Positions 1 to 64,000 of a DNA stretch of 64,000 nucleotides are shown here, one piece after another. Position 1 is the first letter of the stretch; each line of letters opens with the position of its first letter. The notes beneath the pieces are model-generated. The model was given only the letters and a program-made list of their open reading frames with translations. It did not search any database and was not told the DNA's origin. The stretch is from Thioalbus denitrificans (GTDB taxonomy: Bacteria > Pseudomonadota > Gammaproteobacteria > DSM-26407). A program made the position numbers and the translations under genes. The stretch is from the NCBI RefSeq assembly GCF_003337735.1, contig NZ_QPJY01000001.1, forward strand, positions 488,650 to 552,649, in the 5' to 3' direction.

Positions 1-4699
<4,699 letters not shown>

Positions 4700-4703
<4 letters not shown>

Positions 4704-6061
4704 GCCGCTTCCCCCGCCAGTCCGGGGCGTGGCGCCAGGGCCGTGGCGGCGGCCGTGGCGGTTCCGTTCCACGGGGCCTCCACCCCCAGGCCGCGGGCGA
4801 CCTCCACGGCGGACCGCAGGCCGTCCTCGTGGAAGCCGTAGCCGCAATAGCTGCCGCAGAACCAGACCCGGCCACCGCCCTGGATCTGGCCCAGCGCCGA
4901 CTGGGCCTCCAGGGCGGCGGCGTCGAAGACCGGGTGGCGGTAGTGGATCTCGCGCAGCAGGCGGCCCGGGTCGGGCTCCCGCAGGGGGTTCAGGGAGACG
5001 AAGTAGTCGCTCGCGCCGGGCAGGCCCTGGAGCGGGTTCATCCAGTAGGTCACCGACACGGCCGGCGCCGGGCCGGCCGTGTCGCCGAGGTAGTTCCAGG
5101 AGGACCAGACCCGCCGCAGGCGCGGCATCAGGGCGGGGTCGGTGTGCAGCAGGGCGCGGTTGTCCTGGTAGCCGAAGGCGCCCAGCAGCCGGCGCTCCCG
5201 CGGGTCGGGCCGCTCCAGCAGGGCCAGCGCCTGGTCGGCATGGGTGGCGATGATCGCCGCGTCGAAGGACTCTTCACGCCCGTCGGCCAGGCGCAGGGTG
5301 ACGCCCCGTTCGCCGCGGCGCAGGGCGTGCACGGCGGTATCGAGGTGCCGCTCCGGGCCGATGGCCTCCAGCAGCCGCTCCACGTAGCGTCTCCCGCCGC
5401 CAGCAACCGTCCGCCAGCGGGGCCGGCCGGCGAGGTCGATCAGGCCGTGGTTGGCGAAGAACCGGGCCAGGCTGAGGGCCGGGAACTCGAGCATGGCCCG
5501 GCTCGGGCAGGACCAGATGGCGGCCGCCATCGGCAGCAGATAGTGATCGCGGAAGGCGCTGCCGTAGCCGCCCCGCCGCAGGAAATCGCCGAGGCTCATG
5601 CCGCTGTCCCCGCCGCCGGCCGCCAGGCGGCCGGCGGCGCGGTTGAAGCGCAGGATGTCCAGCAGCATGCGGTGGAAGCGGGGGTCGGCCAGGTTGCGCC
5701 GCTGGGCGAACAGGGTTCCCAGGCTGCTGCCCGCGTATTCCACCCGTCCACCGTCGATGGAGGCCGCGAAGGACATGTCCGTGGGCCGGGTGGCGATGCG
5801 GAGATGACGGAACAGGGCGGTGAGGTGCGGGTAGTTGCGCTCGTTGTAGACGATGAAGCCGGTATCCACCGGCAGCGCCCCCTCCCGCGTCGGTACCGAC
5901 ACCGTGTTGGTGTGGCCGCCGTGGTAGCCGTTGCGCTCGAACAGGCTCACGCGGTAGCGGCGCGCCAGCAGCCAGGCCGCGCCGAGGCCGGAGATGCCGC
6001 TGCCCACCACCGCGATGCGGGCGCCGGTGGGGAGGGGGGGATGCAGGAGTTGACTGGGCAT
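4700..6061 (-). CDS. FAD/NAD(P)-binding amine-oxidase-like oxidoreductase
   Basis: Flavoprotein of 453 aa with an N-terminal Rossmann FAD-binding motif VVGSGISGLGAAWLLARR followed by an acidic residue and GGHTNTV, as in NAD(P)-binding amine-oxidase-like proteins partnered with DUF1365 and Cfa-type enzymes. The C-terminal FAD contact is WFCGSYCGYGFHEDGLRSA. Its substrate is unknown; oxidation or desaturation of a lipid is inferred from the operon. The start at 6061 (MPSQLL) is preferred over an extra 23-residue leader rich in Tyr and Leu. First gene of a three-gene run with 4-bp overlaps, transcribed away from the glutathione peroxidase gene. Confidence 0.85.
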
Positions 6062-6092
6062 GGACGGCTCCGTGAACCAGGGCGTTGTAATG

Positions 6093-6130
6093 TTGTACAA
6101 TAGTAATACATAATCGGTGCAGTCCTGCAA
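6093..6130 (-). promoter_or_regulatory. Candidate long-spacer promoter with TTGTACAA palindrome
   Basis: In the 89-bp divergent gap, the minus strand offers TTGCAG (6130-6125) and TACTAT (6105-6100) separated by 19 bp, a spacing typical of MerR-family-controlled promoters. The palindrome TTGTACAA (6093-6100) abuts the -10. LitR, a B12-dependent MerR-family light regulator, recognises TGTACA-containing sites in other proteobacteria and controls similar gene trios. This region is clearly more AT-rich than its surroundings. No litR gene is in the window, so the assignment is an inference. Confidence 0.35.
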
Positions 6131-6150
6131 CCCCGAGATGGAGAACCGCC

Positions 6151-6708
6151 ATGCTTTCCAGCCTGTTGATCACCGTTATCACCGCCTTGTCGGCTCCTGC
6201 CGAGGCGGCGGAAACATGCCCAGAAGTACTTTCATATGAGGTCAGAAACCTGAATGGAAAGGAATCCGTCCGGCTCTGCGACGCCTACCGCGGCAAGGTG
6301 CTGCTGGTGGTGAACACGGCCAGCAAGTGTGCGTTCACGCCCCAGTACGAGGGGCTTGAATATTTGTACGATACTTATAATAAGCGGGGATTGGTGGTGC
6401 TCGGCTTCCCCTCCGACGACTTCGGTGGCCAGGAACCGGGCGGCGAGGCGCAGATCCAGCAGTTCTGCCGTCTCGCCTACTCGGTGCGCTTCCCCATGTT
6501 CGAAAAGCTCCATGCGGGCCGGGGCGCGGCACAGCACCCCCTTTACCGTCATCTGGCCGGCGCGACCGGAGTGCACCCGGGCTGGAATTTCCACAAGTAC
6601 GTGATCGATCGGCAGGGTCGCGTGGCGGCGAGCCTGGCGAGCCAGGTGGCGCCCCGGGACCCGGAACTGGTCGGACTCATCGAGTCGCTGCTGGGGACGG
6701 AGGGCTGA
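6151..6708 (+). CDS. Secreted glutathione peroxidase-like peroxidase
   Basis: Thiol peroxidase of the GPx family, 185 aa, predicted periplasmic from an N-terminal hydrophobic leader ending AEAAE. Family motifs are present: the peroxidatic Cys in NTASKCAFTPQYEGLE, the FGGQEPG segment (here FPSDDFGGQEPG) and WNFHKY near the C-terminus. It reduces hydroperoxides, probably with a thioredoxin-like donor. SD GGAGAA lies 5 nt before the ATG. The first half uses unusually AT-rich codons for this genome (for example around 6225-6250 and 6358-6385), unlike its neighbours. It is divergent from the lipid-modification trio and followed 4 bp later by the DUF3429 gene. Confidence 0.9.
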   Translation: MLSSLLITVITALSAPAEAAETCPEVLSYEVRNLNGKESVRLCDAYRGKVLLVVNTASKCAFTPQYEGLEYLYDTYNKRGLVVLGFPSDDFGGQEPGGEAQIQQFCRLAYSVRFPMFEKLHAGRGAAQHPLYRHLAGATGVHPGWNFHKYVIDRQGRVAASLASQVAPRDPELVGLIESLLGTEG

Positions 6709-6712
6709 CCGG

Positions 6713-7474
6713 ATGAACGCTGTGATGGAGTTGCCGGAACGGCCGGCGCGGCTGCCGGCCTGGCTGGAAGGGGAACTGGAACAGGGGCCGGAAATCGTGG
6801 TGCTGGCTTCCGCGGTGACCGACACACGGCTGCTGGAGCGGCACCTGGGCAGCCGCGGCCTGGATTTCAGGGTGGCACGGCTGGGCATGGGGACGGCGGA
6901 GCGCCGTGGGCGCTTTCACGAGCTGCGGGCGCTGACCGGCCTGGAGACGCTGCCGCAGGTGTTCATGGACGGGCGCTGCATCGGGGGCGAGCTCGAGGCG
7001 CTGGCGCTCGATGGCGCGAAAGTCATCCCGCCGGTGGAGGATGAGGTGCCCGCCGCGCCACTGGTGCTGGGTGCGGCGGGGCTGGTTCCCTTCCTGGCGG
7101 CGGCCCTGGGCCCCTGGCTGGCGCTGTGGCCGGCGGGCATCGAGCCGGTCTTCTTCTCCCTCGCCTACGCCGCGGCCATTCTATCCTTCCTGGGGGGCGT
7201 CCAGTGGGGCCTGGCCCTGCCCGCGGGCACCGGCCTGTGGCTGCGGATGACCCTGGCGGTGATTCCCTCGCTGGTGGCCTGGGCGGCGCTGCTGGCCGGT
7301 GGCGCGACGGGGCTGCTGGTGGCGGGGCTGGGGCTGCTGGGAGTCTACCTGGCGGACGAGTGGCTGGGCCGGCGGCGCCGGCTGCCGCGCCACTACCTTG
7401 TCCTGCGCCGGCTCCTGACCCCGGTGGCGCTGGTCGCCCTGGCGGTCACCGGTATCCAGCCCGCCGGACTCTGA
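6713..7474 (+). CDS. Cys-less glutaredoxin-like domain fused to DUF3429 membrane domain
   Basis: 253 aa. Residues about 25-105 follow the glutaredoxin pattern (beta strand IVVLASAV, then LPQVFMDGRCIGGELEAL, matching the usual LPQVFIDGxHIGG) but the CPYC active site is replaced by SAVTDTR, so it cannot act as a dithiol glutaredoxin. Residues about 115-250 form a DUF3429 domain of some five membrane segments with the family signature ILSFLGGVQWGLAL. DUF3429 has no known function. The gene starts 4 bp after the peroxidase stop, suggesting one transcript and a redox-related role, which is inference. Confidence 0.75.
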   Translation: MNAVMELPERPARLPAWLEGELEQGPEIVVLASAVTDTRLLERHLGSRGLDFRVARLGMGTAERRGRFHELRALTGLETLPQVFMDGRCIGGELEALALDGAKVIPPVEDEVPAAPLVLGAAGLVPFLAAALGPWLALWPAGIEPVFFSLAYAAAILSFLGGVQWGLALPAGTGLWLRMTLAVIPSLVAWAALLAGGATGLLVAGLGLLGVYLADEWLGRRRRLPRHYLVLRRLLTPVALVALAVTGIQPAGL

Positions 7475-7605
7475 GCCGGGCACCTCCGGGCCGGCGGCCG
7501 CTGCGGCGCCCCGGGGTCCGAGGCTCTATACTTTGCTGCAGGGGCCAGGGCCGGTCATGGGCGTCGAACGACCGGCGGCGGCCGATGGCGAAGGGGATGC
7601 GTGCA

Positions 7606-8169
7606 ATGAGTGAACAGGACAGGCAGGGCCCGCAGGAATCATCCTCCACGGTCAGTGCCTATGACCGCATGCTGGAGCGTGTGCGAACCGCCCTGGACCG
7701 GGCCGGGGACGGCGCCGAGCGGGTCCACGACTACATCACCGACGCCATGGAGCGGGCGGTGGAGCTGGGGGAGGTCACCCGCGAGGAGGGCGAACGGGTC
7801 GCCGCCTACCTCAAGCGCGACATGGAGGACGCGGGCCGCTTCCTCGCCGAGGGCGGCCAGGCCTTCCGCGACTGGCTGCGTTTCGACATGCAGCTGATCG
7901 AGGACCGGATGCTGGACATGTTCGCCCGGGTGGCGGACCAGACCCGCCTGGCCCAGTTGCAGTTCGCCGAGCAGCTCAAGCGCGCCTCCCAGTACCGCAC
8001 CGGCGAGGTAACGGGTATCGGCACCCTGCGCTGCGTGGCCTGCGGCGAGGAGGTGCACTTCACCAAAACCGGCAGGATTCCCCCCTGTCCCGCCTGCCAG
8101 GCCTCCGTCTTCGAGCGGGTGAAGCCGGGGGGCGGGTCCGAACCGCCGGTGGATGCCGGCGACGAGTAG
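7606..8169 (+). CDS. YbeL-like (DUF1451) zinc-ribbon protein
   Basis: 187-aa cytoplasmic protein: a charged, probably helical N-terminal two-thirds (residues 15-135) followed by a zinc ribbon with CVACGEEVHF and CPACQ. This is the DUF1451/YbeL pattern; function unknown. The ATG at 7606 gives MSEQDRQG and is preceded by AAGGGG at about 9 nt; longer in-frame starts add a low-complexity Arg/Pro leader and are unlikely. A TATACT hexamer at 7527-7532 could be a -10 but no good -35 is seen. In E. coli ybeL lies beside leuS, and leuS is 5 kb away here. Confidence 0.75.
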   Translation: MSEQDRQGPQESSSTVSAYDRMLERVRTALDRAGDGAERVHDYITDAMERAVELGEVTREEGERVAAYLKRDMEDAGRFLAEGGQAFRDWLRFDMQLIEDRMLDMFARVADQTRLAQLQFAEQLKRASQYRTGEVTGIGTLRCVACGEEVHFTKTGRIPPCPACQASVFERVKPGGGSEPPVDAGDE

Positions 8170-8282
8170 CGCCGATCACGCGCCTGACCGTCCCGCCAGG
8201 CGCTCGCCGGGACCGGGTTCGTACCCCAGCCGAGGTGCCCATGTCCGGAACGGTGCTGTTCACTCCGGGGGGGTGGCCAGGG

Positions 8283-9008
8283 ATGATCGGGCGTTTCCCC
8301 CTCCTCTTCGCCGTGCTGCTCGCCGCCGCGGCTGGCTGCGCGCCCCCGGCGCCGCGTCCGGCGGGGGAGCGCGCCGTGTCCCCGGCGCCGGGGGTGGTGG
8401 TGGTGGTGAGCGAGCACGTCACCATCGACCGGGCGGAGGGGCGTGAATGGATCCGGGCCGTCGACCCGCTGCCGCTGGAGCGGCGCCTGCAGGCGTGTCT
8501 GGGGCGGGAGGTTGGCCGTGCCTCCCTGCCGCTGCGACTCATTGACGCCGACGAATACCGCCGCCAGGTGCTGCCCGGGCTGGACGCCCGGGATGCTCCC
8601 CGTACCCTGCCCTCCTTCCGGGTGCTCGCAACCGACGCCGGCTTCCGCGCCCGGGCCGGCGCCATCGGCCTGCGCTACGTGGTGCTGGTGAGCGCCCGCG
8701 CAGAGCAGGCCGAAGAGGGCGGCATCGGCTGTTTCAGCGGCTACGGCGGCGGCTTCTGCCTGGGCCTGGTGACCTGGGACAAGACCACGCGCCTGCGGGC
8801 GCAACTCGTCGAGTTGGGGGTGGGGGCGAGCGGCGCACCGGTGACGGCGGATGCCAGCGGGCGGTCCTGGTTCGCCGTGGCGCTGCTGATTCCGCTGGGA
8901 ATGCCCGCGGCGCCGGAGGGCAGGGCCTGTGACAGCCTGGCCCGGGGCGTGGTGGCGGCCATCGCCGCCGGGCGCACGGCGGACGCGGCCCGGCTGCCGC
9001 CGGAGTAG
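8283..9008 (+). CDS. Uncharacterised lipoprotein
   Basis: About 241 aa with a clean lipoprotein signal: MIGRFPLLFAVLLAAAAGC, lipobox AAGC, then a Pro-rich linker. The mature part has no motif I can name; a GGIGCFSGYGGGFCLGLV segment (two Cys, many Gly) stands out in the middle. The start is uncertain: ATG 8283 gives the compact signal peptide, while ATG 8241 (GAGGTG just upstream) would add 14 residues. It is the first of four consecutive lipoprotein genes; the next begins about 50 bp later. Confidence 0.7.
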   Translation: MIGRFPLLFAVLLAAAAGCAPPAPRPAGERAVSPAPGVVVVVSEHVTIDRAEGREWIRAVDPLPLERRLQACLGREVGRASLPLRLIDADEYRRQVLPGLDARDAPRTLPSFRVLATDAGFRARAGAIGLRYVVLVSARAEQAEEGGIGCFSGYGGGFCLGLVTWDKTTRLRAQLVELGVGASGAPVTADASGRSWFAVALLIPLGMPAAPEGRACDSLARGVVAAIAAGRTADAARLPPE

Positions 9009-9055
9009 GTGATGGTCTGCTGGCGCGGCGGCCCGTGGGGGCCGGGGAGGTGAGC

Positions 9056-9493
9056 GTGCACGGGACGAGGGGAGGCGGATGGGTGCGGGCTGCCGCGGCC
9101 CTGTGGCTGGCCGGAGCGCTGCTGGCGGGCTGTGCGCCGGCTCCCGTCCTGACCACCGGGGAGTTTCCCGCGCTGGCTCGCCTGGATACCGTACTTGAGC
9201 GGGGGCGGTCCACCCGCGCCGACGTGGAGCGGCTGCTGGGTTTCCCGGATGGCCGCGGGCATGTGCTGATCCCTCTCGGGGGCGTGGAGGGCCGGGGCTG
9301 GGCCGGGCGTGACGTGTGGTACTACGAGGATATCGAGGCCACGGGCACGGACAAGGCGCGGCGGGAGGGGTCGGTGACCGTCATCCCGCTCAGGGTGCGC
9401 CAGCAGGTGCTGCTGGTGCTGTTCGACGGCCCGCGCTTCGACGGCTACCTGTGGTTCTCCAATGCCCAGCGGGGGGTGGGTCATGTGCGTTGA
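9056..9493 (+). CDS. Tandem lipoprotein 1 (DGYLWFS family)
   Basis: 145 aa. GTG start with SD GGGGAGG 5 nt upstream. Signal peptide of about 25 residues ending in the lipobox LLAGC. The mature protein has LDTVLERGRSTRADVERLLG, then DVWYYEDIEA, then VLLVLFDG and the terminal DGYLWFSN. The order (helix with a 'rad/ed V ... LLG' turn, then strands) resembles SmpA/OmlA/BamE-like small outer-membrane lipoproteins, a fold-level guess only. The two following genes encode diverged copies with the same element order, so this is a local gene triplication. Confidence 0.75.
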   Translation: MHGTRGGGWVRAAAALWLAGALLAGCAPAPVLTTGEFPALARLDTVLERGRSTRADVERLLGFPDGRGHVLIPLGGVEGRGWAGRDVWYYEDIEATGTDKARREGSVTVIPLRVRQQVLLVLFDGPRFDGYLWFSNAQRGVGHVR

Positions 9494-9866
9494 ATCGCGA
9501 CGGTCGCCGGCCCGCCGGGTGCTCCTGCTCCTGCTCCTGGCGCTGGTGTCCGGCTGCGGCACCATGCGCTACGGCGTGCCGCCCCGGGTGGAGCGGCTGG
9601 ACGAGCTCCAGCCGGGGCTGTCGACCACGGCCGATGTCCTCCTGCGCCTGGGTGAGCCCCGCGGGCACGGCGCGGTGCGCCTGGCCCGGGCCGAACCGGT
9701 GCGGGACGTCTTCCTCTACGAGTACGTGGAGGCGGATGCCTCCGGCAAGGCGCGGCTGAAGCTGCTGCTGGTTCTGATCCGGGCCGGCCGTTACGACGGC
9801 CACCTCTGGTTCTCGGACGAGCTGCTGCTGCGCCCGGCGGCCGCGGGCGGCGGGGGTGCGCCGTGA
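9483..9866 (+). CDS. Tandem lipoprotein 2 (DGYLWFS family)
   Basis: 127 aa, start ATG 9483 overlapping the previous gene by 11 bp behind a G-rich SD. Lipobox VSGC at the end of a short signal peptide. Mature region: LDELQPGLSTTADVLLRLGEP, DVFLYEYVEADASG, LLLVLIRAGRYDGHLWFSD. Each block aligns by eye with the copies on either side, although overall identity is low outside the motifs. Predicted lipid-anchored periplasmic protein, function unknown. Very tight packing implies co-translation with both neighbours. Confidence 0.75.
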   Translation: MCVESRRSPARRVLLLLLLALVSGCGTMRYGVPPRVERLDELQPGLSTTADVLLRLGEPRGHGAVRLARAEPVRDVFLYEYVEADASGKARLKLLLVLIRAGRYDGHLWFSDELLLRPAAAGGGGAP

Positions 9867-10252
9867 AGATGCCGGGGCGGTGGATTGAGCATGGCCGGTC
9901 GTGGCGCTTTGTCCTGACCGGGCTGCTGCTGGCGGTGCTGCTCGCGGGGTGTGTGGGCGGGGTCAGCATCCGCAGCGGCCACTGGGTCGATCCGGCGCTG
10001 CTGGAGTCACGGCTGTCGGTGGGCGTCTCCACCCGGGAGGACGTGCGGCGGGTGCTGGGCGCGCCGCTCGGCGGCGGTGCGTTGCTGCTGCCCGGCATGC
10101 CCGGGCCGCGCACGCAGTGGTACTACTACTACGAGCAGGGGACCCTGGAGGACGACCGGCGCCAGTTCCTGTTCGTCTACTTCGACGGCGACACCTACGA
10201 CGGCTACCTCTGGTTCTCCAGCCTGCTGGAAGGGACCCTCCCCGCGCCCTGA
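9863..10252 (+). CDS. Tandem lipoprotein 3 (DGYLWFS family)
   Basis: 129 aa if the GTG at 9863 (GTGA overlap with copy 2) is used, 127 aa from the ATG at 9869. Lipobox LLAGC after a hydrophobic leader. Mature region: LLESRLSVGVSTREDVRRVLGAP, TQWYYYYEQGT, FLFVYFDGDTYDGYLWFSS. The tyrosine run in the middle is striking. Third copy of the family. The gene ends 45 bp before the 3' end of the convergent lnt gene, so the lipoprotein cluster faces the enzyme that completes lipoprotein acylation. Confidence 0.75.
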   Translation: MKMPGRWIEHGRSWRFVLTGLLLAVLLAGCVGGVSIRSGHWVDPALLESRLSVGVSTREDVRRVLGAPLGGGALLLPGMPGPRTQWYYYYEQGTLEDDRRQFLFVYFDGDTYDGYLWFSSLLEGTLPAP

Positions 10253-10297
10253 TGCCTCGCATGCAGCGCGACGGCCGCGCCTGCCGTTGCACGCTCC

Positions 10298-11845
10298 CTA
10301 GTCCGGGATCTCCATGGGCCGTTCCGGCGCCGGTGCGGGGCGCGGGCGCGGCGGCCGGCTGCGGAGACGGCGGGCGCCGGCCCAGGCGGCCACGAGCAGC
10401 AGCAGCGCCGCGGTTGCTACCGGCAGTGTCCCCGTGCGCACGAAGGGGGTGGCGCCGGCGCGCGGCTCGGCGCTGCCGGTGAGCGCCCCGGTCTGGAACT
10501 GGGGGGCCCGGCGCTGGACCCGGCCGCGGTGGTCGACGATGGCGGTGATGCCGGTATTGGTGGCGCGCAGCAGCCAGCGCCCCGTCTCCAGGGCGCGCAT
10601 GCGGGCGATCTGGAAGTGCTGGTGGGGGCCGATGGAGGTGCCGAACCAGGCGTCGTTGCTCACGTTGACCAGCACCTGGGCCGCGGGCAGCAGGCTGCGG
10701 ACCTCGTCGGGGAAGGCGATCTCGTAGCAGACGCTGGGGGCCAGGGTGAGGCCGTTGACCCGCAGCGGCGGCTGGTCGGGGGCGCCGGCGCTGAAGCTCG
10801 ACATGGGCAGGTCGAAGAAGTTGATGAGCCCGCGCAGCAGGCCCGCCAGGGGCAGGTAGTCGCCGAAGGGGACGAGGTGGCGCTTGCGGTAGAGCCCGTC
10901 GCCGTCGCCCACGGCCAGCAGGCTGTTGTAGTAGCGTTGATCCGCATCCATCACCGGCAGCCCCACCAGGACGCCGGCGCCGTGGGCCTTCGCCTCGGCG
11001 TCGAGCTCATCGAGGGTCTTCGGCACCTGGTGGCGGAAGGCGGGCAGGGCGGTTTCCGGCCAGATGATCACCGGCCGGTCCCAGTTCTGCCGGGTCAGCT
11101 CCAGGTAGCGGTCGATGATGCCGCGGCGCTCCTCCGCCGACCACTTCAGGTCCTGGTCCACGTTGCCCTGCAGCAGCGCCACCTCCACCGGTGCGCCGGC
11201 CGGCTCGGTCCACTCCACCCGGCCGATCAGCGCCGCGGCGGCCCACAGCAGCGTCACGCCCATGGCCGCGGCCAGCCGCGGCGTGGCGTGGGGGCCGCGG
11301 AGCAGGGTCAGCAGCAGGGCGGCGCTGAGGGCGCAGGCCCAGGAGACGCCCAGCACCCCGGTCAGCGGCGCCAGCTGCCCGAGCGGGGTGTCGGTCTGGC
11401 TGTAGCCGAGCCAGAGCCAGGGGAAGCCGGTGAACAGCCAGCCCCGCAGCCACTCCCCCAGCACCCACAGGGCGGGAAAGGCGGCCAGCTCCGCCAGCCG
11501 TCCGCCGCGGGGGAAGAGCCGGGCGTAGAGCCAGCCGGTGAGCGCGGGAAAGAGGGCCAGGTACGCGGCCAGCAGGGCCGCCAGCCCGATGGCCACGGCC
11601 AGGCTGGAGTGGCCGTAGACGTGGATGCTCACGTGCACCCAGTTGACCCCGACCCCGAACAGGCCGGCGCCGAACAGGGCGCCGCGCCACAGGGCGCGGC
11701 GGGGCGTGGCGCCGCGCCACAGCCACAGCAGCAGCGCCGGGGCGGCGATGGCCAGCGGGAACAGCCCGAAGGGGGCGAAGGCCAGGGGCAGGGCCAGGCC
11801 GGCGGCCAGGGCCAGCAGGTCGCCGTACCGGGGGCGCAGGTTCAT
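10298..11845 (-). CDS. lnt: Apolipoprotein N-acyltransferase
   Basis: Inner-membrane enzyme adding the third acyl chain to lipoproteins. 515 aa with about six membrane segments in the first 200 residues, then a nitrilase-like periplasmic domain. The catalytic triad is visible: Glu in WPETALPAF, Lys in YRKRHLVPFGDYLP, Cys in SVCYEIAFP, followed by a C-terminal membrane segment. The start MNLRPRYGD at 11845 lies 10 nt after the corC stop; an ATG at 11878 inside corC is in frame but less likely. Last gene of the miaB-ybeZ-ybeY-corC-lnt operon. Confidence 0.96.
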   Translation of the reverse strand: MNLRPRYGDLLALAAGLALPLAFAPFGLFPLAIAAPALLLWLWRGATPRRALWRGALFGAGLFGVGVNWVHVSIHVYGHSSLAVAIGLAALLAAYLALFPALTGWLYARLFPRGGRLAELAAFPALWVLGEWLRGWLFTGFPWLWLGYSQTDTPLGQLAPLTGVLGVSWACALSAALLLTLLRGPHATPRLAAAMGVTLLWAAAALIGRVEWTEPAGAPVEVALLQGNVDQDLKWSAEERRGIIDRYLELTRQNWDRPVIIWPETALPAFRHQVPKTLDELDAEAKAHGAGVLVGLPVMDADQRYYNSLLAVGDGDGLYRKRHLVPFGDYLPLAGLLRGLINFFDLPMSSFSAGAPDQPPLRVNGLTLAPSVCYEIAFPDEVRSLLPAAQVLVNVSNDAWFGTSIGPHQHFQIARMRALETGRWLLRATNTGITAIVDHRGRVQRRAPQFQTGALTGSAEPRAGATPFVRTGTLPVATAALLLLVAAWAGARRLRSRPPRPRPAPAPERPMEIPD

Positions 11846-11855
11846 GGCGGCGGCA

Positions 11856-12740
11856 TCAGCCCTGGCGGCCGCCGGCATCGGCGTCGGGCGCCGGGGCGCC
11901 GGGCAGCGGGTTGACTTCCAGCAGGTGGATGCGGCGGTTGTCCGCGTGCAGCACCTTGAAGCGGAACTCGCCCACCTGCACCGTCTCGCCGCGCTTGGGC
12001 AGGCGGCCGAAGCCCTGGATCACCAGCCCGGCGATGGTGTCGAACTCCTCGTCGCTGAAGGCCGCGCCGAAGTAGTCGTTGAAGTCCTCGATGGGGGTCA
12101 GCGCCTTGACCGTGAAGCGGGTGTCGGAGAAGCGCCGGATCAGGCTCTCCTCGTCGAAGTCGTGCTCGTCCTCGATTTCGCCGACGATCTGCTCCAGCAC
12201 GTCCTCGATGGTCACCAGCCCCGAGACTCCGCCGTACTCGTCCACCACGATGGCCATGTGGTTGTGGCTGGAGCGGAACTCCCGCAGCAGGACGTTGAGC
12301 CGCTTGCTCTCGGGGATGAACACCGCCGGGCGCAGGATGTCGCGCACGTTGAAGCGCTCCGGATCCCGGCCGAAGCAGTAGCCCAGCAGGTCCTTGGCCA
12401 GCAGGATGCCGAGCACCTCGTCGCGGTTCTCGCCGATGACGGGAAAACGGGAGTGGGCCGATTCGGTGATCACCGGGATCATCTGCTCCAGGCTCATGTC
12501 CCGCTCCACCACCACCATCAGGCCGCGCGGCACCATGATGTCGCGCACCTGCATCTCGGCCACCTGCAGCACGCCCTCGATCATGCCCAGGGCGTCGGCG
12601 TCGAGCACTTCCCGTTGCTCGGCATTGCGCAGCAGTTCGATGACTTCCTCGCGATCCCGGGGTTCGCCAAGCAGCGCCAGGCTCAGGCGTTCGAGCCAGG
12701 TGCGTTGCCCGGGACCGGGACTAGATCGATCTTCACTCAT
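11856..12740 (-). CDS. corC: CorC/HlyC-family CBS-domain protein
   Basis: 294-aa cytoplasmic protein linked in enterobacteria to Mg/Co efflux; it probably regulates or assists a transporter. A short N-terminal region is followed by two CBS domains (about 70-190; motifs VRDIMVPRG, SRFPVIGENRDEVLGIL and VVDEYGGVSGLVTIEDVLEQIVGEI) and a C-terminal CorC_HlyC domain with FDTIAGLVIQGFGRLPKRGE. No membrane segments, as expected for the short CorC form. It lies between ybeY and lnt as in E. coli. Confidence 0.95.
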   Translation of the reverse strand: MSEDRSSPGPGQRTWLERLSLALLGEPRDREEVIELLRNAEQREVLDADALGMIEGVLQVAEMQVRDIMVPRGLMVVVERDMSLEQMIPVITESAHSRFPVIGENRDEVLGILLAKDLLGYCFGRDPERFNVRDILRPAVFIPESKRLNVLLREFRSSHNHMAIVVDEYGGVSGLVTIEDVLEQIVGEIEDEHDFDEESLIRRFSDTRFTVKALTPIEDFNDYFGAAFSDEEFDTIAGLVIQGFGRLPKRGETVQVGEFRFKVLHADNRRIHLLEVNPLPGAPAPDADAGGRQG

Positions 12741-12789
12741 GACGGGTCTTCAGGGTCTTGGTTCGTCGGTCGCGGAGTCGGCGCGGCGT

Positions 12790-13272
12790 TCACTCGCCGG
12801 CCGTCTCCCGGTAGGGGTCGGGATAGCCTATGCGGGCGAGTATGGCCGTTTCAAGCGCCTCCATGCCGGCGGCCTCCTCCTCCTCGAGGTGATCGTAACC
12901 CAGCAGGTGGAGAATGCCATGCACCACCATGTGGGCCCAGTGGGCCGCGGCGGGCTTGCCCTGCGCGGCGGCCTCGCGCGCCACCACCGGGGCGCAGACG
13001 ACCAGGTCCCCGAGCAGCGGCAGATCGATGCCGGGCGGCGCCTCGAAGGGGAAGGAGAGGACGTTGGTGGGCCCGCTGCGGTGGCGGTAGCGCCGGTTGA
13101 GCTCGGCGCTCTCGGCCGCGTCCACGATGCGGATGGTGAGCTCGGCGGCGTCCCGGTCCTCTCCCGCCAGGGCGGCGGCCGCCCAGGCCTCGAAGGCCTC
13201 CCGCGCGGGCAGATCCGCCGCGGCGCAGGCCACCTGGAGGTCGAGCTCGATCGCCGGCCGGGCGTCACTCAC
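12790..13272 (-). CDS. ybeY: Endoribonuclease YbeY
   Basis: Zinc-dependent single-strand endoribonuclease for 16S rRNA 3' maturation and 70S quality control. 160 aa with the family motif [15 protein letters not shown] (H3xH5xH) near residue 120 and the N-terminal [16 protein letters not shown]. Its ATG overlaps the end of ybeZ by 8 bp (ATGAGTGA), so the two are translationally coupled; corC follows 49 bp downstream. Confidence 0.96.
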
Positions 13273-14278
13273 CGGCGCCGTCCTCGTCCCGGTAGCCCTC
13301 GTAGGCCTCCACGATCCGCTGCACCAGGGGATGGCGCACCACGTCGCGGCTCTGGAACAGGGTGAAGCTGATTCCCTGCACGTCCCTGAGCACCTCGAGC
13401 ACGTGGCGCAGCCCCGAGGACTTGCCGCGGGGCAGATCCACCTGGGTCACGTCGCCGGTGATCACCGCCGTGGAGCCGAAGCCGATGCGGGTGAGGAACA
13501 TCTTCATCTGCTCGGGAGTGGTGTTCTGGGCCTCGTCGAGGATGATGAAGGCGTCGTTGAGGGTGCGCCCGCGCATGTAGGCGAGCGGCGCCACCTCGAT
13601 GACGTTGCGCTCGATGAGCTTGGCCACCTTCTCGAAGCCGAGCATCTCGTAGAGGGCGTCGTAGAGGGGGCGCAGGTAGGGGTCGATCTTCTGGGCCAGG
13701 TCGCCGGGCAGGAAGCCGAGCCGTTCGCCGGCCTCCACGGCCGGACGCACCAGCAGGATGCGGCGGATGTTCTCCCGCTCCATCGCCTCCACCGCGCAGG
13801 CCACGGCCAGGTAGGTCTTGCCGGTGCCCGCCGGTCCCACGCCGAAGTTGATGTCGTGGGTGAAGATGTTGCGCACGTAGCGGCGCTGGTTCGGGCCGCG
13901 CGGCTTGATGAAGCCGCGGCGGGTGCGGATGACCGTCTCCTGCTCCTCGGCCTCGGCTCGCTCCAGCAGCTCCTCGATGCCCGACTGCTGCAGGAACAGG
14001 TTGACTCCCGCGGGCGTCAGGGTTTCGCGGCCGGCCTCCCGGTAGAGGTCCTCCAGCACCCGTCCGGTGGCGTCCACCGAGTCGCTCTCGCCGATGATGT
14101 GGAAGGCGTTGCCGCGGTTGTTGATCTCCACCCCCAGGCGCCGCTCCAGCTGGCGCAGGTGCTCGTCGAACTGGCCACAGAGGTTGGCGAGACGAAGGTT
14201 GTCGGCGGGCTCGAGGATCAGTTCGCGGGACTGCATCGGGGTTCCGGATGGGCGCGGTGCGGAGGCGGAGCCGGTCAT
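13265..14278 (-). CDS. ybeZ: PhoH-family ATPase YbeZ
   Basis: PhoH-like ATPase, a functional partner of YbeY in RNA processing. 337 aa from the ATG at 14278 (MTGSAS); a second ATG at 14236 (MQSREL) gives the more usual N-terminus and is a reasonable alternative. KH-like N-terminal region; Walker A GPAGTGKT at about residues 148-155; Walker [28 protein letters not shown] further on. Overlaps ybeY by 8 bp; the gap to miaB is 86 bp. Confidence 0.95.
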
Positions 14279-14364
14279 GGACGGGCCCCCGCGAAAGGCG
14301 CGGATAGGGAAAGCATCGGGTCTGTACCGGCGAAGATCAAGGGCGAGGGTGGATGGGGTCGGGG

Positions 14365-15720
14365 TCAGCCGGCGGCGCGGCGGCGGTCGGGGGCGGCCGT
14401 CACCAGCTCGCCGCGCAGGGAGTTGGGCAGGGCCTCGGTGATGCGAACCGCGACGAAATCGCCCGTCAGGGCGGGGTTGCCGCTGAAGTTCACCACCCGG
14501 TTGTTCCCGGTGCGCCCGGCGAGCTGGGCGGGATCCTTGCGCGAGGGACCCTCCACCAGGACGCGCTGCACCGTGCCCACCATCTGCCGGCTGATGCGCT
14601 GGGCGTGGGTGGCCAGCCGCTGCTGCAGCAGTGCCAGGCGCGCCTTCTTCACCGCCGCGGGCACATCGTCCGGGAGATCCGCCGCCGGGGTGCCCGGGCG
14701 GGGGCTGAAGATGAAGCTGAAGGAGCTGTCGAAGCCGATTTCGTCCACCAGCTCCAGCGTCTTTTCGAAGTCCGCCTCGGTCTCGCCCGGAAAGCCCACG
14801 ATGAAGTCCGAGGAGAGGCTGATGTCGGGGCGCACCCGGCGCAGGCGGCGGATCTTCGCCTTGTACTCGAGGATGGTGTGGCCGCGCTTCATCAACGCCA
14901 GGATGCGATCGGCGCCGCTCTGCATCGGCAGGTGCAGGTGGCTCACCAGCTCCGGCACCTCGCCGTAGACGTCGATGAGGCTGTCGGAGAACTCCACCGG
15001 GTGGGAGGTGGTGTAGCGGATACGGTCGATGCCGTCGATGGCCGCCACATAGGTGATGAGTAGCGCCAGGTCGGCGGTCCCGCCGTCGTGCATCCCGCCG
15101 CGGTAGGCGTTCACGTTCTGCCCCAGCAGGGTCACCTCGCGCACGCCCTGGGCGGCCAGCTGCGCCACCTCGGCGATCACGTCGTCGAAGGGGCGGCTCA
15201 CCTCGGTGCCGCGGGTGAAGGGCACCACGCAGTAGGTGCAGTACTTGCTGCATCCCTCCATGATGGAGACGAAGGCGGTGGCGCCCTCGGCGCGCGGCTC
15301 GGGGAGGCGGTCGAACTTCTCGATCTCGGGGAAGGAGACGTCCACCTGGGGGGCGCGCTCACGCGCCAGGCGCTCGAGCATCTCCGGCAGCCGGTGCAGG
15401 GTCTGGGGGCCGAACACCAGGTCGACGAACGGCGCCCGCTCGCGGATGGCCTCGCCCTCCTGGCTCGCCACGCAGCCGCCCACGCCGATCACCAGCTCCG
15501 GCCGGCGCTCCTTCCACTCCCGCCAGATGCCGAGCTGGGAGAAGACCTTCTCCTGGGCCTTCTCGCGGATGGAGCAGGTGTTCAGCAGCAGGATGTCCGC
15601 CTCCTCGGGCCGGTCCGTGGGGACCACGCCATGGGCGGCGTTGAGCACGTCCGTCATCTTGGCGGAGTCGTACTCGTTCATCTGGCAGCCGAAGGTGCGG
15701 ATGTACAGCTTGCGCGGCAT
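14365..15720 (-). CDS. miaB: tRNA-2-methylthio-N6-isopentenyladenosine synthase
   Basis: Radical-SAM methylthiotransferase acting on i6A37 of tRNA. 451 aa. The N-terminal UPF0004 domain supplies three cluster cysteines ([10 protein letters not shown] at 12, [10 protein letters not shown] at 49, GGCVASQEG at 83). The radical-SAM cluster motif is CSKYCTYC at 157-164, and a TRAM domain closes the protein ([10 protein letters not shown] to the end). Start ATG at 15720, first gene of the operon ending in lnt. A TATGAT hexamer at 15762-15757 on the minus strand could be its -10. Confidence 0.97.
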
Positions 15721-16003
15721 GTAGGGGCGCCCGGGGTCGTTGCGGTGGACCGCATATCATACTGTTTTGGTTGGGGGCTGGCCAGACTTCCGGCAGCCGG
15801 TCCCGGCACGCCGGGTCGGAGCCGCGTTGTCCGCGGCCGGGATATGGTCTACAGATTGAAGGAATCCCCGGTTGCCGTCGGCGGACCTGCCGGGCAACGG
15901 CGGGAGGCAAGGGGGCGCAGGGGCTGGCCCGCCCTCCATCGTCACCCGGGACGGTGCGGGCACCTCGCCCGATCGTGCGTATCGATGCCAGGGAGGCGGC
16001 CCG

Positions 16004-17251
16004 GTGCCGAGACTGCTCGTTGCCCTGTTCATCCTGACCGGACTGGCGCTGACCGGCTGCGCCGGGTGGCAGCTGGCCCGTTCCTACGCCCTGACCCATG
16101 CGCCCGGGGTGCAGGCGCTGGAGGGCGAGATCACCGGCTATCACCGGATTCTCAGCCGCTACCGCGACAGTGCCGGCCGGGATCGGACCGGCGCCTGGTT
16201 TCCGCAGCCGGTGTTCCGCTTCACCGATCCGCAGGGCCGTGAACACAGGGTCGTGGACCCCGGTTTCCACCTCTTCGAGCGCTACCGCCCCGGCGACGGG
16301 GTGGCTCTGGCCTGGCTGCCGGCGGATGCCCCCATCGGGCGGGACACCCTGACGGCCCTGCTGACAAGGCCGGGGGTCGTCATCGACGATTTCTTCAGCC
16401 GCTACCTGTTCTGGAGCGCGGTGCTGGTGGCGGGGCTGCCCTTCATCATCCTGCCGCTGTGGGTGGGCCTGCCGTCCGCCGCGGGCCAGGCCGCGCTGCT
16501 GGACCGGCCGCTGCCGCCCAACCTGCCGTTCACCGCCCGGCACCTGCTCTGGGTGCTGTTCGGCCTGTTCGCCTTCGCCGCGCTCATGGCCTCGAAGGAG
16601 CACCTGCTGCAGCTGCTGCCCGCCGGCCAGGGCGGGGCGCTGGTGGAGGCCGCGCGCCGGGGCGATCTGCCCGCGGTGCGGCAGCTGCTCGAGGCGGGCG
16701 CGGACGTGAACCATCACGACCGCACCACCGGCGAGACGCCCATCATGTCCGCCTACTACCATGATCACCCGGAGGTGGCCCGCCTGCTCCTGGAGGGCGG
16801 GTTCGATCCGCGGGTGGAGGACAAGGTGGGGCGCAACCTGGTCTACTACGCCGCGCGCGCCGGGGACCTCCCGGCACTGGAGCGGCTGCTGGCCGCCGGG
16901 GCTCCGGTCACGAGCAGCTTCGAGGACGTGCTCAGCGCGGCCATCGCCCGCCGGATGCCGGAAACCGCCCTGCTGCTGGTGGCGCACGGCCACCCCCTCG
17001 ATCACCTCACCGAGGGCAACGGCGGGCGGCGCTTCTACCCGGGGGACCTGGCCATCCTGGCCGGGCTGCCCACGGTGGTCGCCGGCATCGCCCGCCGCGG
17101 CGGCCCCTTCACCGCCCCGCGGGGGTTCGTGGACGCCGCCCTGGGACGGGAGGTCACGGCGGGCGGGGAGGCGGTGGGCTTCGGCCGGATGACCCTGGCC
17201 CGGTGGCGGTCGCTGTGCGCGGGCGCCGGGACGGCGCCGGGGCGGGAGTGA
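16004..17251 (+). CDS. DUF3592-like membrane protein with C-terminal ankyrin repeats
   Basis: 415 aa. GTG start with SD GGGAGG (15991-15996), 7 nt spacing. An N-terminal membrane segment (RLLVALFILTGLALTGC, which also resembles a lipobox) is followed by a soluble DUF3592-type domain (EITGYHRILSRYRDSAGR ... VFRFTDPQGREHRVVD ... YRPGDGVALAWLP), two further membrane segments (about 125-200), then four or so ankyrin repeats (about 205-330; GALVEAARRGDLPAVRQLL, ALERLLAAGAP). Function unknown; a membrane-tethered protein-binding scaffold is inferred. The next gene follows after 7 bp. Confidence 0.7.
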   Translation: MPRLLVALFILTGLALTGCAGWQLARSYALTHAPGVQALEGEITGYHRILSRYRDSAGRDRTGAWFPQPVFRFTDPQGREHRVVDPGFHLFERYRPGDGVALAWLPADAPIGRDTLTALLTRPGVVIDDFFSRYLFWSAVLVAGLPFIILPLWVGLPSAAGQAALLDRPLPPNLPFTARHLLWVLFGLFAFAALMASKEHLLQLLPAGQGGALVEAARRGDLPAVRQLLEAGADVNHHDRTTGETPIMSAYYHDHPEVARLLLEGGFDPRVEDKVGRNLVYYAARAGDLPALERLLAAGAPVTSSFEDVLSAAIARRMPETALLLVAHGHPLDHLTEGNGGRRFYPGDLAILAGLPTVVAGIARRGGPFTAPRGFVDAALGREVTAGGEAVGFGRMTLARWRSLCAGAGTAPGRE

Positions 17252-17258
17252 GGATGCC

Positions 17259-17924
17259 GTGAGCGGTCCGCTCAATCCCCACCCGGCCGGTGAAACTCCC
17301 GACCTGCTGCGCTTCCCGACCCCGGAGCGGCAGCGGCGGGTGCGCATCGCCGGCGCCGTCTACCTGCTCATCGGCGCCCTGCTGCTGACCGCCCACGGCT
17401 ACGGCGCCGACGGCTTCTGGCTCTTCGCCGGGATCATCGGCACGGGGGTGGGGCTGGGCCTGCTCGGCTACCGCGACCAGGTGAGCATCAGCCGGGCCAC
17501 CCGCCAGGTGGAGCGGCGGTGCGGCTTTTTCGTCGACTTCAGGCGCACGCGCTTCGGCTGGGATCACTTCACCGGTATCGAGGTGCGGCGCCGGAACGTC
17601 CTTGCCCGGCGCTTTTCCCGCCTCTCCGGGCGCACCTGGGAGAGCGGGGTGGAGACGCGCTACAGCGTGGTGCTGGTCAACGGCGGGGACCTGGAGGTGG
17701 ATGCCACCGCAGATCCCGGGCTGGCGCGCGGCTGGGCGGAGGCGATCGGCGCGGTGCTGCAGCTGCCGGTGGCGCCGGAAGTGGTTGCGGCGGCCGGGGA
17801 GGAACGCACACGGCGACGGCCGCCGGCCTGGCTGGTCTGGCTGCTCACGCTGCTGATCCTCGGCGCCCTGCTGGCCTGGATCGGCTACAATCTCCACCTC
17901 GCCGGGCGTGCGGCCGGCTCATGA
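17259..17924 (+). CDS. Uncharacterised three-segment membrane protein
   Basis: 221 aa from a GTG 7 bp after the ankyrin gene. Two membrane segments near residues 28-70 (YLLIGALLLTAHGYG and WLFAGIIGTGVGLGLLGY), a soluble domain with alternating strands (VSISRATRQVERRCGFFVDF ... FTGIEVRRRNVLA ... RYSVVLVNGGDLEVDATAD) that looks like a small PH-like or bacterial membrane-sensor fold, and a C-terminal membrane helix. I do not recognise the family. Spacing implies co-expression with the ankyrin protein. Confidence 0.65.
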   Translation: MSGPLNPHPAGETPDLLRFPTPERQRRVRIAGAVYLLIGALLLTAHGYGADGFWLFAGIIGTGVGLGLLGYRDQVSISRATRQVERRCGFFVDFRRTRFGWDHFTGIEVRRRNVLARRFSRLSGRTWESGVETRYSVVLVNGGDLEVDATADPGLARGWAEAIGAVLQLPVAPEVVAAAGEERTRRRPPAWLVWLLTLLILGALLAWIGYNLHLAGRAAGS

Positions 17925-17982
17925 TCGCGCGCCCGTCATCACCGGGCCGGGTAGCGGCCGGACCAGCCGGGAAGGAGGGATC

Positions 17983-18156
17983 ATGTCCACGGAGCGCGAG
18001 GCGGTGCAGCGGGTGATCATCACCGACATCCGGATGTCGTTCGGGTCGATGGTGGTGTTCATGGTGAAGTGGGCCATCGCGTCCGTCCCGGCGGTCCTGA
18101 TCCTGCTGGTACTGGGCAGCCTGTTCACGGGATTGCTGCACGCCATCCTGAGGTAG
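17983..18156 (+). CDS. Small single-span membrane protein (57 aa)
   Basis: 57 aa, start ATG 17983 behind a strong SD AAGGAGGG. Sequence has a charged N-terminus (MSTEREAVQRVIITDIRM) and a hydrophobic second half (about 25-55) ending LHAILR. No family recognised. Located 58 bp after the three-segment membrane protein and 10 bp before another tiny membrane ORF; probably a real small gene given the SD. Confidence 0.6.
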   Translation: MSTEREAVQRVIITDIRMSFGSMVVFMVKWAIASVPAVLILLVLGSLFTGLLHAILR

Positions 18157-18166
18157 CCGCGGGCCC

Positions 18167-18307
18167 ATGGTGTTCCTGTTCCTGACCCTTCCCGCCGCGG
18201 TCATTCCCGGATTGCTGCTGCTGTTCGCCCTGGTCATCCTGCTCGAGTGGCGGCTGGCGCTCGCCGGCCGGCGAGCGCTGCGGACCCTGCAGCAGGACGC
18301 GGGCTGA
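18167..18307 (+). CDS. Putative 46-aa membrane peptide
   Basis: A 46-codon ORF starting 10 bp after the preceding small gene: one long hydrophobic helix (residues 2-27) then a basic tail LALAGRRALRTLQQDAG. No clear SD, so the support is its position, membrane-helix composition and uninterrupted frame. Function unknown. Confidence 0.4.
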   Translation: MVFLFLTLPAAVIPGLLLLFALVILLEWRLALAGRRALRTLQQDAG

Positions 18308-18398
18308 GGATGTCGCCGCCAGGGGCCTCACACGCGAGGCCGCGGCCATGGCATGCTAATGGCCCATTACCGGCCGTGCCTGCCCGAGGAGAACCCCG

Positions 18399-18602
18399 AT
18401 GCCCTTCGTGAACATCCGTATCACCCCCGACGGCGCCACCGCGGAGAAGAAGGCCGAGCTGATCCGCGGCGTCACCGAGCTGCTGCGGGATGTGCTCGGC
18501 AAGAATCCCGCCACCACCGTCGTGATCATTGACGAGGTGGAGACCGACAACTGGGGCATCGGCGGGGAGACGGTGAGCGCCCGCCGCGGCCGCGGCGCAT
18601 AG
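18399..18602 (+). CDS. 4-oxalocrotonate tautomerase family protein
   Basis: 67 aa, the standard length of this family of hexameric tautomerases. It begins MPFVNIRI, giving the catalytic N-terminal proline after Met removal, and contains the conserved VVIIDEVETDNWGIGGE stretch. Substrate unknown; no aromatic meta-cleavage genes are nearby, so it is likely one of the generic tautomerases. SD AGGAG lies about 8 nt upstream of the ATG. Confidence 0.88.
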   Translation: MPFVNIRITPDGATAEKKAELIRGVTELLRDVLGKNPATTVVIIDEVETDNWGIGGETVSARRGRGA

Positions 18603-18640
18603 CCGGTCGCGCCATCCCCGTCCAGCCCCCGGAGCCTGAC

Positions 18641-18733
18641 ATGTCCACGTTCGTGCAGTTCGACGTCAATGCGGCCCAGGCCGCCAGCGACCACGCTCCG
18701 CTCGCCCCGGCGGGCGATGGGGGGGCGGCATGA
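18641..18733 (+). CDS. Putative 30-aa leader ORF coupled to yaiI
   Basis: Thirty codons ([19 protein letters not shown]...) starting 6 nt after a GGAG (18631-18634) and stopping in an ATGA overlap with yaiI. The SD and the exact coupling argue for translation, but the peptide is low-complexity (Ala/Gly/Pro-rich) and no homologue is known to me. It may serve only to deliver ribosomes to yaiI, which lacks its own clear SD. Confidence 0.4.
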
Positions 18734-19188
18734 CCATCTGGGTGGACGCGGACGCCTGCCCGAACGTCATCAAGGAGATCCTGTTCCGGGCGGCGGAGCG
18801 GGTCCGGCTGCCGCTGGTGCTGGTGGCCAACCAGTTCGTGCGCACCCCGCCGTCGCGCTACATCCGCGCCATCCAGGTCGCGTCCGGGTTCGACGTGGCC
18901 GACACCCATATCGTCGAGCAGGTGCAGGCGGGGGATCTCGTGGTCACCGCCGACATCCCGCTGGCGGCGGCGGTCATCGACCGCGGCGCGCTGGCCCTCA
19001 ATCCCCGCGGCCGGCTCTACACCGAGGACAACGTGCGCCAGTCCCTGGACATGCGCAACATGATGGAAGAGCTGCGCAGCGCCGGCCTGGCCAGCGGCGG
19101 CCCGCCGGCGCTGAACCAGGCCGACCGCAAGGCCTTCGCCGCGGAGCTGGACCGCTACCTGCACCGGCGCCGCCAGGCGCGGGGCTAG
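18730..19188 (+). CDS. yaiI: YaiI/YqxD family protein (UPF0178)
   Basis: 152 aa, PIN-like NYN-type fold family of unknown role. Characteristic N-terminus [20 protein letters not shown], the [24 protein letters not shown] segment and [21 protein letters not shown]. Acidic residues (D6, D8, D11 region and D in TADIP) suggest metal-dependent nuclease chemistry, which is unproven. Start overlaps a 30-codon ORF by 4 bp. Confidence 0.92.
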
Positions 19189-19233
19189 AGCGACACGGCT
19201 GCCACCATCGAAAAGATCCGCCCCGGAGGCCCC

Positions 19234-19869
19234 ATGCCGGAACCGACCCAATTGCTCCTGTTCATCACCGCCTCGCTGCTGCTCATCGTGGCGCCGGGCC
19301 CGGACATCCTCTTCCTCGTCACCCAGGGCGTGACCCGCGGCCGCGCGGCGGGACTGGCCACGGCGCTGGGGCTGGCGGCCGGCAACCTGGTCCACACCCT
19401 GGCCGCGGCACTCGGCATCTCGGTGGTGTTCCGCACCTCGGCGCTGGCCTTCGAGACGCTGAAGGTGGTGGGCGTGGCCTACCTCCTCTACCTGGCCGTC
19501 AAGGCGCTGCGCCACCGCGGCGAGTCGCTCACCCTCGCGGGCGAGGCCCTGGCCGGACCGGGCCGGGTCCTGTTCCGGCGCGGCCTGCTGATGAACATCC
19601 TCAACCCCAAGGTGGCGCTGTTCTTTCTCGCCTTCCTGCCCCAGTTCGCCGACCCGGCGGCGGGTCCGGTCTGGCTCCAGATGCTCGTCCTCGGCCTCCT
19701 GTTCACGCTCCTGGTGGTGGGGGTGTTCGGCGTCATCGGGCTGACCGCCGGCAGCCTGGCGGGCTGGATTCGGCGCGGTTCCGGCGCCGGCACCAACCGC
19801 TGGTTCGCCTGGGGGGTGGCGGGGGTGTTCACGGCGCTGGCGCTGCGCCTGGCGCTGGTGGAGCGCTGA
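19234..19869 (+). CDS. LysE/RhtB family exporter
   Basis: 211-aa inner-membrane exporter of amino acids or related metabolites. Six hydrophobic segments; family signature near the N-terminus APGPDILFLVTQGVTRGRAAGLATALG and the mid-protein FRRGLLMNILNPKVALFFLAFLPQF. SD GGAGG sits 5 nt before the ATG. Substrate cannot be predicted. No LysR-type regulator is adjacent. Confidence 0.92.
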   Translation: MPEPTQLLLFITASLLLIVAPGPDILFLVTQGVTRGRAAGLATALGLAAGNLVHTLAAALGISVVFRTSALAFETLKVVGVAYLLYLAVKALRHRGESLTLAGEALAGPGRVLFRRGLLMNILNPKVALFFLAFLPQFADPAAGPVWLQMLVLGLLFTLLVVGVFGVIGLTAGSLAGWIRRGSGAGTNRWFAWGVAGVFTALALRLALVER

Positions 19870-19898
19870 GCCCGGGATTCCGGCCATGGAGGATTGGG

Positions 19899-20042
19899 CC
19901 ACAGAGGGCACAAGAGGCCACAGAGTGTGAAAGCGCGCACGGGAGTGCCCCCTGCGCGCCCACGACACCGGGCACGGCTGCAGCATTTCCCGCCCCGGAG
20001 TCCGCCGCCCTGCCGCCTTGTGCTCCCTGTGGCCTCTGTGGC
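19899..20042. repeat. Intergenic inverted-arm element, CCACAGAGG family
   Basis: The left arm 19899-19925 is built of CCACAGAGG-like words (CCACAGAGGGCACAAGAGG then CCACAGAG). The right arm 20017-20041 is its inverted counterpart (CTTGTGCTCCCTGTGG then CCTCTGTGG). About 90 bp of unrelated sequence lies between. It fills the gap between the LysE exporter and the GST gene and could fold into a long hairpin in RNA. One of four word families with this layout in the window. Confidence 0.7.
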
Positions 20043-20120
20043 GACCCTCCGGGTCTTTCCCGCGACCCTGGGGGGCGGCGATCTACACTGTGGGTACACC
20101 ATCACCAGGGGAGGCGCGCC

Positions 20121-20789
20121 ATGCCCGAACTCACGCTCGTCATCGGCAACAAGAACTACTCGTCCTGGTCCCTGCGGCCGTGGCTGGTGCTGCGCCACTT
20201 CGGGGTGCCGTTCGAGGAGGTGCGCCTGCCGCTGGACACCCGGGAGTTCGAACTGAACATCGGGCGCTATTCGCCCTCCGGACGGGTCCCCGTGCTGCTG
20301 GATGGCGGGCTGCGCGTGTGGGAGTCGCTGGCCATCTGCGAGTACGTGGCGGAACGCTACGTGATGGGCGAGGCCTGGCCCGGCGATCGCGAGGCGCGGG
20401 CGGTGGCGCGGGCCGTCTCCTGCGAGATGCACGCCGGCTTCGCGGCCCTGCGCTCGGAGTTGCCCATGAACTGCCGGGACCGCCGCACCGGCGTGGTGCC
20501 CACCCCGGCGGCGCGGGCGGATATCGACCGGATCACCGCGCTGTGGCACGACTGCCGCAGCCGCTGGGGCGGGGCGGGCCCCTGGCTGTTCGGCGAATTC
20601 AGCATCGCCGATGCCATGTACGCGCCCGTGGCCCTGCGCTTCGCCACCTATGGCGTGGACATCCCGGCCGCGGCCGAGGCCTACGTGGGGGCGCTGCTGG
20701 CCCACCCGGCGCTGCAGGAGTGGGTGGTGGAGGCCCGCGCGGAGCCCGAGTTGCTGGAGTCCGGGGAGCGCGGGATCGCGGCGCCATGA
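20121..20789 (+). CDS. Glutathione S-transferase family protein
   Basis: 222-aa cytosolic GST. The N-terminal thioredoxin-fold domain has NKNYSSWSLRPWLVLRHFGVP (catalytic Ser/Tyr region), cis-Pro in GRVPVLLDGG and ESLAICEYVAE, followed by an all-helical C-terminal domain ending about residue 205. Start ATG 20121 behind AGGGGAGG. Substrate unknown; of the type often annotated as YfcF/maleylacetoacetate-isomerase-like, without evidence for that activity here. Confidence 0.88.
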   Translation: MPELTLVIGNKNYSSWSLRPWLVLRHFGVPFEEVRLPLDTREFELNIGRYSPSGRVPVLLDGGLRVWESLAICEYVAERYVMGEAWPGDREARAVARAVSCEMHAGFAALRSELPMNCRDRRTGVVPTPAARADIDRITALWHDCRSRWGGAGPWLFGEFSIADAMYAPVALRFATYGVDIPAAAEAYVGALLAHPALQEWVVEARAEPELLESGERGIAAP

Positions 20790-20880
20790 GCCCGACCGCG
20801 GTTGTGCGGCGGCGACCGGGACGAGGGCGGGCGGTCTGCCGCCGGAAGCGGACCCGGGCGGCTCGGGGGGGTGCCCGGCG

Positions 20881-21735
20881 TTGCTGATCAACGGCAAGGA
20901 TATCTGGGCGTGGCTGGAGCGCCTGGGCAGGGGCGCCTGGCTGGTCGCCGGGCTGCTGGGCACGATGGCCGTCGGCCTGGTGGACCTGGTGACCGGCTAC
21001 GAATTCACCCTGGCGCCGGTCTATATGCTCCCGGTGGGGGCGGTGGCCTGGTACGTGGGTCGTGGCGCGGCGCTGGCGCTGGTCGCAATCGCCCTGCCGT
21101 GGCTCGCCGTGGATCTGTGGCTGAACGTCAGCTCGCTCAGCAACGCCGGCATCGTCTGGGTGGTGCTGGCGCGGCTGCTGTTCCTGGTGATCGTGGCCCT
21201 GCTGCTCTCCTCCCTGCGCCATGCCCTGGATGAGGCCCGGCGGCTGGCGCGTACCGATGCCCTGACCGACGCGGTGAACTCGCGCCGCTTCATCGAATTG
21301 GTCAACGCCGAAATCGGGCGCCTGGCCCGCTACCGGCACCCCTTTACCCTCGCCTACATGGATCTCGACAACTTCAAGCAGGTGAACGACAGCCTCGGGC
21401 ACAGCAGCGGGGACAGGCTGCTGAAAACGGTCGTGGAGACGCTGTGCAACCGGTTGCGGCGTACCGACGTGGTGGCGCGCATGGGTGGGGACGAGTTTGC
21501 CCTGCTGCTGCCGGAGACGAGCGCGCAGGTGGGCGCGCCATTGCTGCGGCAGGTGCGCGAGGAGCTCCTGGCGGTGGTGCGCGGCAACGACTGGCCGGTG
21601 ACCTTCAGCATCGGCGTGGTGACCTGCACCGCCGCCCCGGAAAGCGCCGATGCGCTCCTGCACTTTGTCGACGGGCTCATGTACAGCGTCAAGAAGGATC
21701 GGAAGGACGCCATCCGCTTCGCGATCTATCCCTGA
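20881..21735 (+). CDS. Membrane-bound diguanylate cyclase (GGDEF)
   Basis: About 284 aa if the TTG at 20881 is used; no ATG or GTG lies in frame between the GST stop region and the first membrane segment, so the start is uncertain. The N-terminal half has four or five membrane helices. The GGDEF domain starts at ARTDALTDAVNSRRF; the active site is MGGDEFALLLPE (intact GGDEF) with the product-inhibition I-site RRTD five residues before it. Expected to make c-di-GMP at the inner membrane in response to an unknown membrane signal. Convergent with the TonB receptor gene. Confidence 0.88.
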   Translation: MLINGKDIWAWLERLGRGAWLVAGLLGTMAVGLVDLVTGYEFTLAPVYMLPVGAVAWYVGRGAALALVAIALPWLAVDLWLNVSSLSNAGIVWVVLARLLFLVIVALLLSSLRHALDEARRLARTDALTDAVNSRRFIELVNAEIGRLARYRHPFTLAYMDLDNFKQVNDSLGHSSGDRLLKTVVETLCNRLRRTDVVARMGGDEFALLLPETSAQVGAPLLRQVREELLAVVRGNDWPVTFSIGVVTCTAAPESADALLHFVDGLMYSVKKDRKDAIRFAIYP

Positions 21736-21766
21736 AGCGCCAGCTGTCCGCCCGCGCCGGAAAGCC

Positions 21767-23704
21767 TCAGAAGGCCGCGTTGAGCTCCAGGAACCAGCCC
21801 GTGTCGAACACCTTGTGGCCCCCCGTTTCCGCACTGTCGTCGAGCAGGTTGCGGGCCAGCAGCGAGAGGCTGCCGGGACGGCGGCGACCGCCGAAGCCGT
21901 AGGCCAGCCGCAGGTCGAGCTGGCGGGCGTCGTCGTAGGGGGCGTCGAACCGGTCGCCGGGCACCGGGCTGTGCCAGTACCAGGCCAGGCTGCCGCTCAG
22001 GCGCGGGGTCAGGCGCCGCAGCGCCAGCAGGCTCGCCGTGTGCAGCGGTGCGCTGCGGTAGTAGCTCGGAACGCCGCTGACATTGCTGCGGTCGAGATCG
22101 GTATAGGCGTAGCTGAGCAGGATCCGGGTGTCGCCGTCCGGACGCCAGGTGATCTGGGCCTCGGTCCCGGTGACGGTGGCCGTGTCCTGGTTGCGGTAGT
22201 CCAGCGGCAGCGTGGAGGTGTAGCTCACCAGTTCCTCGAGCCGGTCGTGATAGAGCTTTAGGTTGACCGTCAGCGGCAGTGACCGGAACTCGCCCACGTA
22301 ACCGACCTCGCGGCTGAGGATGCGCTCGGGCGCCAGTCCCCCCGAGCTCACGCCCAGCGGCAGCTCGAGGTCGGGGGGGATGTGGATGCGGTAGTCCAGC
22401 GCCTCCTCGAACAGCACCGGTGTGCGCACCGCGCCGGAGACGGCGGCGCGCAGGGTATGCCCCGCGGCCACGCGGGCGTTCAGGGCGATGCGGGGGGAGA
22501 GGTGGGTGCCGGTGAGATCGTCGTTCTCCACCATCAGGCCGCCCTGCAGCAGGATGCCCGGGCCCAGGCTCCATTCGGCCGAGCCGAACAGGCGCTGCAG
22601 GTCGCTGTCGAGCCACTTCCCGGTACCGAAGTAGGCGGGGGAGCGCACCCGGTCGTGGCGCAGCCCGGCGCCCCAGGCGACCCGCAGGCCGGGCAGGGGA
22701 TGCTGGCTGCGCTGGAACTCGAAGTCGTAGCGCTCGTCGCTGATGTCGAGGCTGAACGGCAGGCTCTGGCCGTCGAAATCGAAGCGGGCGGTCTCCTCGG
22801 CGCGGTGGTGGTTGTGGTAGAGCTGCAGGTAGAGCTCATCCTCGCGGCCCAGCACCCGTTCCCAGCGCAGTTGCTGGAAGGTGCTGGTCACGGCCCGTGC
22901 CGAGGTGCGCTGCAGCGCCGTGGCCGGGGGGATCTCGCGGTCGCCGCCGTTGTAGCCCAGCTGCAACCGGAGGCGGTCGTCCGGGCCGAGGCGGAGATCG
23001 GCGCGCCCGGTCAGGAGGTGGATCCGGCTGCCGTCCTCGAGGCTGTCGAGCCCGTTGTCCCGCGTGTACCCGGCGCTGAAGCGGTAGTCCAGGTCCCCCC
23101 GGCTGCCGGCATGGCGCAGGAGGGCGCGGCGATAGCCGTTCGAACCGCTGCCGAGGGTGGCGTGGGTGCCGGCTTCCTCGGCCGCCGTCCGGGTGGTGAT
23201 GCTGATGACGCCGAGGAAGGCATTGGCGCCGTAACTGACCGCGTTCGGGCCGTGGATGATCTCGATGCGCTCGATCTCCTCGATGGCCAGCGGCAGGTCC
23301 GACCAGGGTACGCCGCCGAAGGCGGGCGTGTAGACGGCGCGGTCATCCACCAGCACCAGCATGCGGCGCGAGTACTGTCCGGACAGGCCGTGGTAGTTCA
23401 CCACCGGCGTGTGGCCGTTGACGTAGCTCAGCTGGAAGCCGGGCGCCAGCCGGACGAGCTCGGGGACGGAGCGGGCGCCCGAGGCCTCGATCAGCTCCCG
23501 GTCGATGACGGTGACCGTGGCCGGCGTCTCCGGCAGGGGCTGGACCAGGCGGCTGGCCGAGAGCACCGTCGGCAGGGTGTCGAAGAAGCTCTGCTCGGTC
23601 GGCAGCGCCCGGCGCTCCGCCCCGGCCTGGACGGGGACCGCCGGGAGGATGAGCAACAGGGCTGTGGCGGCCCCGGGGAGGAAGGCACTCCTTTGCGCGT
23701 GCAT
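21767..23704 (-). CDS. TonB-dependent outer-membrane receptor
   Basis: 645 aa. Signal peptide ending PVQAGAE; plug domain (about 45-165) with TVLSASRLVQPLPETPATVT, RRMLVLVDDRAVY and IEIIHGPNAVSYGANAFLGVI; 22-strand barrel; C-terminal Phe (FLELNAAF) as required for outer-membrane insertion. Imports a metal chelate, cobalamin or another large ligand; sequence does not say which, and no ABC transporter or TonB system is nearby. The SD GAAGGAG lies within one arm of an inverted repeat (23714-23799), suggesting post-transcriptional control. Confidence 0.92.
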   Translation of the reverse strand: MHAQRSAFLPGAATALLLILPAVPVQAGAERRALPTEQSFFDTLPTVLSASRLVQPLPETPATVTVIDRELIEASGARSVPELVRLAPGFQLSYVNGHTPVVNYHGLSGQYSRRMLVLVDDRAVYTPAFGGVPWSDLPLAIEEIERIEIIHGPNAVSYGANAFLGVISITTRTAAEEAGTHATLGSGSNGYRRALLRHAGSRGDLDYRFSAGYTRDNGLDSLEDGSRIHLLTGRADLRLGPDDRLRLQLGYNGGDREIPPATALQRTSARAVTSTFQQLRWERVLGREDELYLQLYHNHHRAEETARFDFDGQSLPFSLDISDERYDFEFQRSQHPLPGLRVAWGAGLRHDRVRSPAYFGTGKWLDSDLQRLFGSAEWSLGPGILLQGGLMVENDDLTGTHLSPRIALNARVAAGHTLRAAVSGAVRTPVLFEEALDYRIHIPPDLELPLGVSSGGLAPERILSREVGYVGEFRSLPLTVNLKLYHDRLEELVSYTSTLPLDYRNQDTATVTGTEAQITWRPDGDTRILLSYAYTDLDRSNVSGVPSYYRSAPLHTASLLALRRLTPRLSGSLAWYWHSPVPGDRFDAPYDDARQLDLRLAYGFGGRRRPGSLSLLARNLLDDSAETGGHKVFDTGWFLELNAAF

Positions 23705-24075
23705 CGTCGATCTCCTTCACTGCGCCCGGTCCGGCGGCATCCTGCCTCGGTGGCCGTCGGGCTTGCCGCGTCGCCGGCGGTAGCCCCATGCAGTGAAGGG
23801 GAATTGTCCCTGATGGCCGGGGGGCCGTCAACGCGCGACGGCTGGCATTTGCTGTTCATTTTGGGCACGATGGGGACCTCCGCACAGCAGGGGGCGATGT
23901 GCGTCGACCCGGTCCATGGGCCGGTCGGCGCGACCGCCCGTCCCGTCTTTCACCTGAATCCCAGGCCGGCGCCGTTCGAAGCCGTCGCGATCGCGAGCGT
24001 GGTCGCGTGCGGACGGTTCCGGCGCGATGGCGTGGGGAACCGAGAATCTGCCGGTTGCAGAAGGAGGAACCAGTC
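23705..24075. other. Divergent gap between TonB receptor and rnk
   Basis: 371 bp without a gene. The left 95 bp are the receptor leader with the inverted repeat described separately. The remainder (23800-24075) holds no ORF I would support. An SD, AAGGAGGA, at 24061-24068 belongs to rnk. No clear sigma-70 promoter pair was identified for either direction. Confidence 0.5.
23714..23799 (-). promoter_or_regulatory. Inverted repeat able to sequester the SD of the TonB receptor gene
   Basis: In the transcript sense, CCTTCACTGC (23799-23790) is complementary to GCAGTGAAGG (23723-23714), a perfect 10-bp match 66 nt apart. The proximal arm contains the receptor's SD (GAAGGAG, 9 nt before the ATG). 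Pairing would hide the ribosome site. The enclosed 66 nt are GC-rich and could fold. I looked for cobalamin-riboswitch landmarks and did not find a convincing match, so the ligand, if any, is unknown. Confidence 0.45.
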
Positions 24076-24504
24076 ATGTCCGATGCCAACATCCAGGAAC
24101 GTCCGCCCATCACCGTCACCAGCCTCGACCTGGAACGCCTGGAGCGGCTGCTGGAGAGTCCCGTGCATGAGGACAACGCGGTGGCGCAGGAGCTGCAGGA
24201 GGAGCTCAACCGGGCCCGAGTGGTGGAACCCCGCGCGGTGCCGCCGGAGGTGATCACCATGCACTCCACCACCCGTTTCGTCGACGAGGTGACGGGCGCC
24301 GAACATGAGCTGACCCTGGTCTATCCGCACGAGGCGGACGGCACGCCGGGACAGGTCTCGGTGCTGGCCCCGGTGGGCAGCGCGCTGCTCGGGTTGTCGG
24401 CGGGACAGCGCATCGACTGGCCCCTGGCCGGCGGCCGCAGCACCCGGCTCAGGGTGCTGGCGGTGGTCCGGCAGCCCGAATCCCTGGGGGAGTACCACCG
24501 TTGA
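24076..24504 (+). CDS. rnk: Regulator of nucleoside diphosphate kinase (Rnk-like)
   Basis: 142 aa, matching the family length. N-terminal helical region (LDLERLERLLESPVHEDNAVAQELQEELNR is a charged hairpin) and a C-terminal GreA/GreB-like FKBP-type domain with VITMHSTTRFVDEVTGAEHE, VLAPVGSALLGLSAGQRIDWP. Rnk binds RNA polymerase but, lacking the Gre catalytic acidic tip, does not stimulate cleavage. Strong SD AAGGAGGA. Monocistronic; convergent with the exonuclease pair. Confidence 0.9.
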   Translation: MSDANIQERPPITVTSLDLERLERLLESPVHEDNAVAQELQEELNRARVVEPRAVPPEVITMHSTTRFVDEVTGAEHELTLVYPHEADGTPGQVSVLAPVGSALLGLSAGQRIDWPLAGGRSTRLRVLAVVRQPESLGEYHR

Positions 24505-24540
24505 GGCGCTGGCAGCGCCGCGCCCGGTCGCGGCCGCGGG

Positions 24541-25068
24541 TCACTCCTTCCGGCACAGGCGGTAGAGCTCGATGAAATGGCGCACGTCGTTCGCCGCGCG
24601 GTGGCGCGGCCCCGCCGAGCGCGCCCGTGCCTGCTGGTCGAGCTCGTGGAGGCGCCGGTTGCAGTCGGGTCCGCCGGCGAGCTCCGTGAACCACAGCGCC
24701 TGGGCCGCGGCGAGAGTGAAGGCCGGCTCCATCCCCGCGGCCTGGAACAGCACCTGGAGCCAGAAGCCGTCCCAGTCGGGGGCGTCGGTATACAGCCGCA
24801 GCCCCTGCAGAACGCTGTTCATGCGTCCCGCCACCCAGGTGGGCGTGCGGCCCTCGCTGTGGAGCTGCCCGGGCGTGATGTGGTGGATTTCCGTTTCGGC
24901 CACCGGATCCCAGTCGTTCCATTCGGGCACCGGGCGGGGATCGATGAGGTGGCTCTCCACGCTGCCGTCGCCCAGGCTCCAGGCCACCTCGATGGGATAG
25001 GAGCGGGGGCGGAGGCTGCTGGCCTCGAAATCGAGGAAACAGGGCAGGGTGGGGTTGCGCCGGGCCAT
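24541..25068 (-). CDS. DEDD-family 3'-5' exonuclease-like protein
   Basis: 175 aa. Exo I motif DFEASSLRPRSYPIEVAWSL, a central region WDGFWLQVLF standing for Exo II, and Exo III-like HRAANDVRHFIELYRL. Pattern fits the exonuclease/RNase T superfamily with metal-binding D, E, D, D residues. The ATG at 25068 lies one base after the stop of the second exonuclease gene upstream (TGACATG), so the two are co-translated. Substrate unknown; could act on RNA or DNA 3' ends. Confidence 0.8.
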   Translation of the reverse strand: MARRNPTLPCFLDFEASSLRPRSYPIEVAWSLGDGSVESHLIDPRPVPEWNDWDPVAETEIHHITPGQLHSEGRTPTWVAGRMNSVLQGLRLYTDAPDWDGFWLQVLFQAAGMEPAFTLAAAQALWFTELAGGPDCNRRLHELDQQARARSAGPRHRAANDVRHFIELYRLCRKE

Positions 25069-25069
25069 G

Positions 25070-25690
25070 TCAGGGTCCGGTCGGCGGTGGCGTCTGCAGG
25101 TCCGCGGCCTCGAGCACCCGGACGATGTTGCGCACATCTTCCAGCGCCCGGTGCGGTACCCCCTCGAACTTCAGCCCCAGGTGGCGCAGGGTGGCGGCGA
25201 TGCCGCGCCGCGGGGTGCCCAGCTGCCGGGCCGCCCGGTCCTTGAGATTGGTGTGGCGGGCGCCGGCCAGCGGGAACGGGAGGCCGTGCTTGCGGCACTC
25301 GTCCTCCAGCTGCAGCAGATCATAGGCGCCCCATGAGCCCCATGCCGGCGGTTGGTCGGGGGCGATGGCGAAGGCCTGCACGAAGGCCGCCAGCGCCTGG
25401 GGGAAGGTGGGGGCGGAATCCACGTCCTCCTGCCGGATATGGGTCAGCCGACGGCAGTAGTCCGAGAGCTGCGGGTGGTAGCTGGGGCGCACGAAGGTCT
25501 GGAACCGCTGCAGAATGCGCCAATCCCGCGGGTCCACCCGCATGGCGCCGATCTCGATGATTTCACCGGCGTAGCGCCAGCCGGGGCGCGGCGCGGGACG
25601 ACTCCGGTCGTTGGGGTCCCAGCAGGTGGCTTCCAGGTCCACCACCAGCAGCGGGGTCGCGATGGCCGGGGGTTCAGTGCGCATGTTCAT
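25070..25690 (-). CDS. ERI-1/KapD-like 3'-5' exonuclease
   Basis: 206 aa. Exo I LLVVDLEATCWDPN, then GEIIEIGAMRVDPRDWRIL and FVRPSYHPQLSDYCRRLTHI, a hallmark of the ERI-1-like subfamily; Exo II in WGSWGAYDLLQLEDECR; Exo III HRALEDVRNIVRVL. Start ATG 25690 (MNMRTEPP) or 25684. Probably trims RNA 3' ends by analogy with ERI-1 homologues. First of two adjacent DEDD exonuclease genes. Confidence 0.85.
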   Translation of the reverse strand: MNMRTEPPAIATPLLVVDLEATCWDPNDRSRPAPRPGWRYAGEIIEIGAMRVDPRDWRILQRFQTFVRPSYHPQLSDYCRRLTHIRQEDVDSAPTFPQALAAFVQAFAIAPDQPPAWGSWGAYDLLQLEDECRKHGLPFPLAGARHTNLKDRAARQLGTPRRGIAATLRHLGLKFEGVPHRALEDVRNIVRVLEAADLQTPPPTGP

Positions 25691-25983
25691 CCCTGGGTGT
25701 GTCCTTACACGCTCGAGTCTGGCTGACGGAAGGCGCCGACCCGGATCCCCGCAAGGCTTCGTTCCGCGAGCCTCCGGGCGGGACGGTCCGGGCTCCCGGG
25801 CCGGCATCCCCAGCCCCGGGATCATGGCCGTGGAGGCGGCATCCCGCCGCCGTCCGCCGCTGCGCCCTGATCCGGAGTTGGCGCGGATTGCCAGTATAGC
25901 CAATGGGGCGCCGGGATGCCGTGCGCCGGTCACGTTGTCCGCCGGCGACTCGCTGAATGTGCCTCCAGGAGCGGCGCAGCACA

Positions 25984-27303
25984 CTAGTGCAGCTTGACGT
26001 GGGGCTCGGTGCGGCGGGTGATGAGCCGCGCCAGGGTGTCCAGGGCCACCTTGGCGAAGCCGTGCAGGGCCAGCAGGTGCATCTTGTACAGCGAGATGTA
26101 CATCAGGCGCGCGAAGTAGCCCTCGATCATCAGGCTGCCGCGGGTGATGCCGCCCATCAGGCTGCCCACGGTGCTGTATTCCCCCAGGGATACCAGCGAG
26201 CCGAAGTCGCGGTAGACGTACCCCGGCAGGGGCTGGCCCCGGAGGCGCCGGCCCAGGGACTTCACCAGCAGCGAGGCCTGCTGGTGGGCCGCCTGGGCGC
26301 GGGGCGGGACGGTCTGATCGTGTCCCGGCCAGGGGCAGGCCGCGCAGTCGCCGAAGGCGAAGACATCCGGATCCAGGGTGGTCTGCAGGGTGGTCTTCAC
26401 CAGCAGCTGGTTGCCGCGGTTGGTCTCCAGTCCGTCGAGTCCGGCGAGGAAGTCGGGCGCCTTGATGCCCGCCGCCCACACCACCAGCTCGGCCGGCACG
26501 CACAGCCCGCTTTCGGTGTGGACCCCCTCGGGGGTGACGCGGCTGACCCGCTCCCCGGTGAACAGGTCCACCTCCAGCTTCCGCAGCAGTTTCGCCGTGG
26601 CCTCGGAGAGACGCTTGGGCAGCGCCGGCAGGATGCGCGGGGCGGCATCGATCACCGTGATGCGGATGTGCTTGTCGGGGTCGATCTTCTCCAGCCCGTA
26701 GGCGGCCAGCAGCCGGGTGGTGCGGTGCAGCTCCGCGGCCAGCTCCACGCCGGTGGCGCCGGCGCCGATGATGGCCACGTGGAGCTGGCCCGGGCGCACC
26801 GGGCCGGGCTGGGTGTTGGCGCGGATGCAGGCGTTGATGAGGCGGCGGTTGAAGCGCGCCGCGTCCTCCTCGGTGTCCAGCGCGATGGCGTGCTCCCTGA
26901 CCCCCGGGGTGCCGAAATCGTTGGCCACGCTGCCCACGGCGATCACGAGGGTGTCGTAGGGGAAGGTGCGCCGCGGGACCACCTCCCGGCCCTCCTCGTC
27001 GAAGGTGGGGGCCACCCGGACCTCCCGCCGGGCCCGGTCCAGTCCCTCCATGGCGCCGAGCCGGAAGTGGAAGTGGTGCCAGCGGGCCTGGGCCATGTAC
27101 TCCAGCTCGTGGTCGTCGATATCCATGCTGCCGGCGGCCACCTCGTGCAGCAGCGGCTTCCACAGGTGGGTGCGGGCCTTGTCGATGAGGGTCACCTCCG
27201 CCTTGCCGCGCCGCCCGAGCCGGTCGCCGAGCCGGGTGGCCAGTTCCAGGCCGCCGGCGCCGCCGCCGACGATGACGATGCGATGGGGTGTGGTCTGGGG
27301 CAT
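25984..27303 (-). CDS. ndh: Type II NADH:quinone dehydrogenase-like flavoprotein
   Basis: 439 aa, the usual NDH-2 length. FAD Rossmann motif RIVIVGGGAGGLELATRLGD at the N-terminus, second dinucleotide fold VAIIGAGATGVELAAELHR near residue 170, and FAFGDCAACP contacting FAD near 300. A C-terminal amphipathic region (LMIEGYFARLMYISLYKMHLLALHG) fits membrane-surface attachment. Transfers electrons from NADH to quinone without pumping protons. Start MPQTTPHR at 27303; the longer frame is not family-like. About 290 bp of empty sequence precedes the exonuclease pair downstream. Confidence 0.92.
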   Translation of the reverse strand: MPQTTPHRIVIVGGGAGGLELATRLGDRLGRRGKAEVTLIDKARTHLWKPLLHEVAAGSMDIDDHELEYMAQARWHHFHFRLGAMEGLDRARREVRVAPTFDEEGREVVPRRTFPYDTLVIAVGSVANDFGTPGVREHAIALDTEEDAARFNRRLINACIRANTQPGPVRPGQLHVAIIGAGATGVELAAELHRTTRLLAAYGLEKIDPDKHIRITVIDAAPRILPALPKRLSEATAKLLRKLEVDLFTGERVSRVTPEGVHTESGLCVPAELVVWAAGIKAPDFLAGLDGLETNRGNQLLVKTTLQTTLDPDVFAFGDCAACPWPGHDQTVPPRAQAAHQQASLLVKSLGRRLRGQPLPGYVYRDFGSLVSLGEYSTVGSLMGGITRGSLMIEGYFARLMYISLYKMHLLALHGFAKVALDTLARLITRRTEPHVKLH

Positions 27304-27440
27304 GGCGGGCGTGTCCTGCAGTGTCGGGATGGGACCTATTGTAGCGCCACCGATGGCTGATGACCGGCAACCGGCACCGGCAACCGGATGCTTGACCGAT
27401 CGCATTGGCAGATTCCTGCGGGTGTGTTCTCCTGCCCGCC

Positions 27441-28055
27441 ATGTGCATCGCCATTCCACCGCCGGGTACGGGTGCGCGCCGCCCCGTCGCGCCGCCGCGG
27501 CGCCTCTATTTCACCGGGGCGGCCCTGCAGTCGGGGCTGCTGCTGGCGCTGGCCGGCCTGGCGGTCGCTGGACTGCCCGTGCGCCTGCCCCAGGGCCTGC
27601 CGGCCGGACTGGGCTGGGTTCTGGCCGGCCTCTACGGGGTGATCCCCTTTCTGCTGCTGGGGCATCTCCTGGAGGTGCTGCCGCGCCGCCTCGAGGTGGG
27701 TGAGCCGGACTACCTGCGCTACGGCGGCGCCTTCTTCCTGGTCAGCGGGGGACTGTTCCTCGCCTGGACCGGGGTCTTCCTCGGCCCCTTCACGCTCGCG
27801 GCGGGCATCGGGCTGGTGCTGGCGGGCGGCCTGCCGCTGCTGGGCTATCTCGGGGAGGCGGTGCGCTGGGCACCGGCGCGGGAGCGGCTCCGGGGGCGGG
27901 CGATCCGCCGCGGCGCCGGCCTGTGCTGGGCCGGGATCGGGGCGGCGGGCGCGGGCGCGCTGGGCGCCGGGTCGCCGGCCTGGCTGGCGGCGCTCGGGCT
28001 GGGCGTGGCCGGAACCGGCCTGATCGTGGCGGGAGGATGGGGCGGGAGCCGCTGA
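27441..28055 (+). CDS. Uncharacterised multi-pass membrane protein
   Basis: About 204 aa from ATG 27441 (27405 is a longer alternative). Six or so hydrophobic segments rich in Gly, Ala and Leu. Notable short motifs are LLLGHLLEVLPRRLEVGEPDYLRYGGAF: a His in a membrane helix followed by an acidic loop and then a second helix, recalling heme or quinone membrane proteins, but no family can be named. Divergent from ndh; 137-bp gap. Confidence 0.55.
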   Translation: MCIAIPPPGTGARRPVAPPRRLYFTGAALQSGLLLALAGLAVAGLPVRLPQGLPAGLGWVLAGLYGVIPFLLLGHLLEVLPRRLEVGEPDYLRYGGAFFLVSGGLFLAWTGVFLGPFTLAAGIGLVLAGGLPLLGYLGEAVRWAPARERLRGRAIRRGAGLCWAGIGAAGAGALGAGSPAWLAALGLGVAGTGLIVAGGWGGSR

Positions 28056-28140
28056 ACCGGCCCCCGCCCGGCTTGCCCCGCCCCTGACCGCCCGGCGACC
28101 CGCCGAGGGCCGATTTGCGGGTCAAAGGCAGGGCTTTGCC

Positions 28141-29436
28141 TCAGATGACGTAGCCGCGCTCCTCGTGCAGCGCGATGTCGAGTCCCTCGGTCTCCTGCTC
28201 GCGGCTCACGCGCAGGCCCACGGCCAGATCCACACCCTTCAGGATGACCCAGCTCACCACGGCGGTGTAGGCCAGGGTGGCGATCACGCCCACGAACTGG
28301 ATGCCCAGCTGCTGGCCCATGCCGCTGATGCCCTCGGCATAGCCCTGGCCGCTGAACACGCCCAGCTCGGCGGAGGCGAAGACCCCGGCGGCCAGGGTGC
28401 CGAGGATGCCGCCGACGCCATGCACCGGGAAGACGTCCAGGGAGTCGTCCACCTTCAGGACCCGCTTGAGGAAGTTGGTGGCGGCGAAGCAGACCACGCC
28501 GGCCACGGTGCCGATCACCAGTGCGCCGGCCGGGCCCACGTAGCCGGAGGCGGGGGTGATGGTGCCGAGCCCCGCCACCATGCCGGTGACGATGCCGAGC
28601 ACGCTCGGCTTGCCGTAGCGGATCCACTCCGCGACCATCCACGCCAGCGAACCGGCGGCGGCGGACATGTGGGTGGCCATCAGCGCCATGCCCGCATCGC
28701 CGTTGGCGGCCAGGGCGCTGCCGGCATTGAAGCCGAACCAGCCCACCCAGAGCATGCCCGCGCCGGTCACCGCCATGGTGAGGTTGTGAGGCATCATCGC
28801 GGCGTGGCCGAAGCCGTCGCGCGGCCCCATGTAGAGGGCCGCCACCAGCGCCGCGGTGGCGGCGGTGATGTGCACCACGGTGCCGCCGGCGAAGTCCAGC
28901 AGGCCCAGCTGCCCGAGCCAGCCGCCGCCCCAGACCCAGTGGGTGACGGGGAAGTAGACCAGCACCAGCCACACGGCGCTGAAGATGAGCATGGCGGTGA
29001 ACTTCATCCGCTCGGCGAATCCGCCCACGATGAGCGCCGGGGTGATGATGGCGAAGGTGAGCTGGAACATGGAGAAGACCGTCTCCGGGATCTCGCCGCT
29101 CAGGCTCGCCTCGCCCACGCCGGCCATGAAGGCCTTGCCCAGGCCGCCGATGAAGCCGTTGCCCTCGCCGAAGGCGAAGCTGTAGCCGAACACGAGCCAC
29201 ATGACCGAGGCCATGCAGGTGATGGCGAAACACTGCATGAGCACCGAGAGCACGTTCTTCGACCGCACCAGGCCGCCGTAGAACAGCGACAGGCCCGGCA
29301 GGGTCATGAACAGCACCAGCGCGGTGGCGGTGAGTATCCAGGCGGTATGGCCCGCATCCGGACCTTCGGCGGCCAGCGCCGTCGCGGGCGCGAGGGCGGC
29401 GAGCAGAACGGCGCCCGGCTTGAGCAAGTTGGTCAT
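28141..29436 (-). CDS. amtB: Ammonium transporter
   Basis: 431 aa with a cleavable signal peptide (MTNLLKPGAVLLAALAPATALAAEG), about 11 membrane segments, and the conserved pore features: twin-His region VFPVHGVGGILGTLAAGVF and FFGVT-equivalent VTHWVWGGGWLGQ, plus DFAGGTVVHITAATAALV. Imports ammonium/ammonia. Start ATG 29436 with SD AGGGGAA. No glnK gene is adjacent, unlike the common glnK-amtB pair. A sigma-54-like promoter and an NtrC-type palindrome precede it, consistent with nitrogen control. Confidence 0.96.
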   Translation of the reverse strand: MTNLLKPGAVLLAALAPATALAAEGPDAGHTAWILTATALVLFMTLPGLSLFYGGLVRSKNVLSVLMQCFAITCMASVMWLVFGYSFAFGEGNGFIGGLGKAFMAGVGEASLSGEIPETVFSMFQLTFAIITPALIVGGFAERMKFTAMLIFSAVWLVLVYFPVTHWVWGGGWLGQLGLLDFAGGTVVHITAATAALVAALYMGPRDGFGHAAMMPHNLTMAVTGAGMLWVGWFGFNAGSALAANGDAGMALMATHMSAAAGSLAWMVAEWIRYGKPSVLGIVTGMVAGLGTITPASGYVGPAGALVIGTVAGVVCFAATNFLKRVLKVDDSLDVFPVHGVGGILGTLAAGVFASAELGVFSGQGYAEGISGMGQQLGIQFVGVIATLAYTAVVSWVILKGVDLAVGLRVSREQETEGLDIALHEERGYVI

Positions 29437-29469
29437 GGCTCTGATTCCCCTGATGGTTTTTTTAATAGC

Positions 29470-29490
29470 TGCGCACCGGCTTGGTGCGCA
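29470..29490. promoter_or_regulatory. NtrC-like palindrome / leader hairpin of amtB
   Basis: TGCGCACC (29470-29477), five-base spacer, GGTGCGCA (29483-29490): a perfect 8-bp dyad whose core GCACC-N5-GGTGC matches the NtrC consensus half-sites and spacing. It lies between the putative sigma-54 promoter and the amtB start, not upstream where an activator site is usual; as RNA it would also form a stable hairpin followed, in transcript sense, by AGCTATTAAAAAAA, which resembles an intrinsic terminator and raises the possibility of attenuation. Confidence 0.5.
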
Positions 29491-29509
29491 CACATCCCCC
29501 ACAACTGCA

Positions 29510-29525
29510 TGCAAATCGCTTGCCT
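29510..29525 (-). promoter_or_regulatory. Sigma-54-type promoter for amtB
   Basis: On the minus strand AGGCAAGCGATTTGCA carries GG and GC exactly 10 bases apart and matches the -24/-12 consensus (TGGCACG-N4-TTGCA) at most positions. Predicted transcription start is near 29500, about 65 nt before the amtB ATG. Confidence 0.55.
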
Positions 29526-29638
29526 TTATAGAGATTATGGTTATTCAAGGGGTTATGTGTATTTTCTGGCGCAGGCAGGGATTGCGTGCACAACTCCGGG
29601 GCGCATCCTCCCTCATGCGCACCATGATGGGGCGTCAA

Positions 29639-30271
29639 TCAGGCGGGATGTCTCGCGCCGTGCACGCGGCGCAGGAAGCGGACCAGGCGGAACCCCAGCA
29701 GCAGGAGGAGGATCGCCGCGTAGAGCAGCGGTTCGCGCAGATCCGCCTTCACCAGCCACAGGAAGTGCAGCACGCCCGCGCCTGCCGCCAGGTAGGCCAG
29801 GCGGTGCAGGCGTTGCCAGCGCCTGCCTCCGAGCCGTCGCAGCATGGCGTCGGTGGAGGTGGCGGCCAGGGGGACGAGCAGGGCGAAGGCGGACATGCCG
29901 ATGGTGATGTAGGGCCGCTTCAGGATATCGGCGCCGATGGCCGGCCAGTCGAAGAACTGGTCCAGGCCCACGTAGCCGAGCAGGTGCAGGGTGGCGTAGA
30001 AGAAGGCGAACAGCCCGATCATGCGCCGTACCCGCAGCGGCCAGGTCCAGCCGGTGAGCCGGCGCAGGGGGGTGACGGCCAGGGTGAGGAGCAGCAGGCG
30101 CAGGGCCCAGTCGCCGTTGTGGCGGATGAACGCCTCGATGGGATTGGCCCCCAGCCCTCCGCTCACCGCCCGCCACGCCAGCAGCGCCAGGGGCAGCAGG
30201 CAGAGGGCGAACACCGCGGGCTTGAGCCAGCGGGGCGGGACGCGGCGGGTGGGTGTCGGGTTCGGCTTCAA
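29639..30271 (-). CDS. msrQ: MsrQ, heme membrane subunit of the MsrPQ methionine sulfoxide reductase
   Basis: Inner-membrane b-heme protein that passes electrons from the quinone pool (or flavin) to periplasmic MsrP. About 210 aa, family length, with five to six membrane helices and conserved FIRHNGDWALRLLLLTLAVTPLRR, RRMIGLFAFFYATLHLLGYV (heme His) and RLHRLAYLAAGAGVLHFLW (heme His). Start is uncertain: no ATG or GTG precedes the first helix in a sensible place, so TTG 30271 is chosen. The only in-frame ATG (30364) would overlap msrP and force translation through an octamer repeat lying in the gene junction. Confidence 0.88.
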   Translation of the reverse strand: MKPNPTPTRRVPPRWLKPAVFALCLLPLALLAWRAVSGGLGANPIEAFIRHNGDWALRLLLLTLAVTPLRRLTGWTWPLRVRRMIGLFAFFYATLHLLGYVGLDQFFDWPAIGADILKRPYITIGMSAFALLVPLAATSTDAMLRRLGGRRWQRLHRLAYLAAGAGVLHFLWLVKADLREPLLYAAILLLLLGFRLVRFLRRVHGARHPA

Positions 30272-30275
30272 GGGA

Positions 30276-30318
30276 AAATGCGTGAATGCGTGAATGCGTG
30301 AATGCGTGAATGCGTGAT
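30276..30318. repeat. Tandem GCGTGAAT octamer array (short)
   Basis: Four perfect GCGTGAAT copies from 30280 plus partial copies on each side. Located exactly between the msrP stop and the msrQ start. The same octamer forms a longer array at 63531-63690 upstream of dinB. Confidence 0.9.
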
Positions 30319-30332
30319 GCCGGTTGTCGGCC

Positions 30333-31274
30333 TCAGAAGTTTTTCCCCAGGTCCATTCCCCCATAGAGCCCCGCCACCTGCTCGGCGTAGCCGTTGAAGG
30401 GCAGGGTGTCGCGCTTGAGGAACTCGCCGATGCGCCGCTCCCGGGCCTGGCTCCAGCGCGGATGATCCACCGCCGGGTTGACGTTGGCGTAGAAGCCGTA
30501 CTCGCCGGCGGCGGCACGGTTCCAGCTGGTCTCCGGCTGTCCCTCCACGAACCGCAGCCCGACGATGGACTTGATGCTCTTGAAGCCGTATTTCCACGGC
30601 ACCACCAGGCGGATGGGCGCCCCGTTCTGGTTGGGCAGGGTCTCGCCGTAGAGCCCCACCGCCAGCAGCGCCAGGGGATGCAGGGCCTCGTCCATGCGCA
30701 GCCCCTCCACGTAGGGCCACTGGAGCACAGGCCGCTTCTGGCCCGGCATCTGCTCCGGGTCGTGGAGGGTGACGAACTGGATGAACTTCGCCCGCGAGGT
30801 GGGTTCCACCCGCTTCACCAGGAAGGCCAGGGGAAAGCCGACCCAGGGGATGACCATGGACCAGGCCTCCACGCAGCGCAGGCGGTAGATCCGCTCCTCC
30901 AGGGGGAACCACTTGAGGATGTCCTCGATGTCGTAGACCCCGGGTTTCGCCACCTCGCCCTCCACCGCCACCGACCAGGGGCGGGTCCTGAGAGAATGGG
31001 CGTTGGCGGCCGGATCGCTCTTGCCGGTGCCGAACTCGTAGAAGTTGTTGTAGCCGGTGACCGCGTCGTAGGGGGTGGGCTCCTCGTCGGTGCCGAAGGG
31101 GCCCGGCGCGACACCTTCGATTTTCGCCGCCCGGGCCGGTGCGGACAGCAGGCCGGGCAGCAGCAGTCCGGCCCCGGCCACCGCCGCGGTCCGGAGAAAG
31201 TCCCGCCGGCGCCGGTAGACGGACTCCGGCGTGATCTCGGAGGGGAGGACGTCTGGGGGGCGCTTGATGAGCAT
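30333..31274 (-). CDS. msrP: MsrP, periplasmic molybdopterin methionine sulfoxide reductase
   Basis: 313 aa. Tat signal with twin arginines [16 protein letters not shown] (about 21-36) and cleavage near SAPARAA. Molybdopterin oxidoreductase fold with the Mo-ligand Cys in [15 protein letters not shown]; also [15 protein letters not shown] and [13 protein letters not shown], all typical of YedY/MsrP. Repairs oxidised methionines of periplasmic proteins using electrons from MsrQ. Start ATG 31274 ([17 protein letters not shown], canonical N-terminus). Upstream of msrQ on the same strand. Confidence 0.95.
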
Positions 31275-31576
31275 GGTGGTTCTCCAGGGCCGTGCCGGAG
31301 CGTGGGGGCTCCGGGGCGTTCGGGGCGTGGGTCGATTGCCGAGGGGACCGCCCGGCGGCCCGGAATCTTTCACCGGAAGCGGGCGCGGAAGGCTCCCGAC
31401 GGGCAGCCCGGCGTTCCCGGATCCCGCGCCGGGGCGCGGGCGCGCCGGCGCCAGTGCAGCGTTCCATCTGTCTTCGTCTCCGGCGCCCCGGTCCGGTTCC
31501 CCCGGCTTGCCGTCGCGGGTTCCCTCCGGGCCGGATTCGGCCAGCCCCGGGGCGAGCGGTCCGTCCGCCGCGCGCC
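31275..31576. other. Gene-free gap upstream of msrP
   Basis: 302 bp, very GC-rich. It should contain the msrP promoter, but I see no convincing -35/-10 pair, tandem repeat or hairpin with a U-tract, and no credible small ORF. Confidence 0.4.
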
Positions 31577-31984
31577 TCAGCTCCTCTTGCCGGTGAGCCG
31601 TTGCAGCGCCGCCTCCAGGGCCGCGGCCTGGACCGGGTAGGGCAGGGCCTCGGCGATGGGAAAGCGCTGCCGCAGCCGCTCCAGGTGGGGGAGGTGCTCG
31701 CGCTCGTAGAAGACGATGACCCGGGTGTCGGGCAGGTGCTGGATGCCGGCGAGCAGCGACTCCAGGTTGCCGGTCCGATCGCGGAAGTTGGGATCCACGT
31801 TGAACTCCGCCACCACCACCGCCGGCTGTTCGCGCCGGAGCGTGCTCTGGGCCTTGCGCACCGAGTTCACCACCAGCGGCTCGAAGCCGTACTGGCGGTA
31901 GAGGGATTCGAAATTGGGGTAGCCGCCCAGCTCCACCACCGAGAGCAGGGCCCGGTGTCGCCGGGTTCCGGATCCTTCTGCCAT
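31577..31984 (-). CDS. Receiver-like protein lacking a clear phospho-acceptor site
   Basis: 135 aa, start ATG 31984 behind a strong SD GGAGGAGAAGG. The pattern of alternating strands and helices ([55 protein letters not shown]) is that of a response-regulator receiver domain, but the usual D-D at the first strand and the acceptor D at strand 3 are not present in canonical form (AEFN), and the Lys before PYP is absent. Possible pseudo-receiver. No kinase is adjacent. Confidence 0.55.
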
Positions 31985-32090
31985 GGGCCTTCTCCTCCAT
32001 CCCGCCGCGCTCTGCCGGGAGTCTACCGCGATCCGGCGGCGTGCGCCCGCGAGCGCCGCGGAGCCCGCCGGGCCGGAGGCGGGCGCGGGC

Positions 32091-32933
32091 CTATTCGGGC
32101 ACCAGCCACTCCATCCGCCAGCCGCCCCGGTGCTCCGGATCCAGGACGTCCCACAGCCAGGGCAGCAGCGCCTCCAGGGTCCGGTCGAGACGCCAGGGCG
32201 GATTGATAATCACCATCCCGGAGCCCTTCATGCCGCGCGGACCGTCCTCCGGCCGTACCCGGAGCTCGGCGAGCAGCACCCGGCGCAGGCCGCTCTGTAC
32301 CAGGTCCTGCAGCAGGCGGGCATGGGTCGTGGTGTCGAGCACCGGGTACCAGAGGGCGTAGATGCCGGTGGGCCAGCGCCGGTGGGCGGCCCCGAGGGCG
32401 GCGACCACCTGCCGGTACTCGTCCTTCACCTCGTAGGGCGGGTCGATGAGCACCAGGCCGCGCCGCTCCGGCGGCGGCAGGAAGGCCTTCAGCCCCTGGT
32501 AGCCGTCGGTGCGGTGCACCGCAACCTGGCGATCGCCGGCGAACTCCGCCCGGAGCAGGGCGTGATCGGCGGGGTGCAGCTCGCACAGCACCATCCGGTC
32601 ATCGGGCCGGAGGAGGTGGCGCGCCACCCGGGGCGAGCCGGGATAGCGGGCCCGGCCGCCGGGTCCGCTCACGGCGTCCAGCGCGGCCAGGTAGCCGGCC
32701 AGGGCAGGCGGGGAACCGGCCTGCGCGCGGATGCGGCCGATGCCCTGTTCGTGTTCGGCATTGCGGCGCGCCTCGGGCGAATCCAGGTCGTAGACACCCG
32801 CCCCGGCGTGGGTCTCCAGGTAGCGGAACGGGGCCTGCTTGGAACGCAGGGCCTCCAGCAGCAGCGCGAGGACGGCGTGCTTGAGCACATCGGCATGATT
32901 GCCGGCATGGAAGGCGTGGCGGTAGCTCAGCAC
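32091..32933 (-). CDS. rlmJ: 23S rRNA (adenine2030-N6)-methyltransferase
   Basis: 280 aa, identical in length to E. coli RlmJ when the GTG at 32933 is used; this start yields the canonical LSYRHAFHAGNHADVLKH N-terminus. SAM-binding region FRYLETHAGAGVYDLDS and the catalytic LIDPPYEVKDEY (DPPY). Modifies A2030 of 23S rRNA. GGAG lies about 9 nt before the start. Confidence 0.95.
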   Translation of the reverse strand: MLSYRHAFHAGNHADVLKHAVLALLLEALRSKQAPFRYLETHAGAGVYDLDSPEARRNAEHEQGIGRIRAQAGSPPALAGYLAALDAVSGPGGRARYPGSPRVARHLLRPDDRMVLCELHPADHALLRAEFAGDRQVAVHRTDGYQGLKAFLPPPERRGLVLIDPPYEVKDEYRQVVAALGAAHRRWPTGIYALWYPVLDTTTHARLLQDLVQSGLRRVLLAELRVRPEDGPRGMKGSGMVIINPPWRLDRTLEALLPWLWDVLDPEHRGGWRMEWLVPE

Positions 32934-32991
32934 GCTGCGGTGCTCCGGCGTTGACGGGCGGGACGATTCCCCGGTCCGGGCGGAAACCACC

Positions 32992-33013
32992 GGGCCCCGC
33001 GGGGACGGGGCCC
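32992..33013 (-). terminator. Strong GC hairpin downstream of the cold-shock gene
   Basis: GGGCCCCG, TCCC-type loop, CGGGGCCC just 20 nt after the cold-shock stop in transcript sense. Very stable stem but followed by GGTGGTTTCC rather than a U-run, so termination is not certain. Confidence 0.4.
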
Positions 33014-33033
33014 AGTGGGCTGCGGGGCGGGTT

Positions 33034-33240
33034 TCAGGACAGCACGCTGACGTTCGTCGCCTGCAGTCCCTTCGGTCCCCGTTCCACCTCGAACTGCACC
33101 GCCTGGCCCTCGTTCAGCGTGCGGTAGCCGTCCGCCTTGATGGCCGTGTAGTGGACGAAGACATCGTCACCGCCCTCCGCGGGGGCGATGAAGCCGAAAC
33201 CCTTGGTGTTGTTGAACCACTTGACCGTCCCGTTCTGCAT
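33034..33240 (-). CDS. Cold-shock domain protein
   Basis: 68 aa single CSD: RNP1 KGFGFI and RNP2 DVFVHY are intact, beginning [17 protein letters not shown]. Nucleic-acid chaperone; which paralogue it is cannot be said. Start ATG 33240 preceded by AGAGGAA at 9 nt; an in-frame upstream extension of 28 residues is not family-like and more likely the 5' UTR. Confidence 0.95.
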
Positions 33241-33504
33241 TGGAAGTTCCTCTGGTCTCTCAATCACGGTGAGTCCGGCGGCGGGGCGCGGCGCCCGGGC
33301 CGCCGACGGGTTGAATTTAGCCATAACCGCTCCGGCGTGTCATGCCCGCCCGTGTGACAGCCGGCGCGCGGCGGGGCAGGCGCCCGGCTTGACCGCGCCG
33401 GCGCCCTGCCGACACCATGGCCGGGCCACCGGGGCGTTCATCCACGGGCCCGCTCCGGGGCCGGGCGCCTGCCGCCCCGCGCGGGCCCGGACGGGACCTG
33501 AACC

Positions 33505-34167
33505 ATGTGCGGACGTTTCTATCTCGATGTGCCGGGCGAGGTGCTGATGGAGCACTTCGGGCTGGCGGCGGCGCCGGAGCTGGCGCCGCGCTACAACATC
33601 GCCCCCACCCAGGCGGTGGCGGCGGTGCGCGCCGGGTCCGGCGGCCGGGAGCTGGTGCGGCTGCGCTGGGGCCTGGTCCCGGCCTGGGCCAAAGGGGGGC
33701 GCAGCCCCTACCGTCTCATCAATGCACGGGCGGAGACCGTGGCGGACAGGCCCGCCTTCCGCGACGCCTTCCGCCGCCGGCGCTGCCTGGTGCCGGCCTC
33801 CGGCTTCTACGAATGGCAGGCGCGGCCCGACGGCAGGCAGCCCTGGGCCATCAGCGCCGGCCCGGGGCCGGTGTTCGCCATCGCCGGGCTGTGGGAGCGC
33901 TGGGAGGGGGAGGGGCGGGTGGTGGAGTCCTGCACCCTGCTGGTGACGGAGGCCAACGCCGCGGTGCGGCCCATCCACGACCGCATGCCGGTGATACTCG
34001 CGCCGGAGGACTACGCCGCCTGGCTCGATCCCCGGGCGCAGGACCCGGCCCGGCTGGCGACGCTCCTGCGCCCCTGTCCGGCGGAGGGGATGCGGGCCTG
34101 GCGGGTGGGGCGCCGGGTCAACTCGCCGGCCAACGACGATCCGGGCTGCCTCGAGCCGCTGGCCTGA
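33505..34167 (+). CDS. yedK: SRAP/HMCES family abasic-site processing protein
   Basis: 220 aa. Starts MCGRF, giving the catalytic Cys2 that forms a thiazolidine crosslink with abasic sites in single-stranded DNA. Other family residues visible: INARAET (Asn), SGFYEW (Glu) and IHDRMPVIL (His). Protects ssDNA AP sites during replication. Stands alone between the cold-shock gene and the tRNA-Met; the ATG is at 33505. Confidence 0.95.
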   Translation: MCGRFYLDVPGEVLMEHFGLAAAPELAPRYNIAPTQAVAAVRAGSGGRELVRLRWGLVPAWAKGGRSPYRLINARAETVADRPAFRDAFRRRRCLVPASGFYEWQARPDGRQPWAISAGPGPVFAIAGLWERWEGEGRVVESCTLLVTEANAAVRPIHDRMPVILAPEDYAAWLDPRAQDPARLATLLRPCPAEGMRAWRVGRRVNSPANDDPGCLEPLA

Positions 34168-34203
34168 GCCGGGAATGCCCGCTTCAGGGCGGGACGGGTC
34201 CAC

Positions 34204-34231
34204 AAAAAAGGCCGCGCATTCGCACGGCCTT
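34204..34231 (-). terminator. Intrinsic terminator of tRNA-Met
   Basis: In transcript sense, AAGGCCGTGCG, AAT loop, GCGCGGCCTT followed by TTTT, 17 bases after the tRNA 3' end. A textbook hairpin plus U-tract. Confidence 0.85.
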
Positions 34232-34247
34232 CAGAGGGCATTGCAGC

Positions 34248-34324
34248 TGGTGGCTACGGGTGGACTTGAACCACCGACCTCAGCATTATGAGTGCCGCGC
34301 TCTAACCAACTGAGCTACGTAGCC
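34248..34324 (-). tRNA. tRNA-Met (CAU), elongator
   Basis: 77 nt including an encoded CCA. Acceptor stem GGCTACG/CGTAGCC, D-arm AGCTCAGTTGGTTAGAGC, anticodon loop CTCATAA (CAU) and T-arm GGTTCAAGTCC. No C1-A72 mismatch or three G-C pairs of an initiator, so elongator Met; Ile(CAU) is a possible alternative because it shares the anticodon. Confidence 0.95.
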
Positions 34325-34375
34325 AAAATTGGAGGCGGCAATTGTCTACGCCCGGGTTGCCGCTGTCAAGGGTGG

Positions 34376-35470
34376 TCAGACGTTGAAGCGGAAGTGGACC
34401 ACGTCGCCGTCCTGCACCACGTACTCCTTGCCCTCCAGCCGCCACTTGCCCGCTTCCTTGGCGCCCTGTTCGCCGCCGAACCTGACGAAATCGTCGTAGG
34501 CGATGACCTCGGCGCGGATGAAGCCCTTCTCGAAGTCGGTGTGGATGACCGCGGCGGCCTTGGGGGCGGTGGCGCCCACGGGGATGGTCCAGGCGCGCAC
34601 CTCCTTCACCCCGGCGGTGAAGTAGGTCTCCAGCCCCAGCAGCCTGTAGCCGGCGCGGATGACCCGGTCGAGGCCCGGCTCGTGGAGGCCCATCTCCTCG
34701 AGGAACTCGGCCTTCTCCTCGTCGGCCAGCTCGGCGATCTCCGCCTCGATGGCGGCGCACACGGGGACCACCTCCGAGCCCTCGGCGGCGGCGTACTCGC
34801 GCACCTGGTCGAGGTAGGGGTTGTCCTGGAAGCCGTCCTCGGAGACGTTGGCGATGTAGAGGGTGGGCTTCACCGTGAGCAGGTGCAGATCGTAGAGCAG
34901 ATCGAGCTCCTCGTCGCTCAGGCCCAGGGTGCGCACCATGCGCCCCTCGTTGAGGGTCGCCTCCACCCGCGCCAGCAGCGCCACCAGGGCCTTGGTCTCC
35001 TTGTCGGCGCCGGCCTTGGCGCGCTTGCCCGCCCGCTGCACCGCCTTCTCCACGGAGGCGAGATCCGCCAGCGCCAGTTCGGTGTTGATCACCTCGATGT
35101 CGGAGATGGGGTTCACCTTGCCGGAGACGTGCACCACGTCATCGTTCTCGAAGCAGCGCACCACGTGGGCGATGGCGTCGGTCTCGCGGATGTTGGCCAG
35201 GAACTGGTTGCCCAGCCCCTCACCCTTGGAGGCCCCGGCCACCAGGCCGGCGATGTCCACGAACTCCATGGTGGTGGGGACCGTGCGCTGGGGCTTGACG
35301 ATGCGCGCCAGCTCGTCGAGGCGCGGATCGGGCATGGGCACCACGCCCACGTTCGGGTCGATGGTGCAGAAGGGATAGTTCTCGGCCTGGATGCCGGCCT
35401 TGGTGAGAGCGTTGAAGAGGGTGGACTTGCCCACGTTGGGCAGGCCCACGATACCGCACTTGAATCCCAT
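34376..35470 (-). CDS. ychF: Redox-regulated ATPase YchF
   Basis: 364 aa, standard length. Obg-family G domain with G1 [13 protein letters not shown]3 [20 protein letters not shown] and an altered G4 (NVSED, in place of NKxD), which makes it ATP-preferring; C-terminal TGS domain ending [13 protein letters not shown]. Binds ribosomes and is implicated in oxidative-stress responses. Downstream of pth, separated by a CACGAAG-family repeat element. Confidence 0.97.
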
Positions 35471-35497
35471 GGCTGCGACCCGTTGTGTAGGAAAAGA

Positions 35498-35643
35498 TCA
35501 CCACGAAGTCACGAAGATGATGAAGATCACGAAGTGCCGGAATTCCTGTTAAGCGGTCCTCCACTGTCCATCATGGATGGCGTTTTTTAGGCCGCAGATA
35601 CCGCTTACCGCGCTTCTTCGTATTCTTCGTGTCTTCGTGGTGA
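35498..35643. repeat. Intergenic inverted-arm element, CACGAAG family (copy 1)
   Basis: Left arm 35498-35534 reads as successive CACGAAG-like words (CACCACGAAGTCACGAAG, then GATCACGAAG). The right arm 35613-35643 is the inverted set (CTTCTTCG, TTCTTCGTG, TCTTCGTGGTGA). About 78 bp of unrelated DNA in between. Sits between ychF and pth. A second copy is at 49150-49325. Confidence 0.8.
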
Positions 35644-35660
35644 GCTCTGTGGGTTGATGT

Positions 35661-36230
35661 TCAGCGGCTGTGGAGCCGGTTCATGGCCCGCGCCAGCTCG
35701 CCGTCGAGCACCAGGGGCAGGGCGTCGAGGGCCGCGTCGATGGCGGCGAGGATGCCCGCCTCCTCGTCCCGGGTGGGCGGCTTGAGCACCCAGCCCACCA
35801 CCTTGTCCCGGTTGCCGGGGTGCCCCACGCCCAGGCGCAGGCGCAGGAAGTCCGGCCCCAGGTGGGCGATGGTGTCCTTCAGGCCGTTGTGGCCGCCGGC
35901 GCCGCCGCCGCGCTTGAGCCGCGCCGTTCCCGGCGGCAGGTCCAGGTCGTCGTGGACCACCAGGATTGCCTCGGGGGGAATGCGGAAAAAGCGGCAGACC
36001 GCGGCGATGGACTGGCCGCTGCGGTTCATGAAGGTGGCGGGTTTCAGGACCCGGCAGTCATGGCCCCAGAGCTGCAGCCGGCAGAGCTGGCCGTGGAAAC
36101 GGCTTTCGGCCTTCCAGGCGCCGGTCGCGCCGGGAAGCCGGTCGACGAACCAGAAGCCGGCGTTGTGCCGGGTGCCCTCGTACTCGGGACCGGGGTTCCC
36201 CAGTCCCACGATGAGCTGCACCTTCGACAC
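35661..36230 (-). CDS. pth: Peptidyl-tRNA hydrolase
   Basis: 189 aa. Recycles peptidyl-tRNA released during abortive translation. Conserved LIVGLGNPGPEYEGTRHNAGF with catalytic His in TRHN, KPATFMNRSG (Asn) and VVHDDLDLPPGTARLKRGGG (Asp). GTG start at 36230. Follows rplY by 36 bp, the common rplY-pth order. Confidence 0.97.
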   Translation of the reverse strand: MSKVQLIVGLGNPGPEYEGTRHNAGFWFVDRLPGATGAWKAESRFHGQLCRLQLWGHDCRVLKPATFMNRSGQSIAAVCRFFRIPPEAILVVHDDLDLPPGTARLKRGGGAGGHNGLKDTIAHLGPDFLRLRLGVGHPGNRDKVVGWVLKPPTRDEEAGILAAIDAALDALPLVLDGELARAMNRLHSR

Positions 36231-36266
36231 CCGCGCCGGCTTCCGGTCGAATCGGCCTGGTCAGAA

Positions 36267-36899
36267 TCAGGCTTCGGCCTCGGCTTCGCCCTCGGCCTCG
36301 CCTTCCTCTTCCTCCTCGGCGCCGCCGCCCTTGCCCTGGACGCTCACCACGGACATGTCGTTGCCATGGCTCAGGGCCAGGATCTCGACCCCCTGGGGGA
36401 GCTTGAGGTCGGAGAGGTGCAGGGCCTCGCCCAGGTTGAGGGCGGCCAGATCCACCTCGATGAACTCCGGCATGTCGGCCGGCAGGCAGCTGACCTCCAC
36501 CTCGATGAGCTGGTGGGAGATGCGGCCGCCGCCCTGCTTGACGCCGACGCAGGTCTCCTCGTTGAGGAAGTGCAGGGGCACGTGGATGGTCAGCTTCTCG
36601 CTGGCGGAGACACGCTGGAAGTCGGCATGCTCGATGATGGGCTTGATGGGGTGGCGCTGCAGGGCCTTGAGGATCACCTGCTGCTTCCTGCCGCCCACGT
36701 TCAGGTCCAGGATGGAGGAGTAGACGGCCTCGTTGGCCAGGCTCTTCACGAACTCCGACTGCACCAGGGTGATCATCTCCGGGTCCTGGTGACCGCCGTA
36801 GACGATGGCCGGGATCTTGCCGGCGCGACGCAGGCGGCGGCTCGCACCCTTCCCCACGTCCTGACGCGGCTCGGCATCGATATTGAACTTGATGCTCAT
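36267..36899 (-). CDS. rplY: 50S ribosomal protein L25 (long Ctc form)
   Basis: 210 aa. N-terminal 5S-rRNA-binding L25 domain ([37 protein letters not shown]) plus the beta C-terminal domain of the TL5/CTC form ([28 protein letters not shown]) and an acidic Glu/Ala/Gly tail of about 20 residues. Longer than the 94-aa E. coli protein, like that of Pseudomonas. Between prs and pth. Confidence 0.96.
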
Positions 36900-36995
36900 T
36901 GGTTTGTTGCTCCGGTTGAGTAATGCCCTCGCGGGCGCTTGTGCCGTCCCCGCGACCAGGAACGGCGGTTGAAAGACTGTTTCGTGCCGGTGGGC

Positions 36996-37014
36996 GGCCG
37001 GTCGCTTACCGGCC
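36996..37014 (-). other. Hairpin in the prs-rplY gap
   Basis: GGCCGGT, loop AAGCG in transcript sense, ACCGGCC: a 7-bp GC stem beginning 9 nt after the prs stop. No U-tract follows, so it may be an RNA-stabilising or attenuating structure rather than a terminator. The remainder of the 123-bp gap shows nothing further. Confidence 0.35.
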
Positions 37015-37022
37015 CGTCCCCG

Positions 37023-37976
37023 TCAATCCATGAACAGCGAGCTGACCGACTCCTCCTGGTTCACCCGGCGGATGGTTTCGGCCAGCATCTCGGCGATGCT
37101 GAGCTGGCGGATGCGGCTGCAGGCCTCCAGCTCGGGGCGCAGCGGAATGGTGTCGGTCACCACCAGCTCGTCCAGCTCCGAGGCCTCGATGTTCTGCAGC
37201 GCGCGGCCGGAGAGCACCGGGTGGGTGCAGTAGGCCACCACCCGCTCGGCGCCGTGTTTCTTCAGCGCGCCGGCGGCGTGGCAGAGGGTGCCGGCGGTGT
37301 CCACCAGGTCGTCCACCACCACGCAGGTGCGGCCCTTCACGTCGCCGATGATGTGCATCACCTCGGCCACGTTGGGGCGCGGCCGGCGCTTGTCGATGAT
37401 GGCCAGATCCGCGTCGTCCAGCCGCTTGGCCACGGCGCGGGCGCGCACCACGCCGCCCACGTCCGGCGACACCACGATGAGCCGCGGGTACTTCTGGCGC
37501 CAGATGTCGCCGAGCAGGATGGGCGAGGCGTAGACGTTGTCCACGGGAATGTTGAAGAAGCCCTGTATCTGGTCGGCGTGCAGGTCCACGGTGAGCATGC
37601 GCGTCACCCCCACGCTTTCCAGCATGTTGGCCACCACCTTGGCGGTGATGGGCACGCGGGCGGAGCGCGGCCGGCGGTCCTGGCGGGCGTAGCCGAAGTA
37701 GGGGACCACCGCGGTGATGCGCCAGGCCGAGGAGCGGCGCAGGGCGTCCACCATCACCATCAGCTCCATGAGGTTGTCGTTGGTGGGCGCGCAGGTGGGC
37801 TGGATGATGAACACGTCGCGGCCGCGGACGTGCTCCATGATCTCCACCATCACCTCGCCGTCGCTGAAGCGCCCCGTCACCGCCTTGCCGAAGGGGATGT
37901 TGAGGTGGTTGCATACCTTCTGGGCGAGCGCCGGGTTGGCGTTCCCGCTGAAGACCATCAGCCTGCTGTCTGACAC
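37023..37976 (-). CDS. prs: Ribose-phosphate pyrophosphokinase
   Basis: 317 aa. Makes PRPP from ribose-5-phosphate and ATP for nucleotide, His and Trp synthesis. Conserved [69 protein letters not shown] and the PRPP loop [16 protein letters not shown] start at 37976 matches the family N-terminus (SDSRLM) and removes a 14-residue acidic leader of the longer frame. tRNA-Gln precedes it 118 bp upstream. Confidence 0.97.
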
Positions 37977-38094
37977 GCCGTCGTACTCCGTCTCGGGTTC
38001 AGGTCGGGGTGGTTTCACGGGCGGGGCGGCCTGCGCGCTGGCCGGGCTCCCGGGTTGTGGTGCTGAAGCGCATGTCGCTCACTCGCTGGAGATC

Positions 38095-38169
38095 TGGCTG
38101 GGGCGCTAGGATTCGAACCTAGGAATGCGGAGACCAAAACCCCGTGCCTTACCACTTGGCTACGCCCCA
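38095..38169 (-). tRNA. tRNA-Gln (UUG)
   Basis: 75 nt with encoded CCA. Acceptor TGGGGCG/CGCCCCA (U1-A72, a Gln identity feature), anticodon loop TTTTGGT (UUG), T-arm GGTTCGAATCC. Lies between ispE and prs. Confidence 0.96.
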
Positions 38170-38201
38170 GATGAACCGATTTTCAGAGCAGCGGCCCGCC
38201 G

Positions 38202-39050
38202 TCACGCGTCCCGGTCTTCCTCCGCCAGCCTGGCGAGCAGGGGTGAGCGGTTGCAGCCGCGGGCGGCGAATCCCGGGAGCGGCGCGGCGGCCAACAGGGC
38301 CCGGGCCGCGGCCTCGTCACCGCAGGGCGCGAATACACAGGCCCCGGTGCCGGTCATGCGGCCATCGCCGTGGCGCCGCAGCCAGTCCAGGGCCGCCGCC
38401 ACCGCCGGGTAGCGCCTGGCCACCACGGCCTCGCAGTCGTTGCCGCCCCTGCCTGAGAGAAAGTCGGATATTTTGAGGGGCTTGGAATCCCGTGTCAATT
38501 CCGGGTCGGCGAATACCGCGCCGGTGTCCACGTGGCACGCCGGCGCGAGGACCACGTACCAGGGCTCGGGAAGCTCCACCGGCGTGAGCCGCTCGCCCAC
38601 CCCCTCGGCCCAGGACGCCAGCCCGCGGACGAACACCGGCACGTCGGCGCCCAGTTCCAGGCCCAGGCGCTCGAGCTCCACGGGGGGCAGTCCCAGCGAC
38701 CAGAGCCGGTTCAGCGCCACCAGGGTGGTGGCGGCATCGGAGCTGCCGCCGCCCAGGCCGCCGCCCATGGGCAGGCGCTTGTGCAGGCGGATATGCGCCC
38801 CGAGGCCGGTGCCGGTCACGGCCTGGAGCCGCCGCGCGGCGCGCAGCACCAGGTTGTCGGCCTCCCGTACCCCGGGCAGGGCCGGCTCCAGGGTCACCCG
38901 CCCGTCGGTGGTGGGGGAGAAGTCGAGGCGATCGCCGTGGTCCAGGAACTGGAACACCGTCTGCAGCAGGTGGTAGCCGTCGGAGCGCCGGCCCACCACG
39001 TGCAGGAACAGGTTGAGCTTGGCCGGCGCCGGCCAGTCGCTGGAGGTCAC
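38202..39050 (-). CDS. ispE: 4-diphosphocytidyl-2-C-methyl-D-erythritol kinase
   Basis: 282 aa GHMP kinase of the MEP isoprenoid pathway. N-terminal WPAPAKLNLFLHVVGRRSDGYH (catalytic Lys and substrate contacts), ATP loop PMGGGLGGGSSDAATTL, and C-terminal DGRMTGTGACVFAP. The GTG start at 39050 lies 11 nt after the lolB stop and gives the standard N-terminus; no ATG is available. Order lolB-ispE-tRNA-prs is as in Pseudomonas. Confidence 0.96.
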   Translation of the reverse strand: MTSSDWPAPAKLNLFLHVVGRRSDGYHLLQTVFQFLDHGDRLDFSPTTDGRVTLEPALPGVREADNLVLRAARRLQAVTGTGLGAHIRLHKRLPMGGGLGGGSSDAATTLVALNRLWSLGLPPVELERLGLELGADVPVFVRGLASWAEGVGERLTPVELPEPWYVVLAPACHVDTGAVFADPELTRDSKPLKISDFLSGRGGNDCEAVVARRYPAVAAALDWLRRHGDGRMTGTGACVFAPCGDEAAARALLAAAPLPGFAARGCNRSPLLARLAEEDRDA

Positions 39051-39061
39051 GGTGCCACCGC

Positions 39062-39691
39062 TCAGCCCCCATCGGGGGGCAGGGTCCAGTGGCTGACCAC
39101 CAGCCGCACCTCCAGGTGATCGCTGGCGAGAAAGACCCGCCGCGGCAGGTCCTGCCCGCCCACGCGCACATAGTCGAGATAGTCGATGCGCCAGCCGGAC
39201 TGTTCCAGCCGGACCAGGCGGCCGGCGTCGTCGAACCGGGGCCGGGCCTCCGGGCCGGGGCGGGGCAGGCCGCGGACCCACCACGCCAGTCCGTCCACCG
39301 GCAGCCGCCAGCCCAGGTGGCGCCGCAGCAGCGTCTCGGCGTCCGCGGCACGATCCCGGGTGCCGTCGGGCAGCGCGATGCGCACCTCTCCGGCGCGGCC
39401 CTCCACCATGGCCACCCCCTGCCCGAGGGGGGAGGAGAGCCGCAGGCGGTAGCTGTCGGGCAGCTGCTGCCAGAGCAGCGAGGCGTGCCAGGCCTCGCCC
39501 TCCAGGGTGAGGGCCACCCGCCCCTGCAGGTCCCAGGCCGTGATCCGGCCCACCGCCTCGGCGTGCCGCCGCCAGCCGGAATCACCCTCCAGGGGCGTGG
39601 TCGGGGGCACGGCGGCGCAGCCGCCGAGGGCCAGGGCGAGGAGGCCGGCGCAGAGCAGGCGGCGGCGGTGTGCGGGTGGGTTTCCGGCCAC
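39062..39691 (-). CDS. lolB: Outer-membrane lipoprotein LolB
   Basis: 209 aa from GTG 39691. Receives lipoproteins from LolA and inserts them into the outer membrane. Signal peptide RRRLLCAGLLALALGGC with lipobox LGGC; mature region WDLQGRVALTLEGEAWHASLLWQQ, YRLRLSSPLGQGVAMVEG, VDGLAWWVRGLP and C-terminal RRVFLASDHLEVRLVVSHW, as expected. The start is not marked by a good SD; other in-frame starts add non-signal residues. 20 bp downstream of the TPR lipoprotein gene. Confidence 0.93.
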   Translation of the reverse strand: MAGNPPAHRRRLLCAGLLALALGGCAAVPPTTPLEGDSGWRRHAEAVGRITAWDLQGRVALTLEGEAWHASLLWQQLPDSYRLRLSSPLGQGVAMVEGRAGEVRIALPDGTRDRAADAETLLRRHLGWRLPVDGLAWWVRGLPRPGPEARPRFDDAGRLVRLEQSGWRIDYLDYVRVGGQDLPRRVFLASDHLEVRLVVSHWTLPPDGG

Positions 39692-39711
39692 GACGGGTAG
39701 GGTTGTCCGGG

Positions 39712-41466
39712 TCAGGGGCGGGGCGGTTCCTGCCCCGTCAGGCGGGTGATGGTCTCGCGCAGGATGGCGTCGTCCGGATGATCCGCCAGGGCCGACTGCC
39801 ACACTTCCCGCGCCGCGTCACGACGACCCCGGGCCCACAGCACCTCGCCCAGGTGGGCGGCGATTTCGGGGTCGCCCTTGCGCAGCTCGAGGGCCCGGCG
39901 CAGATGCCGCTCCGCCGCCTCCAGGTCGCCGAGCCGGTACTGGACCCAGCCCATGCTGTCGATGATGGCGGCGTCGTCCGGGGAGAGCTCGAGGGCCTGG
40001 CTGATGTACTGCAGGGCCTCGGCGTGGCGGTCGGTGCGATCGGCCAGGGTGTAGCCCAGGGCATTGAGGGCCAGGGCGTTGTCCGGGTCGCGCTCGATGA
40101 GCAGTTTCAGGTCGGACTCGAGCAGGTCCAGGTTGTCCATCTTTTCGGCCAGCAATGCCCGGGCGTAACGGATATCGGTGTTGCCCGGCAGCTCCAGCAG
40201 GGCCTGGTTGTAGATGTCCATGGCCTGCTCGAGGCGTCCGGCGTTGGTGAGGATTTCGCCCTCCACCAGGTACAGGCGCGGGCGCTGGGCCGGGTTGCGG
40301 GAGGCGATGTCCTCGAGCTGGGCCAGGGCCTCGTCGATCCGCTCCAGCCGGGCCAGGACCACGGCGATCCGGAGCTGGGCCTCGTTGAAGTTGGGGCCGC
40401 TGCGGACCTCGGAGTACCAGTCGAGCGCCGCCTCGTAGTCCTTGCGCTTCTCCGCCACCTGGCCGAGGTAGAAGGGGGCGCGGGCCGAGGTCTTGCCGTC
40501 AACCTCCAGCAGCCGCCGGAACGCCCGTTCGGCCTCCTTGTCGAGACCGGCCTGGAGGCTCAGCAGGCCCAGGGCGAAGAGGGCGTCGCCATTGTCCGGA
40601 TTGCGCCGCACCAGCGCCTGGAAGGCTGCGTGGGCCTCGTCCATGCGGTCGGCCTGGATCAGGAGCCGGGCGCGGGCCATCGCCAGCTCGTTGTCCTGCG
40701 GATGCTCGCGTCCCGCGGCGTCCAGGTAGGCCAGGGCGGCGTCGGTCTCCCCGGCCAGGGTCAGGGCCCGGGCCCTGAGCACCATCGCCTCGGTCCAGTC
40801 CGGTTTCAGGCGCAGGGCCTCGTCGACGGCCTGCAGCGCCAGCCCGGAGTCGTTTTCGCTCACCGCCAGCTCGCCGAGGGCGTAGTGGGCCTCGGGCTGG
40901 TCGCTGTGCTTCTCCACCAGCCCGCGCATCACCTCCAGGGCGGTGGGCCCGGTGTGCTCGCGGCCGAGCAGGGCGGCGATGATGAGGAAGCGCCGGGCCG
41001 GATCGGTCTGGTCGGCGTTCATCAGCCGGTCGAGCTGCTGCAGCGCCTCCTCGGCGCGACCGGCCTTGATGAGGTTGATGGCCAGCAGCTGCCGGGCTTC
41101 CTGGCTCTCGGGCGCGGCCTCGAGCCAGATCCGGGTCGCCTCGATGCTTCGTTCGGTATCCCGCACCGCCATGGCGATGCGGGCGGTGCGCTCGGCGATG
41201 CCGGCATCCCGTGTCTCGCGCGCGGCCTCAAGATACAATGCCAGGGCGGTGGCGAGGTCGCCGCGCTGACCCGCGATCTCGGCCACCAGCAGGCTGTAGA
41301 GCACCTCGGGACTGAAATCTCCGCTCGGCGGGGTCGTCTCCTCCCCGGCCGCCGCGGGGGCGGCAGCGGTTTCCGTGGCCGGCCCGGTGGTGACGGCACC
41401 CTGGGTGGCGCAGCCGCCGAGGGCGCCGGCCAAGATGAAGGCGAGGATGGGAAGAAGACACTTCAT
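39712..41466 (-). CDS. Large TPR-repeat lipoprotein
   Basis: 584 aa. Lipoprotein signal MKCLLPILAFILAGALGGC, then an Ala/Thr/Pro linker, then about 12-14 tetratricopeptide repeats to the C-terminus (for example AEEALQQLDRLMNADQTDPA, DNALALNALGYTLADRTDRH). Homologous position to the PA4667-type protein of Pseudomonas, next to lolB. Likely a periplasmic or outer-membrane scaffold; the function is unestablished. Divergent from hemA. Confidence 0.88.
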   Translation of the reverse strand: MKCLLPILAFILAGALGGCATQGAVTTGPATETAAAPAAAGEETTPPSGDFSPEVLYSLLVAEIAGQRGDLATALALYLEAARETRDAGIAERTARIAMAVRDTERSIEATRIWLEAAPESQEARQLLAINLIKAGRAEEALQQLDRLMNADQTDPARRFLIIAALLGREHTGPTALEVMRGLVEKHSDQPEAHYALGELAVSENDSGLALQAVDEALRLKPDWTEAMVLRARALTLAGETDAALAYLDAAGREHPQDNELAMARARLLIQADRMDEAHAAFQALVRRNPDNGDALFALGLLSLQAGLDKEAERAFRRLLEVDGKTSARAPFYLGQVAEKRKDYEAALDWYSEVRSGPNFNEAQLRIAVVLARLERIDEALAQLEDIASRNPAQRPRLYLVEGEILTNAGRLEQAMDIYNQALLELPGNTDIRYARALLAEKMDNLDLLESDLKLLIERDPDNALALNALGYTLADRTDRHAEALQYISQALELSPDDAAIIDSMGWVQYRLGDLEAAERHLRRALELRKGDPEIAAHLGEVLWARGRRDAAREVWQSALADHPDDAILRETITRLTGQEPPRP

Positions 41467-41890
41467 TGAGATCTGCTCCGGCTGGCAGCCATCGCCGGCC
41501 GCGGGCCGGGCGAGCCGTCACTATACCGGAAACGCCGAAGGGTGCGAAACGGGTCCGGAGGCGGCGTGCTGCGTTGACATGATGCCATTAGTAAGTGGAG
41601 TGCCAAGTCGATTAAACTCTCCCTCCGCGTGCTGCTATTCATCGGAGCGGCGGGTTCGCGGAAGGTTCCCCGGCGGTGTGCCGAATCACTCCCGGATCCC
41701 CGTTCCGTGCACCGCCGGCCGTGCGTGCGGCGTGCCCGAATGGAGCCTCGCCGGCAAGGCCATGACCGTGTTGCAGCGCCTGGCCGGGCACCCGGAGGGG
41801 CCGCTGCCCGGGCAGCGCGCCTCGTTCCGGCGCTGTCGAGAGGCCCTGAACGGATATCCAAGTGTGACGCAGGACACGTATAGGCGGTAA
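41467..41890. other. 424-bp divergent gap between the TPR lipoprotein and hemA
   Basis: Should contain both promoters. A TTGACA is present at 41574-41579 on the plus strand, but no good -10 follows at 16-18 bp; TTAAACT at 41612-41618 is the best AT-rich hexamer region. On the minus strand TATAGT (41528-41523 region) could serve the lipoprotein gene. The ORFs that can be drawn here are Arg/Pro-rich and not supported. AGGCGG (41882-41887) is the hemA SD. Confidence 0.4.
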
Positions 41891-43153
41891 ATGTCATTGC
41901 TGGCGTTCGGCATCAATCACAAGACGGCACCCGTGGCCATCCGGGAGCGGGTCAGCTTCGCCCCTGACCGGCTGGCGGATGCCCTGCGCGAGCTGGTGAG
42001 CCAGCCGCGGGTGCAGGAGGCGGCGATCCTCTCCACCTGCAACCGCACCGAGCTCTACTGCAACACCGAGGACGACGACATCGCCCCGGTGGTGGAGTGG
42101 TTCCGGCGCTATCACGAGCTGCGCGCCGAGGAGATCGAGCCCTACATCTATATCCACCCCCAGCTCGAGGCGGTGCGCCACATCATGCGCGTGGCCAGCG
42201 GGCTCGATTCCCTGGTGCTGGGCGAGCCCCAGATCCTGGGGCAGATGAAGGATGCCTACAACACGGCCAACGAGGCCGGAACCGTCGGCACCCTGTTGGG
42301 GCGGCTGTTCCAGCACTGCTTCGCCGTGGCCAAGCAGGTGCGCACCGATACCGCCATCGGCGAGAGCCCGGTGTCCGTGGCGTTCGCGGCGGTCAGCCTG
42401 GCACGGCAGATCTTCACCGACCTGTCCGAGACCACGGCGCTGTGCATCGGTGCCGGCGAGACCATCGAGCTGGCCGCCCGCCACCTGCACGAGCACGGCG
42501 TGGCGCGCATGATCATCGCCAACCGCACCCTGGAGCGGGCCCATCTCCTGGCCGGCGAGTTCGGGGCCTACGCCATCCCCCTGGACGAGCTGCCGGCCCA
42601 CCTGGAGGAGGCGGACATCGTGGTGGCCTCCACCGCGGCCCCGCTGCCGATCCTGGGCAAGGGGGCGGTGGAGCGGGCGCTCAAGGCGCGCAAGCACCGG
42701 CCCATGTTCATGGTGGACATCGCCGTGCCGCGGGACATCGAGCCCGAGGTGGCGGAGCTGGACGATGTCTATCTCTACACCGTGGACGATCTCCAGGAGG
42801 TCATCCGCGAGAACCAGGAGTCGCGGCGCGAGGCCGCCGCCCAGGCCGAGGAGATCGTCAACCTCCAGAGCGCCCACTTCATGGGTTGGCTGCGCTCGCT
42901 CAGGGCCGTGGACCTGGTCCGCGCCTACCGCAGCGAGGCGGAACGGCTGCGCGACCAGGAGCTGGACAAGGCCCGGCGCCTGCTGGCCCGCGGCGACGAT
43001 CCGGAGCAGGTGCTCTACCTGCTGGCCCGCGGGCTCACCAACAAGCTGGTGCACAGGCCCTCGGTGACCCTGCGCCAGGCCGGCTACGACGAACGCGCGG
43101 AACTGATCGAGTTCGCCTCCGAACTGCTCGGCGTCAAGACCGACGTAGACTGA
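41891..43153 (+). CDS. hemA: Glutamyl-tRNA reductase
   Basis: 420 aa. First committed step of the C5 tetrapyrrole route, glutamyl-tRNA to glutamate-1-semialdehyde. Catalytic Cys in [12 protein letters not shown] (about 50), NADPH-binding region [19 protein letters not shown] near 185, C-terminal dimerisation helix. Near the N-terminus the sequence [19 protein letters not shown] is typical. prfA follows after one base, so the two are co-translated, as in E. coli. Confidence 0.97.
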
Positions 43154-43154
43154 C

Positions 43155-44233
<1,079 letters not shown>

Positions 44234-44237
<4 letters not shown>

Positions 44238-44824
44238 TCCGCGCCCGCCCTGTGCCCGTGCCCCTCCGCATCCTCACCGCGGCGCTGTTCATGGCGGTGG
44301 CCACGGAGGCCGCGGCCGCCGACTCCGTCAACGCTCTCGAGGCGCGCGCCATGGCCGCCCTGGCCGCGGTGCAGGCGCGCGCGGACGCCCGGCTTGCCCC
44401 CTTCGCCACCGACGGCTGCAGCGGCGGGCTCTCCGCCGGCTGGGCGGTTCTGGCCGGGCGGCTGCCGGCGTTTGGGCGCACCCTGGGCGGGCGGCCGCCC
44501 TGGGAGGCCTGCTGCGTGGTCCATGACCTGGCCTACTGGCGCGGGCCGGCCCGCGACGGGGTGGCCCGCCGGCTGGAGGCCGATCGCGGGCTGCAGGCCT
44601 GTGTTGCGGACACCGGCCGCGCCCGGGCGGCGGAGCTGGCCCGGCGGCTCGACGTGCCGCCGGAGCAGGTGAGGGTGGCCTTCGAGCTGGCCGCCGAGGT
44701 GATGTACGCGGCCGTTCGTCTCGGCGGTGGCCCCTGCACCCCCTTCCCCTGGCGCTGGGGTTACGGCTGGCCGGAGTGCACACCGGGGCTGGTCCGGCCC
44801 CGGGACGGCGGTGACGGGCCGTGA
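44234..44824 (+). CDS. Secreted phospholipase A2-like protein within the prfA-prmC operon
   Basis: 196 aa. GTG start overlapping the prfA stop (GTGA). Signal peptide [21 protein letters not shown]. The mature part contains [14 protein letters not shown] and [13 protein letters not shown]; the CC-x2-HD-x2-Y pattern is that of the phospholipase A2 catalytic helix (His nucleophile-activator plus Asp), and further Cys in LQACVAD and GGPCTPF could pair as disulfides. The calcium loop is not obvious, so lipase activity is a hypothesis. It ends in a GTGA overlap with prmC, giving a secreted-protein gene embedded between a release factor and its methylase. Confidence 0.65.
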
Positions 44825-45675
44825 GCGGTGCGGCGCCGATCAGCGTCGAGGCGGCCCTCGACCGGGCCCGGGCGCGCCTGGCGGGCCGGGGCGAGAGCCC
44901 GGCGCTGGACGCCGAGGTGCTGCTGGCCCATGTGCTCGGGCGGAGCCGGGCCTGGCTGCGCGCCTTCGGCGAACGGGAGCTCGGGGCGGCCGAGGCGGCC
45001 CGGTTCGAAGCGCTGGTGGCGCGCCGCGCCGCGGGGGAGCCGGTGGCCCATCTCACCGGCCGCCGGGAGTTCTGGTCGCTGGAGCTGGAGGTGACGCCGG
45101 CCACCCTGATACCCCGCCCCGACACCGAGCTGCTGGTGGAGGCTGCCCTGGCGCGGCTGCCGGACACCCCCGGCCTGCGGCTGGCGGATCTCGGCACCGG
45201 CAGCGGGGCGGTGGCGCTGGCGCTGGCGGCGGAGCGTCCCGGCTGGCGGCTGCTGGCCACCGACCGCTCGGCTGCCGCCCTGGCGGTGGCGCGGCGCAAC
45301 GCCGGGCGCCTCGGCCTGGCGAACGTGGCGTTCCGGGCCGGGGACTGGTGCGCGGCGCTGGGCGGGGAGCCGTTCGATGCCATTCTCAGCAATCCGCCCT
45401 ACATTCCCGCCGCCGATCCCCACCTCGACCAGGGCGACCTGGTCCACGAACCGCGCGCGGCCCTGACCCCGGGGCCGGGCGGACTGGAGGCCATCGAGCG
45501 CATCGCCCGGGAGTCCCGCGCCCACCTGCGCCCCGGCGGCTGGCTGCTCATCGAGCACGGCTACGACCAGGGCGAGTCCGCCGTGGCGGTCCTCGAGGCG
45601 GCCGGCTACACTGCCGTTGAAGACCTGCGGGACGCCGCCGGGAACCCCCGGGTCGTATGCGGCCGCCAGCCCTGA
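44821..45675 (+). CDS. prmC: Release factor glutamine methyltransferase
   Basis: 284 aa. Methylates Gln of the GGQ motif in RF1 and RF2. N-terminal helical domain with GRSRAWLRAF and GEPVAHLTGRREFWSLELEV; SAM-binding LADLGTGSGAVALALA; catalytic NPPY in ILSNPPYIPAADPHL. GTG start in a 4-bp overlap with the PLA2-like gene. Confidence 0.97.
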   Translation: MSGAAPISVEAALDRARARLAGRGESPALDAEVLLAHVLGRSRAWLRAFGERELGAAEAARFEALVARRAAGEPVAHLTGRREFWSLELEVTPATLIPRPDTELLVEAALARLPDTPGLRLADLGTGSGAVALALAAERPGWRLLATDRSAAALAVARRNAGRLGLANVAFRAGDWCAALGGEPFDAILSNPPYIPAADPHLDQGDLVHEPRAALTPGPGGLEAIERIARESRAHLRPGGWLLIEHGYDQGESAVAVLEAAGYTAVEDLRDAAGNPRVVCGRQP

Positions 45676-45743
45676 AAAGCGGCCCGACTGGCTATGCTGC
45701 AGTGCATCTTGCAAGCGCTGTTGATGTCGCGGATAAAGGCCAC

Positions 45744-46148
45744 ATGAGCGCGAAGGACACCATCAGGGGGCGCACCCTCTGCTTCTGCCAGTATCACCCG
45801 GACCCCCACCAGGCGCGTTCGGCCCTGCCCATGCTGCGGCAGGTGGACGGCGTGCATACCGTGAAGCAGCGGGCGGAGCGCTGCCTGGAGCTGGAGTATG
45901 ACCTCCACAAGGTCAGCCTCAAGCTGATCGAGGACGCCATGGTGGCGGCGGGATTCCACCTCGACAACTCCCTGATGTCCAAGCTCAAGCGGTCGCTCTA
46001 CTACTACACCGAGGAGAACCTGCGCACCGCGATCGGCTGCGACCGTGGCCAGAACAACTGCGTGGAGAAGATCTTCATCAACCACTACGCCCGGCGGCCC
46101 CACGGCTGCCGCGACGACCGCCCGGAACACTGGCGCAAGTATCTCTGA
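45744..46148 (+). CDS. Conserved Cys/His-rich protein of unknown function
   Basis: 134 aa from ATG 45744. The first half (TLCFCQYHPDPHQARSALPML ... HTVKQRAERCLELEYDLHKVSLKLIEDAMVAAGFHLDN) has the beta-alpha-beta spacing of a heavy-metal-associated ferredoxin fold, but without the CxxC loop; the second half has clustered Cys/His (AIGCDRGQNNCVEKIFINHYARRPHGCRDD), suggesting a metal or cluster site. I cannot name a family. Between prmC and moeB on the same strand. Confidence 0.6.
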   Translation: MSAKDTIRGRTLCFCQYHPDPHQARSALPMLRQVDGVHTVKQRAERCLELEYDLHKVSLKLIEDAMVAAGFHLDNSLMSKLKRSLYYYTEENLRTAIGCDRGQNNCVEKIFINHYARRPHGCRDDRPEHWRKYL

Positions 46149-46149
46149 G

Positions 46150-46230
46150 CGGATAACGGGAAACGGATAAAGGGGAACGGGAGCCCGTTCCTCGTCTCCC
46201 GTTCCCTGTTCCCCGTCCCCCGTCCCCTGT
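46150..46230. repeat. Intergenic inverted-arm element, GGGAACGG family
   Basis: Left part AACGGGAAACGGATAAAGGG and GGAACGGGAG; right part is the inverted series TCCCGTTCCCTGTTCCCC, GTCCCCCGTCCCC. Arms almost abut at CCCGTTCC. Fills the gap between the Cys/His-rich gene and moeB. Confidence 0.7.
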
Positions 46231-46241
46231 AATCTTCCCCC

Positions 46242-46991
46242 ATGGACGACAACACCCTGCTGCGCTACAGCCGCCAGATCATGCTGCCCCAGGTGGACGC
46301 CGCCGGGCAGGAGCGGCTGCTCGGCGCCACCGCGCTCATCGTGGGCATGGGCGGGCTTGGCTCGCCGGCGGCCCTCTATCTCGCCGCCGCGGGCGTCGGC
46401 CGGCTGCTCATCGCCGATGCCGACACGGTGGACCTCTCCAACCTCCAGCGCCAGGTGATCCACCGCAATGCCGACATCGGCCGCCCCAAGGTGGCCTCGG
46501 CCCGCGATACCCTGCGGGCGCTGAACCCCGGCGTGGCGGTGGAGATGCTGGAGACGCGGCTGGAGGGCGAGGCCCTGGAGGCGGCGGTGGCGCGCGCCGA
46601 CGTGGTGGTGGACGCCAGCGACAACTTCCCCACCCGCTTCGCCATCAACGCCGCGTGCGTGCGCCGGCGCACGCCCCTGGTCTCGGGGGCGGCGATCCGC
46701 TTCGAGGGCCAGGTGTGCGTGTTCCACGCCGAGCGCGAGGGCAGCCCCTGCTACCGCTGCCTCTACGGCGAGGGCGCGGAGCTGCCGGAGACCTGCTCGG
46801 AGAACGGCGTCATCGCCCCGCTGGTGGGGATCATCGGCAGTCTCCAGGCGCTGGAGGCGGTGAAGGTGCTGCTCGGCATCGGCGAGACCCTCGACGGGCG
46901 CCTGCTGCTGTTCGACGCCCTGGCCATGGAGTGGCGCACCCTGCGCCTGCGCCGCGATCCCGCCTGCCCGGTGTGCGGGGGCGGGCACTGA
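46242..46991 (+). CDS. moeB: MoeB/ThiF-type sulfur-carrier adenylyltransferase
   Basis: 249 aa E1-like enzyme that adenylates the C-terminus of a sulfur carrier (MoaD or ThiS). RYSRQIMLPQVDAAGQERLL, nucleotide-binding VGMGGLGSPAALYLAAAGVG, DADTVDLSNLQRQVIH, and two zinc CxxC pairs (CYRCL, CPVCGG). In the Pseudomonas position after prmC. Which carrier it serves is not decidable here. Confidence 0.94.
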   Translation: MDDNTLLRYSRQIMLPQVDAAGQERLLGATALIVGMGGLGSPAALYLAAAGVGRLLIADADTVDLSNLQRQVIHRNADIGRPKVASARDTLRALNPGVAVEMLETRLEGEALEAAVARADVVVDASDNFPTRFAINAACVRRRTPLVSGAAIRFEGQVCVFHAEREGSPCYRCLYGEGAELPETCSENGVIAPLVGIIGSLQALEAVKVLLGIGETLDGRLLLFDALAMEWRTLRLRRDPACPVCGGGH

Positions 46992-46992
46992 C

Positions 46993-47112
46993 GACGGTAC
47001 CCGCGCCCGACTGGCCGGGCAGGCCGGCTTCCCGGCGGTGTCCCTGAGCGGCTTCGCCGTCTCCGTCACCCGCCCCGGTTTCCCCGATACCGGCCTCATC
47101 GCCTACGGCGAG
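46993..47112 (+). pseudogene. Possible remnant of a PEP mutase/isocitrate lyase family gene
   Basis: Immediately after the moeB stop, one frame reads DGTRARLAGQAGFPAVSLSG and then FAVSVTRPGFPDTGLIAYGE. This matches, by eye, the N-terminal part of phosphonomutase/methylisocitrate lyase proteins (SARLAexAGFPAlyvSGFavaas..G.PDvGLlt..E). It lacks a start, and homology is lost after about 40 codons. The rest of the 296-bp gap up to comF has no recognisable coding content. Confidence 0.35.
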
Positions 47113-47287
47113 CCGCTGGCCCGGGGCCGCGGCCCGGGCGCTGATGCGGCGGTCGTCCAGGGGTTGCAGCGGCGCTTCGACTGGAAGGTCGCAGACATCT
47201 CCCGGCCACGCCGGGCCAGATGCCCAGCAGCGGTGTCGCCTCGTCCGCCAGCCGCCCCGGCCCCTGCTGTGCTGAACGGCGCGCCGC

Positions 47288-47992
47288 TCAGCGTTCCACG
47301 GTACGCGCCACGGCCCAGACCTCGATGCGCGCCGCGCCCGCCCGGCGCAGCGCCCGGGCCAGCTCGGCCGCGGTGCTGCCGGTGGTGACCACGTCGTCCA
47401 GGATCGCCACATGACGTCCGGACAGGGCGCCCGTGACGCTGAAGGCGCCGCGGACGTTGCGCCGGCGCTGACGTTCGTGGAGTCCCATCTGGTGCGGGGT
47501 GTCGCGGGTGCGCCGGCAGGACCCGGAGTCGACGGGCAGCTGCAGCAGCCGGCCGATGGGGCGCCCGATCTCCAGCGCCTGGTTGAAGCCCCGTTCCCGC
47601 AGGCGCGCCGGGTGCAGGGGGACGGGCAGGATCAGCGCCGGGCGCTCCGTGCTCCCCTCGAGTTCCCGCGCCAGCAGTGCGCCCAGGAGCCGGGCATGGG
47701 CCAGCTGCCGGTGGAACTTGAGCCCCGTTATCAGCTCGCGCATGGCGCCCGCGTAGGGAAAGGGGGCCACGGTCCGCTCCTGGGGCGGGGGGTGCCGCAG
47801 GCACGCGCCGCAGATTCCCGGTTGCGGCAGCGGGCGGGCGCAGAGACGGCAGGCCGGTCCCGGCCGCGGGATCTCGGCGGCGCAGCCGGCACAGAGATCG
47901 AGGCCGGCGCTGCCGGGCGCCCCGCACAACAGGCAGGTGGGCGGATAGAGGATTTTCTGTATAAGATTTATACAGTCGTAAAGATATTGCAT
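47288..47992 (-). CDS. comF: ComF-family phosphoribosyltransferase-like protein
   Basis: 234 aa. N-terminal zinc-binding Cys clusters (PPTCLLCGAPGSAGLDLCAGC and CRLCARPLPQPGICGAC) and a PRTase domain with LPVPLHPARLRERGFNQALE, GLHERQRRRNVRGAFSV and PRPP loop VAILDDVVTTGSTAAELARA. Needed for DNA uptake in competent bacteria, biochemical role unclear. Divergent from bioB, as in Pseudomonas. The first 15 codons are strikingly AT-rich. Confidence 0.92.
   Translation of the reverse strand: MQYLYDCINLIQKILYPPTCLLCGAPGSAGLDLCAGCAAEIPRPGPACRLCARPLPQPGICGACLRHPPPQERTVAPFPYAGAMRELITGLKFHRQLAHARLLGALLARELEGSTERPALILPVPLHPARLRERGFNQALEIGRPIGRLLQLPVDSGSCRRTRDTPHQMGLHERQRRRNVRGAFSVTGALSGRHVAILDDVVTTGSTAAELARALRRAGAARIEVWAVARTVER
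47957..47975. promoter_or_regulatory. Perfect palindrome in the 5' end of comF
   Basis: CTGTATAAGATTTATACAG: 8-bp arms around a 3-bp centre, inside codons 6-12 of comF and about 30 bp upstream of the bioB -35. Operator-like; it does not match the BirA (TTGTAAACC) box. It could control comF, bioB or both. Confidence 0.4.
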
Positions 47993-48001
47993 CCGTGCAG
48001 A

Positions 48002-48029
48002 TTGACAGTCGGCGGGCGGGCGTTAAGAT
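48002..48029 (+). promoter_or_regulatory. Sigma-70 promoter of the biotin operon
   Basis: Perfect TTGACA (48002-48007), 16-bp spacer, TAAGAT (48024-48029). Predicted transcript starts near 48036, leaving an 80-nt leader with two short GC hairpins before the bioB ATG. Confidence 0.65.
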
Positions 48030-48115
48030 CGGTCGCCATGCCCTGGGTTTATGGGCGCCCAAATATCCCTTAATGGGCCGCAGCAGGCCCTTCCGGACCC
48101 ACAAGGAAACGTAGC

Positions 48116-49141
48116 ATGACTACCGCCACTGCCGCAGCCGCCGTGACCGATGAGCGCACCGGGCGCCGCGCCTGGACCCGGGCGGAGGTGATCGCCCTGT
48201 TCGGGCGTCCCTTCATGGACCTGGTGTTCGAGGCCGCGAGCGCGCACCGCCGCCACTTCGAGCCGAACACCATCCAGGCCAGCACCCTGATGAACATCAA
48301 GACCGGCGCCTGCTCCGAGGACTGCGGCTACTGCTCCCAGAGCGCCCGCTACGACACCGGCCTGCAGCGGGAGAAGCTGATGAGCGCCGAGGAGGTGCTG
48401 CAGGCGGCCCGGGCCGCGAAGGAGAACGGCGCCACCCGGTTCTGCATGGGCGCCGCCTGGCGCAGCCCCCGGGAGCGCGACATGCCGGTGATCCTGGAGA
48501 TGGTGAGCGGCGTGAAGTCCCTGGGGCTGGAGACCTGCATGACGCTGGGCATGCTCGACGGGGAACAGGCCCGGGTGCTGCGCGAGGCGGGCCTGGACTA
48601 CTACAACCACAACCTCGATACCTCGCCCGAGTTCTACGGCCAGGTGATCACCACCCGCACCTACCAGGATCGGCTGGACACCCTGGGGCACGTGCGCGAT
48701 GCCGGCATGAAGGTCTGCTGCGGCGGCATCATCGGCATGGGCGAGTCCCGCGCCGACCGCGCCGGGCTGCTGGTGGAACTGGCCAACCTGCCCCAGCCGC
48801 CCGAGAGCGTGCCCATCAACCGCCTGGTGCCGGTGCCCGGCACGCCGCTGGCGGAAACCGCGCCGCTGGACGCCTTCGAGTTCGTCCGCACCGTCGCCGT
48901 GGCCCGCATCCTCATGCCCCGCTCCTACGTGCGCCTCTCCGCGGGCCGCGAGACCATGAGCGAGGAGATGCAGGCGCTGTGCTTCCTGGCCGGGGCCAAC
49001 TCCATCTTCTACGGCGAGAAGCTGCTCACCTGTCCCAACCGCGAGGCGGACACCGACGCCCAGCTGTTCGAGCGCCTCGGCCTGCGCCTGGAGGCCAACG
49101 ACTGCCACGCCCACTACGGCGACGAGGACCACAGTCACTGA
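48116..49141 (+). CDS. bioB: Biotin synthase
   Basis: 341-aa radical-SAM enzyme inserting sulfur into dethiobiotin. Cluster motif [11 protein letters not shown] near residue 66; further cluster ligands in [27 protein letters not shown] and RLSAGRETM, which also provides the [2Fe-2S] Arg ligand. SD AAGGAAA upstream of the ATG. First gene of bioB-F-H-C-D; a repeat element lies between it and bioF. Confidence 0.98.
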
Positions 49142-49149
49142 GGCATGAT

Positions 49150-49325
49150 TCACCACGAAGGCACGAAGGACACGAAGAAGGGCGTGAAGAAGCGCGTGGG
49201 GCGAGGTCTATAGCGTCGATGATCCTTGCGTGCGCCTATATGTGTCGTTGCCTCGGGCTTCCCGTCACGACGCCAATGACTCCGGTGCCCTGTCAGGCTT
49301 CGTGTCCTTCGTGCCTTCGTGGTGA
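49150..49325. repeat. Intergenic inverted-arm element, CACGAAG family (copy 2)
   Basis: Left arm 49150-49180 (TCACCACGAAGGCACGAAGG, ACACGAAGAAG); right arm 49298-49325 (CTTCGTGTCCTTCGTGCC, TTCGTGGTGA), exact inverted counterparts over more than 20 bp. The 117-bp core is unlike that of copy 1 (35498-35643). Separates bioB from bioF. Confidence 0.85.
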
Positions 49326-49345
49326 AAACCGGGGGAATGTCGCCG

Positions 49346-50569
49346 ATGAGCGCTGACAATCCGATGCGGGAGGCGCTGGCGGCGGAGCTGGCGGAGCGGC
49401 GCGCGGCGCGGCTCTACCGCGAGCGGCTGGTGGTGGAGAGCCCCCAGGGCCCCGAGCTGGTGGTGGGGGGGCGGCGGTTCCTCTCCTTCTGCAGCAACGA
49501 CTACCTGGGGCTGGCCGCCCACCCGGAGGTGGCGGCGGCGTTCCGGCGCGGGGTCGATCGCTGGGGCGCCGGCAGCGGCGCCTCGCACCTGGTGACCGGC
49601 CACAGCGCCGCCCACCATGCGCTGGAGGAGGAGCTCGCCGCCTTCACCGGACGGGAGCGGGCGCTGCTCTTCTCCACCGGCTACATGGCCAACCTGGGCG
49701 CGATCACGGCGCTCCTCGGGCGCCGGGACGCGGTGTTCCAGGACCGGCTCAACCACGCCTCCCTGCTGGATGCCGGATTGAGTTCCGGGGCCCGCTTCCG
49801 CCGCTTTCCCCACGCCGATGCCGCGGCGCTGGCCCGGCAGCTGGCCGGCTCCGGCGCGCGGCGGCGGCTGGCGGTCACCGACGGGGTGTTCAGCATGGAC
49901 GGCGACCTGGCGCCCCTGCCCGGGCTGGCGGCCGCCTGCCGCGAGCACGGGGCGTGGCTGCTGGTGGACGATGCCCACGGCCTGGGGGTGCTGGGGGCGA
50001 ACGGGCGCGGAACCCTGGAGCATTTCGGCCTCGGCGCCGCGGAGGTGCCGGTGCTGATGGGCACCCTCGGCAAGGGCTTCGGCACCGCCGGGGCCTTCGT
50101 CGCCGGCGACGAGACCCTGGTGGAGTACCTGGTGCAGTTCGCCCGCACCTACGTCTACACCACCGCCCTCCCGCCGGCCGTCGCGGAAGCGACCCGCGCC
50201 AGCCTGCGGCTGGTGCAGTCCGAGGGCTGGCGGCGGGACCACCTGCGCGCCCTGGTGGCGCGCTTCCGCCGTGGTGCGGAGCAGCTGGGGCTCGCTCTGA
50301 TGCCCTCCGGGAGTCCCATCCAGCCGCTGCAGGTGGGGGATGCGGGCCGGGCCCTGGCGCTGTCCGCGGCGCTGCGCGAGCGGGGCATCCTCATCACCGC
50401 CATCCGGCCGCCCACCGTGCCGGCGGGCGGCGCGCGGCTGCGCATCACCCTCAGCGCCGCCCACGGCGAGGCCCAGGTGGATCGCCTGCTGGCGGCGCTG
50501 GAGACGGTGCTGTCCGACACCCCGCCCGCGGTGGATGGCGGTGCCCCACCCGCAGCGGTGAGCCGGTGA
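49346..50569 (+). CDS. bioF: 8-amino-7-oxononanoate synthase
   Basis: PLP enzyme condensing pimeloyl-ACP and alanine. 407 aa from ATG 49346, behind GGGGGA at 9 nt; ATG 49337 is an alternative. [53 protein letters not shown] and PLP lysine in [18 protein letters not shown] overlap with bioH. The SD follows directly on the preceding repeat element. Confidence 0.96.
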
Positions 50570-51381
50570 TGAACGACGCTGCACGCCCGATCCCGGCTCC
50601 CGCCGCGGCCGGCGCCGCGCCCTGGTCGCAGACCATCGGCACGGGGCCCGACCTGGTCCTGCTCCACGGCTGGGGTCTGCACAGCGGCATCTGGGCGCCG
50701 CTGCTGCCGGCGCTGAGCCGGCGGTTCCGGGTGACCTGCATCGACCTGCCCGGCTTCGGCGCCAGCGCCCCGCTGGCGGGCGGCTACGATGCCCGCGCCC
50801 TGGCCGGGGCGGTGCTGGCCGCCGCGCCGCCGCGAGCGGCCTGGCTGGGCTGGTCGCTGGGCGGCATGGTGGCCCTGCAGGCCGCGGCCCTGGCCCCGGA
50901 GCGGGTCACGCGGCTGCTGCTGGTGGCGGCCAGCCCGCGCTTCGTCCAGGGCGTGGACTGGCCCCACGCCGTCAGCGCCGAGCTGCTGGAACGCTTCTGC
51001 GACGAACTGGCCCGGGACTACCGCGCCACCCTCGGACGCTTCCTGGCGCTGCAGGCCCAGGGCAGCGAGCGGGCCCGGGAGGAGCTGCGCGGGCTGCGGG
51101 AGATCCTCTTCGCGCGCGGGGAGCCGGCCCTGGCGGGACTGCAGGGCGGCCTGGAGATCCTGCGCACGGCGGACCTGCGCCCGGAGCTGGCGGCGCTGCG
51201 GCAGCCGCTGCTGTGGGTGGGCGGCCGGCGCGACACCCTGGTGCCGCGGCGCGTCACCGAGGGGCTGCTGGAGCTGAACGAGGGGGTGGAGACCTGGGTG
51301 GTGCCGGGCGCCGCGCACGCACCGTTCCTCTCCCACCCGGAGCCGCTGCTGGACAGGGTGAGGACGTTCGTGAATGGATAA
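50569..51381 (+). CDS. bioH: Pimeloyl-ACP methyl ester carboxylesterase
   Basis: 270-aa alpha/beta hydrolase that removes the BioC-added methyl group to release pimeloyl-ACP. Oxyanion region LVLLHGWGLHSGIW, nucleophile elbow GWSLGGM, catalytic Asp in GGRRDTLVP and His in PGAAHAPFLSHP. N-terminus is about 15 residues longer than E. coli BioH. Starts within the bioF stop and overlaps bioC by 8 bp. Confidence 0.94.
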   Translation: MNDAARPIPAPAAAGAAPWSQTIGTGPDLVLLHGWGLHSGIWAPLLPALSRRFRVTCIDLPGFGASAPLAGGYDARALAGAVLAAAPPRAAWLGWSLGGMVALQAAALAPERVTRLLLVAASPRFVQGVDWPHAVSAELLERFCDELARDYRATLGRFLALQAQGSERAREELRGLREILFARGEPALAGLQGGLEILRTADLRPELAALRQPLLWVGGRRDTLVPRRVTEGLLELNEGVETWVVPGAAHAPFLSHPEPLLDRVRTFVNG

Positions 51382-52270
51382 GGGGCCGGTTGCTCCCATC
51401 GACAAGCGCCTGGTGGCCGGGGCCTTCAGCGCCGCCGCGGCCCGCTACGACGAGGCAGCACAGCTGCAGCGGGAGGTGGGCGACCGGCTGCTGGAACGGC
51501 TGGAGCTGGTGCGCATCGACCCGCGCCGGATCCTGGACGTGGGCGCGGGCACCGGGCGCTACAGCGAGCGGCTGGGCCGGCGCTACCGCAGGGCCCGGGT
51601 GGTGAGCCTGGACATCGCGCCGGGCATGCTGGCGGTGGCCCGCTCGCGCACGGGGTGGTTCGCCCGCCGGAGCTTTCTCTGCGCCGACGCCGAGTGCCTG
51701 CCGCTGGCGGATGCCTCGGTCGAGCTGCTCTTCTCCAACCTGACCCTGCAGTGGTGCACCGATCTGGACCGCACCTTCGCCGAGTTCCGGCGCGTGCTGC
51801 GCCCCGGCGGGCTGCTGATGTTCTCCACCCTCGGGCCCGACACCCTGAAGGAGCTGCGGGCGAGCTGGCGGGCGGTGGACGGGGGCGTGCACGTCAACAC
51901 CTTCGCCGACATGCACGACGTGGGCGACGCCATGGTGCGCGCGCGCCTTGCCGGCACGGTGCTGGACATGGAGTATTTCACCCTCACCTACCCGCAGGTG
52001 GACGGGCTGATGCGGGATCTCAAGGTGCTCGGCGCCCACAACGTCAACCGCGGCCGCAGCCGCGGTCTCACCGGCCCCGGCCGGGTGCGGGCCCTGCGCC
52101 AGGCCTACGAGCGCTTCCGGACCCCCGGGGGGCTGCTGCCGGCCACCTACGAGGTGGTCTACGGCCACGCCTGGGCCCCCGAGGCGGACGCGCGGCCGCA
52201 GCCGCGCGGCCCCGCCGGCGAGGTCCACGTCCCGTTCCCCGCCTGGCGCCGGCCGGGGACCCGGGGTTGA
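51374..52270 (+). CDS. bioC: Malonyl-ACP O-methyltransferase
   Basis: 298 aa. Methylates malonyl-ACP to start pimelate synthesis by fatty-acid enzymes. IDKRLVAGAFSAAAARYDEAAQLQREV, SAM site ILDVGAGTGRYSERL, LFSNLTLQWCTDL, LRPGGLLMFSTLGPDTLKELR and DMHDVGDAMVRAR are all BioC hallmarks. The C-terminal tail of about 25 residues is Pro/Arg-rich and extra. Confidence 0.96.
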   Translation: MDKGPVAPIDKRLVAGAFSAAAARYDEAAQLQREVGDRLLERLELVRIDPRRILDVGAGTGRYSERLGRRYRRARVVSLDIAPGMLAVARSRTGWFARRSFLCADAECLPLADASVELLFSNLTLQWCTDLDRTFAEFRRVLRPGGLLMFSTLGPDTLKELRASWRAVDGGVHVNTFADMHDVGDAMVRARLAGTVLDMEYFTLTYPQVDGLMRDLKVLGAHNVNRGRSRGLTGPGRVRALRQAYERFRTPGGLLPATYEVVYGHAWAPEADARPQPRGPAGEVHVPFPAWRRPGTRG

Positions 52271-52293
52271 GCGGCCGGTGACCGGACAAGCTG

Positions 52294-52441
52294 AATAGAC
52301 AGGATTGACAGGATTTTTTTCAAACAGGGCCCCGGGGCGTGGTTTGGTCCGATCGGCTGGTCGGAAGGCGCACGTCGATCCGTGTGCTGCAGATTCCGAC
52401 TCCAACCTGCCTTACCACTAATCCTGCAAATCCTGTCTATT
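52294..52441. repeat. Intergenic inverted-arm element, ACAGGATT family
   Basis: Left arm 52294-52320 AATAGACAGGATTGACAGG then a T-run; right arm 52420-52441 AATCCTGCAAATCCTGTCTA, its inverse. Core of about 100 bp. Separates bioC from bioD. A related one-sided copy is at 63809-63839. Confidence 0.85.
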
Positions 52442-52483
52442 GAAATTTTCCTTCGTATGGCTGGCTGAGCAGAGGAGTGGCGG

Positions 52484-53179
52484 ATGCGCGGGTTCTTCGT
52501 GACCGGGACCGATACCGGGGTGGGCAAGACGCAGGTGGCGCTGGGGCTGCTGGCGCTGATGAACGGCGCCGGGCTGCGGACGCTGGCGATGAAGCCGGTC
52601 TCGAGCGGCTGCATGGTCACGCCCGGGGGGCTGCGCAACGAGGATGCCCTGCGCCTGGAGGTGGCCGCCTCCGAGGCGGTGCCCTATACCGAAGTGAACC
52701 CCTTTGCCTACGCGCCGGCCATCGCCCCCCACATCGCCGCGGACGAGGCGGGTGACGGGCCGCGGGTGACGGATCTGGTGGCTGCCTTCGACACCCTGCT
52801 CCGGCACCCGGCCGATGCGGTGGTGGTGGAGGGGGCCGGCGGCTGGCGGGTGCCCATCAACCCCGACGAGACCCTGGCCGACTTCGCCCGCGAAATCGGG
52901 CTGCCGGTGGTGCTGGTGGTGGGGATGCGGCTCGGCTGCCTGAACCACGCGCTGCTCAGCGCCGAGGCGATCCGGCGCGACGGCCTGGTCCTGGCCGGCT
53001 GGGTGGCCAACCAGGTGGAGGGGACGATGGCGCGCGCCGCGGAGAATCTCGCCACCCTGGAACGGCTGATGCCCGGCCCGTGCCTGGGCGTGGTGCCCCA
53101 CCTGCCGGCGCCCACCGCCGATCTCATGGTCGCCAGCCTCGACAACAAGGCCGTCCTCGGCCACCTGGGTGGCTCCTGA
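52484..53179 (+). CDS. bioD: Dethiobiotin synthetase
   Basis: 231 aa. ATP-dependent carboxylation of DAPA. P-loop FVTGTDTGVGKTQVALGL, MKPVSSGCMVTP, VVEGAGGWRVPINPDETLADFAR and the adenine-binding NQVEGTMARAAENLATL. SD GAGGAG 6 nt upstream. The DAPA-forming gene bioA is not in the window, so biotin synthesis here relies on a distant bioA. Confidence 0.97.
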   Translation: MRGFFVTGTDTGVGKTQVALGLLALMNGAGLRTLAMKPVSSGCMVTPGGLRNEDALRLEVAASEAVPYTEVNPFAYAPAIAPHIAADEAGDGPRVTDLVAAFDTLLRHPADAVVVEGAGGWRVPINPDETLADFAREIGLPVVLVVGMRLGCLNHALLSAEAIRRDGLVLAGWVANQVEGTMARAAENLATLERLMPGPCLGVVPHLPAPTADLMVASLDNKAVLGHLGGS

Positions 53180-53256
53180 CATCCCCCCGCCGGCGCGTCC
53201 CGGTCTAAACTGAAAGTCTTCGCCCCCGTGGCCCGAACAGGCCTGGACGCATCGCG

Positions 53257-54774
53257 ATGAGACGTACCGCCTCGCTGGAATTCCGGCTCCTCGCCCTCGT
53301 GGCGGTCACCTTCGTGGGCCTGCTGCTGGCGGTGACCATCCCCCTGGTCATGCTGGTCTATCCCAGCTTCGAGCGCCTGGAGCAGGAGCGGGCGCGGGAG
53401 GATCTGCAGCGGGTGGTCGAGACCCTGCAATCCCGCCTTGCCGGCCTGGATCTGACGGCCCTTGACTGGTCGGCCTGGGATGAAAGCTATCGCTACGCCC
53501 AGGGCCGCAATCCGGATTTCCCCGCGCGGGAGCTCACGATGGAGAACATGGTTACCGCCGAATTCGACCTGGTCATGTACCTCGATCCGAAGGGAAAGAC
53601 CCTCTGGTCCGGGGCCTATGACGCCGAGGCGGGCCGGATGGTGGACAACGACGCTCTCCTCGGCGCGGGTTTTCCGCCCGAACACCCGTTGCTGCGGCAG
53701 CCGGATCTGGTTACCGGTGTCACCGGCATCCTGCGCACAAGGCGGGGGCCCATGCTGGTGGCGGCCACTCCCATCATCACCAGCGCCCGGACGGGGCCGG
53801 CGGCGGGTATTTTACTGCTGGGGCGCCTGCTCACCCCGGCGCGGGTGGACGCGATCCGGCACCAACTGGACATGGATGCCACCATCACCCCCCTGTCCGG
53901 GCCTCCGCCCGGTGAACTCTCCACCGGGGTGGTGATCGCCCGCCATGCCCGGATGCTGACGATCACCCGATTCTACCCCGATGTCGAGGGCCAGCCCTAC
54001 CTCCGGATCGATCTGCACCTGCCCCGGGACATCACCCGGGAGGGGCGGCTGGCGATAACCTATGCCCTGCTGGCGATTCTGCTCACCGGCCTGGGGGTGC
54101 TGGGGGTGCTGTTCGGGCTGCTGCACCGGGGCGTGGTGAAGCCGCTGCGACAGCTCAGCAGCACCATCGTGCGCCTGGGCCGGGGCGAGGATGTGGCCGC
54201 GCGGCTGCCGGTCCAGCGCCGGGACGAGCTGGGCATCCTGGCGCGTTCCGTGCGCCGCATGCACAACCGCATCGTCCACCACGCCCACTACGACACGCTG
54301 ACCCACCTGCCCCGGCGCTCCCTCTTCCAGAGCCAGTCCCGGGCGCTGCTGCAGCGCCTGGAGCGGACGGGGGGCACCGCGGCGGTCCTGTTCCTGGACC
54401 TGGACGGATTCAAGGAGATCAACGACCGCTTCGGCCACCAGGCGGGCGACCGGTGCCTGCAGGAGGTGGCCATGCGGCTGCGCCGGGAGGTGCGTGGCTA
54501 CGACCTGGTGTCGCGCCTGGGCGGGGACGAGTTCGCGCTGCTGCTGGAGGGCATCGACGGCCATGGGGCGGCGGAGACGCTGGCAGGCAAGATCCTGTCC
54601 GCACTGGAGCCGCCCTGCACGGGTGCCGGCGGCGTTTCCGTCACCGGGAGCATCGGGATCAGCCTCTATCCCCGCGATGGCGTTACGCTGGAGATTCTCA
54701 TCGCCCATGCGGACCAGGCCATGTACGCGGCCAAGCAGGCCGGCAAGAACTGCTGCCGCTGCTACGCGCCCTAG
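53257..54774 (+). CDS. Diguanylate cyclase with periplasmic CHASE4-type sensor
   Basis: 505 aa. Membrane segment (LLALVAVTFVGLLLAVTIPLVMLV), periplasmic CHASE4-like domain (about 45-260; LDWSAWDESYRYAQGRNPDF is the CHASE4 signature), second membrane segment, HAMP (VKPLRQLSSTIVRLGRGED) and GGDEF domain from YDTLTHLPRRSLF with LGGDEFALLLEG. The I-site RGYD lies five residues before GGDEF. Makes c-di-GMP in response to a periplasmic ligand, unknown. No EAL domain. Confidence 0.93.
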   Translation: MRRTASLEFRLLALVAVTFVGLLLAVTIPLVMLVYPSFERLEQERAREDLQRVVETLQSRLAGLDLTALDWSAWDESYRYAQGRNPDFPARELTMENMVTAEFDLVMYLDPKGKTLWSGAYDAEAGRMVDNDALLGAGFPPEHPLLRQPDLVTGVTGILRTRRGPMLVAATPIITSARTGPAAGILLLGRLLTPARVDAIRHQLDMDATITPLSGPPPGELSTGVVIARHARMLTITRFYPDVEGQPYLRIDLHLPRDITREGRLAITYALLAILLTGLGVLGVLFGLLHRGVVKPLRQLSSTIVRLGRGEDVAARLPVQRRDELGILARSVRRMHNRIVHHAHYDTLTHLPRRSLFQSQSRALLQRLERTGGTAAVLFLDLDGFKEINDRFGHQAGDRCLQEVAMRLRREVRGYDLVSRLGGDEFALLLEGIDGHGAAETLAGKILSALEPPCTGAGGVSVTGSIGISLYPRDGVTLEILIAHADQAMYAAKQAGKNCCRCYAP

Positions 54775-54851
54775 GAGCCCGCCGTGCTCGGGACTGATCG
54801 GCCGCGGCGGCGGGACAGCGGCCCGTCTGCCCCCGCTCTGCCGCGGTCTCG

Positions 54852-56231
54852 CTATGATCGCCCGGGCCCGACCGGCTCCTGGCGGAGGTCGATCCGCTCC
54901 AGCACCCGCCGCGTCGCCGCCAGGAACCGCTCCACCTCCGTCTCGCCCATGGCCGTGGAGACGCAGCCGGCGCCGCGCGGATCGAGCATCACGCCCTCGT
55001 TCAGCAGGCCCAGGAACAGCGTGTGGCGGCGGCCCGGATCGGCGCCCATCACCTCGCGGTAGCTGCGCACCGGCGCGCCGGTGAAATGGATGCCGAACAG
55101 GGAGCCGGCGCCGGTCACCCGCGCCGAGAGCCGGTGGGCGTCGAACAGCGACTGCAGCCCGGCGCGCAGGCGCTCCCCGAGCCGGTTGATGCGGTCGCAG
55201 GCCCCGGCGTCCAGCTGTTCCAGGGCGCTGATGCCCGCGCGCAGACTGACCGGGTTGGCGTTGAGGCTGCCGGGGTGGGGCACCCGCGGAACCTGCTCGC
55301 GCGGGTCGAACTGGGCCATCACGTCGGCGCGGCCGCCGAACACGCCGAGGGGAAAGCCGCCGCCGATCATCTTGCCCAGGCAGGTCAGGTCCGGGCGGAT
55401 CCCGTACCACGCCTGGGCGCCGCCCGGCGCCAGCCGGAAGCAGACCACCTCGTCGAAGATGAGCAGGATGCCGTGGGCCGCGGTCACCTCCCGCAGCATG
55501 GCCAGGAAGGCGGGCTCGGCGGGAATCATCCCCGCCGAGCCCTGCACCGGCTCCACGATTACCGCCGCCAGTCCGTCGGCATGGGCCTCGATCAGCGCCC
55601 GGGTCTCGGCCACGGCGTTGAAGGGCAGCACCAGCACCTCCTCCAGCGTCCCCGGTGCCAGGCCCAGGGAGCTCGGCACCGCCCGGGGACAGTCGAGGGG
55701 GCCGGCCGCGGCGGGGTCCGGGTGGGTGCTCACCATCATCGGGTCCTGGCTGCCGTGGTAGCCGCCCTCCATCTTGGCGAACCGGCCGCGGCCGGTGAAG
55801 GCCCGCGCCGCCCGCACGGCATTGAGGGTGGCCTCGGTGCCCGAGTTGGTGAAGCGCAGCCGCTCCACGGAGGGGATCCGCCCATGGATGAGCCCCGCCA
55901 GCTCCACCTGGGTGGCCGAGGGGCCGGGAAAGCAGCTGCCGTGGGTGAGCTGGTCCGCCACCGCGGCCAGCACGCCGGGATTGCGGTTGCCGTGCACCAG
56001 GGCGGTGTGGTTGCTGCTCAGGTCCAGCAGCCGGTGCCCGTCGACATCGGTCAGCCAGCAGCCCTCGCCGTGCTTGATGAACAGCGGATAGGGGGGGTAG
56101 AAGAGGGTGCTGCGGGTGTCGCCGCCGGGCAGGTGACGCACCGCTTCGGCCATGAGCGCCGCGGAGCGGGGCGTGCGCTCACGGTAGCGCGCCGCTTCCG
56201 ACGGGTAGCCGCCGTGACTGGTCAGGGGCAT
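54852..56231 (-). CDS. Class III aminotransferase, glutamate-1-semialdehyde aminomutase-like
   Basis: 459 aa from the ATG at 56231 (GGAG 6 nt upstream; 56243 is an in-frame alternative). Fold-type I PLP enzyme: LRFTNSGTEATLNAVRAARAFTGR, EPVQGSAGMIP, IFDEVVCFR, and PLP lysine in LGKMIGGGFPLGVFGGR. Resembles HemL (GSAM) but the SGTEATLNAV region and QGS differ from canonical HemL, and it stands alone, without hem genes. Might be a second GSAM or an aminotransferase on another substrate. Confidence 0.8.
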   Translation of the reverse strand: MPLTSHGGYPSEAARYRERTPRSAALMAEAVRHLPGGDTRSTLFYPPYPLFIKHGEGCWLTDVDGHRLLDLSSNHTALVHGNRNPGVLAAVADQLTHGSCFPGPSATQVELAGLIHGRIPSVERLRFTNSGTEATLNAVRAARAFTGRGRFAKMEGGYHGSQDPMMVSTHPDPAAAGPLDCPRAVPSSLGLAPGTLEEVLVLPFNAVAETRALIEAHADGLAAVIVEPVQGSAGMIPAEPAFLAMLREVTAAHGILLIFDEVVCFRLAPGGAQAWYGIRPDLTCLGKMIGGGFPLGVFGGRADVMAQFDPREQVPRVPHPGSLNANPVSLRAGISALEQLDAGACDRINRLGERLRAGLQSLFDAHRLSARVTGAGSLFGIHFTGAPVRSYREVMGADPGRRHTLFLGLLNEGVMLDPRGAGCVSTAMGETEVERFLAATRRVLERIDLRQEPVGPGRS

Positions 56232-56446
56232 GGGGATCTCCATGACGGCCCCGGCGCGGACGGGCCGGGGATCGCAGGGAGCATGTTACCGCCGCCGGCC
56301 CGGCCAGGACCACCGTCGCAGCCGCGGGCGGCGGGGCGCGGGATTGGCAGCGCCGCGGGCGGCGGGGCGTCACCTTGCATGCCCGGAGGCTTTTGAGTAA
56401 CGTCCACAACTCGTTGCCCGGCCGGGCCTTGAGCTCCGCGTTCTCC

Positions 56447-58018
56447 ATGTCCCATTCCGACGCATCCGCCAGCGTTCCGCCCGCCCCGCCGCAGGCCCCC
56501 GGGGACGGACGCCGGTGGGGGCGGCTGTTCCTGCTGGCAGTGGGCCTCTACGTGCTGGCGCATCTGCTGCTGCGGCTGCTCGCCTCGCCCACCGTCGGCG
56601 TGGATGACGTGGAGCAGGTCATCTTCAGCCAGTCCCTGGCGCTCGGCTACGGCACGCTCCAGCCGCCCCTCTACACCTGGCTGCTCCATGGCCTGGAGCT
56701 CGTGCTCGGTCCCGGGGTGCTCGCCGCGGCGCTGCTCAAGTACGCGCTGCTGCTGCTCACCTACCTGGGGTACTACCTGAGCGGGCGCCGGCTGCTGAAC
56801 GATCCGCGCCTGGCCGTGCTCGCCGCGCTATCGCTGTCGCTGCTGGGACCGCTGGCGTGGGGCATCCACCAGGGCGTCACCCACACCATCCTGCTCGCCG
56901 CGGTCTGCGCCTGGACCCTGCACGCGGTGCTGCGCATCGCCGCCACCGGGCAGCGCCGGGACTATCTCTGGCTGGGGCTGCTGCTGAGCGCGGGCATCCT
57001 GGCCAAGTTCAACTACGTCCTGTTCGCCCTCGGGCTGCTGGCCGCCGCGCTGGCGGAGCCGGCGCTGCGGTCCCGGCTGCTGCACCGGCGCTTCCTGCTG
57101 ACCCTCATCCCGGCCGCCGCCGTGACCCTGCCCTACCTGGCCTGGGTGCTCGCCGATGCCCAGGGCGTGGCCGCCGGCCTGGAGCGGAAGCTGGTGGCGG
57201 GGAGCGATCGTCCCTACCTGGCGGGGCTGTGGCAGGGGCTGCGCGGGCTCGGGGTGGCGCTGGTGGAGTTCCTGAGCCCCCTGTGGCTGGTGCTCGCCCT
57301 GGTGCTGCCCGGGGTCTATGGGCGGCGGCATGCCCCCCGGGGCGCCGAGGGGCTGGACGCCGAGCGCCTGCTGGCGGTGTTCCACCTCGCCGTCCTCGGG
57401 CTGCTGCTGGCGGGGGTGCTCGCCGGGGGCATCACCTTCCTCAAGGGCCGCTGGATGCACCCGGTGCTGATGCTGGCGCCCCTCTATGCCTTCGTGCGCC
57501 TGGAGCGCCGCGGCTACAGCCTCCGCCGGCTGCGGATCCACGCCTGGACCCTGGGGGTGCTGGCGGTCCTGGTCATGGGTGCGCTCGCGCTCCAGGCCTG
57601 GGTGGCGCCGCGCTGGGGCAGCACCGCGCGAATCCACGAGCCGTGGCCGGAACTGGCCGATCGCGTGGCGCGGGCGACCGGTCTGGAGCAGGGCACGGTG
57701 GCCGCCGCCGACGAGCATATCGGCGGCAACTTCCGCGTCCGCTTCCCCCGGGCGCGGGTGGTGACGGCCCACTACCCGGACTATCTCCCGCCGCCGGGCA
57801 CCGGTGAGCCGGGCGGCTGCCTGCTGGTGTGGCGCGGCGGGAAGACGGCGGGACCGCCGGCGGAGCTGCTCGACTACGCCCGTGACCGGCTCGGGGTGGT
57901 CCTGCCCGCCGCGGGCGCCGTCTCCGGCACGGCCGTGGCCGCCCTCCGCCACGCGCCGGAGCGGACCCGGGAGATCGGCTGGCTGTGGCTCCCCGGGGGC
58001 AGCGGGGAGTGTCGCTGA
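56447..58018 (+). CDS. PMT/ArnT-like membrane glycosyltransferase
   Basis: 523 aa, about 11-12 membrane helices. The first loop has VDDVEQVIFSQSLALGYGTL and QPPLYTWLLHGLELVLG: an acidic pair and QPPLY segment as in the PMT_2 glycosyltransferase family, which uses polyprenyl-phosphate sugars to modify lipids or proteins in the periplasm. C-terminal soluble domain of about 130 residues. Acceptor unknown. Start ATG 56447 has no clear SD. Followed 4 bp later by a DUF3592-like gene. Confidence 0.82.
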   Translation: MSHSDASASVPPAPPQAPGDGRRWGRLFLLAVGLYVLAHLLLRLLASPTVGVDDVEQVIFSQSLALGYGTLQPPLYTWLLHGLELVLGPGVLAAALLKYALLLLTYLGYYLSGRRLLNDPRLAVLAALSLSLLGPLAWGIHQGVTHTILLAAVCAWTLHAVLRIAATGQRRDYLWLGLLLSAGILAKFNYVLFALGLLAAALAEPALRSRLLHRRFLLTLIPAAAVTLPYLAWVLADAQGVAAGLERKLVAGSDRPYLAGLWQGLRGLGVALVEFLSPLWLVLALVLPGVYGRRHAPRGAEGLDAERLLAVFHLAVLGLLLAGVLAGGITFLKGRWMHPVLMLAPLYAFVRLERRGYSLRRLRIHAWTLGVLAVLVMGALALQAWVAPRWGSTARIHEPWPELADRVARATGLEQGTVAAADEHIGGNFRVRFPRARVVTAHYPDYLPPPGTGEPGGCLLVWRGGKTAGPPAELLDYARDRLGVVLPAAGAVSGTAVAALRHAPERTREIGWLWLPGGSGECR

Positions 58019-58022
58019 GACC

Positions 58023-58475
58023 ATGACCGGATTCCGCGGACCGTTCCTCCGTTCCCTGCTCCGGCGCCTGCCGCGGCTGCTAATGCTGGTGGCGCTGGTG
58101 TTCCCGCTGGCCTGGTACGGCCCGGATGATTTCCGCTTCCTGCAGGGGGCGGTCCGGGTGCAGGGCACGGTGCTGGCCCCGGAGGGGGAGGCGGGGCTGC
58201 TGGGCGGGACGCCCTTCGTGCGCATCGCCTTCAGCCTGGGGGAGGCGCGCTACCGCTACAGCGCCGCGCTCTACCCCTTCGAGCGCCCGGCGGCGGGTGA
58301 ACAGGTGGCGGCCCTGTTCAATCCCGATCAGCGCCCCTTTTTGAAGCTGGACCGGCCCTGGCACCGCTACCGGGTCCTCGGTGCCTGGTTGCTGCTGGCG
58401 GCGGTCGTGCTCGCGCTGTTCCTGTTGCGCCGCCACCATCGTCGTCGGGCCGGCGGCTCCGGCAGCCAGGCCTGA
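58023..58475 (+). CDS. DUF3592-like small membrane protein
   Basis: 150 aa: membrane segment (LLMLVALVFPLAWYG), soluble domain VRVQGTVLAPEGE ... PFVRIAFSLGEARYRYSAALYPFERPAAGEQVAALFNPDQ, then a second membrane segment and a basic tail. Same DUF3592 layout as the ankyrin protein at 16004, without repeats. Co-transcribed with the glycosyltransferase gene. Confidence 0.65.
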   Translation: MTGFRGPFLRSLLRRLPRLLMLVALVFPLAWYGPDDFRFLQGAVRVQGTVLAPEGEAGLLGGTPFVRIAFSLGEARYRYSAALYPFERPAAGEQVAALFNPDQRPFLKLDRPWHRYRVLGAWLLLAAVVLALFLLRRHHRRRAGGSGSQA

Positions 58476-58487
58476 AGCGGGTCACCC

Positions 58488-58982
58488 TCAGAAGTAGGCC
58501 ACCGTCTCGAAGAACTCGCTGTAGGGAATGTAGTGGCTGCCGTCGCAGGAGAAGGTCATGCCGATGAGACCGTTGATGGTGTTCATCGAGGCGTTGCGCA
58601 GGTAGATGGTCTGGTCGGTGAGGCGCAGGCGCCTGAAGTGGGCCAGGATCTCCGGCACCACCTCGTTGGGGATCTCCGGGCGCTCGGCCAGCACCACGCT
58701 CGGGAACTGATCCAGGAAGCCGGGGGCGAACACCTCCTCGCCCACGAACACCCGGTAGCGGTAGGGGTCGTTGTAGAACCAGCAGGTGAGCTGGTTGCTG
58801 GCGAAGTGGATCTTGGCGTGGAAGACGCCATGCATCAGCACCAGCGCCTCGGTCACCGCCATCAGTTCATCGATCTGTTCGTCGAACAGGCTCGGGGTAC
58901 GTGATTGCTGGAACACGAAGTTGCGGATCGAGGGGTCTCCCTTGATCTGCAGCCACTGCTGCTTTCTCGGTGGTTCTTTCAT
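58488..58982 (-). CDS. Hypothetical soluble protein
   Basis: 164 aa from ATG 58982 (GGAG 5 nt upstream; GTG 58988 possible). No signal peptide or membrane segment. Aromatic-rich and acidic (FHAKIHFASNQLTCWFYNDPYRYRVFVG, YSEFFETVAYF). Composition and codon use look genuine. I do not recognise the family. Convergent with the DUF3592-like gene, 12 bp apart. Confidence 0.6.
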   Translation of the reverse strand: MKEPPRKQQWLQIKGDPSIRNFVFQQSRTPSLFDEQIDELMAVTEALVLMHGVFHAKIHFASNQLTCWFYNDPYRYRVFVGEEVFAPGFLDQFPSVVLAERPEIPNEVVPEILAHFRRLRLTDQTIYLRNASMNTINGLIGMTFSCDGSHYIPYSEFFETVAYF

Positions 58983-59150
58983 CGTCACTCCACTGGATTT
59001 CCCGGTGCGGCACCGGGACCCGCCAGATGCCGGTTCCGGTTGGTGGGAACTCTATCATCCGCCCGTGAATCCTGCTTGACGCAAGGAATTTCCTCGCCTG
59101 CCGGTCTGCTGTGTACGACACGGTGTCCGGAGCCGGCTCCGGGAGGTTCC

Positions 59151-60083
59151 ATGCTGTCCCGTACGCTGACCGCCCTGCTGTTGCTGTCGGCATTCGGTGG
59201 CGCTGGTGGCGGCGAGGGCGGTCCCAGCGGTTTCGAACTCGCCGGTGCGCTGATCCCGGCCGAGTCGATCCATGCGGGCGGGCCGCCCCGCGACGGCATC
59301 CCCGCCATCGACAACCCCCGTTTCGTCTCCGCCGCGCAGGCCGGCTGGCTGCGCGACAGTGATCGGGTCCTGGGCCTGGAGTACGACGGCGAGGCCCGGG
59401 CCTACCCGGTGGCCATCCTCAACTGGCACGAGATCGTCAACGATCGCTTCGGTGGCGAGGGGGTGGTGGTCACCTTCTGTCCCCTGTGCGGGACCGGGAT
59501 GGCCTTCTCCGCGCGGGCCGCGGGGCGGGAACTCGGGTTTGGCGTTTCCGGTCTGCTCTATAACAGCGACATGCTGCTCTATGACCGGGGGACGGAGTCG
59601 CTCTGGTCCCAGATCCTGGGCCGTGCCGTGAGCGGCCCGTTGGCAGGCACCCGGCTGGAGCCGGTGCCCCTCGTCCACACCACCTGGGGCGCCTGGCGGG
59701 CGGTTCATCCGGGGTCCCGGGTCCTGTCCCGGGAGACCGGCCATGAACGGGACTACGGACGCGATCCCTACGCGGGCTACGCCGACAGCGACGGCGTATG
59801 GTTTCCGGTCACCCGGCGCGATCCCCGCTACCATCCCAAGGAGCCGGTGCTGGGGCTGGCACTCGACGGCCGCCACAAGGCCTATCCCTTCACCGAGCTC
59901 GCCCGTCTCGACGGGCCGGTGCGTGACACCCTCGCCGGACAGCCCGTGGAGGTGCGCTTCGATGCCCTGGCCCGCAGCGCTGTCGCCACCGATGGTGACG
60001 GCGGGCTGCTGCCCGCCGTCACCGCCTACTGGTTCGCCTGGATCGCCTTCCACCCCGACACCGAGGTCTTCACGGCGCCCTGA
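59151..60083 (+). CDS. Secreted DUF3179 protein
   Basis: 310 aa. Signal peptide (MLSRTLTALLLLSAFGGAGG). DUF3179 signature VTFCPLCGTGMAFSARAAGRELGFGVSG with a CxxC pair, preceded by ILNWHEIVND and followed by SLWSQILGRAV and HPKEPVLGLALDGRHKAYPF. Extracytoplasmic; function unknown although the family is widespread. SD GGGAGG just before the ATG. Confidence 0.9.
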   Translation: MLSRTLTALLLLSAFGGAGGGEGGPSGFELAGALIPAESIHAGGPPRDGIPAIDNPRFVSAAQAGWLRDSDRVLGLEYDGEARAYPVAILNWHEIVNDRFGGEGVVVTFCPLCGTGMAFSARAAGRELGFGVSGLLYNSDMLLYDRGTESLWSQILGRAVSGPLAGTRLEPVPLVHTTWGAWRAVHPGSRVLSRETGHERDYGRDPYAGYADSDGVWFPVTRRDPRYHPKEPVLGLALDGRHKAYPFTELARLDGPVRDTLAGQPVEVRFDALARSAVATDGDGGLLPAVTAYWFAWIAFHPDTEVFTAP

Positions 60084-60110
60084 GCCTGGCGCCTGCCATT
60101 GGTACGGGCT

Positions 60111-60596
60111 CTATTCGAGGGCGTCCAGGCTCCAGCCCACGCCGCCCAGGGTGGCCTCGGGATGGTGCCGCCGCACCCGCGCCTCGACTTCCCCCACCCG
60201 AGCCTTGGGGATATCCACCATGACCAGCACCTCGCCGTGGTTCAGGGCGGAGCGGAACGCCTCGAGGTGGGTGTCGGGGAGGGTGAGAAAAACCAGGCCG
60301 ATGGCCAGTGTGATGGCCATGAACGCGGCCCCCACCATCGACCAGGTGGCGCCGCTGGCCCACAGGCCGTAGACGAACAGTGCCAGGGCGAGGAAGAACA
60401 GGGCCAGGTTACCGTTCCAGAACCAGCGCTCCAGCCGGTGCCGCGGGTCATCCATGATGCGGCGCCGCCAGCCGGATCGCCGCTTGCCCGTGTAGGTGTG
60501 GATGTGGGCGCGGACGATGCCGGCGGCCTTCAAATCGGCGATGACCTGCTGCGCATGGGCGCTGTCTGGGAGCAGGAAGTAGAGTCTGCGTTTCAT
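60111..60596 (-). CDS. Two-helix membrane protein with degenerate GYG-type N-terminus
   Basis: 161 aa from ATG 60596 (MKRRLYFLLPD). N-terminal ferredoxin-like region RRLYFLLPDSAHAQQVIADLKAAGIVRAHIH, two membrane helices (about 65-115), and a C-terminal HLEAFRSALNHGEVLVMVDI repeat of the same fold. Family of inner-membrane proteins with unknown role. Convergent with the DUF3179 gene. Confidence 0.65.
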   Translation of the reverse strand: MKRRLYFLLPDSAHAQQVIADLKAAGIVRAHIHTYTGKRRSGWRRRIMDDPRHRLERWFWNGNLALFFLALALFVYGLWASGATWSMVGAAFMAITLAIGLVFLTLPDTHLEAFRSALNHGEVLVMVDIPKARVGEVEARVRRHHPEATLGGVGWSLDALE

Positions 60597-60747
60597 GACG
60601 TCTCCTCCTTGTCGGCACGGGTACATCCCGTTAAAAACCTATTAAAATACTCATGTATAGGGATGTGACAGCCAAGAGGGCCAAGGGTTCGGCAGCCTTC
60701 AGGCGGCGGGTTCTTCCGCGGCGGCATGGCGCGGCTATACTGTCGCC

Positions 60748-61782
60748 ATGCCGACCGTCGACCTGCGCTCCGATACCGTCACCCGTCCCACGGCCGCCAT
60801 GCGCGAGGCCATGGCCCGCGCCGAGGTGGGCGATGACGTGATGGGCGAGGATCCCACCGTCAACGGGCTGCAGGAGGCGGTGGCCGCGCTGCTGGGCAAG
60901 GAGGCGGCCCTGTTCATGCCCAGCGGGACCATGGCCAACCAGGTCGCGGTCCGCACCCACACCGAGCCCGGCGACGAGATCATCCTCGAGGGAACGGCCC
61001 ATATCTACATCTACGAGGGCGGCGGCTTTGCTGCGCTGTCGGGCGTGTCGGTGTGCTGCGCCCCCGGCGAGCGCGGCCTGCTTACCCCCGCGGCGGTGGC
61101 CGCCGCGATCCGCGCCCCCGGCAGCCTCTCCCACTTCCCGGTCACCCGGCTGCTGTGCCTGGAGAACAGCGCCAACCGCGGCGGCGGCACCGTCTACACG
61201 CCGGCCCGGACCCGGGCGCTGGCGGTGGTGGCCCGCGAGCACGGGCTCGCACTGCATCTCGACGGCGCGCGGCTGCTCAACGCCGCCGTGGCCCAGGGGG
61301 TGGACCCGGCTGAGCTGGCCGAACCGTTCGACTCGGTGTCGGTGTGCCTGAGCAAGGGGCTCGGTTGCCCGGTGGGCAGCCTGCTGGCCGGATCCCGGGC
61401 CTTCATCGAGCGCGCCCACCGCTTCCGCAAGCAGTTCGGCGGCGGCATGCGCCAGGCCGGCATTCTCGCCGCCGCCGGTCTCCACGCCCTGGAGCGCCAC
61501 GTGGACCGGCTGGCGGATGATCACCGCCGCGCCCGGCGCCTGGCGGAGGCGCTGGCCCGGCTGCCGGGGCTCGAGGTGGACCTGGAGGCGGTGCAGACCA
61601 ACATGGTCTACATCGGGCTGCCCGCGGGAGCGGACAACGCCGCCTGGCTGGCGGAGCTGAAGGCGCGGGGGGTGCTGGCGGGGGCGGTGAAGCCGGGGCT
61701 GCTGCGGGCGGTGACCCACCTCGACGTGGATGACGCCGGCATCGATGCGGCGATAGACGCCTTCACGGCGCTGGCGCGCTGA
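60748..61782 (+). CDS. ltaE: Low-specificity L-threonine aldolase
   Basis: 344-aa PLP enzyme splitting threonine/allo-threonine to glycine and acetaldehyde. [64 protein letters not shown] and PLP lysine in [18 protein letters not shown]; all canonical. Monocistronic with a strong terminator 5 nt after the stop. Confidence 0.96.
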
Positions 61783-61786
61783 AACA

Positions 61787-61812
61787 CGACGGGGGCCGCA
61801 GGGCCCCCGTCG
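61787..61812. terminator. Bidirectional terminator between ltaE and a small secreted-protein gene
   Basis: CGACGGGGGCC, GCAG loop, GGCCCCCGTCG: 11-bp GC stem, followed by TCCTTAT. It serves ltaE and, in reverse, the gene ending at 61833. Confidence 0.75.
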
Positions 61813-61832
61813 TCCTTATCAGGCCGCCTGGC

Positions 61833-62183
61833 TCAGACGTCGCCGGAGCCGGTGGCGCCGCGATCGGCCATCCGCTCGCCGGTGAGGCTCAGGCCCCGGA
61901 CACCGTAGATGATGTCGGTATCCAGTTCCTGGCGGTGGGCGAAGCCCATGGCCGGGGGCGAGGAGGGGCCGGGGACGCCGGCGCCGTTGCCGTAGAGGAC
62001 GTCGGTCGCCAGGTCGTGCTGCCCAACCGGGCGGTCCGCCATGAAGGGTGCCGGGGCCGAGGTGGCGGTGGAGCCGGCGTTCCAGAGCAGGTAGCTGCCG
62101 TCATTGTGGCTGCCGCCGTCGGCGGCCGCGGTACCGGCCAGTGCGGCCAGGGCGAGAAACAGGGCGGTGCGGGTGGTCTTCAT
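61833..62183 (-). CDS. Small secreted protein with repeated TD[VI][LI]YG motif
   Basis: 116 aa, start ATG 62183 (MKTTRTALFLALAALAGTAAADGG), a clear signal peptide. The mature part is acidic and contains two related segments, HDLATDVLYGNGAG and ELDTDIIYGVRG. No family recognised. Soluble periplasmic or secreted. The nearest neighbours are unrelated. Confidence 0.6.
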   Translation of the reverse strand: MKTTRTALFLALAALAGTAAADGGSHNDGSYLLWNAGSTATSAPAPFMADRPVGQHDLATDVLYGNGAGVPGPSSPPAMGFAHRQELDTDIIYGVRGLSLTGERMADRGATGSGDV

Positions 62184-62361
62184 GCTGGCTCTCCTGTCTT
62201 GCTGGGGATTCTGTCGTGGCAGCCCGGATGGCTGTTGCCAGGACTGTTGCAGATGCCGTGCCAGAACCTTGCGCAAACAATAAAGCCAGTAGGAACAGGC
62301 AGTAACGATATTTCTCCGGATGCAGATCCCGGCCGCAGAGGCGGGGTGTTAACGGAACGTG

Positions 62362-63522
62362 TCAACGTTTCGTCGAGCCGGGGCCGCGGTGGATGGCCGC
62401 GTGGCCGAAGCGGGTCCGCACGGCGTCGGCCACGGCATCGAGGCGGCCCTGTCGGCGGCGGTCCGGTTCCGCGAACAGGTCCGCCTGCCGCGGCGCCTCC
62501 GCCTCGAAGCCGCTCACGCCCATCCCGAGCAGCCGGACCGGCGGCAGGGGGCGGGGCAGGCGGGTGCGGAACAGCTCCCGGCTGGTCCGCCACAGCTCCC
62601 GGGTGAGATCGGTCGGGCGGTCCAGGGTACGGGCGCGGGTCAGGGTGGTGAAGTCGTGCAGGCGCACCTTCAACTGGACGGTGCGCGCCTCCAGTCCCGC
62701 CCGCCGCAACCGTTCGGCCACCTGCTCGGTCAGCGCCAGCAGCCACGCCTCCAGCAGTTGCGGGTCGGCCACGTCCTCGGCGAAGGTGTTCTCGTGGGAG
62801 ATGGATTTCGCCTCCTGGTCGGTGACCACCGGGCGGGGATCGATGCCGTGGGCCAGCTGCCGGAGCTGTTCGCCCCCGCTCCCGAGCGCCTGCTGCAGCA
62901 TGGCCGGCGGCAGACGACGCAACTCGCCGATGGTCTGTATCCCCCGCGCGGCGAAGAAGCGTCCGGTCACCTTGCCCACCCCCCACAGCCGCCCCACCGG
63001 CAGCGGATCGAGGAAGGCCTGCTCCGTGCCGGGCTCCACCACCACGAAGCCGGCCGGCTTGCGCAGGTCGCTGGCGATCTTGGCCAGGAACTTGTTCGGC
63101 GCCACGCCCACCGAGGCGTCCAGCCGCTCCTCGGCGGCTATCTCCGCCTGGATGCGCCGGCCGATGGCGGACGCGGTGCCGAACAGCCGTTCGCTGGCGC
63201 CGACGTCCAGGAACGCCTCGTCCAGGGAGAGCGGCTCCACCTGGGGGGTGTAGCGGCGGAAGATGGCGTGGATGCGCCCGGACACCTCCGCGTAGAGGGC
63301 GAGCCGCGGCGGGACCCGGATGGCGTCGGGGCACAACCGCACGGCGCGGGCCATGGGCATGGCGCTGTGCACCCCGTAGCGGCGTGCCGCGTAGTTGGCC
63401 GCCGCCACCACGCCCCGGCCCTCGGGGCTGCCCCCCACCACCACCGGGCGGCCGCGCAGCTCCGGCCGCTCCCGCTCCTCCACCGAGGCGTAGAATGCGT
63501 CCATGTCGATGTGAAGGATCAT
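62362..63522 (-). CDS. dinB: DNA polymerase IV
   Basis: 386-aa Y-family translesion polymerase. IDMDAFYASVEERERPELRG (metal Asp), SLDEAFLDV (catalytic DE), helix-hairpin-helix LWGVGKVTG, and little-finger domain VQLKVRLHDFTTLTR. No obvious C-terminal beta-clamp QLxLF motif is intact; RQADLFAEPD may serve. Start ATG 63522. Directly upstream are octamer repeats. Confidence 0.95.
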   Translation of the reverse strand: MILHIDMDAFYASVEERERPELRGRPVVVGGSPEGRGVVAAANYAARRYGVHSAMPMARAVRLCPDAIRVPPRLALYAEVSGRIHAIFRRYTPQVEPLSLDEAFLDVGASERLFGTASAIGRRIQAEIAAEERLDASVGVAPNKFLAKIASDLRKPAGFVVVEPGTEQAFLDPLPVGRLWGVGKVTGRFFAARGIQTIGELRRLPPAMLQQALGSGGEQLRQLAHGIDPRPVVTDQEAKSISHENTFAEDVADPQLLEAWLLALTEQVAERLRRAGLEARTVQLKVRLHDFTTLTRARTLDRPTDLTRELWRTSRELFRTRLPRPLPPVRLLGMGVSGFEAEAPRQADLFAEPDRRRQGRLDAVADAVRTRFGHAAIHRGPGSTKR

Positions 63523-63530
63523 GGCGGGTG

Positions 63531-63690
63531 CGTGGGGTGAGTGCGTGAGTGCGTGAATGCGTGAATGCGTGAGTGCGTGAATGCGTGAATGCGTGAATGC
63601 GTGAATGCGTGAATGCGTGAGTGTGTGAGTGCGTGAATGCGTGAGTGCGTGAATGCGTGAGTGCGTGAGTGCGTGAGTGCGTGGGTGCGC
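63531..63690. repeat. Tandem GCGTGAAT/GCGTGAGT octamer array (long)
   Basis: About 19 head-to-tail octamers with an A/G polymorphism at one position (GCGTGAAT and GCGTGAGT) plus a few other variants. It begins 9 bp upstream of dinB. Because 8 is not divisible by 3 and the minus-strand unit has no stop, every minus frame through it stays open and reads the same eight-residue repeat IHAFTHSR, so the long ORF here is an artefact. The same octamer occurs at 30276-30318. Confidence 0.95.
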
Positions 63691-63808
63691 TGGTCCGGAT
63701 TCATCCGGCCAGGCTGGGCTCATCGCTGCCTCTGGTGTGTGTGATTTGCTGACAGCTGACGGCTGAGGCACGGGACTGCCGCACCTCCCTTCTCGCCGAT
63801 CGCAAACC

Positions 63809-63839
63809 ATCCTGTCAATCCTGGAAAATCCTGTCCATT
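63809..63839. repeat. ACAGGATT-family repeat arm
   Basis: ATCCTGTCAATCCTGG then AAAATCCTGTCCATT: the same words as the right arm at 52420-52441. A complementary partner arm is not seen within this gap, so it may be a solo or degraded element. Confidence 0.65.
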
Positions 63840-63845
63840 CGGCTT

Positions 63846-64000
63846 TCAGCCCCGCGGGTGGAAGACCCGGTAGGTGGCGGGGACCAGCAGCAGGCTCACC
63901 AGCAGGGAGAAGGATAGGCCGGAGACGATGGTCACCGCCAGGGGCTGGAGCAGCTCCGAGCCCTCGCCGACGCCCAGCGCCAGGGGCAGCATGCCCATCA
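63846..64000 (-). CDS. RND efflux pump, C-terminal end (N-terminus beyond window)
   Basis: The last 50 codons of a frame running off the right edge: MGMLPLALGVGEGSELLQPL, AVTIVSGLSFSLLVSLLLVP, then ATYRVFHPRG. This is the conserved last two transmembrane helices of AcrB/CzcA-class RND transporters (MGMLPLAL...G, SLLLVPATY). Subfamily and substrate undetermined. Confidence 0.85.
   Translation of the reverse strand, partial: MGMLPLALGVGEGSELLQPLAVTIVSGLSFSLLVSLLLVPATYRVFHPRG

Follow-up and report, generated by a model that had tools for sequence, protein, structure and literature searches.

Lipoproteins of the BamE fold are normally known singly or with their domains in tandem within a single chain, and the gammaproteobacterial bamE gene is usually located beside fur and near smpB/rnfH. 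BamE binds BamD (PMC3359395). BLIP and the PepSY inhibitors have been linked to the same SmpA/OmlA superfamily: BLIP is composed of two tandem domains and binds beta-lactamase, and PepSY acts on peptidases. A QGN motif was reported to be common to all OmlA proteins (PMC2954215). Furthermore, BamE-like membrane-anchored immunity proteins have been found to adjoin lipid-targeting toxins (PMC12419801). Here, a real and conserved 3-gene lipoprotein cassette of the BamE fold is described that lacks a family name. The SmpA/OmlA superfamily was already known; what is new is the trio, whose gene order is conserved in four further genomes.

The three genes and their products

The window, i.e. the whole stretch of DNA analysed, comprises 64,000 nucleotides of Thioalbus denitrificans (contig NZ_QPJY01000001.1, positions 488,650 to 552,649). 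At 9056-10252, three tandem overlapping open reading frames on the + strand were confirmed, each encoding one domain of about 100 residues. Subunit A (9056..9493, +) is a lipoprotein of 145 aa with a GTG start, the lipobox LAGC and an alpha-alpha-beta BamE-like domain that ends with FDGYLWFSN. An alternative longer start at the GTG at 9035 is possible. Subunit B (9483..9866, +; 127 aa) has the lipobox VSGC, carries an LGEPRGxGxxR motif and ends with YDGHLWFSD. Subunit C (9863..10252, +; 129 aa) has again an LAGC lipobox and terminates in YDGYLWFSS. Genes A and B overlap by 11 nt, B and C by 4 nt (GTGA). Signal peptides and lipoboxes were judged by inspection instead of a signal-peptide predictor.

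All three proteins are related to each other. Pairwise BLASTP yielded E-values of 7e-14 (A-B), 1e-8 (A-C) and 3e-6 (B-C), and Smith-Waterman alignments of the mature parts against 2,000 shuffles gave z-scores of 18, 23 and 15. When the terminal motif was cut off, the z-scores were still 13.6, 13.9 and 6.8, and 0 of 2,000 shuffles reached any of the scores. This means that the similarity extends beyond the motifs. The original prediction of three tandem overlapping lipoprotein genes with a lipobox and a shared terminal motif is therefore borne out by open reading frames, lipoboxes, BLASTP and shuffles alike, whereas the low identity that it claimed outside the motifs was somewhat overstated. 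A profile-profile comparison, which had been proposed as the way to refute the relationship, detected the mutual similarity of A, B and C as well: Between the five-member family profiles of the three proteins, hhalign gave 99.4-99.8%.

Upstream of A, at a distance of 47 nt and on the same strand, a predicted lipoprotein of 257 aa is encoded (8235..9008, +; AAGC), possibly co-transcribed with the trio. It has no relative in Pfam, NCBIfam or PDB; within its own genome, one further, weak match was detected (G000:C12:46237, E 0.002). As a member of the cassette it was rejected, because it is absent from the other four trio genomes and unrelated to a DUF4410 lipoprotein encoded upstream of two other trios (see below). 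A scan for consensus promoters and terminators found no sites. On the other side, the region 10298-15720 (-) of the window contains lnt, a corC-like gene, ybeY, a phoH-like gene and miaB, all named by eye, which face the trio in the usual gammaproteobacterial order.

A BamE-like fold and its nearest relatives

In Pfam, C matches BamE (PF04355) with 27.1 bits and thus passes the cut-off of 23.2. Both other proteins stay below it: A yields only a fragment at E 0.2, B nothing. No protein scanned from the other trio loci passes this cut-off, and NCBIfam names none of A, B and C. With one of three window proteins above the Pfam cut-off and no NCBIfam match, the module is without a name in current family libraries. 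AlphaFold2 models of A and C have confident mature cores in which two helices precede an antiparallel sheet. In a Foldseek search, the best solved match of the A model was 8spr_E, BamE of the E. coli BAM complex, with a probability of 0.98 and a TM-score by target of 0.58, but with a weak E-value of 0.11. The C model found no Foldseek match among solved structures, nor did A, C or the profile retrieve anything significant when solved structures were searched by sequence. The profile built from all 15 proteins of the trios aligned with canonical BamE from the genomes at 96.2% (E 2e-9), and the invariant Gly of the trio is aligned with the G of QGN. From the Pfam match of C, the structural match of the A model and the profile match to BamE it follows that the trio proteins are of the SmpA/OmlA type. 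A, B and C are members of this superfamily (BamE, BLIP-like), and the SmpA/BamE-like fold that had been suggested is supported by the same matches and by the architecture of both models.

The trio proteins resemble BamE as small lipoproteins with two helices and a subsequent beta-sheet. In contrast to BamE, they have a longer insert after the second helix and a DGYLWFS-like end strand, and they are encoded in three tandem copies that always occur together. QGN is absent from 15 of 15 trio proteins and present in the five BamE sequences from genomes that were aligned with them. Furthermore, the trio does not occupy the fur-adjacent bamE site: A canonical QGN-containing bamE is located elsewhere in the genome of the window, between smpB/rnfH and fur (G000:C7, L082 1844-2314). 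Since QGN is missing and an ordinary bamE is present, the trio neither is BamE nor takes its place, and its classification as BamE orthologue or replacement was rejected. The same facts bear on a related explanation, according to which A, B and C are extra accessory BAM lipoproteins that act beside or instead of BamE on particular outer-membrane substrates. The match to BamE within the BAM complex (8spr_E) and the lineage-variable set of BAM lipoproteins, e.g. BamF (PMC3359395), would agree with such a role. However, in addition to the lacking QGN motif and the retained bamE, no bam gene is found beside the trio at any locus and the distribution is very patchy, so that we consider an accessory BAM function distinctly unlikely.

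The terminal motif had originally not been recognised as one known from the family. It is nevertheless not foreign to the superfamily: In the models of A and C, DGYLWFS forms the last beta-strand, and related single-copy lipoproteins have a comparable end. These came up when the class and the Dechloromonas order were searched; they carry V-G-x-D-F soon after the lipid-anchor Cys and end with Y-x-W-[ST], e.g. RVQGYVWSGD. The VGxDF family comprises the closest sequence relatives of the trio (hhalign 97.6%, E 4e-12) and is matched by no Pfam or NCBIfam model at cut-off. Both groups have T-xxxV-xxWLGxP, the W-x-Y region and the terminal Y-x-W-[ST] in common. By contrast, VGxDF proteins are encoded in single copy at the loci found, lack DGYLWF and form a separate clade (100/99); tests of whether the 15 trio proteins make up one clade apart from VGxDF gave p-AU values of 0.27 and 0.43, which favour neither arrangement. 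Judged from the sequences, the terminal motif of the trio is a variant of the VGxDF-type Y-x-W-[ST] ending. VGxDF lipoproteins are related to BamE, widespread in Burkholderiales and Gammaproteobacteria (L087-L095, L002, L014-L016, L018, L019) and merit a family model of their own.

One triplication, carried as a whole

In total, five genomes carry all three genes, arranged in one and the same order. When one genome per species was scanned, three tandem copies each were detected in Dechloromonas sp. SSD3, Cupriavidus basilensis GW210010_S58 and the gammaproteobacterial MAG Ww503, and a search of Dechloromonas relatives added a fifth genome, again with three copies. The searches covered 369 genomes of the class, 398 of the phylum, 249 and 250 of two families, sets of 13 and 6, and 399 of an order, with partly overlapping samples. 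Apart from the trio loci, these samples contained no strong matches, and among the more than one thousand genomes, none has only one or two members. This co-occurrence is what the original prediction had proposed to look for. Single-copy matches from the class, phylum and order searches were rejected as stray trio members; they proved to be canonical BamE, VGxDF or other SmpA/OmlA-like proteins.

In a tree of the 15 proteins, A groups with A (92/87), B with B (94/90) and C with C (90/86); the supports of these groups are moderate and range from 72 to 97 depending on the tree. Grouping by genome was rejected in five of five cases (p-AU 1.6e-6, 8e-89, 2e-10, 0.003 and 6e-5). In addition, the copies can be told apart by signatures specific to their position: in A, a QQ ahead of the third strand is invariant, whereas B carries LGEP[RQ]GxGxxR and C carries Y-x-[YF]-E-x-G. 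Between Dechloromonas and Cupriavidus, pN amounts to 0.24-0.29 versus a pS of 0.63-0.74 for all three copies, values that indicate only the direction because synonymous sites are near saturation. A, B and C originate from one ancient shared triplication and not from separate events in each genome, so that the old duplication with preserved order postulated at the outset could be substantiated. The individual signatures imply that the functions of the copies have diverged. One might therefore imagine three independent single-protein functions which have stayed together merely because of the old tandem duplication. Against this speaks that genomes with one or two members are missing despite the scattered occurrence of the trio, and we regard independent functions as quite improbable.

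Carriage is patchy: The trio is present in one of six genomes in the genus of the fifth genome and in one of 13 in the family of Ww503. This points to a spread as block with frequent loss or horizontal transfer. The G+C content of the trio is 55.0% versus 63.6% in the surroundings in Dechloromonas and 60.0% versus 63.8% in Cupriavidus. In the window, the trio does not stand out (72.8% versus 71.4%). When G001, the one other genome in the genus, was compared in search of an empty site, the best Lnt match had only 31% identity and probably belongs to another locus.

No partner gene is conserved across the five loci. An upstream gene in common was found at only two of them: In Cupriavidus (L034:7291-7824) and Dechloromonas (L033:7337-7900), the trio is directly preceded by a gene for a DUF4410 lipoprotein, with 61% identity between both proteins. 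DUF4410 lipoproteins were not mentioned in the literature searched. Just upstream in Dechloromonas, a defence-like TIR-AAA gene (L033:3092-4660, +) is followed by a DDE transposase gene (5070-6710, -), with about 0.6 kb between the latter and the DUF4410 gene. In MAG Ww503, an M48 metalloprotease with a PDZ domain is encoded divergently just upstream of the trio (L035:2-1225, -) and is a possible partner candidate at this locus.

Alternatively, the trio could serve as BamE-like immunity or inhibitor lipoproteins which, singly or jointly, neutralise a periplasmic toxin or a hydrolase aimed at the envelope. According to a 2025 survey, no immunity proteins are more widespread next to Lipocone and colicin-M-like toxins than membrane-anchored, rapidly evolving BamE-like proteins (PMC12419801), and the link of the superfamily to BLIP and PepSY inhibitors would suit such a role (PMC2954215). 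The patchy, mobile-looking distribution as well as the transposase and TIR-AAA genes in Dechloromonas and the protease gene in Ww503 point in the same direction. However, no toxin gene was recognised among the selected neighbours scanned at the five loci, two of which lie on short contigs (L035 and L078), and searches of phages, plasmids and viral contigs yielded no relatives and identified no phage or plasmid carrier. Moreover, immunity arrays usually differ in gene order and in how many copies they contain, whereas the trio is fixed at three copies with positional orthology. An immunity function is for these reasons unlikely.

A proposed three-part assembly

In four of the five loci, the stop codon of B and the start codon of C overlap by 4 nt. 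Such a stop-start overlap favours coupled translation of partners. By inspection, the lipobox is retained in 12 of 15 trio proteins; it is replaced by an AxA- or LxA-type signal in A of Dechloromonas and Cupriavidus and in B of Ww503 (L035). Hence, the anchor has been lost from one subunit in three loci, but never from all three subunits. This is expected if the partner subunits hold the unanchored one at the membrane, and going by these signals the lipid anchor of one member seems to be dispensable. Since no Asp is found at position +2, we infer anchoring in the outer membrane. Taken together, the B/C overlap, the anchor pattern and the all-or-none occurrence favour, in a small sample of five genomes, one three-part assembly. 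Co-occurrence, gene order and overlap would also agree with the heteromeric complex suggested at the outset.

According to the model we prefer, A, B and C would be translated from their overlapping genes, exported and tethered by lipid to the outer membrane, where they would assemble at its inner face. The complex could offer a composite surface to which an envelope partner binds, comparable to tandem BLIP clamping a hydrolase or BamE sitting on BamD; such a surface is suggested by the superfamily, which is thought to act by partner binding. The cassette might pass between lineages as a block. For this model as a whole, one complex of A, B and C with a composite surface at the inner face of the outer membrane and a cassette mobile as a block, we see an even chance. 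The scattered, all-or-none occurrence of the trio in unrelated bacteria suggests that it is a ready-made envelope module. It constitutes a simple system for testing how the BamE fold binds its partners and will gain importance if a heterotrimer is shown.

Two groups of described proteins are instructive for comparison. Like the Lipocone-linked immunity lipoproteins, compared here by their description (PMC12419801), the trio proteins are membrane-anchored, BamE-like and patchily distributed, but they lack a recognised toxin neighbour and are fixed in number and order. With BLIP, PepSY and DUF2874, they share the fold class, and in both BLIP and DUF2874 the domain is repeated in tandem (PMC2954215). 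It is tempting, though doubtful, to extend this parallel and to regard the mobile 3-gene system as encoding an obligate heterotrimeric BamE-fold clamp on an envelope enzyme or an incoming toxin, i.e. a split counterpart of tandem BLIP. In the BLIP, PepSY and DUF2874 group, however, the copies reside in one chain, whereas the trio consists of three separate lipoproteins.
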